Of a stretch of 43,134 bases of DNA, positions 1-43,134 are shown in pieces; position 1 is the stretch's first letter, and each line of letters begins with the position of its first letter. Source of the DNA: a virus; the IMG/VR virus record IMGVR_UViG_3300026457_000029, positions 1 through 43,134 of that record; one strand, written 5' to 3'. The notes below the pieces were generated by a model, which saw nothing but the letters and a program-made list of their open reading frames with translations, was not told the origin of the DNA and did not search any database. Made by a program: the position numbers and the translations under genes.

Positions 1-667
1 TTTTCCGATTACTATTATCAATACTTTCTTTTCCGCGATTCTCAAGTTCTTCAATGAACTCCTGTTGCATTTTGACTTTATCAAGAAGAGATTCTTTCTT
101 CAGTTCATAAACTTTGATTTCTTCTTTTGTTTGACGAATCTTTTCTTTGATAACCATATTCATTGAAGAAAAAATCTTGATATCAAGCAAATCCTCAATG
201 ACTTCTCTACGATGTGCAGCAGAGAGTTGCATAAAAGGAACAAAAGTACTAGAACCCAGAATTACAATCTGAGTGAAGGACTTGTAGTTCATTTTAAGAA
301 CATTTTGCTCCAACCACTTCTGCTGATCTAAAGCAGCGGCAGATTGATCCAAAGAAGTATCATTTCTCCAAATCTCAAAAAGTGCAGGTTTAATTCCCCT
401 TACAACTTTCCAATCAGCATTTCCAATCGAAAACTCTACTTCAACTCTACAGTCCTTTTCATTTACAGAGTTAATAAGTTGAGGTTTATTAATCTTACGA
501 AATGGTTTTCCAAACAAAGCAAATGTAAGTGCATCCAGAACAGTACTTTTTCCTGCTCCATTTGTACCGACAATGAGATTAGTTTTATTTTTTGTAAAAT
601 CAACTTCAGTGTACTGATTGCCAGTGCTTAAAAAGTTTTTCCAACGAATAGTTTTAAATAAAATCAT
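1..667 (-). CDS. 46: gp46, recombination endonuclease large subunit (partial, N-terminal part)
   Basis: N-terminal 222 codons of an SbcC/Rad50-type ATPase; the rest lies beyond the left edge. The translation begins MILFKTIRWKNF and carries a Walker A motif GTNGAGKST at residues 34-42, then the start of a charged coiled coil from about residue 170. In T4 the family pairs with gp47 to resect DNA ends for recombination-dependent replication and for degradation of host DNA. The ATG at 667 lies 14 bases inside the end of the preceding 90-residue gene, so translation is probably coupled. gp47 is two genes upstream, as expected for the complex. No truncation is visible apart from the window edge. 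Confidence 0.95.
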   Translation of the reverse strand, partial: MILFKTIRWKNFLSTGNQYTEVDFTKNKTNLIVGTNGAGKSTVLDALTFALFGKPFRKINKPQLINSVNEKDCRVEVEFSIGNADWKVVRGIKPALFEIWRNDTSLDQSAAALDQQKWLEQNVLKMNYKSFTQIVILGSSTFVPFMQLSAAHRREVIEDLLDIKIFSSMNMVIKEKIRQTKEEIKVYELKKESLLDKVKMQQEFIEELENRGKESIDNSNRK

Positions 668-926
668 GATCAGTGTTTGGAGGAATTACAATGTCATTTG
701 GAGTAATCACTGCATATTGATACCCATGCAGTTCACAAGTTTTTATCATTACTTCATCTTCAATTTCAATTACATGCATTTCTGGATATCCTTCTTCTTC
801 TAACATCATAGCATACCGAACAGCATCATCCTCTTCCTGAAAAAGATACAAAATATGTTCTCCCTCATCATCAATTACGGAATATGCTCCTTCAGTTTCT
901 CTGCCATTGATTGTTAGAATAAACAT
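654..926 (-). CDS. DUF3110-like small protein between gp47 and gp46
   Basis: A 90-residue acidic protein. The pattern NGRETEGAYSV, then LFQEEDDAVRYAMMLEEEGYP and a C-terminal VIPPNTD resembles, from memory, the DUF3110 family that is nearly universal in cyanobacteria and has no established function. It starts directly after the gp47 stop (TAA followed by ATG) and overlaps gp46 by 14 bases, so it is expressed with both recombination subunits. It has no signal peptide or membrane segment. A link to recombination can be argued only from position; it might instead be a host-derived regulator carried in this operon. The family call is moderately sure, the function unknown. Confidence 0.75.
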   Translation of the reverse strand: MFILTINGRETEGAYSVIDDEGEHILYLFQEEDDAVRYAMMLEEEGYPEMHVIEIEDEVMIKTCELHGYQYAVITPNDIVIPPNTDHDFI

Positions 927-1967
927 TTAAACTAATTCACATGCCTCTTGATAAATTTCTTGCATCATTTTTTGAATGACTGATTTATCAAGACTAATTT
1001 CTGCCTCCTCAATATATCTATTCAGGATAGAAATAGTGTCTTCGCTTTCAAATGCTTCAAACTCTTCATGTTCTTGAATGTCAAAATTCTCAATGATTTT
1101 GAGTTCTGCAATGTTGGAAGAATAAAGTTTATCAATAAACTTTTCAAACTTTTTAGTGTCAGACTTTTTACGAACAACAACCTTTACGATCTTGTTTTCG
1201 TACTCACGAGTATCAAATGTTTGATAGTTAGTGTCCTCATAATAAATGTTATGGAACATCTTATAAGGATTGTTTACATGCTCGTGAGTTATCGTTTCAG
1301 TATCAAAAATAGTGAATCCACGAGTATCACCAACATCAGTCCAGTAGATCTCATAGGGATTTCCTAAGTAAAAGACCGTTCCATCATTCGATCTAGTGTG
1401 ATAGTGTCCCGAGTAGACTCTAGTGAACTTATCAAATAGTTTGCCCTCCAGACCGTGCTCCATGACGATTTGCTTATTAACTCTAAATCCCTGGAGTTCA
1501 AGGTGCCCCATCGCGCACGGGCAAGTTGTCTTTTTAATAAGTTTGAGAGTACTTTCCTCATTTTCTTGATTAATCCAGGGTATAAAAAGTGTTCGGAGAT
1601 TATCGAGAATAACTTCAGTTGGTTCCGAATATACCGTCACATTATCATACTCACGCAAAAGTAAATCAACTGCATTTACATTATTAGTGTTCTTATAATA
1701 AGCCGTATGATTTCCTACAATTGTATGGACCCTTACACCCATTTCTTGAAGACGGTCATAGTAATTATTTTTTGCCCAAGATAAAGCAGAGAAATCAATT
1801 CCCTTACGACTATCAAAAGTATCTCCCATATCTACAACAGTAGTAATCCCTTGCTCTTCGAGTGTAGGGAAAAATACATTGTCGTAGAAATTTAGAAAAT
1901 AATCATGAAAGAGTTTGGAATTCTTTCTCGCACCAAAATGTTGGTCTGTAATAATTGCTACTTTCAT
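927..1967 (-). CDS. 47: gp47, recombination endonuclease small subunit (Mre11/SbcD-type nuclease)
   Basis: A 346-residue calcineurin-type metallophosphoesterase, close to the T4 gp47 length. Metal-binding motifs appear in family order: DQHFG at 8-12, GDTFD at 48-52, GNH at 85-87, GHLEL at 154-158 and SGHYH at 186-190. It is the nuclease partner of gp46 and processes double-strand ends for recombination-dependent replication. The ATG follows the gp55 stop immediately (TGA then ATG), placing it in the gp55 transcription unit, and the DUF3110-like gene follows without a gap. All expected active-site residues are present, so it should be functional. Confidence 0.96.
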   Translation of the reverse strand: MKVAIITDQHFGARKNSKLFHDYFLNFYDNVFFPTLEEQGITTVVDMGDTFDSRKGIDFSALSWAKNNYYDRLQEMGVRVHTIVGNHTAYYKNTNNVNAVDLLLREYDNVTVYSEPTEVILDNLRTLFIPWINQENEESTLKLIKKTTCPCAMGHLELQGFRVNKQIVMEHGLEGKLFDKFTRVYSGHYHTRSNDGTVFYLGNPYEIYWTDVGDTRGFTIFDTETITHEHVNNPYKMFHNIYYEDTNYQTFDTREYENKIVKVVVRKKSDTKKFEKFIDKLYSSNIAELKIIENFDIQEHEEFEAFESEDTISILNRYIEEAEISLDKSVIQKMMQEIYQEACELV

Positions 1968-2507
1968 TCAATACCGCAGTTTGCTGTGAACTCCGTCCTT
2001 GATAGAATTATAATCGGAATAGTTCCCGCCGTCAATAGTGTTGTCGTCTGTGAAGACTTCCGAAAATCCAGACCTTTCAAGGATTTTATTTTTGATTTCC
2101 AATTGACGCTTTTCTCTTTGGATGCGACGAAGGAAAGCGTAGTGAATGATTTGAGTGAAGTATGCGAAAGGATTTTGTGACTTCTCCGGATTGAAATTGT
2201 GAATGTACTGAACACAATTTTCAATACCATCAGAAATCATATCTTCCTTGAACATGTAGTTCACGAAGTTTGGTTTAAAGGAAAGGTGATTCGCAATCTT
2301 TAAGAAACACTCTCCAATGTAGCGGGGAATAGGAGGTTTTGTATCCCAAGTCTTTGCACGGTCTTCTTTCGTTAATTCTCTGCCAAACTTTTTAATAAAA
2401 GTTATTTCAACATCTTCACGATATTTGATGATAGCAGCAAGGAACTCTTTATTATTGACATAATGCTCTGACCTTTTTCTTTTGGCCATGACTGCTGTGG
2501 TAATCAT
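1968..2507 (-). CDS. 55: gp55, late-transcription sigma factor
   Basis: A 179-residue protein with the T4 gp55 signature: YVNNKEFLAAI near the N-terminus, EDMISDGIENCVQYIHNF in the sigma region 2-like core, and NPFAYFTQIIHYAFLRRI for DNA and polymerase contact. It should direct host RNA polymerase to TATAAATA-type late promoters such as those upstream of the virion genes here. Two starts are possible: ATG at 2507, or an in-frame ATG at 2489 giving MAKRKRSE. Neither has a clear Shine-Dalgarno, and the shorter product matches the T4 N-terminus better. A strong sigma70-type promoter lies directly upstream. gp47 follows with no gap. Confidence 0.95.
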   Translation of the reverse strand: MITTAVMAKRKRSEHYVNNKEFLAAIIKYREDVEITFIKKFGRELTKEDRAKTWDTKPPIPRYIGECFLKIANHLSFKPNFVNYMFKEDMISDGIENCVQYIHNFNPEKSQNPFAYFTQIIHYAFLRRIQREKRQLEIKNKILERSGFSEVFTDDNTIDGGNYSDYNSIKDGVHSKLRY

Positions 2508-2532
2508 AAGTTTTTATCATTATTATGTATAG

Positions 2533-2561
2533 ATTATACCACTTATACAAATGCTTGACAA
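2533..2561 (-). promoter_or_regulatory. sigma70-type promoter of gp55 (extended -10)
   Basis: On the minus strand TTGTCA (2556-2561) is followed after exactly 17 bases by TATAAT (2533-2538), and TGG precedes the -10, making it an extended -10 element. The predicted transcription start is near 2526, about 19 bases before the first gp55 ATG. Host polymerase should read it without phage factors, so gp55-gp47-DUF3110-gp46 can be made before the late genes. Confidence 0.85.
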
Positions 2562-2612
2562 GGTATTCAAAAGTTGATACAATTACCTTTGTGGAGGTTG
2601 ATAAGATAAGCT

Positions 2613-3005
2613 TTAACTATTTTTATAGAGTTTCTCTAATATCTCTTTAGCATCATTGACATTAGAGATATAACCCATTTTACGACTGATTTTTGATTGA
2701 TTTATACTTTTTTTATCAGATTGTCGTACATAATTTTGATACATCATTATTATTTTTATATCTGAAGATTCGGAAAGAGTTAATACATCTTCAAGATTTA
2801 TTAAAAACATATCTTCCTTTGTTGTTTTTAACCAAGGTTCTATTTTATATCCAACAACTCCCATTCTAGTAGTAACTTCGCTTAAAACAATGGGATTTGA
2901 AATAATCAATATTGTTCGATCTTCTTCTTCAGAGGCAGCAACTTTAGCAAATATTTCTTCCCCTGTTTTTAATTTTATTGTTGCATAAAAATCGTCTTCT
3001 ATCAT
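2613..3005 (-). CDS. Sm-like (LSm fold) protein, putative
   Basis: A 130-residue protein. The N-terminal 75 residues have an Sm1/Sm2-like layout: FYATIKLKTGEEIFAKV, then ILIISNPIVLSEV, then PWLKTTKEDMFLINLEDV, meaning a small beta barrel in which a strand bearing K-TGEE is followed by strands ending with NP and N-LEDV. A C-terminal tail of about 45 residues is helical and basic. From memory, an Sm-like protein of putative cyanophage origin has been solved by structural genomics, and this looks like the same type. Its ATG overlaps the UvsW stop by four bases, so the two are co-translated. It may bind RNA or act in a ring, but this is inferred from fold only. Confidence 0.65.
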   Translation of the reverse strand: MIEDDFYATIKLKTGEEIFAKVAASEEEDRTILIISNPIVLSEVTTRMGVVGYKIEPWLKTTKEDMFLINLEDVLTLSESSDIKIIMMYQNYVRQSDKKSINQSKISRKMGYISNVNDAKEILEKLYKNS

Positions 3006-4471
3006 TTTTTTAAATTAATTGTAATTATATCGTAATTAAAATTCTCTTCATTATAGATCTTAATTCTTTCAATGAGATGATTTAGAGTATAATTTTTTCT
3101 TGCGTTATATGTACAGTCATCAGCGATATCATAAAGTGTTGCTTTTACTTTGTCTTTTCCTTTTCTAAGAACTCGTCCAATGCTTTGAAGATTACGAATT
3201 CTTGATTTGCTTGGTGAGGCAAAAATAACATTATGTAAATTTTTGATGTTGATTCCGGTAGAAAAAGTTCCATAAGATGCAACAATAATTGCATTATTTT
3301 CTCTTTCTGTAATTTCTCTAACCAATTCTCTTTCTTCAGCGTCAACTCCACCATGAATAAAAAATACTTTACGATCATTTCGCTTATTAGTATTTATCTT
3401 TTCAAATAAGATAGCTCCATGCGCTTCTACTCTTGAAAATAAAATAAGGGTATTTCCTTTTAAATCTAATGCAAGATTTGTAATAAATTTATTTCTTTGT
3501 TCATGAGAAATTAAATATTGAATCTCATCTTCATAAGTTTCAAATTTTTGTGGATTATGTTTTAAAACAATACACTGAATATCTAATTGTGATAAATGAC
3601 CTTGCCTCATCAATTCATCTGTTTTGGTAACTTTATAAGATGGACCAAATAACCCCTCTAAAACCCATTTATGTGTTTGTGTTCCATCAAGAGTTCCAGT
3701 AAAACCAAAACGATATTTTGCATGATGAAGTTTGGTCATAATTTCTATCAAGGATTTGCTCTTGAAAAGATGAGCTTCATCGCCTATAATTACATTATAT
3801 TCTTCAAAAAAAGATCTCTCTAGTTTATAAACAGACTGCCAAGTTGTGATCGTTACAGAATATTCATTTGTTTTTTCTTTACCCGAATAAATACGGTGAC
3901 AATATGAATCAGCATCCCAACCATAGTCTTGGAAATCCTTGTACATCTGCTCTACCAAAGATGTCGTTGGAACAACTAGAAGAATTTTTTGTCCTTTATC
4001 TACATAATACCTTACGAGGGAATAAATCATCAAGGATTTTCCTGAGGCTGTGGGTGATATCAATAATTTTCGGTTATGTCGTAGAGCATCGTATACTCCC
4101 TCTACTTGATACTCCCGTGGAGAATGAGCACAAATAGATTTCATATAGTCTTTTACACCTTCATATGAAATATTTTGATTTATTTCGAAAGGTTGTCCGT
4201 AAAATTTGTTATCTTCAAACTTATAAGAATATCCGTATTGATTGCAAAAATTTACAATTTTATCTAAGAGACCAACATATATTTGTTTCGATCTCATATC
4301 ATATAAATGAATTTCTCCATTCCAATTTCTACCTCTATACTGAGGCATAAATTTTGCATTAGGAACCTCAAACTTAAAGTGATCTCTAAGTTCATACTCA
4401 ATATGAGGTTCTGTATTGATTTTTAAAAATACTTCGTTTGATTTAGAAATAATAAGATCGGTTGTGTTCAC
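3002..4471 (-). CDS. uvsW: UvsW, RNA-DNA and DNA helicase (SF2)
   Basis: A 489-residue superfamily 2 helicase. The N-terminal 90 residues match the T4 UvsW accessory domain (ELRDHFKFEVPNAKF, NWNGEIHLYD). Helicase motifs follow: SPTASGKS at 139-146 (Walker A), DEAH at 231-234, GFTGTL at 256-261 and SIGRVLRKGK in motif VI. In T4 it unwinds R-loops and branched intermediates and switches replication from origins to recombination. The start is GTG at 4469-4471; the in-frame codons just upstream are TGA ATC ATC, so no ATG start is possible. A late-type box lies 22 bases before it and overlaps the UvsY stop. The Sm-like gene overlaps its 3' end. Confidence 0.95.
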   Translation of the reverse strand: MNTTDLIISKSNEVFLKINTEPHIEYELRDHFKFEVPNAKFMPQYRGRNWNGEIHLYDMRSKQIYVGLLDKIVNFCNQYGYSYKFEDNKFYGQPFEINQNISYEGVKDYMKSICAHSPREYQVEGVYDALRHNRKLLISPTASGKSLMIYSLVRYYVDKGQKILLVVPTTSLVEQMYKDFQDYGWDADSYCHRIYSGKEKTNEYSVTITTWQSVYKLERSFFEEYNVIIGDEAHLFKSKSLIEIMTKLHHAKYRFGFTGTLDGTQTHKWVLEGLFGPSYKVTKTDELMRQGHLSQLDIQCIVLKHNPQKFETYEDEIQYLISHEQRNKFITNLALDLKGNTLILFSRVEAHGAILFEKINTNKRNDRKVFFIHGGVDAEERELVREITERENNAIIVASYGTFSTGINIKNLHNVIFASPSKSRIRNLQSIGRVLRKGKDKVKATLYDIADDCTYNARKNYTLNHLIERIKIYNEENFNYDIITINLKK

Positions 4472-4492
4472 GATGATTCATTCATCTGTGAA

Positions 4493-4500
4493 TATTTATT
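4493..4500 (-). promoter_or_regulatory. late promoter box upstream of uvsW
   Basis: AATAAATA on the minus strand, 22 bases before the GTG of uvsW. Its first base is shared with the UvsY stop codon (TAA at 4500-4502). It resembles the T4 late consensus TATAAATA read by gp55. A late box fits the known late timing of UvsW in T4. Confidence 0.55.
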
Positions 4501-4937
4501 TACCCTAGTCCAGCGTTAAATCTCATAAATTCAATTGCATTCTTGATTTGATATGTTCTATTTTGAATCATTTTTAAAATGCTTTCAATATAAACAAGCA
4601 TAGTGTCATAATAATCTATTTTCAAACAAACAGTTGACAATTTTTCATCGGCATCCAAATATTTTTGCATAGTGTCTTTATCCCTGATTTTTTTGGGAAA
4701 TGGATTTTCCACATAAACATCAGGATCTGCCTTCCCAGAATAGTATTCATATCTTTCATGTCTAATATTTCTTTTTTGTTGTTCTGCTTTTTTTCTCAAC
4801 AAAAAAATGGTATTGTATAGATCAAAATATTTTGCGTGAAGGATGGGAATATTTGTAGATTCCGTATGAAGATTATCCATGTCAATTTTGGAGTCCTGCT
4901 CCCACATTTTTTGAATAGTATCAAGATCAAAACTCAT
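4500..4937 (-). CDS. uvsY: UvsY, recombination mediator
   Basis: A 145-residue protein, near the 137 of T4 UvsY. Family features are the YEYYSGKADPDVY segment in the middle (T4 has LDYYSGRGD) and the C-terminal helix around IQNRTYQIKNAIEFMRF. It loads the recombinase UvsX onto single-stranded DNA covered by gp32. Its ATG overlaps the gp3 stop by four bases (ATGA), so it is translated with a tail gene, and its stop codon touches the late box of uvsW. This places the recombination mediator in a late transcription unit. Confidence 0.92.
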   Translation of the reverse strand: MSFDLDTIQKMWEQDSKIDMDNLHTESTNIPILHAKYFDLYNTIFLLRKKAEQQKRNIRHERYEYYSGKADPDVYVENPFPKKIRDKDTMQKYLDADEKLSTVCLKIDYYDTMLVYIESILKMIQNRTYQIKNAIEFMRFNAGLG

Positions 4938-5494
4938 AAAGGATCGCCATTCAAATCTGTAATATTAAACATAGTATACTTGAAAGATACTTCTGCTGTA
5001 AAGTATTGAATGTCTGTTTCTGTAGCATCAAATTGTAATGTAGTCAAATTATAAGGAAACAAGTCTCTAAATTTTATTTTAAAGTTTGCATTTTGGCTGC
5101 TTGTTAAAACAGTTAAAGTTCCATCCGAATACAGATTCATCAATCCTTTTCTTGGTTGATTCATATTTGGATTTGAAGTTTGTAATTCGTATATTTCTTC
5201 CAAGGATTCGGGAAATCCAAGACCACGAATCCAGTTTGAAATTTCAGTGTAATTCGTCAAATCCTCATCAACTAAAAACCTAAGAGTGAAATCTTCAAAC
5301 TCTATCTTTTCCCCAGGTTGAGGTATGTCTCTCAAATATGATGGTTGATTGGCAATTCCTAAAGTTAATCCAGGTATATTTGCAGAATTACTAAAAAAGG
5401 CAACTTTAGGTGCTCTATTTAAAATAAATTTAAATCCAACAGGTGCTAGAAAATTTCTATTCTGTATTTGATTCTTAAATGAGTTGGTCGTCAT
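4934..5494 (-). CDS. 3: gp3, tail completion and sheath stabiliser
   Basis: A 186-residue protein (T4 gp3 has 176). The match to T4 gp3 is clear around IPGLTLG, the acidic IEFEDFTLRFLVDEDLTNY stretch (T4: YDPLIVRFIVDEEL) and the C-terminal VSFKYTMF strand. It caps the tail tube and stabilises the sheath before head-tail joining. It follows the terminator after gp23 and has its own late box ending only nine bases before the ATG, with no Shine-Dalgarno. It overlaps uvsY by four bases. A tube-protein paralogue (gp19/gp54 family) was considered, but the spacing of the conserved block fits gp3 best. Confidence 0.88.
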   Translation of the reverse strand: MTTNSFKNQIQNRNFLAPVGFKFILNRAPKVAFFSNSANIPGLTLGIANQPSYLRDIPQPGEKIEFEDFTLRFLVDEDLTNYTEISNWIRGLGFPESLEEIYELQTSNPNMNQPRKGLMNLYSDGTLTVLTSSQNANFKIKFRDLFPYNLTTLQFDATETDIQYFTAEVSFKYTMFNITDLNGDPL

Positions 5495-5503
5495 TTTTTT
5501 AAA

Positions 5504-5511
5504 TATTTAGA
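5504..5511 (-). promoter_or_regulatory. late promoter box upstream of gp3-uvsY
   Basis: TCTAAATA on the minus strand, just downstream of the gp23 terminator. The box ends nine bases before the gp3 ATG, so a T4-like start site would give a leader of only a few bases. Confidence 0.6.
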
Positions 5512-5512
5512 T

Positions 5513-5539
5513 AAAAAAAGAGACCCTTTTGGGGTCTCT
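5513..5539 (-). terminator. intrinsic terminator after gp23
   Basis: The minus strand reads AGAGACCC, a five-base loop, then GGGTCTCT: an eight-base perfect stem (5519-5526 with 5532-5539) followed by seven T residues. It sits about 22 bases after the gp23 stop and before the gp3 late box. There is no T-run on the other side, so it works for minus-strand transcripts only. Confidence 0.93.
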
Positions 5540-5561
5540 CGATAATCTTATGTGATATTGA

Positions 5562-6992
5562 TCACATGAGGTTCTTAACAGCAACTCTTCTGTAGTAGCG
5601 GTTCTGGTTGGTCTGAAGACGACCGAGACCCTGATTGGTTCCTTCTGCAAATGGGTTAGCAACAAGACCATAACGGGTCTTAAAGCCAATCTTAGGCTGG
5701 AAGGAGTTCTCACCAACGGCACGAACCATTTGGAGAGGAACATAAGGACAATAGAAGAGTCCAGCGTCATAAGGGGAAGCACCCTTATAACCAACAACAT
5801 AATACTGGTTACCTGGTGAGGTGTTACCCGCAGTGAGGTTAGCAGAATATGGGTCAATGTAGACGCGGAATTTGCCCATTAGAGTACCAGCAAAAGTATT
5901 GCCGGTGTCATCAACAGACAGATTAGCGTTAAGTGCAGGGGTGTAGTCTAGAACACCAGCCATGGTTAGTGCTGAAGCAACATCAGCAGAACACATGATG
6001 ATGTTACCCTTTCCGCGACGAGTTCTTTGTGCGATTGCGTTAGCATCACGCTCGATTTGGAATAGGAGACCCTTGAACTTCTCAACTGACCAACGACCGT
6101 TGGAGTCAACATCGAGGTCGAAGATACCAGCTGTTGCAGTGTTTTGAACAGCACCCTGTTCAGCAACCTTATAGATGGTTCTGATAACTTCGCGGTTGAT
6201 TTCAGCAAGAATCTCAGTTGAGAGAATGTTTGCTAATTCCGCTTCAGCATTCAGACCATGGATTGCCTTGAGGTCTTGAGCGAGTTCTAATGAGTACTCA
6301 GCTTTCAGAGCGCGTGACTTTGCAGTAACAGTGACTTTCTCGATTGAGAATGCCATCTGGTTGAATGCATCACCAGCTGTACCATCAAGGTTTTCTGCGT
6401 CGCCAGTAACCATACCCTGACCTACATTGTAGGCGGTTGAGGTTGCGCTACCAACTGGGTTTAGAACTGATGGGTTGCTTCCTGCTTGTGCAGTAGTACC
6501 CATACCAACGCCAACTTCAGTAAATCCTGCAGCCTCATCAAAACCTGCGTCTTGACCGGAGAATGCAGTATCTACTTCATTGAAGAAGGTTTCAGTTCCG
6601 CTTTGGTTGGTATAGCGGGAACGCATTGCGAAGATAAGTCCAGTAGGACCACTCATTGGTTGAACGCCAGCCAGGTCATAAGCGACCAGGTTGGGCATTG
6701 AACGACGAATGAGTGAAATCAGAACTGGATCAAAACCTGCAGTAGGACCACCAGCAGCGGAACCGCCACCGAAAGCACCACTAGCACCAGCAGCATTACC
6801 GCTGTTGGTTGGTGACTCCATGAGCATACTCATGGAACCGTTGTCGAAAGCAGATTGCTCTCTTAAAAATTTTTCTTGGTTTTCGAGCAGGACAGCGGTT
6901 ACAGCTCTACGATGAGAATCTTTGATAGGGTCGATACCCTGATAATCTAGTAGAGGTGCCCACTTTTCCTGCAGATGCTCAGAATGGAACAT
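5562..6992 (-). CDS. 23: gp23, major capsid protein
   Basis: A 476-residue HK97-fold capsid protein. The N-terminus LQEKWAPLLDYQGIDPIKD and the TAVLLENQEKFL block are typical of T4-like gp23, as are RSMPNLVAYDLAGVQPMSGP and the C-terminal FQPKIGFKTRYGLVANPF. Residues 57-59 (LME, followed by S60) fit the [IL]-x-E cleavage rule of the gp21 protease and lie near the T4 site (after residue 65). A Gly/Ala-rich flexible stretch follows at about 66-83. The ribosome site is AAGGT, eight bases from the ATG. A strong terminator follows. Its GC content is visibly higher than that of the tail genes, consistent with a heavily translated gene. Confidence 0.97.
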   Translation of the reverse strand: MFHSEHLQEKWAPLLDYQGIDPIKDSHRRAVTAVLLENQEKFLREQSAFDNGSMSMLMESPTNSGNAAGASGAFGGGSAAGGPTAGFDPVLISLIRRSMPNLVAYDLAGVQPMSGPTGLIFAMRSRYTNQSGTETFFNEVDTAFSGQDAGFDEAAGFTEVGVGMGTTAQAGSNPSVLNPVGSATSTAYNVGQGMVTGDAENLDGTAGDAFNQMAFSIEKVTVTAKSRALKAEYSLELAQDLKAIHGLNAEAELANILSTEILAEINREVIRTIYKVAEQGAVQNTATAGIFDLDVDSNGRWSVEKFKGLLFQIERDANAIAQRTRRGKGNIIMCSADVASALTMAGVLDYTPALNANLSVDDTGNTFAGTLMGKFRVYIDPYSANLTAGNTSPGNQYYVVGYKGASPYDAGLFYCPYVPLQMVRAVGENSFQPKIGFKTRYGLVANPFAEGTNQGLGRLQTNQNRYYRRVAVKNLM

Positions 6993-7044
6993 TTGCGTTT
7001 ACCTTTTTTACTAAAGTGATTTTTGGGTTTGATTAATATTAAGT

Positions 7045-8199
7045 TCAGTTTTTGGCGACTGCCTGAAGAGTTCTTAGGTAGGTAGCCATTTGACCGGAAA
7101 TTACTTCAGGTGCTGGATCCATACCATCCGACAAAGTTTCAGTTCTGGCCTGTGGAGAAACTACTCTTGAAGGAAAATATGATTCCTTCAAAGTCTCCAG
7201 CTTTTCACGATATTTTGCTTCACTTTCAAACTCAACACTTTCGGCAAGTGAAGCGAGCTTGTCTTTCTGAGTGTCTGCTAGACCTTCAGCGACTTCTTCA
7301 AAGATTCCATCAGCAACCGACTCTGCGAGACGCTTGTTAAGTGAAATGTTCTTCTCAATTTGCTCGTTGAGTTTTGTCTCCATTTCATCAAGTTTTTCTA
7401 CCATGCTTTCAAGCACATTATATTTATCTTCAGGGATTGATACATAATGTTCTTCAAAAAGACCCTTCATTCCTGCAAGGAATGATTCGGTCATTTCGGT
7501 CTTAAGACCGCTTTCAACTGCAAGAATATTTTCTTGCATCCACTCTTCAGATACATACTCAAGGTATGCATCTACGCGCTCCGAAAGTTCAGTTTTAATT
7601 TCTTGAACTTCTTCTGCAAGAGCAGCAACATACTGCTCTTCAAGTGCTTCTTTAATATCAGAAACTTTGGAACGAAGAGCAGCTTCAAAAATGGTTCTTG
7701 CTTTTTCTTGGAACTCTTCGGAGAGTTCTTCGCCAGCAAGCAGAGCATTAACATCTTCTTCGATGCTAAACTCTTCTTCCATTTCTTCTTCTTCTTCTCC
7801 TTCCTCTTCTTCCTTCTTTTTGCCTTTCTTACCGCCTTCTTCTTCCTCTTCTCCTTCCTCTTCTTCCTTAGCGGCTTCTAGGAGCTCTTCATCTTCATCA
7901 TACTCAAGTTCTTCATCTTCCTTAACACCTTTCATTGCTTCCGCAGGTTTAGCACCTTTGTTGACAACATCCTTAACTTGCTTAAGGGTTCCTCCAGGTG
8001 TTTTAAGTTTTGCAGAATCATCATCTGGACGGTAGTTGGAAGGATCTGGACCTCCAAGATCTTCCCATCCGCCCGTTTGTCCATCAGGAATATTGCCTGA
8101 TAGGTTTGGCATTGCTTCTCCAGCCTTTGCATTTGCATTAACGGCGGTTTTGGATTGCTTAGTGCCTACTTCCATTTCTTGTAAATCTCCACGAGACAT
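7045..8199 (-). CDS. 22: gp22, prohead scaffold protein
   Basis: A 384-residue, highly acidic, mostly helical protein in the gp22 position between the protease and the major capsid gene. T4 gp22 has 269 residues; the excess is an N-terminal region with a run of Glu/Asp at about 94-149 broken only by a KKGKKK patch. The rest is predicted coiled coil with many [IL]-x-E sites suited to destruction by gp21. It forms the inner core on which gp23 assembles. Upstream are a late box (8239-8246) and a good GGAGAG ribosome site (8205-8210). The assignment rests on position and composition more than on sequence motifs. Confidence 0.88.
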   Translation of the reverse strand: MSRGDLQEMEVGTKQSKTAVNANAKAGEAMPNLSGNIPDGQTGGWEDLGGPDPSNYRPDDDSAKLKTPGGTLKQVKDVVNKGAKPAEAMKGVKEDEELEYDEDEELLEAAKEEEEGEEEEEGGKKGKKKEEEEGEEEEEMEEEFSIEEDVNALLAGEELSEEFQEKARTIFEAALRSKVSDIKEALEEQYVAALAEEVQEIKTELSERVDAYLEYVSEEWMQENILAVESGLKTEMTESFLAGMKGLFEEHYVSIPEDKYNVLESMVEKLDEMETKLNEQIEKNISLNKRLAESVADGIFEEVAEGLADTQKDKLASLAESVEFESEAKYREKLETLKESYFPSRVVSPQARTETLSDGMDPAPEVISGQMATYLRTLQAVAKN

Positions 8200-8238
8200 T
8201 TGAACTCTCCGATTAACCTTAGTAATTTAATCTATATT

Positions 8239-8246
8239 TATTTATA
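8239..8246 (-). promoter_or_regulatory. late promoter box upstream of gp22-gp23
   Basis: TATAAATA, a perfect match to the T4 late consensus, 40 bases before the gp22 ATG, in the gap after gp21. A second, overlapping TAAATATA follows. It is the best late promoter in the window and would drive scaffold and capsid protein. Confidence 0.85.
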
Positions 8247-8256
8247 AATTAATAAA

Positions 8257-8910
8257 TTACAATGAATTTAAAAACTCATTGAATAATTTAATTTTATGTT
8301 CTTCTAGTATTCTTTGATCAACTAGAGCATTAATTTTTCTTTTGGTATTCTCTGCTAATTTCTCTCGCAAAATACCACCATCCCAAATCCACTCTTTACC
8401 TTCCATAATTCCCTGAACAAAAGCGTCAGGTGCAGAAGGATCTGCAACAATATCTGCTGCAGTTGCAAGCATAAAATCTTCACCAACTTCTTTAAATCCT
8501 TTAGTATTTTCTCTTAAAGAACCAATTCCACGAGATGAAACACCAAGAGTCACTCCATCTTTGAGAAGTGATTCGGCAATTTTACCCATTGGAGTGGATA
8601 AAATTTGTGCCTTACCAATAAAGTTATTACCACTTTGCTTGAGTTCTGTAATTTTATGAGAAACTCTATCAAGATTTACAGTAGGTCCATCTGGATGACC
8701 TAATTCGCCAAGTGCTCTACCTTTTTGAACATAATTTTCATTATAACGGTTAACTTCTCTTTCCATAATTTGGAAAGGATACATTCTACCATTACGATTA
8801 ACACATTCACTTTGGAGGAAAACTCCCTGAATATAAAGTTGTTTTTTACCACCTACAGTTTCGGTGATAACTTCTACTTTTTCTACTTCTTCTCTGATAA
8901 GTTTCATCAT
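8257..8910 (-). CDS. 21: gp21, prohead maturation protease
   Basis: A 217-residue serine protease of the T4 prohead type. The N-terminal core has VNRNGRMYPFQIMEREV. The catalytic His is in GELGHPDGP (H72) and the Ser in GVSSRG (S125/S126), and an AADIVADPSAPDAFV segment contributes an Asp (D153 or D157). It cleaves scaffold, capsid and internal proteins after [IL]-x-E during maturation. The ATG overlaps the stop of the preceding 183-residue gene by four bases. gp22 follows after a late promoter. Confidence 0.95.
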   Translation of the reverse strand: MMKLIREEVEKVEVITETVGGKKQLYIQGVFLQSECVNRNGRMYPFQIMEREVNRYNENYVQKGRALGELGHPDGPTVNLDRVSHKITELKQSGNNFIGKAQILSTPMGKIAESLLKDGVTLGVSSRGIGSLRENTKGFKEVGEDFMLATAADIVADPSAPDAFVQGIMEGKEWIWDGGILREKLAENTKRKINALVDQRILEEHKIKLFNEFLNSL

Positions 8911-9458
8911 GCTTGTCCTGAGATTTGTACTTGTTGGTAATAAAGAGTTCCTGAACCGACACCATATGCAGAAACTTTATTTGAAATCGAAACACTAGCA
9001 TCTGTTGGGGCAAATGCAGTTAAAATTCCACTAGAGTTATTATCTACGGTCATTCTTGTTTGATAATAACCATTTATACCGGCACTCGTATCAACTGACA
9101 AAACTTGTTTATGAGTGAAATCATAATATGACTGACCACCAACTGTTAAAGATACATAATCACCAACCCCAAATGGAACTTGAGTTCCTTCTGGAACAAT
9201 AATAGTTGTTGTTGTACCTGTAGTAACTCCAACAACTTTATTTGATGCTTTAGTCAATGCAAGAGTTTCTGATCCACCAGAAGAAATATAATAATCAGTG
9301 GAAGTTGCTGAAGGATTTCCTCCCACAGAAATATGAGCTGCTCCTCCAACAGCAACCACTCTCAAAACACTTGATTGTACTGAAAATGCAGATGATGTTG
9401 TTGCAGCACCTGCAGTAAATGTAAATGAGGAACCTGCCCCAACTGGTCTGTGAGCCAT
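8907..9458 (-). CDS. virion protein of unknown role, head module (183 aa)
   Basis: A 183-residue Gly/Ser/Thr-rich beta protein without signal peptide. It has the pattern VLRVVAVGGAAHISVGG followed by NPSATSTDYYI and a glutamate-leucine strand, which I recall from several marine phage virion proteins. It sits between the 441-residue gene and gp21 and overlaps gp21 by four bases, so it is made with head-assembly proteins. It could be a capsid decoration or fibre-base protein; no T4 counterpart is in this position. A late box lies 25 bases upstream. Confidence 0.7.
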   Translation of the reverse strand: MAHRPVGAGSSFTFTAGAATTSSAFSVQSSVLRVVAVGGAAHISVGGNPSATSTDYYISSGGSETLALTKASNKVVGVTTGTTTTIIVPEGTQVPFGVGDYVSLTVGGQSYYDFTHKQVLSVDTSAGINGYYQTRMTVDNNSSGILTAFAPTDASVSISNKVSAYGVGSGTLYYQQVQISGQA

Positions 9459-9482
9459 TATTTTTAATAATACACTTTTAGT

Positions 9483-9490
9483 TATTTATT
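9483..9490 (-). promoter_or_regulatory. late promoter box upstream of the 183-residue virion gene and gp21
   Basis: AATAAATA on the minus strand in the 38-base gap after the 441-residue gene, 25 bases before the next ATG. No Shine-Dalgarno follows. Confidence 0.6.
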
Positions 9491-9496
9491 ATTTAA

Positions 9497-10822
9497 TCAA
9501 GTTAAGTCATAAAAACTCAAAGCACCAATACAATTTCCACTTCCAGAAATTGCTCTAACTGCTAATGTAAATGTGTCACTAACTTTTGCTTGAGTTCTTC
9601 CAAGTTGTAAATCCCAATTATATTCTGTATTTTCGTTTAAAGCAGTTGATGCTTTATTTGCAGATGAAATATATTCTGCTCTAACAACTGTTCCACCAGA
9701 CATAGAAGTTGCAGTTGTATTTTGCTCCACATTTGGAGATGAAGAATTTACCCAACTTCCGCCACTGAGAGTTGCATTTTTAATGAGAGCGACTTCATAA
9801 TAAACTGATGTTGCACTATCTGGAAGTGCATTAATTTGATTCGGAAGAATAACTGCATCTTCTCTTCCTGCTTTGAGACGAATACTTACAAGAGGAATAA
9901 AAGTTGTAGATGCTACTGAAACTAGTGCATCTTGTCTTGCTACATCTGATGCAACCCTTTTTTCATAACCACCATTAGATTGAATAGAAACGCATATCTG
10001 TTTCATTGTTGATGTAGATGTTGTGACTCCAGTGTTTAATATTTCATATCTAACTGGAAGTGTAGCAGTTGTCATATATGTACTATTAATTGTATTTGCA
10101 TGATTAAAGATATGAGTAATATGAAAATTACCATCCTTATTTACAAATCCGCAACGAACTGCACCAACACCTAACCACTCATATTCGGTGAACATAATTT
10201 GTGCCATTGATAAATCCAATCTATGTCCACTTGAATTTTTAGATGTTGTTCCCACTCCAACACCATCATAAGTATCAATATTCCATTCGGATTGTGGAAC
10301 TTTAATTTCTGTGCTAATACCAGATCTTTCAGTTCTCATTACCCAGTATACTGTGGTAATTCCAGTAGAATCAGTTGCTTGTTCTAAAACTACGCCATTT
10401 GTTGATGATGCATAACCAACTCTTTGAGTAAGATTTGCTTTTGGTGATGCCATTACAAATGTTTGAAAAACTTGTAATGCTTTACCAGGTTGATATGAAA
10501 ATACTCTTTTACTTTCTCTTACAATAGAACAACCTGCAGTAGTACCAATTCCTAATGTTGCAGTACTTTGATGTGTTATAATTCCAACAGTAGATCCTGC
10601 TCCAAGAATTACATCATCAAAATCACCATCTTGAGAATATCTATGAGTTGAGTCAAAAAGAGTAAATGGTTGTGATACTTTTAATCTACCAAAAAGATCT
10701 CCTGAAAATCCTTGACCTAATGGATCAAAAATATTTCCAAATTTATCTGCTTGTAAAAAAACCTCAAAAAGACTTCTTTCTTGGTTCAAATAATCTTGAG
10801 TATTCTTATTCCACTGAGCCAT
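9497..10822 (-). CDS. virion structural protein, head module (441 aa)
   Basis: A 441-residue protein beginning MAQWNKNTQDYLNQERS. The middle contains GDLFGRLKVSQPFTLFDSTH, and the later half is beta-rich with Thr/Ser. I recall close relatives in many marine cyanophage genomes, annotated only as structural. It follows the 106-residue gp68-position protein by three bases and precedes another virion gene, so its place is between portal/core genes and the protease. A capsid-associated or vertex-associated role is inferred from position only. No enzymatic motif was seen. Confidence 0.75.
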   Translation of the reverse strand: MAQWNKNTQDYLNQERSLFEVFLQADKFGNIFDPLGQGFSGDLFGRLKVSQPFTLFDSTHRYSQDGDFDDVILGAGSTVGIITHQSTATLGIGTTAGCSIVRESKRVFSYQPGKALQVFQTFVMASPKANLTQRVGYASSTNGVVLEQATDSTGITTVYWVMRTERSGISTEIKVPQSEWNIDTYDGVGVGTTSKNSSGHRLDLSMAQIMFTEYEWLGVGAVRCGFVNKDGNFHITHIFNHANTINSTYMTTATLPVRYEILNTGVTTSTSTMKQICVSIQSNGGYEKRVASDVARQDALVSVASTTFIPLVSIRLKAGREDAVILPNQINALPDSATSVYYEVALIKNATLSGGSWVNSSSPNVEQNTTATSMSGGTVVRAEYISSANKASTALNENTEYNWDLQLGRTQAKVSDTFTLAVRAISGSGNCIGALSFYDLT

Positions 10823-10825
10823 TTA

Positions 10826-11146
10826 TCAATCAATCCATTCTAATTTTGATGGGTGGTATCTGCTTGCTTTTTTAATATTGCAGTTCTTTTCTGCAATTGG
10901 ATAAATCTGGTGAACAATTGCACCTGGATATTCTGCTTGCAATTCTTCACCTAAAGATTGTTTTGATGGAATACCAGTTCTGCTGGTCAATTCCATCCTA
11001 TAAAGACTTCCATTCCATACTACATCTGCAACATATCCTTCACCAACTGATTGTTGTTCTGGTTGAGAAGAATTGATGTAAAGATTTCCGTTAAAATCTC
11101 CGGAAATATTTACTGATTCTGAGATGAATTGTTGAAATGATTTCAT
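10826..11146 (-). CDS. gp68-position protein with internal-protein-like targeting peptide
   Basis: A 106-residue protein in the slot of T4 prohead core gene 68. Its first residues, MKSFQQFISE, closely resemble the T4 internal protein III capsid-targeting peptide as I recall it (MKTYQEFIAE), and Ile-Ser-Glu at 8-10 followed by Ser fits gp21 cleavage after residue 10, leaving about 96 residues. Residues about 38-84 form a small domain (WNGSLYRMELT, IPSKQSLGEELQAEYPGA) that reappears inside the 662-residue protein. The ATG overlaps the stop of the gp67-like gene (ATGA). It is probably packaged in the head; function inside is unknown. Confidence 0.75.
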   Translation of the reverse strand: MKSFQQFISESVNISGDFNGNLYINSSQPEQQSVGEGYVADVVWNGSLYRMELTSRTGIPSKQSLGEELQAEYPGAIVHQIYPIAEKNCNIKKASRYHPSKLEWID

Positions 11147-11319
11147 TGTTCCTCTTCTACTTCTCCAGAAAACATTGAAACTGCAACAGAAGGTCGGAAA
11201 GAATCTATTTTTTCTGCTGATTTTGTGAATAAAAGTTCTTTAATTTTGTCGCTAATCTGAGAAGGTGATTCGTCAGAGACAATCATATCCATAAGATCAT
11301 CCATTTTTAATAAACTCAT
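11143..11319 (-). CDS. 67: gp67-like prohead core peptide (58 aa)
   Basis: A 58-residue gene, start ATG at 11319, reading MSLLKMDDLMDMIV and ending FSGEVEEEQ. It lies directly after the portal gene, where T4 has gene 67, and shares with T4 gp67 a short helix (DKIKELLFTKSAEKID) and an acidic end, though it lacks the long Asp/Glu tail of T4. gp67 is an abundant scaffold component cut up by gp21. A late box ends 14 bases upstream, and the gene overlaps the next one by four bases. The call rests on position, size and weak similarity. Confidence 0.75.
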   Translation of the reverse strand: MSLLKMDDLMDMIVSDESPSQISDKIKELLFTKSAEKIDSFRPSVAVSMFSGEVEEEQ

Positions 11320-11332
11320 AAGTAATCTCTAG

Positions 11333-11340
11333 TATTTATT
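11333..11340 (-). promoter_or_regulatory. late promoter box at the gp20 stop codon
   Basis: AATAAATA on the minus strand. Its first two bases are part of the gp20 stop codon (TAA at 11339-11341). It would drive the gp67-like gene and the rest of the head-core operon. Confidence 0.6.
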
Positions 11341-13033
11341 AAATTTCTCCACCCTTAGGCATTTCTGCAATTTTACCACTTGCTTCGGTGGCAGCACCTT
11401 GAGCATCTAAATTTGGTTCCATCACTGGTTGTCCCAAATTCATTCCTGCAGGTTGTTGTCCAGGTTCTAATGGCATACCTGTCATTGGATCTATTGGTGC
11501 ATTTGGATCTGGAATAATACCATCTTTAATTTCTTTTTTCATAATTTTATCCTGCTCAAGAATTTCTTCATCAGTTTGACGAAGAATCTTTCTTCTCAAA
11601 TAATCTTGAGAAAAATACTTTCCAACATAAGGTTCTGCAATCTGAACCATATTCAATCTTTCATTGAGTAACTCAGCATCCTTGAGTTCAGCAAAGTGAT
11701 TATCATATAAGAAGTCATATTGAATATGCTCACTCATAATTTCCCAGTCTTCTGGAGTGATAATATTTTTGAGAATCAATTGCGTTCTCAACATATCATG
11801 GAACATGTATGAGAATCTTTTTCTCAAACGAGCAACAAACTTGCTAAACTTAACTTCATCTCTCAGAATTTCTGATGACCGACCAAGATTAAATCCACCT
11901 TCTCCATCCATTCTTGATGGTGGGACATTTAGTGAACGATAAAGTTTCTTCTTAAAATATTCAATATCTGTAATCTCTCCAAGGTTTTGACCACCAGGAA
12001 GTGTAGAGATTTCAGTTCCTCTACCACCTTCTCTTCTTGGGAGCCAGAAGTCCTCAAGCATTGCCATGAATTTTTTATCATCGCGAATTTCTCCGGTGCT
12101 TGCATCATATACCAGTTTATTGCGATAACGCATCATAACATCACGAAGATATTGTTCCGCCTTAACCTTTGGTAGATTACCTACATCAATATAAAAAATT
12201 CTTCTTTCTGGCGCACGAGACAGACGATAAATTACCAGTGAGTCTTCAATCATTCGCAGTTGATTGAGGGACTTGATTGCTTTATGAAGATATGAAAGTG
12301 TTGATCCCTTATTCCTATCTACAAGACCTGAGGTGCAATATGTGATAGAATCCTTTGACATTTTAATTCCAGTATTTCCACCTAAAGAAGATGGATTTGT
12401 GGTTGGATATGTCATCTTTGGATTATAGATGAAATATTCCTCAATTTCAGGAAACTCATAATCCATTGGATTATCAGCATTTATATTAGACAGTCTATAT
12501 CTGTTGTTATCTTTCTCATTCTTTTTATGTTGTCTCACATAACGCATTTTAATTGCGTCTATGTAACGAAGTTCTTGAATTCCTTCTTGTGGATTCTTTA
12601 GATCAATTACTTTGTGATAAAATAACCTTCCATCAATATACCAATTCCTATAAATTTCGTGAGATTTTTTATCAAAATCTAAAAGTGATAAAATATGTTT
12701 GAATTCTTGTCGTATTTTATTCTTAATACCATCACTAGCGTTCAGATTTGAAAGTTCAATTTCTACTGGACTGTCATTTGTATCCGACACTATGGCTTCA
12801 TTTACAATATCTTCAATGGCACTATCACACTCTGGATGAAGTGCCATTTCACGATATCTTTTAATTAAATCAAATTCAGTTCTATAAACACCTTCAATAT
12901 CTACATATGAACCAAAAAAACCACTACTCAAGTAGTGGTCTGACCCATCCTCATTATTTGGAGGAACGGGAGAGACCGTACTTGGAGATAGTGGTTCATT
13001 ATCCTCAATAGAGAATCCAAATAATTTTGACAT
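11339..13033 (-). CDS. 20: gp20, portal vertex protein
   Basis: A 564-residue portal protein (T4 gp20 has 524). Recognisable blocks are AIEDIVNEAIV near residue 85, WYIDGRLFYHKVIDL, LRYIDAIKMRYVR, RAPERRIFYIDVGNLPKVKAEQYL in portions, and PPSRMDGEGGFNLGRSSEI. It forms the dodecameric ring that nucleates the head and through which gp17 pumps DNA. The C-terminal 70 residues are Pro/Gly/Met-rich and likely flexible. The upstream gap holds a late box that overlaps the gp19 stop; no Shine-Dalgarno is visible. Confidence 0.96.
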   Translation of the reverse strand: MSKLFGFSIEDNEPLSPSTVSPVPPNNEDGSDHYLSSGFFGSYVDIEGVYRTEFDLIKRYREMALHPECDSAIEDIVNEAIVSDTNDSPVEIELSNLNASDGIKNKIRQEFKHILSLLDFDKKSHEIYRNWYIDGRLFYHKVIDLKNPQEGIQELRYIDAIKMRYVRQHKKNEKDNNRYRLSNINADNPMDYEFPEIEEYFIYNPKMTYPTTNPSSLGGNTGIKMSKDSITYCTSGLVDRNKGSTLSYLHKAIKSLNQLRMIEDSLVIYRLSRAPERRIFYIDVGNLPKVKAEQYLRDVMMRYRNKLVYDASTGEIRDDKKFMAMLEDFWLPRREGGRGTEISTLPGGQNLGEITDIEYFKKKLYRSLNVPPSRMDGEGGFNLGRSSEILRDEVKFSKFVARLRKRFSYMFHDMLRTQLILKNIITPEDWEIMSEHIQYDFLYDNHFAELKDAELLNERLNMVQIAEPYVGKYFSQDYLRRKILRQTDEEILEQDKIMKKEIKDGIIPDPNAPIDPMTGMPLEPGQQPAGMNLGQPVMEPNLDAQGAATEASGKIAEMPKGGEI

Positions 13034-13057
13034 GATTTATTGAAATTGGTTTCTGAC

Positions 13058-13065
13058 TATTTATC
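13058..13065 (-). promoter_or_regulatory. late promoter box at the gp19 stop codon
   Basis: GATAAATA on the minus strand, sharing two bases with the gp19 stop (TGA at 13064-13066), 25 bases before the gp20 ATG. Confidence 0.6.
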
Positions 13066-13714
13066 AGCTAATTTGAACACCAGTTGCATCATTTCTAGCT
13101 GGACCTTTTCCTGCACTCCAGTATTGAACTTGGAACTCTACAGTATATTCTTCAATTGCATCTGAAGAATCATATGAAAGATCAATTGCAGAAATTGCAG
13201 TTGGGAAAATTCCATCAAATTTGTAAGTTCTTAATGGAGTAACATCAACAGAAGGTTGTGCAGCACCACCATTATTTGTGGTAGAAAATCTTCCCTTATC
13301 ATATCCTCTGCCAAGTTGGTGTACAAAGGCATCGGTCATATAGGAACTTGGATTAGTAGCACCGCTATTATTATCAAGTTTGCTGATATTATTCATCCAC
13401 AATTCAAAAGCACTTCTTAATTGGAAATCTTCATCATTGATGATAGTGACTGTCCAAACATCGAAGGTTCTATCACCCGCAACTTTCAAAATTCTACCTC
13501 TAAAAGGTACATCAATTGAAGCAATATTTGAAGCAGGAAGAGCAGCTGCTTTACATAGAAACTTAAATGTTTCTATTTGATTGCTACTACCAGTTTTCCA
13601 AAAATTTGTTAATGGAGCTGGGAAAGATGGTATTTCAACTTCAAATAGATTAGGTCTTGCGCCACCTCCAGCAAGTCTTTCTTTAAAACCTGTGATTGTT
13701 CTGAGAGTAGACAT
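13064..13714 (-). CDS. 19: gp19, tail tube protein
   Basis: A 216-residue tail tube protein (T4 gp19 has 163). Family features are the RPNLFEVEIP start, FLCKAAALPASNI, VPFRGRILKVAGDRTFD, and the W-VTIINDEDFQLRSAFELW block. It polymerises into the tube inside the sheath. About 50 extra residues lie mainly in the middle loop (GYDKGRFSTTNNGG). It has the strongest ribosome site of the window, AGGAGG at 13724-13729, nine bases from the ATG, in keeping with a protein needed in many copies. It lies directly after the sheath gene. Confidence 0.95.
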   Translation of the reverse strand: MSTLRTITGFKERLAGGGARPNLFEVEIPSFPAPLTNFWKTGSSNQIETFKFLCKAAALPASNIASIDVPFRGRILKVAGDRTFDVWTVTIINDEDFQLRSAFELWMNNISKLDNNSGATNPSSYMTDAFVHQLGRGYDKGRFSTTNNGGAAQPSVDVTPLRTYKFDGIFPTAISAIDLSYDSSDAIEEYTVEFQVQYWSAGKGPARNDATGVQIS

Positions 13715-13748
13715 TTTTTAGTTCCTCCTTTTGATTAATTTAAATTAA

Positions 13749-15932
13749 TTAAACTCTACCAGCAACTTCTTCAAAACTTACGCCTGTGCGCGTCGCTACA
13801 AATGTTAGAGTAACATAGTTAATTGATTTTGATGGTTTGAGGAAGATGTCTGCCCTAAACTCATTGTTGTCAATGACATCTGGAGTGTTGTTTGTTTCGT
13901 CGCAAATCACTAAGAAGTCGTAAATACCTCTCTTTGCTTGTACATCGCGAAGATATGGTTCAACAATATTTACAAAGTTTGCCCTTGTAACTTGATCGTT
14001 GATTTCAAATAGTTGTGCTTGAGAAGCTTTTTCTAGAGATTGTTCAATGGTTAGGAACAATCTTCTAACATTAATTCTATCAAATGCTGAGGCATATGCT
14101 AGAGCAGTTTTATCGCCAAAGAGGTAAATGCCGATACCAGGTTGACTGATAATTGAGTTAACTCTGGAAGTGTAAAGCAGATCTCTTTGTGGTTTATTTG
14201 GATTATATGCAAGTTTAATTGCATTATTTAATACACCTCTTTGCTGACCAGCTGGTGAATACCATGGGAAGGAATTGATATTCGTTCTCATCATTAGACC
14301 AGCAATGTCTGCATTGCATGGTACATATCGGAAAAGGTTATTAAACCTATCATAAGTGTACTTATATCCACTATCAAATACTGCATAAGATGAAGAGGAA
14401 AGTGCGCTGAAGAATCTAACTATGTTTGTTGTTTGTGTAGTAGTATTTGATAAATTAACTACGCCATCTCTGTGAGGAGAAATTACAGCAATACAATCTT
14501 TTCTACCTTCAGCAATTGATATTAACTTATTAGCTTTTGCTTGAGACTCGGATTCATTTGTAAGTCCAGGACCGTTGATCAGAAAATCAACCTGAACATC
14601 ATCTTTGTTGGCAAAAAGATCATATGCAGTAGAAATATTTGATAAAGTCGCTTGCATACCACCAGTAGAAGAATAATCAACACCACCAACAAGAGTGTAG
14701 GTTACATTTCCAATTGCACTATAAACTATGTTTTGTGCATCTTGTCCCCAAAGACCTTGTGATGTTGTATATGGGGTGTAACCCGAAGAGAATCCAGTTG
14801 CTTTTGGAGAGGTTCCATGATAAGAATCCGCACCATTAGATGGATTATATCCAGCATAAATGTAGGATGAGAAATTTGATAAGAAATTTTTATACCAAAT
14901 TTTCTGGGGGGAGTTTACGGAAGATACCGAATCTGCCGCTTTTGAAAGACTTAAATGCTTTTCAAGAACATTTCCCTGAACTCCAGTAATTGCGCCAGTA
15001 TCATCAACGATTGCGATATGCATCGCATCATTCTTACCATTTCTCTGAATTGAATAATTATTTGAAATTGGCTTTGGAGCTATGGACTTCCAGTAAATTA
15101 TAGAGTTTGTTAAACCAAGAGTTTGCTGATCATACCAATCTAATGCAGTAGCAACTGTAGATGTACCAGCAGTGGAACCTGAATTATTGACAAAAGTGAG
15201 AGTGTCTGATGCTTGGAAAGAATCTATTTCACTTCCTTGAGCATATGTTGTTGCAGTCTCCGTATTAGCGGCGGATACTCTGGATAGAATCTTTACATCT
15301 ATACTACTGTTACCATTTGTTGCATCAGTAGTTACTCCAGTAATAATACCTTTTAAGTAACCATTAAATACGGATGTTGAACCTGCTCCAGCAAGAACTG
15401 CATTGCTAATTGGGGTTGTTATACCATATCCAACAATTGCTCCAATTGAACCTGGATTAGTTGATGCAATGGTAATTCTCTGATCTGCTAGATCGTCAAT
15501 TAAACAAACTTTTAATTTGTTTCCCCATGATCCTGGGTTTTTTGCGGAAAATGTGAAATTTGTTGCTGTTGCCCAGTTAGCATTATAATCTTCATAATTT
15601 TTAATCTTTGCCGAAGAAGTAGAAGCTGCGCCAACTCCAGCATTTGCATTATTTAAAGTAGCACCATCTGTTCTCACAACTTTCAAGATACCACCGTATG
15701 AAAGATAAGATGAAGCACTCATCCAATATTCATATTGAGCATCAGTTGAAATTGGTTTGCCGAAAGTACTAATTAACTCCTGTTCGGTATTAATATCAAT
15801 TGCTTGCTCAACTGGTCCGATTGCAAAGGGTCCAGCAATTGCACCAATATTATCTAATACATTTTCAGCTCTCCCGACTGTTAAATCAACTTCCCTAGTA
15901 ATTACACCGGGAGACAATTGAGGAGTCGCCAT
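13749..15932 (-). CDS. 18: gp18, contractile tail sheath protein
   Basis: A 727-residue sheath protein (T4 gp18 has 659). The N-terminus LSPGVITREVDLTVG is the standard sheath start, and the C-terminal half has the conserved YVPCNADIAGLMMRTN, PWYSPAGQQRG, RVNSI and RRLFLTIEQSLEKA blocks, ending with FLKPSKSINYVTLTFVATRTG. The variable middle part carries the extra length. It contracts to drive the tube into the cell envelope. It has its own late box and a GGAG ribosome site six bases from the ATG, followed by gp19. Confidence 0.96.
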   Translation of the reverse strand: MATPQLSPGVITREVDLTVGRAENVLDNIGAIAGPFAIGPVEQAIDINTEQELISTFGKPISTDAQYEYWMSASSYLSYGGILKVVRTDGATLNNANAGVGAASTSSAKIKNYEDYNANWATATNFTFSAKNPGSWGNKLKVCLIDDLADQRITIASTNPGSIGAIVGYGITTPISNAVLAGAGSTSVFNGYLKGIITGVTTDATNGNSSIDVKILSRVSAANTETATTYAQGSEIDSFQASDTLTFVNNSGSTAGTSTVATALDWYDQQTLGLTNSIIYWKSIAPKPISNNYSIQRNGKNDAMHIAIVDDTGAITGVQGNVLEKHLSLSKAADSVSSVNSPQKIWYKNFLSNFSSYIYAGYNPSNGADSYHGTSPKATGFSSGYTPYTTSQGLWGQDAQNIVYSAIGNVTYTLVGGVDYSSTGGMQATLSNISTAYDLFANKDDVQVDFLINGPGLTNESESQAKANKLISIAEGRKDCIAVISPHRDGVVNLSNTTTQTTNIVRFFSALSSSSYAVFDSGYKYTYDRFNNLFRYVPCNADIAGLMMRTNINSFPWYSPAGQQRGVLNNAIKLAYNPNKPQRDLLYTSRVNSIISQPGIGIYLFGDKTALAYASAFDRINVRRLFLTIEQSLEKASQAQLFEINDQVTRANFVNIVEPYLRDVQAKRGIYDFLVICDETNNTPDVIDNNEFRADIFLKPSKSINYVTLTFVATRTGVSFEEVAGRV

Positions 15933-15965
15933 GTTTTTCTCCGTAATCTCAGTTTATCTAAAAAA

Positions 15966-15973
15966 TATTTATT
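15966..15973 (-). promoter_or_regulatory. late promoter box upstream of gp18
   Basis: AATAAATA (in the context TTAATAAATAT) on the minus strand, 34 bases before the gp18 ATG and 12 bases past the gp17 stop. It is followed by a GGAG ribosome site at 15939-15942. Confidence 0.65.
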
Positions 15974-15984
15974 AAAAAATTGAT

Positions 15985-17631
15985 TTACATATACTCCCAC
16001 ATGTAAGATCTATCCCCATATTCATCTACGAACCATCGATCGCCATCCGAGTCAACAAAACTTTCATTATCTAGACCATCAGATATAAACCCAAAAGGCG
16101 ACATATCCTGTTCAATTTGATTTTTTTGTTCTTCATATAGTCTTTTTCTTACATCTTGATCCGTAAGTTCTTTAAAATAGTCTTGAGCAACCAACCAGGC
16201 ATAAATGACCAAACACATTGCAAGGTCATCATTGCATCCTTCTTCTGCTTCAAATGAATTATGTTTTTGAATAAAAGTGGTTAGCTCACTAATTATTTCA
16301 TAGTCATTTAAATATAATTTATTTTCTTCAATCATAGTCTTTAAATTAAGACATCCAACTTTTTTTACAGTTTTAGACATCTTAACGCCTAGTTGAGTTT
16401 TCTTTCCAGAAAAACCTTGCCCTACAATTTGACCCGCTCTACCTCTCATAGAGCACATAAGCAAATTATTATATTCTAAATCGTATTGAAGAATACTTGC
16501 AACTTGATCTCCAACATCATTTACTTCACATAAAATATATGCACTATTATATGCCACTGCTGTTTCCTGAATGATGCTTGGGAAGAGCATTGGTTTTATT
16601 TCATTGTTTCTATATTTTGCAACAACTTTATGTGGAAATTGTGTTATATCAACTACGGTGAAGGCAGAATAATCATTTCCAACACCTCTAGCAACATCAA
16701 CAGTAATTAAATAATCATGATTTTCTTCTGGATCAACATAAACATCCAACCCAGCACTACGTGTTTTGGGATGATCATAAACTAAAGATCTCAGTTTGCT
16801 TGGTGCAATAAGAGTATCAACAGACCCTAAAAATTCACATTCAAACTCAACTTTGAATTGTTGTTCACTTGTATTTGCAATAGTCTGGGCTTTCCATGCT
16901 TCGTCTCTACCTGGAACTTCCGACCAATGAACATCAGTGAAAACATATTCATTTTTACCTTTCTCTGCATCGTGCCACATTCGGTAGAAATGATTCATAC
17001 CATGTGGAGTAGAAACTATAATAACTTTAGTTTGTTTACCAGAAGTAATTGTTGGATATACCGAGGCAAAGAATGAGTCTGCAATATGATTTGGAACGAA
17101 CGCAAATTCGTCCAAGAATAGAATGTTAAATGACATTCCTCGAACAGCAGAAGCTGATGTAGATGCTGCTAAAATCTTGGAACCATTCTCAAGTTCTAGA
17201 GAACCTTTATTCCAAGATATAATTCCTTGCTGCATCCACTTGGGTAAGTTTTCATAAGCGGTCTGTAACCTATCTAGGAGCTCCCTGGCAGTCGCTGCTT
17301 TGTTTGCAAGGATACCTATGTTAACATTGTCGTTAAACACCGCATAGTGGAGCAGGAAAGACACTACGGTAGTTGACTTACCTGTTTGCCTAGGCATCTT
17401 ACAGATATTAAATCTGTGGTTATGGAAATTATTAATTAATTTCTCTTGGAAGTGATATGGTTTAAAAGTTTGTAAACCATGATCCAAGGTCACAATTTTT
17501 ACATAATTATTTGCAAAATAAACTGGGTCATCCTTACACTTAACAAATTCAAGAATTTGTTCTTGGGTAAATTCAATTGGCGTATTTGCTTTTTTTAGAA
17601 GCGGATTACCAAGATAAACATCATTTGACAT
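15985..17631 (-). CDS. 17: gp17, terminase large subunit
   Basis: A 548-residue packaging motor. ATPase: RQTGKST at 81-87 (Walker A) and LFLDE at 171-175 (Walker B plus catalytic Glu). A coupling motif VSTPHGM sits near 206. RNase H-type nuclease: Asp in VDVARG (D312), Glu in CEVNDVGD (E369) and Asp in CNDDLAM (D468/D469). It cuts the concatemer and pumps DNA through gp20. In T4 it directly follows gene 16; here a 662-residue gene separates them. There are only 15 bases between that gene and the ATG and no obvious promoter, so the two are probably co-transcribed. Confidence 0.97.
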   Translation of the reverse strand: MSNDVYLGNPLLKKANTPIEFTQEQILEFVKCKDDPVYFANNYVKIVTLDHGLQTFKPYHFQEKLINNFHNHRFNICKMPRQTGKSTTVVSFLLHYAVFNDNVNIGILANKAATARELLDRLQTAYENLPKWMQQGIISWNKGSLELENGSKILAASTSASAVRGMSFNILFLDEFAFVPNHIADSFFASVYPTITSGKQTKVIIVSTPHGMNHFYRMWHDAEKGKNEYVFTDVHWSEVPGRDEAWKAQTIANTSEQQFKVEFECEFLGSVDTLIAPSKLRSLVYDHPKTRSAGLDVYVDPEENHDYLITVDVARGVGNDYSAFTVVDITQFPHKVVAKYRNNEIKPMLFPSIIQETAVAYNSAYILCEVNDVGDQVASILQYDLEYNNLLMCSMRGRAGQIVGQGFSGKKTQLGVKMSKTVKKVGCLNLKTMIEENKLYLNDYEIISELTTFIQKHNSFEAEEGCNDDLAMCLVIYAWLVAQDYFKELTDQDVRKRLYEEQKNQIEQDMSPFGFISDGLDNESFVDSDGDRWFVDEYGDRSYMWEYM

Positions 17632-17646
17632 AATAAACTCTACTTA

Positions 17647-19635
17647 TTAGTTACAATTCCAACGACGAAGTGCTTTATTGATCCTTGAATCTGGATCCCT
17701 TGCGGTTTCTGCTGAGGTTAATCTTTTTTTCATTCCAGACATACGACTGCAAAAATTTTTTCTCCTCTGCGCTCTTTTTCCTGTTGGATTTTTTTCAGTT
17801 ACTGCAGTTTGAAGTTTTGAACCTGGATTCTCACGACGATAAGCATTTACTGCTTTTTGACTAAGACCATCAGTTTTATCTTTACGATTTACTGATTGCC
17901 AATCTTCATCAATTTCAACTTCTTCTCCCATAGTTTTTACATAATTTTTACTTGGACCTGGTTTTGCTGCACTGCCTCCCTGAGGTCCAAATGCTTGAAT
18001 TAATGGTTGTCCTGGTTGAATCTCGGAAACTGAATGGTAAACAACCATTGATCCCGGATAAACTTTTTGAAGTTCGCTATTAATTTCTTTTCTTGAAGGA
18101 ATTTTTACCTGGGGGAAAAACATCTTCATTGCATAATATTTACCTCTCCAAGAAAGAGTGACTGCAATCACATTGCCAGTTTGCGCCTGAAGTCTTGTTG
18201 CTTCATCTATTTCTATTTGAGTCTTAAAACCTTTAATTGGTTCTGGTTGAATTAAATCAACAACTTCCGCAAAAGTATTCCCTTCAGCATCCTCTATGGT
18301 TACATCTTCCGCCTTTACGCAGTTTGGATAACGCTTTCCAAACATTGTTTTCATACCTTTCTTTTTATAACCAGGCCAACATTTTTCTACCACAAATTCA
18401 TTTGTAATTTTATCAACTAAGGTTTGTTCTTTAATTTTTGGAAGTTCTGGAGTTGGACCCAATTTTTTAGAAGCAACTTCCTTTTCTCCTCCAACACCGC
18501 TTTTTGCTAAAGACCTTATTTTTTCTCTTTTTCTTGCAGTTTTATGTGATGACGGATCAATGGTAAATCCAAAAGATTCTTCCATTTCTCCACTTGCAAC
18601 ATAATCTGCTGCAGTATCAATATAATCTGCTGCTTTGGTAATCTTTGATTGAACCCATGCTTCTAAAGATCCTTCACCTTTACCTACCTTCTTTTCAAGT
18701 CTTTTAGCAGCATCAATAATATTTTTAAGTTCAGATCTAGCCATTGAATATTCTTGATCTTTTACAGAAACCTTATCCCATGCTTTTTCGCCATAAGAAC
18801 ATTCAGATCTTGTTTCTCTTTTATCACATAAAGGACAATATCTTTCTTCTTCATGTGCAGTTTCTTCTGATTTAGTCCCCCAATTTGCAGCACCAACTTT
18901 ACGGCATTTTACTAATGCTCCAGATGCATATGCACTAGGCCAAACATCATATCTAGATTTTACTTTATGATAACAAGCGTCCTTTTTTCCACTACCTTTT
19001 CCTTTTTTATCAGATTCTTCATTCATTTTTTTCTTCCTTCCTTGACAATGAGCTCTCTGAGAAAATCCTTTAGGGTTGTCACAATCTATAGATTTTTTAT
19101 ATTTATCGGACCAATCTTCTTTAACAGATTTTTCTGGTTTATCTGTAGAAACATATGTTGGTTTTGCAGCTCCTGTTTTTTGCTGCTGACCTGGATCTGC
19201 TGCTTTTTTTCTTCTTGCTGCAGAAAGTCTTTGTGCTTTAGTCATACTTGCTCTTTTTGATGAAGAAACACATTTTGGTGTTCCCTCACCTGGTTCATCG
19301 CTTGCACAAGTTCCACCAGTTACAACATTTACCCATCCAGATTTTCCATCCTTTGATTTGGATTTGCCAAACCAATCGCGAAGACCTTCTTCAGTAACAT
19401 CTTTAAATTTTTTGTGGTGCTTTTTAGCATCTGCTTCCATTTTTTTCAAACGAGTATAATAATCTGGAATTTCGTCGAGATGTTGTAAAGCAATATCACG
19501 GGCAAGATCGTGGTCTTTAGTATGCTCATGCTCAATTGGTTCTCCCATATCAAGTTGTCTTTGTATAAAAGAAACATCAAGACGATGTTTCTTTGCAATT
19601 TGCTCAACTGTTTTATGGGACTTAAATTTAGACAT
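17647..19635 (-). CDS. 662-residue mosaic protein between terminase subunits, putative internal/virion protein
   Basis: A basic, Lys-rich chain of small modules. Residues 1-70 are DUF5661-like (EHEHTKDHDLARDIALQHL, then PDYYTRLKKME). Residues 85-165 are DUF5872-like (GLRDWFG, SGWVNV-TGGTC, basic tail). At 221-252 there is a Cys/His module CYHKV...VWPSAYASGALVKC. At 267-290 there is a CPLC...C zinc-like knuckle, then a helical unit ending WVQSKITKAADYI. At 419-440 is CWPGYKKKGMKTMFGKRYPN. Residues about 488-540 duplicate the domain of the 106-residue gp68-position protein. At 584-661 is a DUF6321-like basic end. Module names are from memory. No enzyme motif was seen. Its own late box overlaps the gp16 stop. 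Nucleic-acid binding inside the head is plausible but inferred. Confidence 0.75.
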   Translation of the reverse strand: MSKFKSHKTVEQIAKKHRLDVSFIQRQLDMGEPIEHEHTKDHDLARDIALQHLDEIPDYYTRLKKMEADAKKHHKKFKDVTEEGLRDWFGKSKSKDGKSGWVNVVTGGTCASDEPGEGTPKCVSSSKRASMTKAQRLSAARRKKAADPGQQQKTGAAKPTYVSTDKPEKSVKEDWSDKYKKSIDCDNPKGFSQRAHCQGRKKKMNEESDKKGKGSGKKDACYHKVKSRYDVWPSAYASGALVKCRKVGAANWGTKSEETAHEEERYCPLCDKRETRSECSYGEKAWDKVSVKDQEYSMARSELKNIIDAAKRLEKKVGKGEGSLEAWVQSKITKAADYIDTAADYVASGEMEESFGFTIDPSSHKTARKREKIRSLAKSGVGGEKEVASKKLGPTPELPKIKEQTLVDKITNEFVVEKCWPGYKKKGMKTMFGKRYPNCVKAEDVTIEDAEGNTFAEVVDLIQPEPIKGFKTQIEIDEATRLQAQTGNVIAVTLSWRGKYYAMKMFFPQVKIPSRKEINSELQKVYPGSMVVYHSVSEIQPGQPLIQAFGPQGGSAAKPGPSKNYVKTMGEEVEIDEDWQSVNRKDKTDGLSQKAVNAYRRENPGSKLQTAVTEKNPTGKRAQRRKNFCSRMSGMKKRLTSAETARDPDSRINKALRRWNCN

Positions 19636-19654
19636 CGACCGATAGTATTTTTTC

Positions 19655-19662
19655 TATTTATT
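19655..19662 (-). promoter_or_regulatory. late promoter box containing the gp16 stop codon
   Basis: AATAAATA on the minus strand with the gp16 stop TAA (19658-19660) wholly inside it, 20 bases before the ATG of the 662-residue gene. Confidence 0.6.
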
Positions 19663-20092
19663 GGTCTAGAGACCCTTCAGAACTTTGTTGTTTTAATAAC
19701 TTTGCTAATTCTGCAGTAGAACCGACAAAAAGTGCATTATTTACTGTAGTTGGACCTTTTGGTTTGTCTTCTTCAATATCTTTTATCTTCTTTTGCAAGT
19801 CCATTAATTTGTCTGTTGCATCAGCAACATTTTTAATTAACTGTCCCGCAACTTCATATGCTCTAGGCATTTCACTTTCTTGAGCTAATTCTAAAATACC
19901 ATTAATTGCTTCTTGACCTTTCTCAATCAATGAATACAAGTTACCTCTAGTGTATTCATAATCTTTTTTTATGTCGTTATTTGCATTATTAATGGTTTCT
20001 ATTTTTTCTTCAACTACTTCTGGATTTTTTACTATCTCAGTAGAAACATTAAAAGTTTCATTTAAGTCTTTAAATTTTTTTGTCATTTTCAT
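19658..20092 (-). CDS. 16: gp16, terminase small subunit
   Basis: A 144-residue protein (T4 gp16 has 164). The matching blocks are DYEYTRGNLYSLIEKGQEAI (T4: DYGVVRRNMHFQQQML), MPRAYEVAGQLIKNVADATDKLMDLQKK, and a C-terminal NNALFVGSTAEL (T4: NATVFMGSPTEL). It forms rings that recognise DNA and regulate gp17. The start ATG overlaps the gp15 stop by four bases. Its stop codon lies within a late box. The central coiled coil is intact. Confidence 0.93.
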   Translation of the reverse strand: MKMTKKFKDLNETFNVSTEIVKNPEVVEEKIETINNANNDIKKDYEYTRGNLYSLIEKGQEAINGILELAQESEMPRAYEVAGQLIKNVADATDKLMDLQKKIKDIEEDKPKGPTTVNNALFVGSTAELAKLLKQQSSEGSLDQ

Positions 20093-21090
20093 GATATTGT
20101 ACCACTAAATCCAAAATCATCTCCCACTTGTATTAGAGCGTCATCAGCATCTGTTATCTTTTTAACTGGAGAACCTAAAACATGAGCAGATGCAACAGTT
20201 TTATCAGCACCTCTTACAACGGTTAAAACATTACCAGTTTTTGATTTCACTAACATTTCTTCCTCATCAATGTAGATGTAAGTATTACTACTAATATTTG
20301 ATGAGTCATTAACCGAAATTGATGTATCTGTTGCGGATACATCAACAGATAAATTAGTAGTTATTTGGCCAGTATAATTTTTAGTTGCTCTAGGTTCAAC
20401 ACTGTAAACAATTTCTCTTGTTGGAGTTTTTGTAGTATCTCCAGAAATAAGTCCAATAGAAACTCTTCTGATAACATCCGAAGAAGCAGAAGAAATAGGA
20501 CCAAAAAGATATGTTTTTGCAGTAAATCTCAAAGTATAAATTAATGATCTTCTAGTAGAAAAGTCACCCTCATAATCATCGGACATTGAAATACTATTCA
20601 ATACAACGGGAATATCTCTTTTTTCCCCAATTTGTTCTACTAAGTCAATTGTCATCGTATAAGCTGGTTGAAAATATGGTAAAATTTGCTCAATAATTTG
20701 AAGCATATCATCATTCAACTTAGTGAATATACTAACTTCAAAATCTAAATTATATGGAACTGGTAAATATGACTTTTTTTGTTGGGTTTTATCGGTTACT
20801 GAAGTTGTTAAAAATGTTTGAGTAGTTGTCGCTTTTCTTGATGAATCGTATGACAATCCAACCAATTCAAATGACATTCTAGGTAAACTTATTTGAATTG
20901 GTTTATTGAGGTCTGGTGATTGCTCAATTCTTGCTAAAAATTTCTGTGTTGGTCCATATGCCAAAGGAACTTTAATAACACTAACCGTGTTATCATTGTT
21001 ATTTGTGTGTTTGATAGAAATATTGTTAAAAAGAGACCCAAAGGAAACTACAGTTCTTCTTAATATTTCGTGATAAAAATACTCAAACAT
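20089..21090 (-). CDS. 15: gp15, tail terminator / proximal sheath stabiliser, with C-terminal extension
   Basis: A 333-residue protein (T4 gp15 has 272). The start MFEYFYHEILRRTVVSFGSL and the LPRMSFELV, FEVSIFTKLNDDMLQIIEQI and LPYFQPAY blocks match T4 gp15. It caps the sheath and tube so the tail can dock on the neck. Residues about 246-312 are an additional small beta module (DTSISVNDSSNI, IDEEEMLVKS, VVRGADKT, HVLGSPVKKI) that also occurs in the 833-residue and giant virion proteins. A late box overlapping the gp14 stop lies 47 bases upstream. gp16 follows with a four-base overlap. Confidence 0.93.
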   Translation of the reverse strand: MFEYFYHEILRRTVVSFGSLFNNISIKHTNNNDNTVSVIKVPLAYGPTQKFLARIEQSPDLNKPIQISLPRMSFELVGLSYDSSRKATTTQTFLTTSVTDKTQQKKSYLPVPYNLDFEVSIFTKLNDDMLQIIEQILPYFQPAYTMTIDLVEQIGEKRDIPVVLNSISMSDDYEGDFSTRRSLIYTLRFTAKTYLFGPISSASSDVIRRVSIGLISGDTTKTPTREIVYSVEPRATKNYTGQITTNLSVDVSATDTSISVNDSSNISSNTYIYIDEEEMLVKSKTGNVLTVVRGADKTVASAHVLGSPVKKITDADDALIQVGDDFGFSGTIS

Positions 21091-21136
21091 TTTAAAAAAA
21101 TCTATTTGGTAAATTCAATTTAGATATGAATTTAAT

Positions 21137-21144
21137 TATTTATG
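21137..21144 (-). promoter_or_regulatory. late promoter box containing the gp14 stop codon
   Basis: CATAAATA on the minus strand; the gp14 stop TAA (21140-21142) lies inside it. The gp15 ATG is 47 bases downstream, and the rest of the gap is AT-rich with no other signal. Confidence 0.6.
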
Positions 21145-22516
21145 GATTTCCGAATGGATTACTTTCAGTAAAGTCTATTATTAAATCAGATTCACCTTCT
21201 ATCTCTTCATTTTGAGCATATGGATCTGTTTTATTATAAGAATCTTCAATTCTTAATTGATAAGAAGCTCCACTTTTTGCGCCAACTATTCTTTCTCCTG
21301 TTTTGAAGGTTCCAGATATTTTATGTACTTTTAATTCTTTAGTGACTGCGTTCCAAGAATTTACTTTTGCTGTTGTATTAGTAATAGATCCAGTTACCAA
21401 TTCATTAAAAATATAAGTTCCGATTCCGGAAGTTGGTGAAGATTCGATAGTTATTGTTGGATTTGATGTATAACCTATTCCAGCATCTATGAGTCTTATC
21501 TGAGTTATTGATCCACTTGAGTTTATTACTGCATAACCTTTGGCAGTTGTTCCTATACCAGGACCACTAAAGGTGACTGATGGTGAAGTAGTGTATCCAG
21601 ACCCACCACTTGTTACTGTAACTACTCCAACTATACCATTACCAATGACTGCTGTTGCTGCTGCTCCCGCACCGCCACCTCCGACAAACACAACACTTGG
21701 TGCCACTGTGTAACCAGCTCCAGAATTGCTAAGTTGAACTCCTTGAACTTTTAAGGAACTAGTTCCATTACAATCTATTAATCCACCAATCATTGTTGCA
21801 ATACCAACTGCCGTAGTTCCTCCTGATGGCGCTGATGATATTGCAACTTTTGGTACGGATGTATAACCATTACCTCTATTTGTAATTCTTACAAATCTAA
21901 TTCCACCATTTACTATAGTAGCAGCTGCTGTTGCAGTTGATGCAGATCCAACCAAAGTTAGTGTTTGAATGTATCCTTGATCTTGTATATTATCGTCTAT
22001 TTGTTCTATAGTAGTATCAACAACTTCATCTTCATATCTAAACAATTCACATCTTAATTCGTATACATAATTTTTTTGAAGTTGATAGAATGGTTGTTCA
22101 TGTTCAACATATTTAATTTCGAATAATCTATCCCCTAACGGAAAATAAATCAAATCTCCTTCTTTTGGTCTGGTTGATAATTTTACATCTGTCATATTTT
22201 TTATGAGAGGAGATATGTAATTCTCAAATCTCTCTTTAGAAATAATCAAATTTAAATCATCTAATTCTTGAATTCCAAATTTTGATAGTATAGTTCCTGC
22301 GCCACTATACCCTTCATAGCTATTAAGATATGCCTCTAAAGGAAAAGCATTTTGAAATTTTGATTCTATAACTTCCTTTATTATTGTTTTTTCTGTGATA
22401 TATGCTCTTGGTAAATAATAAATTTCAACACCATACATCCTTAATTGTTCATTTATTAGATCTTGGATAAGATCTTGCTCTGTTCTAGATCCTTGAAGAA
22501 AAAATGGATTGAGCAT
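21140..22516 (-). CDS. 14: gp14, neck protein, with inserted beta-repeat region
   Basis: A 458-residue protein against 256 in T4. Residues 1-165 match T4 gp14 (LRMYGVEIYYLPRAYI, AYLNSYEGYSG, RPKEGDLIYFPLGDRLFEI, PFYQL). Then comes an insert with four repeats, GNGYTSVP (216), GAGYTVAP (267), GSGYTTSP (306) and GIGYTSNP (347), each followed by a V-I strand, and then a module with GTFKTGERIVGAKSGASY (402-419). The ancestral end resumes with acidic GESDLIIDFTESNPFG. It forms the neck with gp13 and joins head to tail. The repeats are shared with other virion proteins here and may project outward. The ATG is four bases after the gp13 stop, with an AGGA ribosome site. Confidence 0.93.
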   Translation of the reverse strand: MLNPFFLQGSRTEQDLIQDLINEQLRMYGVEIYYLPRAYITEKTIIKEVIESKFQNAFPLEAYLNSYEGYSGAGTILSKFGIQELDDLNLIISKERFENYISPLIKNMTDVKLSTRPKEGDLIYFPLGDRLFEIKYVEHEQPFYQLQKNYVYELRCELFRYEDEVVDTTIEQIDDNIQDQGYIQTLTLVGSASTATAAATIVNGGIRFVRITNRGNGYTSVPKVAISSAPSGGTTAVGIATMIGGLIDCNGTSSLKVQGVQLSNSGAGYTVAPSVVFVGGGGAGAAATAVIGNGIVGVVTVTSGGSGYTTSPSVTFSGPGIGTTAKGYAVINSSGSITQIRLIDAGIGYTSNPTITIESSPTSGIGTYIFNELVTGSITNTTAKVNSWNAVTKELKVHKISGTFKTGERIVGAKSGASYQLRIEDSYNKTDPYAQNEEIEGESDLIIDFTESNPFGNP

Positions 22517-22519
22517 ATC

Positions 22520-23368
22520 TTATCCTATCATATCTAATGGTGGAAGTTCATAAGTGTTAGACATTTTTTCCATTAAAATGTCAATTTCTCTTTGAGCGTC
22601 ATCGTACATTTGTCTGCCATTTAATTCAACTCCACCTGGAAGTTTGACTCCAGTAAATTTCATCATATTTTGTCCCCACTGTCTCTTGATTAATGATGTT
22701 AAATATGGTTTCACAAAAGAATCATTCCAAACTCTACTGTAATCATTTGGATCTAAAACTGAATAGCAATCAATGACAATGTATTGATTATTAGTTACAG
22801 TTGACCAATCAATATCTAAATATAATCTATCTTGTCTTTTGTTAAATCTAATTTGTTTTTGTGTATTGAGAAGAAAATCTAAATCTTCAAGGTAAGTTTT
22901 TACCATTGCATAAGATAATAGTTCTGTGCTACCCCAATAGTAAATATCATTTAAAAATAATTGATACTTTACGCTAAACATATTATGGGTAATAGTGTTA
23001 GCACTATCAAAAAGAAATATTTTATTTACACCTAATACTGATGGTGGAATTTGGAGATAATTACTATTTTCTTCATATGTAAAAGTCGTTGTTACCCCAA
23101 CTATAGTTGTTGTAACACTTGTTGATGCTATTCCTACTGCAGGTCCGGTTCCACCTCTTGCTCGGCCCCTATTAATATCATTTTGATTTATCTTGTACTT
23201 ATAAAATGTAGGATATACACCATCAAAATGTCTTTCTTGAAAAAACTGAATGGCGTCATCTACTAGATCATCAATTTGCTCATCCGCAACATTAATTTCT
23301 AAAACTGGTGCCCCCAGTTTTCTTTTACAATAATCTATTAGTTCTTGTCTAGTAGATGGTTGCGACAT
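22520..23368 (-). CDS. 13: gp13, neck protein / head completion
   Basis: A 282-residue protein (T4 gp13 has 309). Typical parts are the start RQELIDYCKRKLGAPVLEIN with DEQIDDLVDDAIQFFQERH, the middle YYWGSTELLSYAMVKTYLEDL, and the C-terminal TSLIKRQWGQNMMKFTGVKLPGG in portions. It binds the portal and joins gp14. A glycine-threonine loop at about 72-95 (ARGGTGPAVGIASTSVTTTI) looks inserted. A late box covering the stop of the preceding small gene and an AGAGAAG ribosome site lie directly upstream. Confidence 0.95.
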   Translation of the reverse strand: MSQPSTRQELIDYCKRKLGAPVLEINVADEQIDDLVDDAIQFFQERHFDGVYPTFYKYKINQNDINRGRARGGTGPAVGIASTSVTTTIVGVTTTFTYEENSNYLQIPPSVLGVNKIFLFDSANTITHNMFSVKYQLFLNDIYYWGSTELLSYAMVKTYLEDLDFLLNTQKQIRFNKRQDRLYLDIDWSTVTNNQYIVIDCYSVLDPNDYSRVWNDSFVKPYLTSLIKRQWGQNMMKFTGVKLPGGVELNGRQMYDDAQREIDILMEKMSNTYELPPLDMIG

Positions 23369-23386
23369 TTATCTTCTCTTTTAAAA

Positions 23387-23394
23387 TATTTATG
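23387..23394 (-). promoter_or_regulatory. late promoter box containing the stop codon of the 59-residue gene
   Basis: CATAAATA on the minus strand, with the stop TAA (23390-23392) inside it, 19 bases before the gp13 ATG. It would start the neck operon gp13-gp14. Confidence 0.6.
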
Positions 23395-23569
23395 ATTTAG
23401 ATATTAAAAGTTGAGATACAACCTCTTGTTGCTTTAAATATAACTTATAATAACATTTAGCAATATTTTTTGCATCTTCAATATTAGATATACTATCTAT
23501 TTCTGAAGCAACTTTAAAGTATTCAAAACTTTTGCTTAAATTTTCAAGTTCTATACTATCTGGATTCAT
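23390..23569 (-). CDS. small helical protein of unknown function (59 aa)
   Basis: A 59-residue gene starting MNPDSIELENLSKSFEYF and ending with a helix around AKNIAKCYYKLYLKQQEVV. Its ATG lies 14 bases inside the end of the 75-residue gene, so translation is coupled. It looks like two helices with no membrane segment. The hydrophobic spacing recalls NblA-type hairpins, but the similarity is too weak to name it. Its position between virion genes suggests a small tail or assembly factor. Confidence 0.7.
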   Translation of the reverse strand: MNPDSIELENLSKSFEYFKVASEIDSISNIEDAKNIAKCYYKLYLKQQEVVSQLLISKS

Positions 23570-23783
23570 TTAACAAACTCCTTAGTAAACTTTTTATTTC
23601 ATCAAGATCACTTTTCATATTAGCAACATTTTCTTCAAGGGATTGTATTTTTAGATTCTCTTTTTCTTTTAATTTCTTTTGCAAAATATACGCATTGTAA
23701 TCTGACATACTAGTATTAACTACCGCTTGAGTTTTATCGTCTCTTATTAAATTTGAATGGCCTGTAATTTTTGAATGACTCAT
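23556..23783 (-). CDS. small coiled-coil protein near neck genes (75 aa)
   Basis: A 75-residue protein. The N-terminus is basic and polar (HSNLIRDDKTQAVVNT), and residues 28-72 form a heptad-rich coiled coil (LEENVANMKSDLDEIKSLLR). I recall similar short proteins with an LIRD...AVxNT motif beside virion genes in other marine T4-like phages. It begins six bases after the 833-residue gene and overlaps the next gene. A role in assembly or tail structure is inferred from position; nothing more specific is visible. Confidence 0.75.
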   Translation of the reverse strand: MSHSKITGHSNLIRDDKTQAVVNTSMSDYNAYILQKKLKEKENLKIQSLEENVANMKSDLDEIKSLLRSLLNESR

Positions 23784-23789
23784 AGTTTA

Positions 23790-26291
23790 TCATGCTAAAG
23801 CAATAACTCTTAAATCTTTAACTCTAGGTGGATATGCTTGATTTGTTGAAGTTCCAACAAATTTAATACCAAAATATCTAAATGGTGGAAGATTATCAAT
23901 TGTGAATTCATACTCCCTAAAGTCTAAAATATCACCATCAAATCCAATGACATCTGTTTTTGATACCATTTTATCTGGAGATCCATCATTGTTTGCTAAA
24001 TTAATAATTTCTCCAGTTGAAGTTAAGTTTTTATATCCTGGGAATGGATAATAAATCATCTCCGAGTTTGGATCATCTGTAATTGAATAAAAACATCTGA
24101 TATCATTTTGGGTATTAATATAAGCATTCATATAAACTTTAATAGATGATGCCGGAGTCTCTAGTGATATTGGTTTAGTTGCATAAACAAATGATGATGG
24201 ATCTCCTTCTAAAGTTGATGTTCTATTGTCAGTTATATAGTTTGATATTGGATTATTTACTCTGTTTGAAATAAACATCACAGCAACTCTATCCAAATCA
24301 ATCACTGGAGAAATATATGCATTTGTTGTGGATAGATTTAAGTTAAGAGTGAATGATTTGTTTGCTGGTAAATTTGTAAGTTTTGAAGATTCATTTACTT
24401 TTGAAGAAACGACTCTTGGGGTTGAAAAATAATTAGTCGCATTCAAGTTAATTTGCTCAAAACCTTGATCTATGAATGAAATTTCATTTCCACCTATGCT
24501 ACTTCCTGAAACTGATCTGATTGATGCATTGACATTAGTTCCTCTTAATGTCATAGTTTGAACTATTGGTTTTGCAAGTTCAAAAGGAATATTTTGTGTG
24601 GCGTTTATAGAACTTCCGCCAGTTGATTTAGTTTCATTTAAAAATAGTTTTGGATGTCCCGTGGATGTAGATCTATTCGTCATTGTAGAATTTTGATCGG
24701 ACATATCAAGTTTTATATGATAGTAATCCAAATCAAGTGGATTAGAAACAGTGGCGTTCGATAAATCATGAGTTTTGTTAATTCTTCTTAAAGAAACTCC
24801 AGACAACTCATACTTATAAATTAAACTCCCTGCATCATGAATAAATGATTTAGTTTGATCAACACCCCTTGTAATTCCTGTTAATTTTGGTGGAGATGTT
24901 GTCGAATTTACGCCTGTATAAGAAATAATTTCATCTTCAATTTTAATATATCCTGGATTCGTAGCTCCTACCGATACATTTTCAAAAGTTTGAAAGTTTG
25001 CGATTGTTACACTTTCTACTTGAATATCATCATTTGATGTTGCTGAATAATTTGCAAATAATTTAGTTGGTTTTAAGTCTGATACTACATTTGAAACGGC
25101 AACCAAATTATTTGCAGAGTTCATTCCATGATTCTTATGATTAACTTTTAAATGTAGTCCATCAGATAAAGTTATTATACCATCTGTGGGTATAGTAACA
25201 TTTCCACCAGTTCCATTTAAATCAGTAGTAATTCCTAAATTATTAATAAATCTAATAGTTTTTCCTATTCCGGTTAAATATTCTCCTTGCACTTGATCTA
25301 TTATTAATTCATTTACGCCAGAAATTTGAGATACCGACAATCTTAAATTTCTACCTAAGTTTTTAGATCCAATAGTAGTAATACCAAGAACATCTCCAAC
25401 AGAATAACCAGTTCCTCCATTTGAAATTGTTGCTGCGACAGCAACACCATTGGATATTGTTATATCTGCTGCGGCATCTCTTCCAGAACCTGTTATACTA
25501 TTCAATGAAACATTTGTAAAAAGATAACTGCCTGATGATGGAGTATAACCTATACCAGAATTAATAATTCCTAAAGTGCTAAATGCAGAACCAGCTGATC
25601 CAACAAAATTGCCAGTTGCATTGCTATTTTGTTGAATTATCGTATTACCTGGAGATGGTAGTTTTGAATCTGCAATAGTTGTTCCTATACCTACTTTAAT
25701 TTTTTTAGATGCAATTTCTAAAGAATCCTTGACTAAAGTTGCAACCTGACCATTTCCAACACTTAGATCTGGATTATAGAAATTTATATTTCCACTTCCA
25801 ACGAAATTTGCTCTGTATAATTTAAACTTTAAATCTTCCAATTGGCTTGGAGTCCAAGTAGATCCATTTTGCGATTTAAATAAAGATCCACTCAGAGGTT
25901 GCTTCGAAACTAGTACTTGTTGATCTTCTGTAAGATTTGAAGTACTAACTTCAACTTCTGATAATCTAGCAATCCATACATTATATACACTAGAATTTGA
26001 AAGTATGGCTAAAGCATGAAATTGTTTTCCCGCCAAATAAATTGGCGAATCAAATGTAACTCTAGTTGGAACTGATGCGTCCGCAGAAATGTTTACATTT
26101 TTTGGATCAATAACAACCTCTCCAAATGGATAAACTTCATTTGTAGGTACACCCAACTGCATTGGTCTCAATTGAACTGTAACTGGAAGTTCCGCATCTC
26201 TGGAGTAAAAATATAAATCAACAGAAGTTACAAAAATACCGCTGTCAGGTTCTACATAAAAAGATTGTGCTAAAGGATCTATTATTTTCAT
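23790..26291 (-). CDS. large virion structural protein (833 aa), tail/fibre type
   Basis: An 833-residue protein. Residues 1-115 form a recurring marine-phage virion module (DPLAQSFYV, TSVDLYFYSRDAELPV, SPIYLAGKQFHALAIL, VWIARL) followed by SGSLFKSQNGSTW. The middle has the repeats GIGYTPSSG and GTGYSVGDV and one IEDEIISYTGVNS...TRGVDQT module like that at the gp15 C-terminus. The C-terminal part (VYMNAYINTQNDIRCFYSI, LPPFRYFGIKFVGTSTN) looks like a conserved beta domain. It probably belongs to the baseplate periphery or fibres; no T4 gene corresponds. A late box lies 40 bases upstream. Confidence 0.75.
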   Translation of the reverse strand: MKIIDPLAQSFYVEPDSGIFVTSVDLYFYSRDAELPVTVQLRPMQLGVPTNEVYPFGEVVIDPKNVNISADASVPTRVTFDSPIYLAGKQFHALAILSNSSVYNVWIARLSEVEVSTSNLTEDQQVLVSKQPLSGSLFKSQNGSTWTPSQLEDLKFKLYRANFVGSGNINFYNPDLSVGNGQVATLVKDSLEIASKKIKVGIGTTIADSKLPSPGNTIIQQNSNATGNFVGSAGSAFSTLGIINSGIGYTPSSGSYLFTNVSLNSITGSGRDAAADITISNGVAVAATISNGGTGYSVGDVLGITTIGSKNLGRNLRLSVSQISGVNELIIDQVQGEYLTGIGKTIRFINNLGITTDLNGTGGNVTIPTDGIITLSDGLHLKVNHKNHGMNSANNLVAVSNVVSDLKPTKLFANYSATSNDDIQVESVTIANFQTFENVSVGATNPGYIKIEDEIISYTGVNSTTSPPKLTGITRGVDQTKSFIHDAGSLIYKYELSGVSLRRINKTHDLSNATVSNPLDLDYYHIKLDMSDQNSTMTNRSTSTGHPKLFLNETKSTGGSSINATQNIPFELAKPIVQTMTLRGTNVNASIRSVSGSSIGGNEISFIDQGFEQINLNATNYFSTPRVVSSKVNESSKLTNLPANKSFTLNLNLSTTNAYISPVIDLDRVAVMFISNRVNNPISNYITDNRTSTLEGDPSSFVYATKPISLETPASSIKVYMNAYINTQNDIRCFYSITDDPNSEMIYYPFPGYKNLTSTGEIINLANNDGSPDKMVSKTDVIGFDGDILDFREYEFTIDNLPPFRYFGIKFVGTSTNQAYPPRVKDLRVIALA

Positions 26292-26330
26292 TTTAATTGT
26301 TAATTGTTGGACGATAACTCCACTATGATA

Positions 26331-26338
26331 TATTTATT
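26331..26338 (-). promoter_or_regulatory. late promoter box upstream of the 833-residue virion gene
   Basis: AATAAATA on the minus strand in the 62-base gap after the 1884-residue gene, 40 bases before the next ATG. The rest of the gap holds only a 14-codon open frame, which I do not call. Confidence 0.6.
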
Positions 26339-26353
26339 TCTCATTTTACTTAG

Positions 26354-29300
26354 TTATTTTTTACCTTTTTTCTTATTATTTACTGGTGAAACTGTGATTG
26401 CGTTTGGTATTACAGTGGTAAGACCGTTTGGACCTGTTACTCTTACATCTCTTACAAAATCTTTTTGTATTTGCTTAGCTGGTTGTCCTAATGATGGACT
26501 ATTTTGTGTTGTAGGAATCATGCCTTTTGCTTGATTACTTTCTTTTAGTTGAGTAGATAATGCTGCATAATTTTTATCGGTTGGAGTAACTTTTGCACCT
26601 TGTGCATTAAACGCTTGTTCTGCTTTATTGGCACCAATTTTCTTCTTGAGTTCTCCATAAGTAACTTCTTTACCATTATATTTAATTGTTGTTAGAGGAA
26701 CCGAATAATATGGTTGATTGCTACCTTGAAGTTTCTTACCAAAAAGACCTGCTACAAATTTATCCCCACCAATACCACGCTGACCATATACTAATCCACC
26801 TGCATTTACATTTAAGAATTTGATACCAGCAGTTGATTTTGGTTCAACAGGTTTCACTGGACCTGGATCTGTCGTTGGTCCTGGAATATCATCGAGTGGT
26901 GGTGGTTGTGTCGTTGGTCCTGGATCAGGTGTCCACGATGGAGTGGGTTGATTATCAATTGGCGATGGGAACACCGGTGTTGGTGTTGGTTGTGGTTGTG
27001 GTTGAGGTTCTGGTTGTGGTTGTGGTTGTGGTTCTGGTAAAGTATTTCCAACAATAGTTGTTGCGACCACTGCAACCGGTCCAGTAGAAACCTCAGATCT
27101 ACTTTCTATTATGGTTTGAGTTTCAGTTCTAGCAGTTCTGACAGATAATATATTTTCTTGTACCCTATTAATTTTACCTTCAGAATAAAATCTTTCTTCC
27201 GCACTTGTAATTGTAGAATCAATTAAAGAATTAGTTGAGCTACTTGTTATTCTGAAAAGTTTTGTGCCTGTTTGGAAACTTGGATTTCCGAAAACATTTG
27301 GATTTGGGATAAAGAAAGATCCTATTATTACACCATTGACATCAGTAATTAATCTAATATTCGTTATTACTGCTTCTGCGCCACTTGTATTTCCTCTAAG
27401 TCTCATTCCAGTTTGAATAAATCCAAAGAAATCGCCAAGAGCTTGTTGTGAAAGACTAAAGGTATCAATATTTAAAATCGTTGAAGTTGATGAATAATTT
27501 GTTGGAATGTCTTGTACTGAGTTATATGGATCTTTTGTAAAGATTTCTGTTGGTGAATTGTAAGGTCCATATTTATGATTTGAATTTGCCACTCTAAAAG
27601 TAATCTTTGGTGTAGAAGATTGAACTCCTAAAATCTCAGCTCCATCACTAACAACACCCTGTACAGTTTCACCCACTTGGAATGTTCCTGAAACCATGCT
27701 AATTTCTAATAGTTTTGGAACTATAAATTTATTAACATCAAGACCACTAAAGAATGTGTAAACTCTTGTTAGTGGTTTTAATCTCTTGGCAACAAATTCA
27801 ATATTCCTAGACCTCATGAAAGGACTTATATCAGAACTTAGAACAGTATCACCTAAAGAAACATACTTAGTATCTTCTTTAGTAATTTTTCTAATACCAC
27901 TTCTTGTACTTGTGCCAGTTTTAGTTATTGTCTCTAAATCTTCTTTAATGATGTAATATCCAACATTAACTGTTCTTGAATCTTTTGCTGTAGTTGAACC
28001 TGTCCAGACAGTTTCCCAAGATCCCCAAGTTACTGGTCCAAATCCAGTTTGTTTATCTAATTCTGAAGCAGTAATTTGAGATTCTGACTGAATATAATTT
28101 GTTGCCACTTCTGTTGAATTTGCAACAAGTCTTACGACATCAACCCAAACATCTGAAGATGGGGCAAGATTGATTGTTCCGCCATAATAACCAACTCTGT
28201 ATGGAGCAACACTTTCTACTCTAGTTGCATATGGTTGATTTATTTCTTCCACTTCCAAATAATCTAAGGTAATTATATCATTTGTTTTTTTGATGTTAGT
28301 TCCTATTAAGTCTGTAACATACCTAGAATCTACTTGAGAATTTGAAGTTACACCTAATCCAATAAGAGAATTTGACCCTAAAACTAAATCAACTAATGTA
28401 TTATATGGTGAAGGTCTTAGTTCCGAGTTAGCAACATCAATACTGTTCTTTACTATTGTTACTTTTTTCTGTGAAGATGTTGTAGAAAAGTCATCAACAA
28501 AAAATCCAGATTTAAAACGATTTAAACCATTGACATCTCTAATAAAAAGATTTGAAGTATCTGTTTCTAATAAAGAAAGTGAAGTATAATACTCTAAATT
28601 TTTAATTCTATTCTCAAGAGAATAGATATCTTTCATTCTATATCTCTTGTGTTCGGCAAGATTTAGACTTGCATCGTTTATGTCGCACAAATATGCTGGT
28701 AATGTAATAGTTGCTATATCTAAAGCATCTTCAATTCCAATTGGTGGTTGTGGATTATCTGCAGGTTCCCCTTTATTTAACTGGAATATTCCATCTTTAG
28801 TTAAATAAATTTTATCTACTCTTGGTAAATAATAAGAATAATTTAATAAAATAGATTCATCGGAAGCCAAAACATTAGATGCAGAATTTCCACTAGAAGT
28901 AAAACTTCTAGATCTAAATTCAAATGGAGATAATGAAGATGTTGTAACTGTAAATTCAGAAACTCTTGGTCTAATATCTAAAATATCACTATTCCTAATA
29001 CCATTGACGGAAGGTATGTCACAATAATCAAATTGGTTATAAGAATTTGCAGTTGTTATATTGCCATCATCAGAAGACAAAAAACTTGCAGACTCAAATA
29101 CAATTTTTAATTTTCTAATTGGTTCTTTTGCTGCAGATTTTCTAGTTATTCTAGAATAATCATATATCGTGTTTCTTTGACCATTATCAAAAATATAATT
29201 TGTGGTGACATTATTATCACCTGCATCAGAAGAAGTTATAACTGCTGTTATTCCGGATTCTTTGAAAGTGATTGTTTCGTCAATTCTGAATCTATTAGAA

Positions 29301-32008
29301 TTTCTAGAGATATATGATATTTTTATTGAATTTAATTTTTCTGCATAAACACCAACAGCACCACTTATAGATCCAACAAATTCTTCTCCAATTAATAAAT
29401 CATCTGTCTTATTAGTTGGGCCCTCGATAGTTGTTAATGTTAAATTTGGTAGTTCTGGTTCTGAAGTATCATTAGATTCGTATATTCCGTATAATTTAGT
29501 TACATCAGGTTCTAATAAACAAATATCCTCATCCTGAACTCTTGTTCCATATGGATAAGTTCCATATGTTAAACCATCATTGTTTGTAGTTGCTCCAACT
29601 CCAGAATATTGATATTTTGACTTGTCTACAATAATTGTTTTAATTCTATTTTTATTTTTAACTTTCGATTTAATATCAATTTTTCTTAAAGTACCTATTA
29701 GTCTTCCGGTGCCAGAACTTGTTTGGAGCCCATTTATTGTCAATTCTCTTCCACCATTACCAAAGACAAGTTTATCTGAGCTTAAACTTTCAGTTAATCC
29801 AGAATCTGTAATTAAAACATATCTTTCTTCATCAAATGGTAAGAAAGTTTCATCTGATTCTGCAGATACTGTGTTTGTTGAATTTGATGTAATTGTCACA
29901 TTATATTGATTTCTCACCGTCAATGAAGATTCGGTTAAATCTACGGAAGCAACATTTCTATTTGGTAATGTTGTATATAAATTATTATCTAAAGAAGATT
30001 GGAAATTAGAATATAATATTCTAAAATCACTTGGATTTATATCTGAAGTCGGTAAACCACCATCACAGACTCCACTGACAGTAGTAACGCCAGATATTGT
30101 AATAGAACTTTGAGATACTGAATTAATTTTTGCAAAAGTATTTACAGAAAGTCCTGGATTTGAAAAAGCTACAATGTTTCCTACTGTAGCAATTCCAGTA
30201 AAAATATAATTAGATGATGTTACCGTGCTTATTCCACCACCAGTAGCAGTAATTTTAACTTGACCAACATCTGAGATTGTAGATAATTTTATATCAGATG
30301 TGAATGTAGATCCGCTTCCAACAATACCATAAAGGGATTTAACATCATTTGTTGAATATGCCGTGATTGCTGTAGAAACTCTAGTATTTTCTATACCATC
30401 AAAAATTAATCTTTCACCAATTACAAAAGTACCTTTTGTATTATATGCGGTGATAATTCCCGAATTAGATGCGTCATATCTTAAAAATCCAACAGCACCA
30501 CTAGACTTACCCTTAATATAAGTGGGTGTAGTTAAACTAATAGGTTCATTTAATGAAATTTCTGTATAAGTTTGTATATCATACAAAGAAATATCCCATT
30601 CATTAGAATCTGGTTGAGAAGTATTATATGATCCAGATTCTAATGCAAAATCATAAACTCTTGCAAGACCTATTTCTTTTCCCGAAGAGTTGGTTTGATT
30701 TGTCCCTACTCTAGAATCTCTTAAACTTACAGTATAAGATGTTGATATTCCTAGAGATGGTGATCCATAGACTCTATTTAAAGTATATGTTGGACCTGTT
30801 ACATAATTTACGCTTTGATTTTGTAATAGTTTTGTTGTTCTTGGTTTTTCAAAATCCAAATATGTTGTTCCTACAACATCTATCTCATATCCACTCACAA
30901 ATGCTTTAAGTGGAGAAATTATATAAGTACCTAAATCATCAGAAGCTTTGTTATTATTATATGTTACTTGATTATCTTTAAATACGCCACCATTTCCCTT
31001 TAAATCATCTAAAGTTTCTTTAACGGAGAGAGATGGGGATTTTACATAATAATTTCCAGATTCATCATAAGTTCTTCTTGCAAATTCTTTTTCAAGAATA
31101 TTATAATCTGGATTATTAATTTGTTTTTGTATTATACCATTTCTAACTTCTAAAAGTTGAACAAAGTTTGGAGTAGCTTCTGGATTTTCTACATTTAAAG
31201 GAATTTTTGAAAGTATTGCTTGAATTGATAATCGATCTGCTCCAGGTGCAGCGTAATTTGAAAATCCTTGGGCATTATCATTTAAATCAATATCATCATC
31301 GGGAGTTATAATACTCTCAAATATTTCTAGTCCAACTCTATAGCTTGGATAATTTGAATATTGATCTAATAAAATAGTTTGATCATCTACAGTAACAAAA
31401 TGACCTCTAAGGTAGTAAACACCTTCGGAAATATTTACTGCTGATCCTATTGAGTTTGGATTTGATAAAATTGTAGCGGCAAATCCTTCATTTTGTTGAA
31501 TTATTACATTTTTATCTCCAAAAATAGTGCTTTGCTCTGATATCCCATCTTCCACCAGCAAAACTTCATTCGAACCAAATCCTTGATAACTATTTGATAG
31601 TAGATCTGAATTTAAAAAATTAACATATAAAGTGTTATTATTTCTTTCCGAATTAGAAAAATCTAAAACACCAACAACTACAGCTCTAACTCCACTATTT
31701 ACGCCACGAATTGTCTTCCCTATCAAATAAGGAAGATATTCTATTACATTAATACCAAGATAACTTTCTTGAATTTCTACTGCATAATAGTTGTCAATAT
31801 AATTAATATTTCCGGGAATTACAATAGATCCTTCTTTGAAAAAATGATTTCCAAATTTTTCAATTTGATTTTGTAATAATGATTGAAGAGTGGTTAATTC
31901 TCTAGCTTGAACTGGATAACCGGGTTTAAATAAAACTTTATAATATTGACTTTCTGGGTCAAAGTCATCAAAATATGGAGAAACATTAAGGTTGGTTTGC
32001 TGTGGCAT
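26354..32008 (-). CDS. DUF4815-type giant virion protein (1884 aa)
   Basis: An 1884-residue virion protein. The N-terminal 500-600 residues fit DUF4815 as I recall it (PYFDDFDPESQYYKVLFK, GYPVQARELTTLQSLLQNQI, FFKEGSIVIPG). The centre is beta-rich with GTFVIGERLIF and SGTFQVGETVQG modules. Residues about 1657-1723 are a Pro/Gln/Thr-rich linker encoded by a short tandem repeat, and the last 160 residues form a separate lysine-rich domain ending KKKGKK. It is likely a long baseplate or fibre component. It starts six bases after the gp8 stop, so it is probably co-transcribed with gp8. No catalytic motif was recognised. Confidence 0.8.
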   Translation of the reverse strand: MPQQTNLNVSPYFDDFDPESQYYKVLFKPGYPVQARELTTLQSLLQNQIEKFGNHFFKEGSIVIPGNINYIDNYYAVEIQESYLGINVIEYLPYLIGKTIRGVNSGVRAVVVGVLDFSNSERNNNTLYVNFLNSDLLSNSYQGFGSNEVLLVEDGISEQSTIFGDKNVIIQQNEGFAATILSNPNSIGSAVNISEGVYYLRGHFVTVDDQTILLDQYSNYPSYRVGLEIFESIITPDDDIDLNDNAQGFSNYAAPGADRLSIQAILSKIPLNVENPEATPNFVQLLEVRNGIIQKQINNPDYNILEKEFARRTYDESGNYYVKSPSLSVKETLDDLKGNGGVFKDNQVTYNNNKASDDLGTYIISPLKAFVSGYEIDVVGTTYLDFEKPRTTKLLQNQSVNYVTGPTYTLNRVYGSPSLGISTSYTVSLRDSRVGTNQTNSSGKEIGLARVYDFALESGSYNTSQPDSNEWDISLYDIQTYTEISLNEPISLTTPTYIKGKSSGAVGFLRYDASNSGIITAYNTKGTFVIGERLIFDGIENTRVSTAITAYSTNDVKSLYGIVGSGSTFTSDIKLSTISDVGQVKITATGGGISTVTSSNYIFTGIATVGNIVAFSNPGLSVNTFAKINSVSQSSITISGVTTVSGVCDGGLPTSDINPSDFRILYSNFQSSLDNNLYTTLPNRNVASVDLTESSLTVRNQYNVTITSNSTNTVSAESDETFLPFDEERYVLITDSGLTESLSSDKLVFGNGGRELTINGLQTSSGTGRLIGTLRKIDIKSKVKNKNRIKTIIVDKSKYQYSGVGATTNNDGLTYGTYPYGTRVQDEDICLLEPDVTKLYGIYESNDTSEPELPNLTLTTIEGPTNKTDDLLIGEEFVGSISGAVGVYAEKLNSIKISYISRNSNRFRIDETITFKESGITAVITSSDAGDNNVTTNYIFDNGQRNTIYDYSRITRKSAAKEPIRKLKIVFESASFLSSDDGNITTANSYNQFDYCDIPSVNGIRNSDILDIRPRVSEFTVTTSSLSPFEFRSRSFTSSGNSASNVLASDESILLNYSYYLPRVDKIYLTKDGIFQLNKGEPADNPQPPIGIEDALDIATITLPAYLCDINDASLNLAEHKRYRMKDIYSLENRIKNLEYYTSLSLLETDTSNLFIRDVNGLNRFKSGFFVDDFSTTSSQKKVTIVKNSIDVANSELRPSPYNTLVDLVLGSNSLIGLGVTSNSQVDSRYVTDLIGTNIKKTNDIITLDYLEVEEINQPYATRVESVAPYRVGYYGGTINLAPSSDVWVDVVRLVANSTEVATNYIQSESQITASELDKQTGFGPVTWGSWETVWTGSTTAKDSRTVNVGYYIIKEDLETITKTGTSTRSGIRKITKEDTKYVSLGDTVLSSDISPFMRSRNIEFVAKRLKPLTRVYTFFSGLDVNKFIVPKLLEISMVSGTFQVGETVQGVVSDGAEILGVQSSTPKITFRVANSNHKYGPYNSPTEIFTKDPYNSVQDIPTNYSSTSTILNIDTFSLSQQALGDFFGFIQTGMRLRGNTSGAEAVITNIRLITDVNGVIIGSFFIPNPNVFGNPSFQTGTKLFRITSSSTNSLIDSTITSAEERFYSEGKINRVQENILSVRTARTETQTIIESRSEVSTGPVAVVATTIVGNTLPEPQPQPQPEPQPQPQPTPTPVFPSPIDNQPTPSWTPDPGPTTQPPPLDDIPGPTTDPGPVKPVEPKSTAGIKFLNVNAGGLVYGQRGIGGDKFVAGLFGKKLQGSNQPYYSVPLTTIKYNGKEVTYGELKKKIGANKAEQAFNAQGAKVTPTDKNYAALSTQLKESNQAKGMIPTTQNSPSLGQPAKQIQKDFVRDVRVTGPNGLTTVIPNAITVSPVNNKKKGKK
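26839..27040 (-). repeat. tandem repeat coding for a Pro/Gln-rich linker
   Basis: On the plus strand GGTTGTGGT-type hexamers recur, most regularly at about 26976-27038, encoding alternating Pro-Gln, Pro-Glu and Pro-Thr pairs at residues about 1657-1723 of the 1884-residue protein. The reading frame is intact. The array could vary in length by slippage, changing the distance between the two ends of the protein. Confidence 0.8.
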
Positions 32009-32014
32009 GATTCT

Positions 32015-33571
32015 TTAGAATTGCAAAATGACTTTGATATCTTCTTTTTGATTTGATGACCTAGTTATAGAAGGTCTGTTATCAACATATATAATGTTTC
32101 CAGAATATTTTTTTACTTCTGGATCAGAAACACCATTAATAAATGTTTGACCGACATAATACTTTCTATTATTTATTGTAGTAGATACACCAGTAAATGA
32201 AGTATCAATTCCTAATCCACTTATACCTGAGGAATTAATGGTCAAAGATCCACCTGTGCTTGGAGATGATGTAAACCTATGCATTTTAAATCCATAAATT
32301 GAATTTGGGTTTTTTGTACCATCACTATTAAATCCAACTAAAGTTCTATCCTGCCAATATTTTAAAACACCAGTATTTTTATCATAAGAAACAACTCTAC
32401 CTACAGCTGTAGATCCTATTCCTATTGTTTGAGTGATAACGCTATCGTAAATAAAATTCGCAGTACTATAAGCGATTCCAACAAGTTTTAATGCAGATAA
32501 AGCACTAGATTTGTCTTTATTTAAAATTTGATTTGATCCAAACGCTAACGGATTTTCTACTATTCCAACCCTTGCAATTTGATTACCAACAATAAAATCT
32601 GGATTTTCTAAATCATTTTCTATTCTAGAATATACTAAAACTCTATACGCACCCAATTCTCTATAAATGTCGTATCCATGGCCATTTTGGGGAGGAATAA
32701 TGACATCAAAAACTGGAGGTGTTGATCCAGCGGGAACTCCTCCGGCAGATAAATTTACAGTTCCATATGAGTATCCAGAACCGCCATTTGTAATAATAGC
32801 GGATTGTACTCTAGAGTCGCTATTAATCACTATGGTACATTCTGCTCCAGTTCCATCTCCATTTATAGGAACCCTAGTGTATGTTCTTCCTGCAGTACCA
32901 ATTCCAGTTCCTCTATTAGTAACTGTTACAATTTTAATTTGACCGCTCACTTCCGCGTTATTTCTAACTGCAGAATAATCGCTGTTTGTCTCCCAATCAG
33001 AGGGAACTGGAATAAAATTAGTAGATTCAAACTTCACTAATTCATTCGGTTTAATAGTATATAAGTATTTCCAGATGTAACCATCTTCACTATCGCCAGC
33101 AGATCTTGGCTCTAAATCAGTAAAAGTTGGTTCGTCTAAAGAAGGTTTTCCTTTTGGATTTTCTGGGTCAACACCATTATAAAGACATATATAAACTCTA
33201 TAATCACTATTAACTACATAAAAATTTGATGCATATAAACTAGTTGCATTTGAAGGTACTGATAAATTTGTTCTACTAATATCATGTCTATACATATCAT
33301 AGACAGTTCCAGAACTCCAAGTAATTTTTCTTATTACCTGTCTGACATCACCCGGCAAAATCTTTTTTAATGCAATTATAGTGTCCCAATAATCATTTTC
33401 CTGATCAAAATTATCTTTTGGCGATGGTGGAACAGAGTCCCAATTAGAATCATAATTTGTTGCATTCGGTAAACCTACAAAAGTATAATAACCGTTTGCA
33501 GAAGAAGTTGCTGCCGCAACAAAGTTTTTTGCGTTTAATATTCTAATTTGATCAGTTATAATTGCAGACAT
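32015..33571 (-). CDS. 8: gp8, baseplate wedge protein, with inserted modules
   Basis: A 518-residue protein against 334 in T4. Diagnostic parts are GDSEDGYIWKYLYTIKP (158-174; T4 has GDGYVWEYLFEI), NFIPVP, VGIVENPLAFG (335-345; T4 IITNPLEAK) and the end YVDNRPSITRSSNQKEDI (T4 YMENRPPIIMAMDQTEEI). Two inserts explain the extra length: residues about 205-290 with a GGSGYSYG repeat unit, and about 360-470 with Gly/Ser-rich strands. gp8 forms part of each of six baseplate wedges. A late box cluster lies upstream. The giant gene before it occupies the slot of T4 gene 7. Confidence 0.88.
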   Translation of the reverse strand: MSAIITDQIRILNAKNFVAAATSSANGYYTFVGLPNATNYDSNWDSVPPSPKDNFDQENDYWDTIIALKKILPGDVRQVIRKITWSSGTVYDMYRHDISRTNLSVPSNATSLYASNFYVVNSDYRVYICLYNGVDPENPKGKPSLDEPTFTDLEPRSAGDSEDGYIWKYLYTIKPNELVKFESTNFIPVPSDWETNSDYSAVRNNAEVSGQIKIVTVTNRGTGIGTAGRTYTRVPINGDGTGAECTIVINSDSRVQSAIITNGGSGYSYGTVNLSAGGVPAGSTPPVFDVIIPPQNGHGYDIYRELGAYRVLVYSRIENDLENPDFIVGNQIARVGIVENPLAFGSNQILNKDKSSALSALKLVGIAYSTANFIYDSVITQTIGIGSTAVGRVVSYDKNTGVLKYWQDRTLVGFNSDGTKNPNSIYGFKMHRFTSSPSTGGSLTINSSGISGLGIDTSFTGVSTTINNRKYYVGQTFINGVSDPEVKKYSGNIIYVDNRPSITRSSNQKEDIKVILQF

Positions 33572-33584
33572 TTTGCCGTTTTTT

Positions 33585-33596
33585 TATTTATTTATG
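33585..33596 (-). promoter_or_regulatory. double late promoter box upstream of gp8
   Basis: CATAAATAAATA on the minus strand: two overlapping late-type boxes (33589-33596 and 33585-33592), 14 to 18 bases before the gp8 ATG and just after the stop of the giant gene. No Shine-Dalgarno is visible. Confidence 0.65.
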
Positions 33597-33600
33597 AATA

Positions 33601-36600
33601 TTATTGTAAAGTAGTTGAATAACCAACATATCTCAAAGGATTAATTCTTTGGATAACCGCAGATGTTGACAAACCTGATATTCCATTATTTGTGTATGAA
33701 GTAAAAGATTTTGGTCTCTTTCTAACAGTGGTATTTATTTTACCCCAACTATATTCGCCATAGAAAGCACTATATCCCATTCCAGATAATCCATTATAAC
33801 CTAAGACACTTACAATCACTCTTGACACATTTGTTACTCCAATTCCAGGAACACTTGTCTGTGCTATGGAAACTGATGCAACTTTGTAAACATTGTCCAA
33901 ACAAGATGTCCCAACTCCAACTATTGAAGAGGATGAATCTAGAGATGTTATTCCATAACCAATGTTAGAATTAAAAATAGTAAAGTAATAGTCTGTTTTA
34001 ATTCCACTTATTCCTGTAGTAGCTACTCCAACATTAATATTTGTGTTTCGTAAGTAGGACTCTGTTGGTACAAATAAATCAAATATAATTCCAGTTGAAG
34101 CTATTCCAACAGATGTTGTCTGAACACCAACAATAATTCCAAAATCACCTTCATAAGTAACATCTTCAATTTTTTCTGTTTTGGGTGATGGATAAGAAAT
34201 TAAAACATAAGGTGGTTTCGATTGAGTATATCCAGATCCTGGGTTTGTAATTGTGAATGAAGTTACAATCCCCGATGATATTGATGATGTCACTAAACAA
34301 GTGCTTCCAATTCCAGTAGGAGATGAAATAGTAACAGATGGTGATGTGGTAAATCCAAGTCCGCCATTTGTTAACGAAATAGCAGATATTGTTCCTGCAA
34401 TAGAAACTACTGCCGTAGCAGATGCTCCAACTAAACTATCTTGAGATGTTATTAATATTTTTGTTTTATATGGAACCGTTGCATTTTCTCTTAGGTCATC
34501 GAAGAAAATCTTTGCATTTTGTACAAAAATCTCTGTCGAACCTACACTAACATTCTGTATAATATTAGTGGTTGGTTGAATTAATGACTCATATAAAATT
34601 CTATCTTTGCCAACTTCTTTTCCATTGACAATCTTATCTTCGGTTTGTTTACACCAAACTACAGGTCTTACTAAATTTTCATCTAAAGATAGTCCAACAT
34701 CTGAATATGGATTAGTCTCAACGCTATCTGACGAAACAATATCAGTTACTAATCTTTCATTCTCTTTCAATGAAATAGAATCGCCGTTTATCCTCAGATT
34801 ATCTCCAACTTTTACAGATTCTAGAATATCTGCAAAAACAACATCAACTTGACTGGTTCCTTTGTAGAATATAATCTTACAAGAATCACCTTCTTTTGGT
34901 GCTTCCGTAAATGTAATTATACTTCCGCCATTAAATATGTAACCAGATCCTGGAACTTGTAAAATATCATTAATAAAAACTAATAATGTTGACTGTACAT
35001 CAATACTCGATCCGCTTAAAGATCTAATGGCTGTTTGAATTCCATCTATTTTAATTGGGAAATTTCTTCTTCTGCCATTAAATAAATTTTCTACCTTATC
35101 AATAACTTGAAAATCTCCAATTGACCATCCAGAGAACTGGTCAGAAAATACCTGATCAATAGTAATCTCAAAATTTCTAAATGGTTTTGTTGGATCTGTA
35201 GGAATTCCTACCAATCCACCAACAGGAACCGTTAATAATTCTGACACTTTATATGCATAACCAAGATTTTTAATTTCAAAATTAACCACACTGGATCCTT
35301 GACCAACTATTATGTCTATGGTTGCCTGTGTTCCAACACCAGAATATCCACCTGAATATACTAAAGGAATATCTGAATAATTTAATGGACTTTCAAAAAC
35401 AACAGTTGGTGGATTTGATGTTGTATAACCAGATCCGGGATTAGTTATGATAACATTATTTGATATATGACCTGACAAAATTGTAGCAAAACCAACAAAT
35501 TGATAATTAAGGAGTCCAGTACTTGAAGTTTTAACTCCAACATCAACCAGACCAACCATTGGAGAATTTAGAGATATTAATGCGGTTGCATCTTTACTAA
35601 TTATTTGACTTGTTGTACTTGCCGCACCAATTGTAATATAAGTAGACCCAACAGAAACAATTGGCACATTAACTAAAACAGATCCTATTCCAATAGTATT
35701 TGCTGATGAGAATAAAAGTTTTCCAAATACACCATCAATATTATCGATAGGTATAATTGTCTGACCTGATCCGACCGTAGTTGAAACCTTAGTTATAATT
35801 TCATATTTTAGTGAAGATCTATATCCAGATCCAGTATTTCCAATGCTGATTGATGAAATAGTTCCGGCAGAAGAAACTATCGAAGTTCCACCTGCAGAAA
35901 CTAAAGGTTGGTAACCAAATCCTTGTGTAGAACCTACAGAAATTATAATACCACCTCTAGGTATACTAGAAGTATTAATATCATATGCAGTAGAAGATAT
36001 ATTTCCAGTAAAACCAATTGTTGTTATACCAGAGTTTTCTTCCAATTTATAATCACCAAAAATATTAATGGATCCAAGTCTTTGTGGTTCCTGGAATACA
36101 TTATTGATTAAAATAACCGCAGATGATCCAGATGTTGATAAACCGGAAACATTTGACCCAGAAGATTTTAGAGTAAACTGAGTAGAAACTCCACTAAACT
36201 GTTCATCTAAACTATCAAAAACATAGTTAGTTTTATATGTGTCTTCGTTTGAATTTTCTATACCAGATCTTAAGAAAACTCTTCCACTAAAAGTTGATCT
36301 TGTAGTAATACCTGTAAAATCTCTGGCATCTGGTCTATTTGTTATTGTTCCAATCGGAGAATTTCCGTAAGGTGCGTCAATAAAATGAATTGTATTATCT
36401 ACAATATTATAATTGCCCATGATCTTAGTTACAAGAGACCCATTAGAGTGATCGTCTGGATTTGTTCCCATCCAACCACGAGAAACTAAAAGTACATTTG
36501 TGCTACCAAAACCTACTGAATTTACTTTTACAATCTCGTCATCAATCTTTAATAAATCTCCTCCAAATATAGAACTTATACCGGAAAGTGAGATTGTTTC

Positions 36601-39600
36601 TTCATTTAATTGAGAAAGATTAGATAATGTAGTAGTTGTTGAAGTCGAAACAATTGGAGATTGAATAAAATTATCAATACTTATTAAACATTTACTGTTT
36701 TGCTTTGTTGAGGTAAATGTATGTGTTGTGCCAATACCTACAGAAGTTAAAATTAAAGGTTCTGGTATTGGTTTTAGGGCATTTTCTGCAGATGCGGACA
36801 ATCTTATACTCAAGTCATTAACTTTTATTGCATATACTGTTGAAGGAACTTTATCAGTGGTTCCAATGCCAGCAATAGTTGTAGTAGCAATACCAATTTT
36901 TTCTCCACCACCAGAATTATATACCAATTCTTCTCCAGTAACGAAGAAGTGTTTTGGTAATCTGATCGTATTATTTTCAATATTAACTATTGATGTGTCT
37001 GAAGAATCTATTCTTCTTTGGAAAATTGGAGTTTCTTTATGTTTTAAGTCAAATGATTTTTTAACACTGTTAAATGTTCCTTCATAGCTAGAGAATCTGG
37101 AAAGAATATTTGCATTATTAAAATTATAAAATTCAAAAGAATTTGAGGTATCAACAACACGCATTGCATGTTGATAAACTCTAACATCGACCGATATGTT
37201 AGGATCTGCGGTAAAATAAAGATTTGTCCCAGTTGACCCAATTCCTGCTCCTATTGTCCCAATACCGGATCCAGAAACTGTTTCAATTGTACCATATTCA
37301 AGCAAATAAGTTTCACCTCCATCATCTACTAATACAACCTCAGATGCTTTATATCTGTTGTTTGTAGTATCCTCAGCAACTATAAAATAGTAAGCGCCAG
37401 AATGATTTGTATCGTAGGTTGATATTTTTGTTTCTGTGGGACTTGCTGAAGATAAAATAGAAGTATAAGTGGACTTTAATTCACCTGTATTGAATGTGAG
37501 ATTTCCAGAAGTTACTGCAGATGAAGTGCTTCCAATAGAAATTCCTAAAGTATTTGCAAAATATGTAGTGCCAACACCAACATTAGGGGTAAAGTCCAGA
37601 TTTATAACAGATCCGGAAATATATGCAGAATAAGTTCCTATTGAATCTAAACCACTGTACGCAAGTCTATTTGCATTAGAAAGTCTTCCATATTCGGTAA
37701 TATTTACATTAGTACCATCATGAATAAGAGTTAATTCGCTAAATTCAAAGTAAGTTCCATCAGATGCGGTCAATTCAACTAAAACTTTTGAAGATCTATA
37801 AGAAGATCCAATTCCAACAATTGTAGTTGTTGTACTTGGTGGTATTACTGCCCTTGAAGATTCTAATGTTGCGATATTTCCTAAAGATGTATTTCCAACA
37901 CTTGAAACAGAATCAGAAATACTGTAAGACATAACACTAATATCATAATCATTTATAGTGTAATTAATTGGATAAAATCTCAATATTCCCTGAGAACCTA
38001 AAATAGAAAAATCGAAGGATCCTAAATCGTAATTAGATGAAACTTTTCCATACTGAAGCATATATGATTCCAGTTCATCTTGCACTAGAGAGACCAAACA
38101 TATTTGTCGGAGTCCGCTAAATTTTTTATCTCTAACATATGTTACATATTTTTTGGCTCTTATAGTTGATAGGACAAAAGACTCTATGTTCGAATAAGTA
38201 TCTGTTTTTGGAATATTGCTAAATTGATCGCTAAAATCATCGACTAGTAATACTCTATTTCCTATAGACTGAAGTTCATCCTGTAAAGAAATTGAACTGA
38301 ATGCAATTTCTTTTGAGAAATAATTCGAATCAATAGTTATAACTCTTTCCTTCACTAAATCGTAATCATTTATGCAATTTAAGTCAACTTCGGAAACCAA
38401 GTCTGCAATACCGATAAAATTGCCTTGATCTTGAACTGTTGATATTCCAGTAAATCCGGAATCAACAGATTCTGCGACAAGATCTCCAAATTTTTTGAAT
38501 CCAGATGTATGATTTAAGTTTCCAATAGATTTATTCCAAGTTTCATAATCTACCTTTGATTTTATAGCATAAGAGAAGTATTGATAATAATTATTATCTG
38601 GAGTAACTTGAAATTGGTTATTCAAAAATCCAACTTCATCTTCCCATCCTTGATTTACAACTGAAGATCCATCAACAGAATAAATTGCAATAAGATCTTC
38701 TATTTTCGTTATTATACCTTTAGTGTTGGAAGTTTCTCCTCTGATAAAGACTCCTGTATTAAAATAATCTTTACTTGTTATTTTCAACTGCTCAGAATAT
38801 TGATTCCAATTCAAAACATTGCCATAAGAAGAATCGCTAGTAACTTTTTCTCCTTTAATAAACTTTCCTTTTTCTAAAACAGGATCAAATATTGGGAAGT
38901 ATTTACTTGGTACAATTATTGCTGCAGAATTTTCTTCATCAAAAGTCCCCGGATTTTCATTTACCCCCAAATAATTAGATAAGTTATATACAACAGTTGC
39001 GCCAGATCCACCATACTGTGGATTAACTGATGTCAATGTAAATAATTCATAATTGTAGTTTTTAGAGTTATATCCTCTGAATGAGGTTGAACCCGAACTA
39101 ATAATATTTGCACTTTCAACTAAAATTTTATCACCTATTGAAAGAGGAAATTCTTGACCATAACTAAAATTAACAGCCAATTCAACAGTAACATCTTTTG
39201 TTGTACTGTTAAATGTTATGTTATTAACTGGAATTCCATTGGAATTATTGACTGGTAAGATTTTTGGAGTTGCATCGTAAATACCATCAGTATTTTTTAA
39301 AATATTTACTTTTTTATTAAGGATATCATATTCTAAATCAATATCCGTAACTACTTTATTAGTATAAGAGTCTATAACGACTAACTTTGGTGAAAGTGTG
39401 TAATTAATACCAACTGAAGATACGCCAACTGACTTAAAAGTTGATGATGGATTGATGGTTAAAATTTGAGGAAGTTTTGCAGAAGGTCTTAATGTTGTAT
39501 CTGCAGAATATTCAAACCCAATATCATCAATTTCTATTTTTTTAATAGAACCTATATCTGTACTAGATATATTAAATATTGCACCTCTTCCAGTGTTACT

Positions 39601-42600
39601 AATAACACTGGTTATTCCTGGAACAGAGGAATAATTTCTGCCGCCAGATCTTAATTCAAGATCTTCAATGCAACCTGTTACATTTTTTGAATTAGTATAA
39701 TATTCAAAAAATCCATCAGATTCTGTGTAAGATAAACTTTCTGGATATGTTAAAATATTAAATTTAAATGTTGTCTGACCAACACCTAAGATTGTATGAT
39801 ATCCCGAATAACCGCTATTTGTTAAAGAAAGTTTGTTATTATTTCGGACTTCATCATCAGTGATTATTTCTTTCTTTATTGAACTATTGCTAAGTAAGTC
39901 AATAGGAACCAAAGAATAATACAAATCAAAATTTAAATTATTGGTCGTTAAAGTGACTATAGCATTTGATCCAATTTTGCCTGATTTTACAATTTCAAAT
40001 TGAGAAGAATCCGTTGTTTTTTTGAATTCTTCACTAAAACTAGGATCAAAATATAATTTAAAGTCAAAAGCTGGGTAAGAATTTTGATCCTTAATATATG
40101 ATAAGGAACTATCAGAAAGATCAAATCTAACAACTTGATTGGGTATTACATTTAGTTCTGGATTGACTAAAGAAATTGTACCAAAAGAAGCACTCGTAAA
40201 ATCTATAATCTCTGGAATAGTTTTAGTAGAGTTATAGTATGATGAAGATAATTTAATCCTATCCTTATCAAACCTTACGATATAATATATTTGATTGTCT
40301 AAAAGTCCACCAATTGGAGTATTGGAAGAATAAATTATTTTTTGTCCAGTATAATACCCGTGATTTGGGATATTAATTGTATTATTTGTGATGTTTACTT
40401 TTGATGAAATAAATGATACCGGATTAATTACTAATCTTCTATGTTTATCGTTATATTTTACTGTAATAGTAGTAGTAATACCAGGTAAAGAATTCATGTA
40501 AATTACTTCACCATTACTTAACCCATGAGACGATGCCGTAGAGACTGTAATAGTATTTTTTACAATTTCTCCACTTAAGACATTATCATAATTAGTTTTA
40601 AAACTATGATTTACTCCAGAACCAATATTAATAAAATATAATAATGATGCAGATATGCTACTATCTATTCCGACGAAAGAACCAGTAGAACCTAGACCTA
40701 CTCTATAAGTGGATATTCCTACCAAATCATTCGAAATTTTAGTTGCATATAACACCTGATTGTCTGCTAATTGGAAATTAACAGAACCATCATCAGAAAC
40801 ATAAAAAGGCGATCCACCATTACTAGAATATATTAATTCAGTTCCAGTATCTAAAGAATGATTAGGCAAATACATTGTTTTGGTTGGAACAAAGATATTT
40901 GTAATCCCAGCTCCAGGATTTGAGAAATATATTGTAGAACCAATACTAGCTCCAGAAGAAGAACCTATAGATAAAGACTCTTTAGGATCAAAGTAAATAG
41001 TCTTATTTAAATTATAATTTTGATTCTGACCGTTAATAGAATTTACAACAAATTTTCTAGTTTGCTCATAAAGAACAGATGTTGCCGTGTGAGATGCTCC
41101 AACTGTAGAATCATATTCTCTAATCACTTTGATTCTTGACGATAATTTATCGATAGATAAAATTCTTACTTTTTCATCATCAATTTTATAAATGTCATTT
41201 TCCCTAATATTTGGGAAATTCAACGATCCATTTACCTCAAAATAGGTTACTATTCCAGTAGCAGAAGAAGATCCTACAGATTTAGATAAAATTAAAGTAT
41301 CAGATCTAATTCCAACTTCAAAAAGACTGTCAAAATCTTTTGAAGAAGTGCTCAATCCTGATATAGAAATTATATCTTTGTTAAAAAGACTATGTGGCAG
41401 TGTGCAGAATCCAATGAATTTACCTGTAGAGTCGTATGGATAAAATTCTACTGATTGCGAAGAAGTTGAAGCAAAACTAATATTTTTAATTGATTTTCCT
41501 TTTACATATGAAACATGCGCATATGCATCAGATCCCCCAGAATTAAAATTATTAAATCTTACGAGATCTCCAACTTTATATCCAGATCCTCCTGTTACAA
41601 TTCCTATATTTGATATTCTTCCACTAGTGGAAGATTTTACTATTGAAACTGGTTCTTTAACTTTAATTGGGTTGAAAACAAAATCGTAGTTTGAAGTATT
41701 GCTAGTAAATTTATAAGGTGTAGTATTTCTTAATAACTGCTCAGAAACAAAGTCAAAAGTATTTTGACTTATACTCCTATCATAATTGAATTGGATTGAA
41801 TCTGATTTAAAAGTATTTCCAATTAAATATGGAAAGACTGGTTTTTTATAGTTCTTGAAAACTCCATCAGTCTCTGTTGGTCCATTATTAATAGTTGCGA
41901 AATATGCATAAACTCCATTTGGATATTCTGGAGTAATACAAAATCTTCCATTATGTCTATCCAAATCACCCGAACCATTGAATTGATAATCTTCGACAAA
42001 AAAACCTTCAGAATAAATTCTATTTCCTGAAGATATTGGATTTGGTCTGTCACTTGATGGTTGATAAACATATCCAGATACCATCTCTCTAATATTTCCA
42101 CTACCAGAAGGATTATCATATCCATATGGTCCATAAATTGGATTTCCGTCATATGCCCATCCAATAATAGGAGAGTGTACATATGATGTTACTTCTCTAC
42201 TATTTGATAATTTCAAATCTGCAACATAAGTTTTTTTACCATTTACATAATCAATACCAAAAACACTTCTCCTCAATTTTCTTGGTGCATATAAATGACA
42301 ATATTGGGATCCGTTTATTGTATATGAAGATACATCAATAATTCCATCGTCATCTAAAACTTTTTTAGATTCCAAATACTGCTGAACTTTGTTAATAGTC
42401 CAAGATTTTATTTTGGTCTCACATTTAAAGTTTTGACCAGATGGAACAACATTTACATAAGTGCTTGATGTAGTAAATCCAGATCCTCCATTTACTACTT
42501 TTACTTCTACTATTTTGCCATTATTAATTACTGGAGTTAAAACTGCTCCTGTTCCAATACCCAAAATATTAATATTTGGTGGTGCAGTGTAACTATTTCC

Positions 42601-43134
42601 CTGATTTAAAACTAAAATTTCAGTTATTCTACCATTATTAATTATCGGAGAAAACTGAGCTCCAGAACCAATACCTAGCGTTATTCTGGGTTGTCTTTCA
42701 TAGTTAATGATTTCCGAAGATCCATACCCAACTCCAGGATTTTTAACAAAAAGATTTGTGATACTTCCTCTAAAAATAGGTTGCAATTTAGCATTAAAAT
42801 TTTGTCCCGTTAATGTAGAGACTCCTATTTTGCCAGTTATTTGTACATTAATTTCTGGGTAGTTGAAACTATGTGTCGAAGAACCAGAAGAGACGAAATT
42901 AATATATTGATTTGTTCTATAATAAAAATCTTTATTAGTAGTGGCAATTCCCACTAAAGAAAGTCTAAATTCATCTTTATTCAATTTAGTAATATAATAT
43001 GAATTGTTATCAGACAAACCCCCAACAGGTGTTTCAGAAGAATTGTAAACTACAATTTCTCCACTTTCATATCCATGATCAAATATTTTAATAGTGTTTG
43101 ATGAGGTATTAATGCCAGATGATGAACAAAAAGT
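33601..43134 (-). CDS. giant repeat-rich virion protein with YHYH-like domain (5' end beyond the window)
   Basis: The frame is open to the right edge, giving at least 3177 codons; 43017 is only an internal TTG, and the upstream in-frame residues continue a recognisable repeat, so the true start lies outside. Numbering from 43017: residues 286-400 resemble a YHYH domain (GWAYDGNPIYGPYGY, DLDRHNGRFCI, YPNGVYAYF, FPYLIG), repeats of the NTINIPNHGYYTGQKIIY type occur several times, and many GSGYT-type units are scattered throughout, with two related tandem units near the middle. The end reads SFTSYTNNGISGLS. It precedes gp8, the position of baseplate gene 7 in T4, so a baseplate or tail-fibre role is likely. 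No signal peptide can be judged. Confidence 0.85.
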   Translation of the reverse strand, partial: TFCSSSGINTSSNTIKIFDHGYESGEIVVYNSSETPVGGLSDNNSYYITKLNKDEFRLSLVGIATTNKDFYYRTNQYINFVSSGSSTHSFNYPEINVQITGKIGVSTLTGQNFNAKLQPIFRGSITNLFVKNPGVGYGSSEIINYERQPRITLGIGSGAQFSPIINNGRITEILVLNQGNSYTAPPNINILGIGTGAVLTPVINNGKIVEVKVVNGGSGFTTSSTYVNVVPSGQNFKCETKIKSWTINKVQQYLESKKVLDDDGIIDVSSYTINGSQYCHLYAPRKLRRSVFGIDYVNGKKTYVADLKLSNSREVTSYVHSPIIGWAYDGNPIYGPYGYDNPSGSGNIREMVSGYVYQPSSDRPNPISSGNRIYSEGFFVEDYQFNGSGDLDRHNGRFCITPEYPNGVYAYFATINNGPTETDGVFKNYKKPVFPYLIGNTFKSDSIQFNYDRSISQNTFDFVSEQLLRNTTPYKFTSNTSNYDFVFNPIKVKEPVSIVKSSTSGRISNIGIVTGGSGYKVGDLVRFNNFNSGGSDAYAHVSYVKGKSIKNISFASTSSQSVEFYPYDSTGKFIGFCTLPHSLFNKDIISISGLSTSSKDFDSLFEVGIRSDTLILSKSVGSSSATGIVTYFEVNGSLNFPNIRENDIYKIDDEKVRILSIDKLSSRIKVIREYDSTVGASHTATSVLYEQTRKFVVNSINGQNQNYNLNKTIYFDPKESLSIGSSSGASIGSTIYFSNPGAGITNIFVPTKTMYLPNHSLDTGTELIYSSNGGSPFYVSDDGSVNFQLADNQVLYATKISNDLVGISTYRVGLGSTGSFVGIDSSISASLLYFINIGSGVNHSFKTNYDNVLSGEIVKNTITVSTASSHGLSNGEVIYMNSLPGITTTITVKYNDKHRRLVINPVSFISSKVNITNNTINIPNHGYYTGQKIIYSSNTPIGGLLDNQIYYIVRFDKDRIKLSSSYYNSTKTIPEIIDFTSASFGTISLVNPELNVIPNQVVRFDLSDSSLSYIKDQNSYPAFDFKLYFDPSFSEEFKKTTDSSQFEIVKSGKIGSNAIVTLTTNNLNFDLYYSLVPIDLLSNSSIKKEIITDDEVRNNNKLSLTNSGYSGYHTILGVGQTTFKFNILTYPESLSYTESDGFFEYYTNSKNVTGCIEDLELRSGGRNYSSVPGITSVISNTGRGAIFNISSTDIGSIKKIEIDDIGFEYSADTTLRPSAKLPQILTINPSSTFKSVGVSSVGINYTLSPKLVVIDSYTNKVVTDIDLEYDILNKKVNILKNTDGIYDATPKILPVNNSNGIPVNNITFNSTTKDVTVELAVNFSYGQEFPLSIGDKILVESANIISSGSTSFRGYNSKNYNYELFTLTSVNPQYGGSGATVVYNLSNYLGVNENPGTFDEENSAAIIVPSKYFPIFDPVLEKGKFIKGEKVTSDSSYGNVLNWNQYSEQLKITSKDYFNTGVFIRGETSNTKGIITKIEDLIAIYSVDGSSVVNQGWEDEVGFLNNQFQVTPDNNYYQYFSYAIKSKVDYETWNKSIGNLNHTSGFKKFGDLVAESVDSGFTGISTVQDQGNFIGIADLVSEVDLNCINDYDLVKERVITIDSNYFSKEIAFSSISLQDELQSIGNRVLLVDDFSDQFSNIPKTDTYSNIESFVLSTIRAKKYVTYVRDKKFSGLRQICLVSLVQDELESYMLQYGKVSSNYDLGSFDFSILGSQGILRFYPINYTINDYDISVMSYSISDSVSSVGNTSLGNIATLESSRAVIPPSTTTTIVGIGSSYRSSKVLVELTASDGTYFEFSELTLIHDGTNVNITEYGRLSNANRLAYSGLDSIGTYSAYISGSVINLDFTPNVGVGTTYFANTLGISIGSTSSAVTSGNLTFNTGELKSTYTSILSSASPTETKISTYDTNHSGAYYFIVAEDTTNNRYKASEVVLVDDGGETYLLEYGTIETVSGSGIGTIGAGIGSTGTNLYFTADPNISVDVRVYQHAMRVVDTSNSFEFYNFNNANILSRFSSYEGTFNSVKKSFDLKHKETPIFQRRIDSSDTSIVNIENNTIRLPKHFFVTGEELVYNSGGGEKIGIATTTIAGIGTTDKVPSTVYAIKVNDLSIRLSASAENALKPIPEPLILTSVGIGTTHTFTSTKQNSKCLISIDNFIQSPIVSTSTTTTLSNLSQLNEETISLSGISSIFGGDLLKIDDEIVKVNSVGFGSTNVLLVSRGWMGTNPDDHSNGSLVTKIMGNYNIVDNTIHFIDAPYGNSPIGTITNRPDARDFTGITTRSTFSGRVFLRSGIENSNEDTYKTNYVFDSLDEQFSGVSTQFTLKSSGSNVSGLSTSGSSAVILINNVFQEPQRLGSINIFGDYKLEENSGITTIGFTGNISSTAYDINTSSIPRGGIIISVGSTQGFGYQPLVSAGGTSIVSSAGTISSISIGNTGSGYRSSLKYEIITKVSTTVGSGQTIIPIDNIDGVFGKLLFSSANTIGIGSVLVNVPIVSVGSTYITIGAASTTSQIISKDATALISLNSPMVGLVDVGVKTSSTGLLNYQFVGFATILSGHISNNVIITNPGSGYTTSNPPTVVFESPLNYSDIPLVYSGGYSGVGTQATIDIIVGQGSSVVNFEIKNLGYAYKVSELLTVPVGGLVGIPTDPTKPFRNFEITIDQVFSDQFSGWSIGDFQVIDKVENLFNGRRRNFPIKIDGIQTAIRSLSGSSIDVQSTLLVFINDILQVPGSGYIFNGGSIITFTEAPKEGDSCKIIFYKGTSQVDVVFADILESVKVGDNLRINGDSISLKENERLVTDIVSSDSVETNPYSDVGLSLDENLVRPVVWCKQTEDKIVNGKEVGKDRILYESLIQPTTNIIQNVSVGSTEIFVQNAKIFFDDLRENATVPYKTKILITSQDSLVGASATAVVSIAGTISAISLTNGGLGFTTSPSVTISSPTGIGSTCLVTSSISSGIVTSFTITNPGSGYTQSKPPYVLISYPSPKTEKIEDVTYEGDFGIIVGVQTTSVGIASTGIIFDLFVPTESYLRNTNINVGVATTGISGIKTDYYFTIFNSNIGYGITSLDSSSSIVGVGTSCLDNVYKVASVSIAQTSVPGIGVTNVSRVIVSVLGYNGLSGMGYSAFYGEYSWGKINTTVRKRPKSFTSYTNNGISGLSTSAVIQRINPLRYVGYSTTLQ
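41818..42162 (-). other. YHYH-like domain within the giant virion protein
   Basis: Residues 286-400 (numbered from 43017) show the order typical of the YHYH family as I recall it: a GxAxDGxPIYGPxGY block, an LDxxNGR block, a YPxGxYxYF block and an FPYxIG end. The name-giving YHYH is YAYF here, so both histidine positions are altered or shifted. The family function is not established. Confidence 0.7.

Follow-up and report, generated by a model that had tools for sequence, protein, structure and literature searches.

This locus raises the question of whether a small viral protein begins with a working capsid-targeting sequence of the kind that T4 places on its internal proteins (IPs). The cargo that T4-like cyanophages carry into cells with their DNA is hardly known, and a leader that can be read from sequence makes carriage versus contamination testable and gives lists of proteins that are candidates for injection. 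The window, i.e., the whole stretch of 43,134 bases analysed here, encodes a 106-aa protein whose translation opens MKSFQQFISESVNISGDF. We judge it probable that the first ten residues, MKSFQQFISE, function in capsid targeting as the T4 leaders do, so that the protein would be packed into the prohead and cut by gp21 to 96 aa.

The minus strand carries the 106-aa ORF and the surrounding head genes (Table 1), transcribed in the order gp20, 58-aa ORF, 106-aa ORF, phrog_1645, DUF7243, gp21, gp22, and gp23, with the start ATG of the 106-aa ORF overlapping the stop of the 58-aa ORF. The latter is gp67-like by position only and matches two PHROGs of unknown function, phrog_14164 and phrog_2088. The gp21 protease, the gp22 scaffold, and gp23 are all encoded in the genome of the window. 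The 106-aa protein matched no Pfam family, and phrog_1742, of unknown function, was its sole PHROG match. A 126-kb record, IMGVR_UViG_3300024495_000015, is 99.995-100% identical to the window along the whole 43 kb, and the two are in effect one genome; the longer record supplied context beyond the window and could help in annotating the remainder of the phage.

Table 1. Tagged ORF, its parts, and the head gene cluster in the window
Feature	Positions	Strand	Basis
gp20 portal (Portal_T4, E 1e-192)	11339..13033	-	PHROG + Pfam
58-aa ORF between portal and tagged gene; phrog_14164, phrog_2088	11143..11319	-	PHROG
106-aa protein, phrog_1742 (E 1.5e-39), with T4-type leader	10826..11146	-	PHROG profile match, alignment
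Leader, residues 1-10 (MKSFQQFISE); predicted gp21 cleavage E10/S11	11117..11146	-	T4 IPII/IPIII match, 119/119 homologues
Conserved hairpin (SVNISGDFNGNLYINS) and variable linker, residues 11-35	11042..11116	-	alignment, AF2
Beta-beta-alpha-beta core module, residues 36-83	10898..11041	-	AF2, module homology
Virion structural protein phrog_1645, 441 aa, downstream neighbour	9497..10822	-	PHROG
DUF7243 protein (phrog_682)	8907..9458	-	PHROG + Pfam
gp21 prohead protease (Peptidase_S77), predicted processing enzyme	8257..8910	-	Pfam
gp22 scaffold (T4_CASP, E 6.7e-81), predicted leader receptor	7045..8199	-	PHROG + Pfam
gp23 major capsid protein; candidate L-x-E/S maturation site MLME/S after residue 59	5562..6992	-	Pfam

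The preliminary description had likened the leader to that of T4 IPIII, and T4 DNA bears this out: MKTYQEFIAE opens both ipII and ipIII and is identical to MKSFQQFISE at six of ten positions (1, 2, 5, 7, 8, and 10), the other four pairs being similar (S/T, F/Y, Q/E, and S/A). According to a review on T4 (PMC9026906), targeting works mainly via residues 4 and 7 of the leader and processing via residues 8 and 10, and gp21 cleaves after L/I-x-E. The T4-type leader and the I-x-E site that had been claimed for the new protein are likewise upheld: they are conserved in homologues, occur in a genome with gp21, gp22, and gp23, and recur on other proteins of these phages.

Alignment of homologues, which had been proposed as a check on residues 8-10, returns [ILM]8 and E10, together with [FY]4 and F7, in 119/119 distinct complete phrog_1742 homologues (from 183 loci). 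All 119 have S or T at residue 11, the two members of one further cluster have A there, and positions 5 and 9 are variable. Each of positions 2-11 uses more than one codon across homologues, which indicates that the residues themselves are conserved. Residues 14, 16, 19, and 20 are also invariant; the pattern suits a leader, but since several residues in 14-22 reach an equal degree of conservation, that of the leader is not specific by itself. The set comprises complete ORFs aligning from residue 1, with four of the 187 matched loci dropped; these four also align from residue 1, but end before a stop. Every locus search was run with six peptides, including the leader, and kept the best 80. Selection independent of the leader was provided by tblastn of the 106-aa protein, which matched 140 phage records (135 at ≥80% coverage), whose names all refer to Synechococcus, Prochlorococcus, or cyanophages. 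The matches begin at residue 1 in 60/60 best rows and in 58/60 evenly spread rows, two samples that leave 80 of the 140 records in neither set, and the two exceptions are weak module matches. In Syn33_106 (excerpt 3989-4327), the GenBank GTG start lies four codons before the conserved ATG and hides the leader.

Beyond this family, the strict motif M[KR][ST][FY]xx[FY][ILM]xE occurs at 16 of 4,172 ATG starts among mechanically listed ORFs of at least 50 aa from nine cyanophage genomes or long contigs. The mean over 500 column permutations of the motif is 0.006 (maximum 1), and internal methionines give 0 of 6,240. Eight of the nine have at least one strict-motif ORF, Syn9 having none, and in T4 the motif picks ipII, ipIII, and 61.1 only. 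T4 61.1 (AF158101 18966-19130) is a 54-aa hypothetical protein opening MKTFKEFIKE/D, and a tagged ORF of 57 aa lies at 127516-127689 in DSL-LC02. Across 18 records (T4 included), a codon pattern gives 29 matches, none of them in S-PM2 or Syn9, and no match when read backwards on the same records. With A added at position 11, the codon pattern finds at least 123 matches on at least 120 contigs of a viral contig collection, where one codon-permuted pattern finds none. A looser leader motif also picks likely chance matches, such as a 183-aa T4 ORF (MKQYQDLIKD) and a 44-aa S-SCSM1 ORF, and the counts therefore use the strict form.

The proteins behind these leaders differ widely. Among the matches listed (123), leaders head 117 ORFs of at least 40 aa, some cut at contig ends; where the flank is long enough (122 listed matches), no other ATG separates the start from the preceding in-frame stop in 119. 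Past residue 11, the bodies among the matches listed fall into 38 blastp clusters (E 1e-4), the biggest of which is a cytidylyltransferase with 46 members among those matches. Pfam (0.01), applied to single representatives of the 38, recognizes a GNAT acetyltransferase, a DPBB_1 double-psi barrel, DUF6321, DUF5661, and DUF6267, with at most 11 of the 38 having any match, and PHROGs (0.01) on the same representatives include a 5′-3′ deoxyribonucleotidase family and phrog_1742. Four of the 38 match phrog_727 and three match phrog_3477, so the truly unrelated bodies are somewhat fewer than 38. Because the scan pattern fixes residues 1, 2, 4, 6, 7, 8, 10, and 11 wholly or partly, what counts as evidence is the diversity of bodies, the openness of the frames, and the number of matches. 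A gp21-type protease occurs in 4 of 50 submitted contigs (of the 120 listed), which is near the expectation for T4-like genomes given their sum of ~1.19 Mb. The 165-aa SSZBM1_192 (excerpt 5504-6001), encoded directly upstream of the phrog_1742 homologue SSZBM1_191, joins the leader MKTFKQYITE/A to a DUF6321 module. An environmental protein (excerpt 2604-3800) that by eye shares its DUF5661-like stretch with the leaderless phrog_727 protein of DSL-LC02 (excerpt 2004-4001) opens MKTFSQFFLE/A.

The sequences show that the leader is there, that its key residues are conserved in kind, that different proteins carry it, and that gp21 and gp22 are encoded in the same genome. It thus resembles a portable tag for capsid targeting of the T4 type. 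That dozens of viral proteins with differing bodies begin with it suggests a common route for packing cargo. Whether it serves environmental T4-like phages as a general, gp21-removable tag for packing and injecting dozens of proteins, including the cytidylyltransferase/NMNAT, a GNAT-type acetyltransferase, a double-psi-barrel protein, modules of the large virion protein, and the 106-aa protein, is in our estimate evenly balanced. If true, the proteins injected by a given phage as infection begins could be listed by reading leaders from sequence.

The tagged cytidylyltransferase family (T4-GC190, phrog_395) belongs to the core proteins of cyanophages, matches 537 phage records and, in excerpts of PMC3037559, is given for all 16 cyanophages considered. 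The phage of the window encodes a member opening MKSFFQFLSE/A (on IMGVR_UViG_3300024495_000015), and T4-GC190 of P-SSM2 opens MKSFSQFLTE. The leader persists where the architecture of the enzyme changes. In S-CRM01 (excerpt 196-1601), two genes encode parts of the enzyme, each with its own leader: by blastp, g128 corresponds to the N-terminal domain (E 3e-8), and g127 to the catalytic part (E 6e-63). The g127 leader is MKLFNQFFKE/A; that of g128 is MKLSLDSFIKE/A when read from an in-frame GTG, with AGTAGAGGAACAGAA before the GTG, which lies 14 codons inside the annotated start and is probably the true one. The P-TIM40 enzyme is without the N-terminal domain, yet keeps the leader MRFLDFIKE/A.

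Members of this family have been reported by mass spectrometry (MS) of purified virions, according to excerpts of four publications: cytidylyltransferase/NMNAT ORF91 of S-SCSM1 (PMC9602691), with the leader MKSFLQFLKE; T4-GC190 of S-SM1 (PMC3037559); SSZBM1_140 of S-SZBM1 (PMC9146016, Table 1), matched by length and homology to a 362-aa ORF opening MRFRQFIIE/A; and ORF154 of S-CREM2 (PMC10665884, Table 3). The leader thus heads at least one protein that is repeatedly found with virions. In the excerpts concerned, the S-SCSM1 and S-CREM2 authors could not distinguish carriage of the enzyme from contamination (PMC9602691, PMC10665884).

Virion data give no such backing to the phrog_1742 family itself. 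The 30 proteins in the S-SZBM1 virion table (PMC9146016) include neither the homologue SSZBM1_191 nor the tagged SSZBM1_192. SSZBM1_190 (phrog_1645) and SSZBM1_195 are both in the table. In the S-SCSM1 record, whose virion labels are taken to reflect the MS of its authors, ORF29 and ORF31 are labelled as virion proteins and the homologue ORF30 is not. Of the five tagged proteins of S-SZBM1 and S-SCSM1, two are reported in virions, both of them the cytidylyltransferase. Virion proteomics often overlooks proteins of small size. Excerpts of PMC9026906 give several hundred copies for the T4 IPs, and at such numbers a phrog_1742 protein should be detected despite its small size.

The surroundings of the gene vary on one side and are steady on the other. 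The preliminary description had placed it in the gp67/gp68 core slot, next to the protease operon. The assignment stands for the clade of the window, where the gene lies between portal and protease, and fails for the family: among 180 loci (gathered with three queries and not deduplicated), the upstream gene is a portal or 58-aa-like ORF in only 79, a modular protein in 95, and neither in 6. The slot argument is therefore valid for the clade of the window only, and the slot was rejected as support for a core role because the usual place of the family is elsewhere. Among six GenBank neighbourhoods, five have gp16 and/or gp17 in view, Sf-FS3 having neither; gp16 and gp17 flank the homologue gene in DSL-LC02, Syn33, and S-SZBM1, and in S-SCSM1 and S-CAM9 it lies upstream of gp17. 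The constant neighbour is the structural gene just downstream, which among the 180 loci is phrog_1645-like in 161 and S-SCSM1 ORF31-like (phrog_8198) in 15, the remaining 4 lying off the contig. The first 32 residues of the phrog_1645 protein of the window (9497-10822) match phrog_8198 positions 1-32 (E 8e-5), and this common N-terminal stretch is perhaps a shared anchor; S-SCSM1 ORF31 matches the phrog_8198 profile only from position 30.

AlphaFold2 (AF2; 60 sequences) models the 106-aa protein with a pLDDT of 77 and a pTM of 0.48. The model has a poorly placed short helix at 4-8 (block mean pLDDT 62), a hairpin at 14-24, a disordered linker (pLDDT <50 at 28-33), and a confident beta-beta-alpha-beta core at 36-83, with block means of 83-93 over residues 41 to 80. 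Matches of the core in BFVD are S-CAM9 (E 5e-4) and S-SCSM1 (E 2.2e-3). A phrog_1742 match (E 1.2e-7 and 8e-5) lies within the modular DUF6321 protein in two of four scanned, and hhalign of the core against this module gives 97.7% over 55 columns. Because a large virion protein of relatives has this module in common with the core, a role with that protein or inside the head seems likelier than that of an enzyme. Against the PDB, Foldseek yields no match at E ≤0.001, weak matches of this kind being no proof of a new fold. The top match of the core is T7 Gp2 (4lk0_M, Z 4.8 over 50 residues at 2.3 Å, Foldseek E 0.74), tied with unrelated rows. A Gp2-like inhibitor of RNA polymerase was not adopted, as Z 4.8 is within the range of common arrangements, and is kept as a lead only. 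The predicted mature protein has a pI of 5.3, versus 9.6 for T4 IPII and IPIII, and a basic, IP-like body was rejected on this account. A second gp21-type site, L65-x-E67, keeps both L and E in 119/119 homologues.

On the favoured reading, aromatic residues 4 and 7 of the leader would dock the 106-aa protein on the gp22 scaffold core, and the docked protein would be enclosed in the prohead. Cleavage by gp21 after I-S-E10 would then give a 96-aa mature protein, S11-D106, expected to stay inside the head and probably to be ejected with the DNA. We infer this course of docking, cutting, retention, and ejection from T4, and consider the mechanism likely for the 106-aa protein. The steady link to the downstream structural gene is the basis of another explanation, in which the protein would assist assembly as a small factor, or pair with that structural protein (phrog_1645 or its substitute), and its N-terminus would be a docking helix that stays uncut. 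The neighbour is phrog_1645-like or phrog_8198 in 176/176 loci with a gene in reach, the homologue goes unreported in the virion proteomes of both S-SZBM1 and S-SCSM1, and several residues in 14-22 equal the leader in conservation. Against this, the leader is shared with the 38 body clusters among the matches listed and fits the T4 residue rules, and the 106-aa gene is retained where phrog_8198 replaces phrog_1645; we consider this role unlikely.

The absence from virion lists would also be explained if the protein, taken into the prohead core by its leader, were a core component destined to be cut up by gp21 and lost before maturity, like T4 gp67 and gp68. The L65-x-E67 site and the gene position between portal and protease in the clade of the window agree with such a fate, but the site sits in the confidently folded core (helix 62-72), and 95 of the 180 sampled loci place the gene beside the modular protein, which leaves this outcome rather improbable. 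A chance match, or an N-terminal helix that is simply inherited and plays no part in targeting, has in its favour that the motif is short, at ten residues. Against this stand its conservation in 119/119 homologues and the controls, since column-permuted motifs, internal methionines, and the one permuted codon pattern give next to none versus 16 ORFs and at least 120 contigs; chance matching was rejected on these grounds, and the explanation as a whole is very hard to credit.

The T4 packaging tag is discussed for T-even phages, and longer propeptides for giant phages, in excerpts of PMC9026906 and PMC5694885. A search of open-access full texts on capsid targeting together with cyanophage or marine gave no such cyanophage leader among its top-ranked matches, and the terms capsid targeting, propeptide, and N-terminal are all absent from the main text of the S-SCSM1 paper (PMC9602691). 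The presence of the leader in cyanophages, its breadth, and its enzyme cargo appear to be new, and would widen the known range of the T4 packaging tag to include cyanophages and enzymes as cargo.

Among known systems, the cytidylyltransferase shares with the 106-aa protein the leader type and the phages in which it occurs, and appears in four published virion proteomes; unlike the 106-aa protein, it is an enzyme of ~285-490 aa and matches 537 records, versus 135 (≥80% coverage) for phrog_1742. The DUF6321/phrog_727 modular protein contains a relative of the core module, but is 454-699 aa long, built of many modules, and leaderless in the four sequences read, including DSL-LC02. T4 gp67 and gp68 resemble the product of the window gene in being encoded between portal and protease, a place between gp20 and gp21 that is absent in most sampled relatives of phrog_1742. 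The closest parallel is with T4 IPII and IPIII, as portrayed in excerpts of PMC9026906 and PMC3012670. The 106-aa protein departs from them in its Kyanoviridae homologues, in a body with no recognized similarity, in being acidic instead of basic, and at residue 11, which is S or T in 119/119 phrog_1742 homologues versus A in IPII and IPIII. Because its presence in virions is a prediction and the basic character fails, it is described here as working like an IP and is not classed as one. What it has in common with IPII and IPIII is a ten-residue leader with aromatic residues at 4 and 7, I/L at 8, and E at 10, a small size, a genome encoding a gp21/gp22/gp23 head, and a leader that is found on different bodies.
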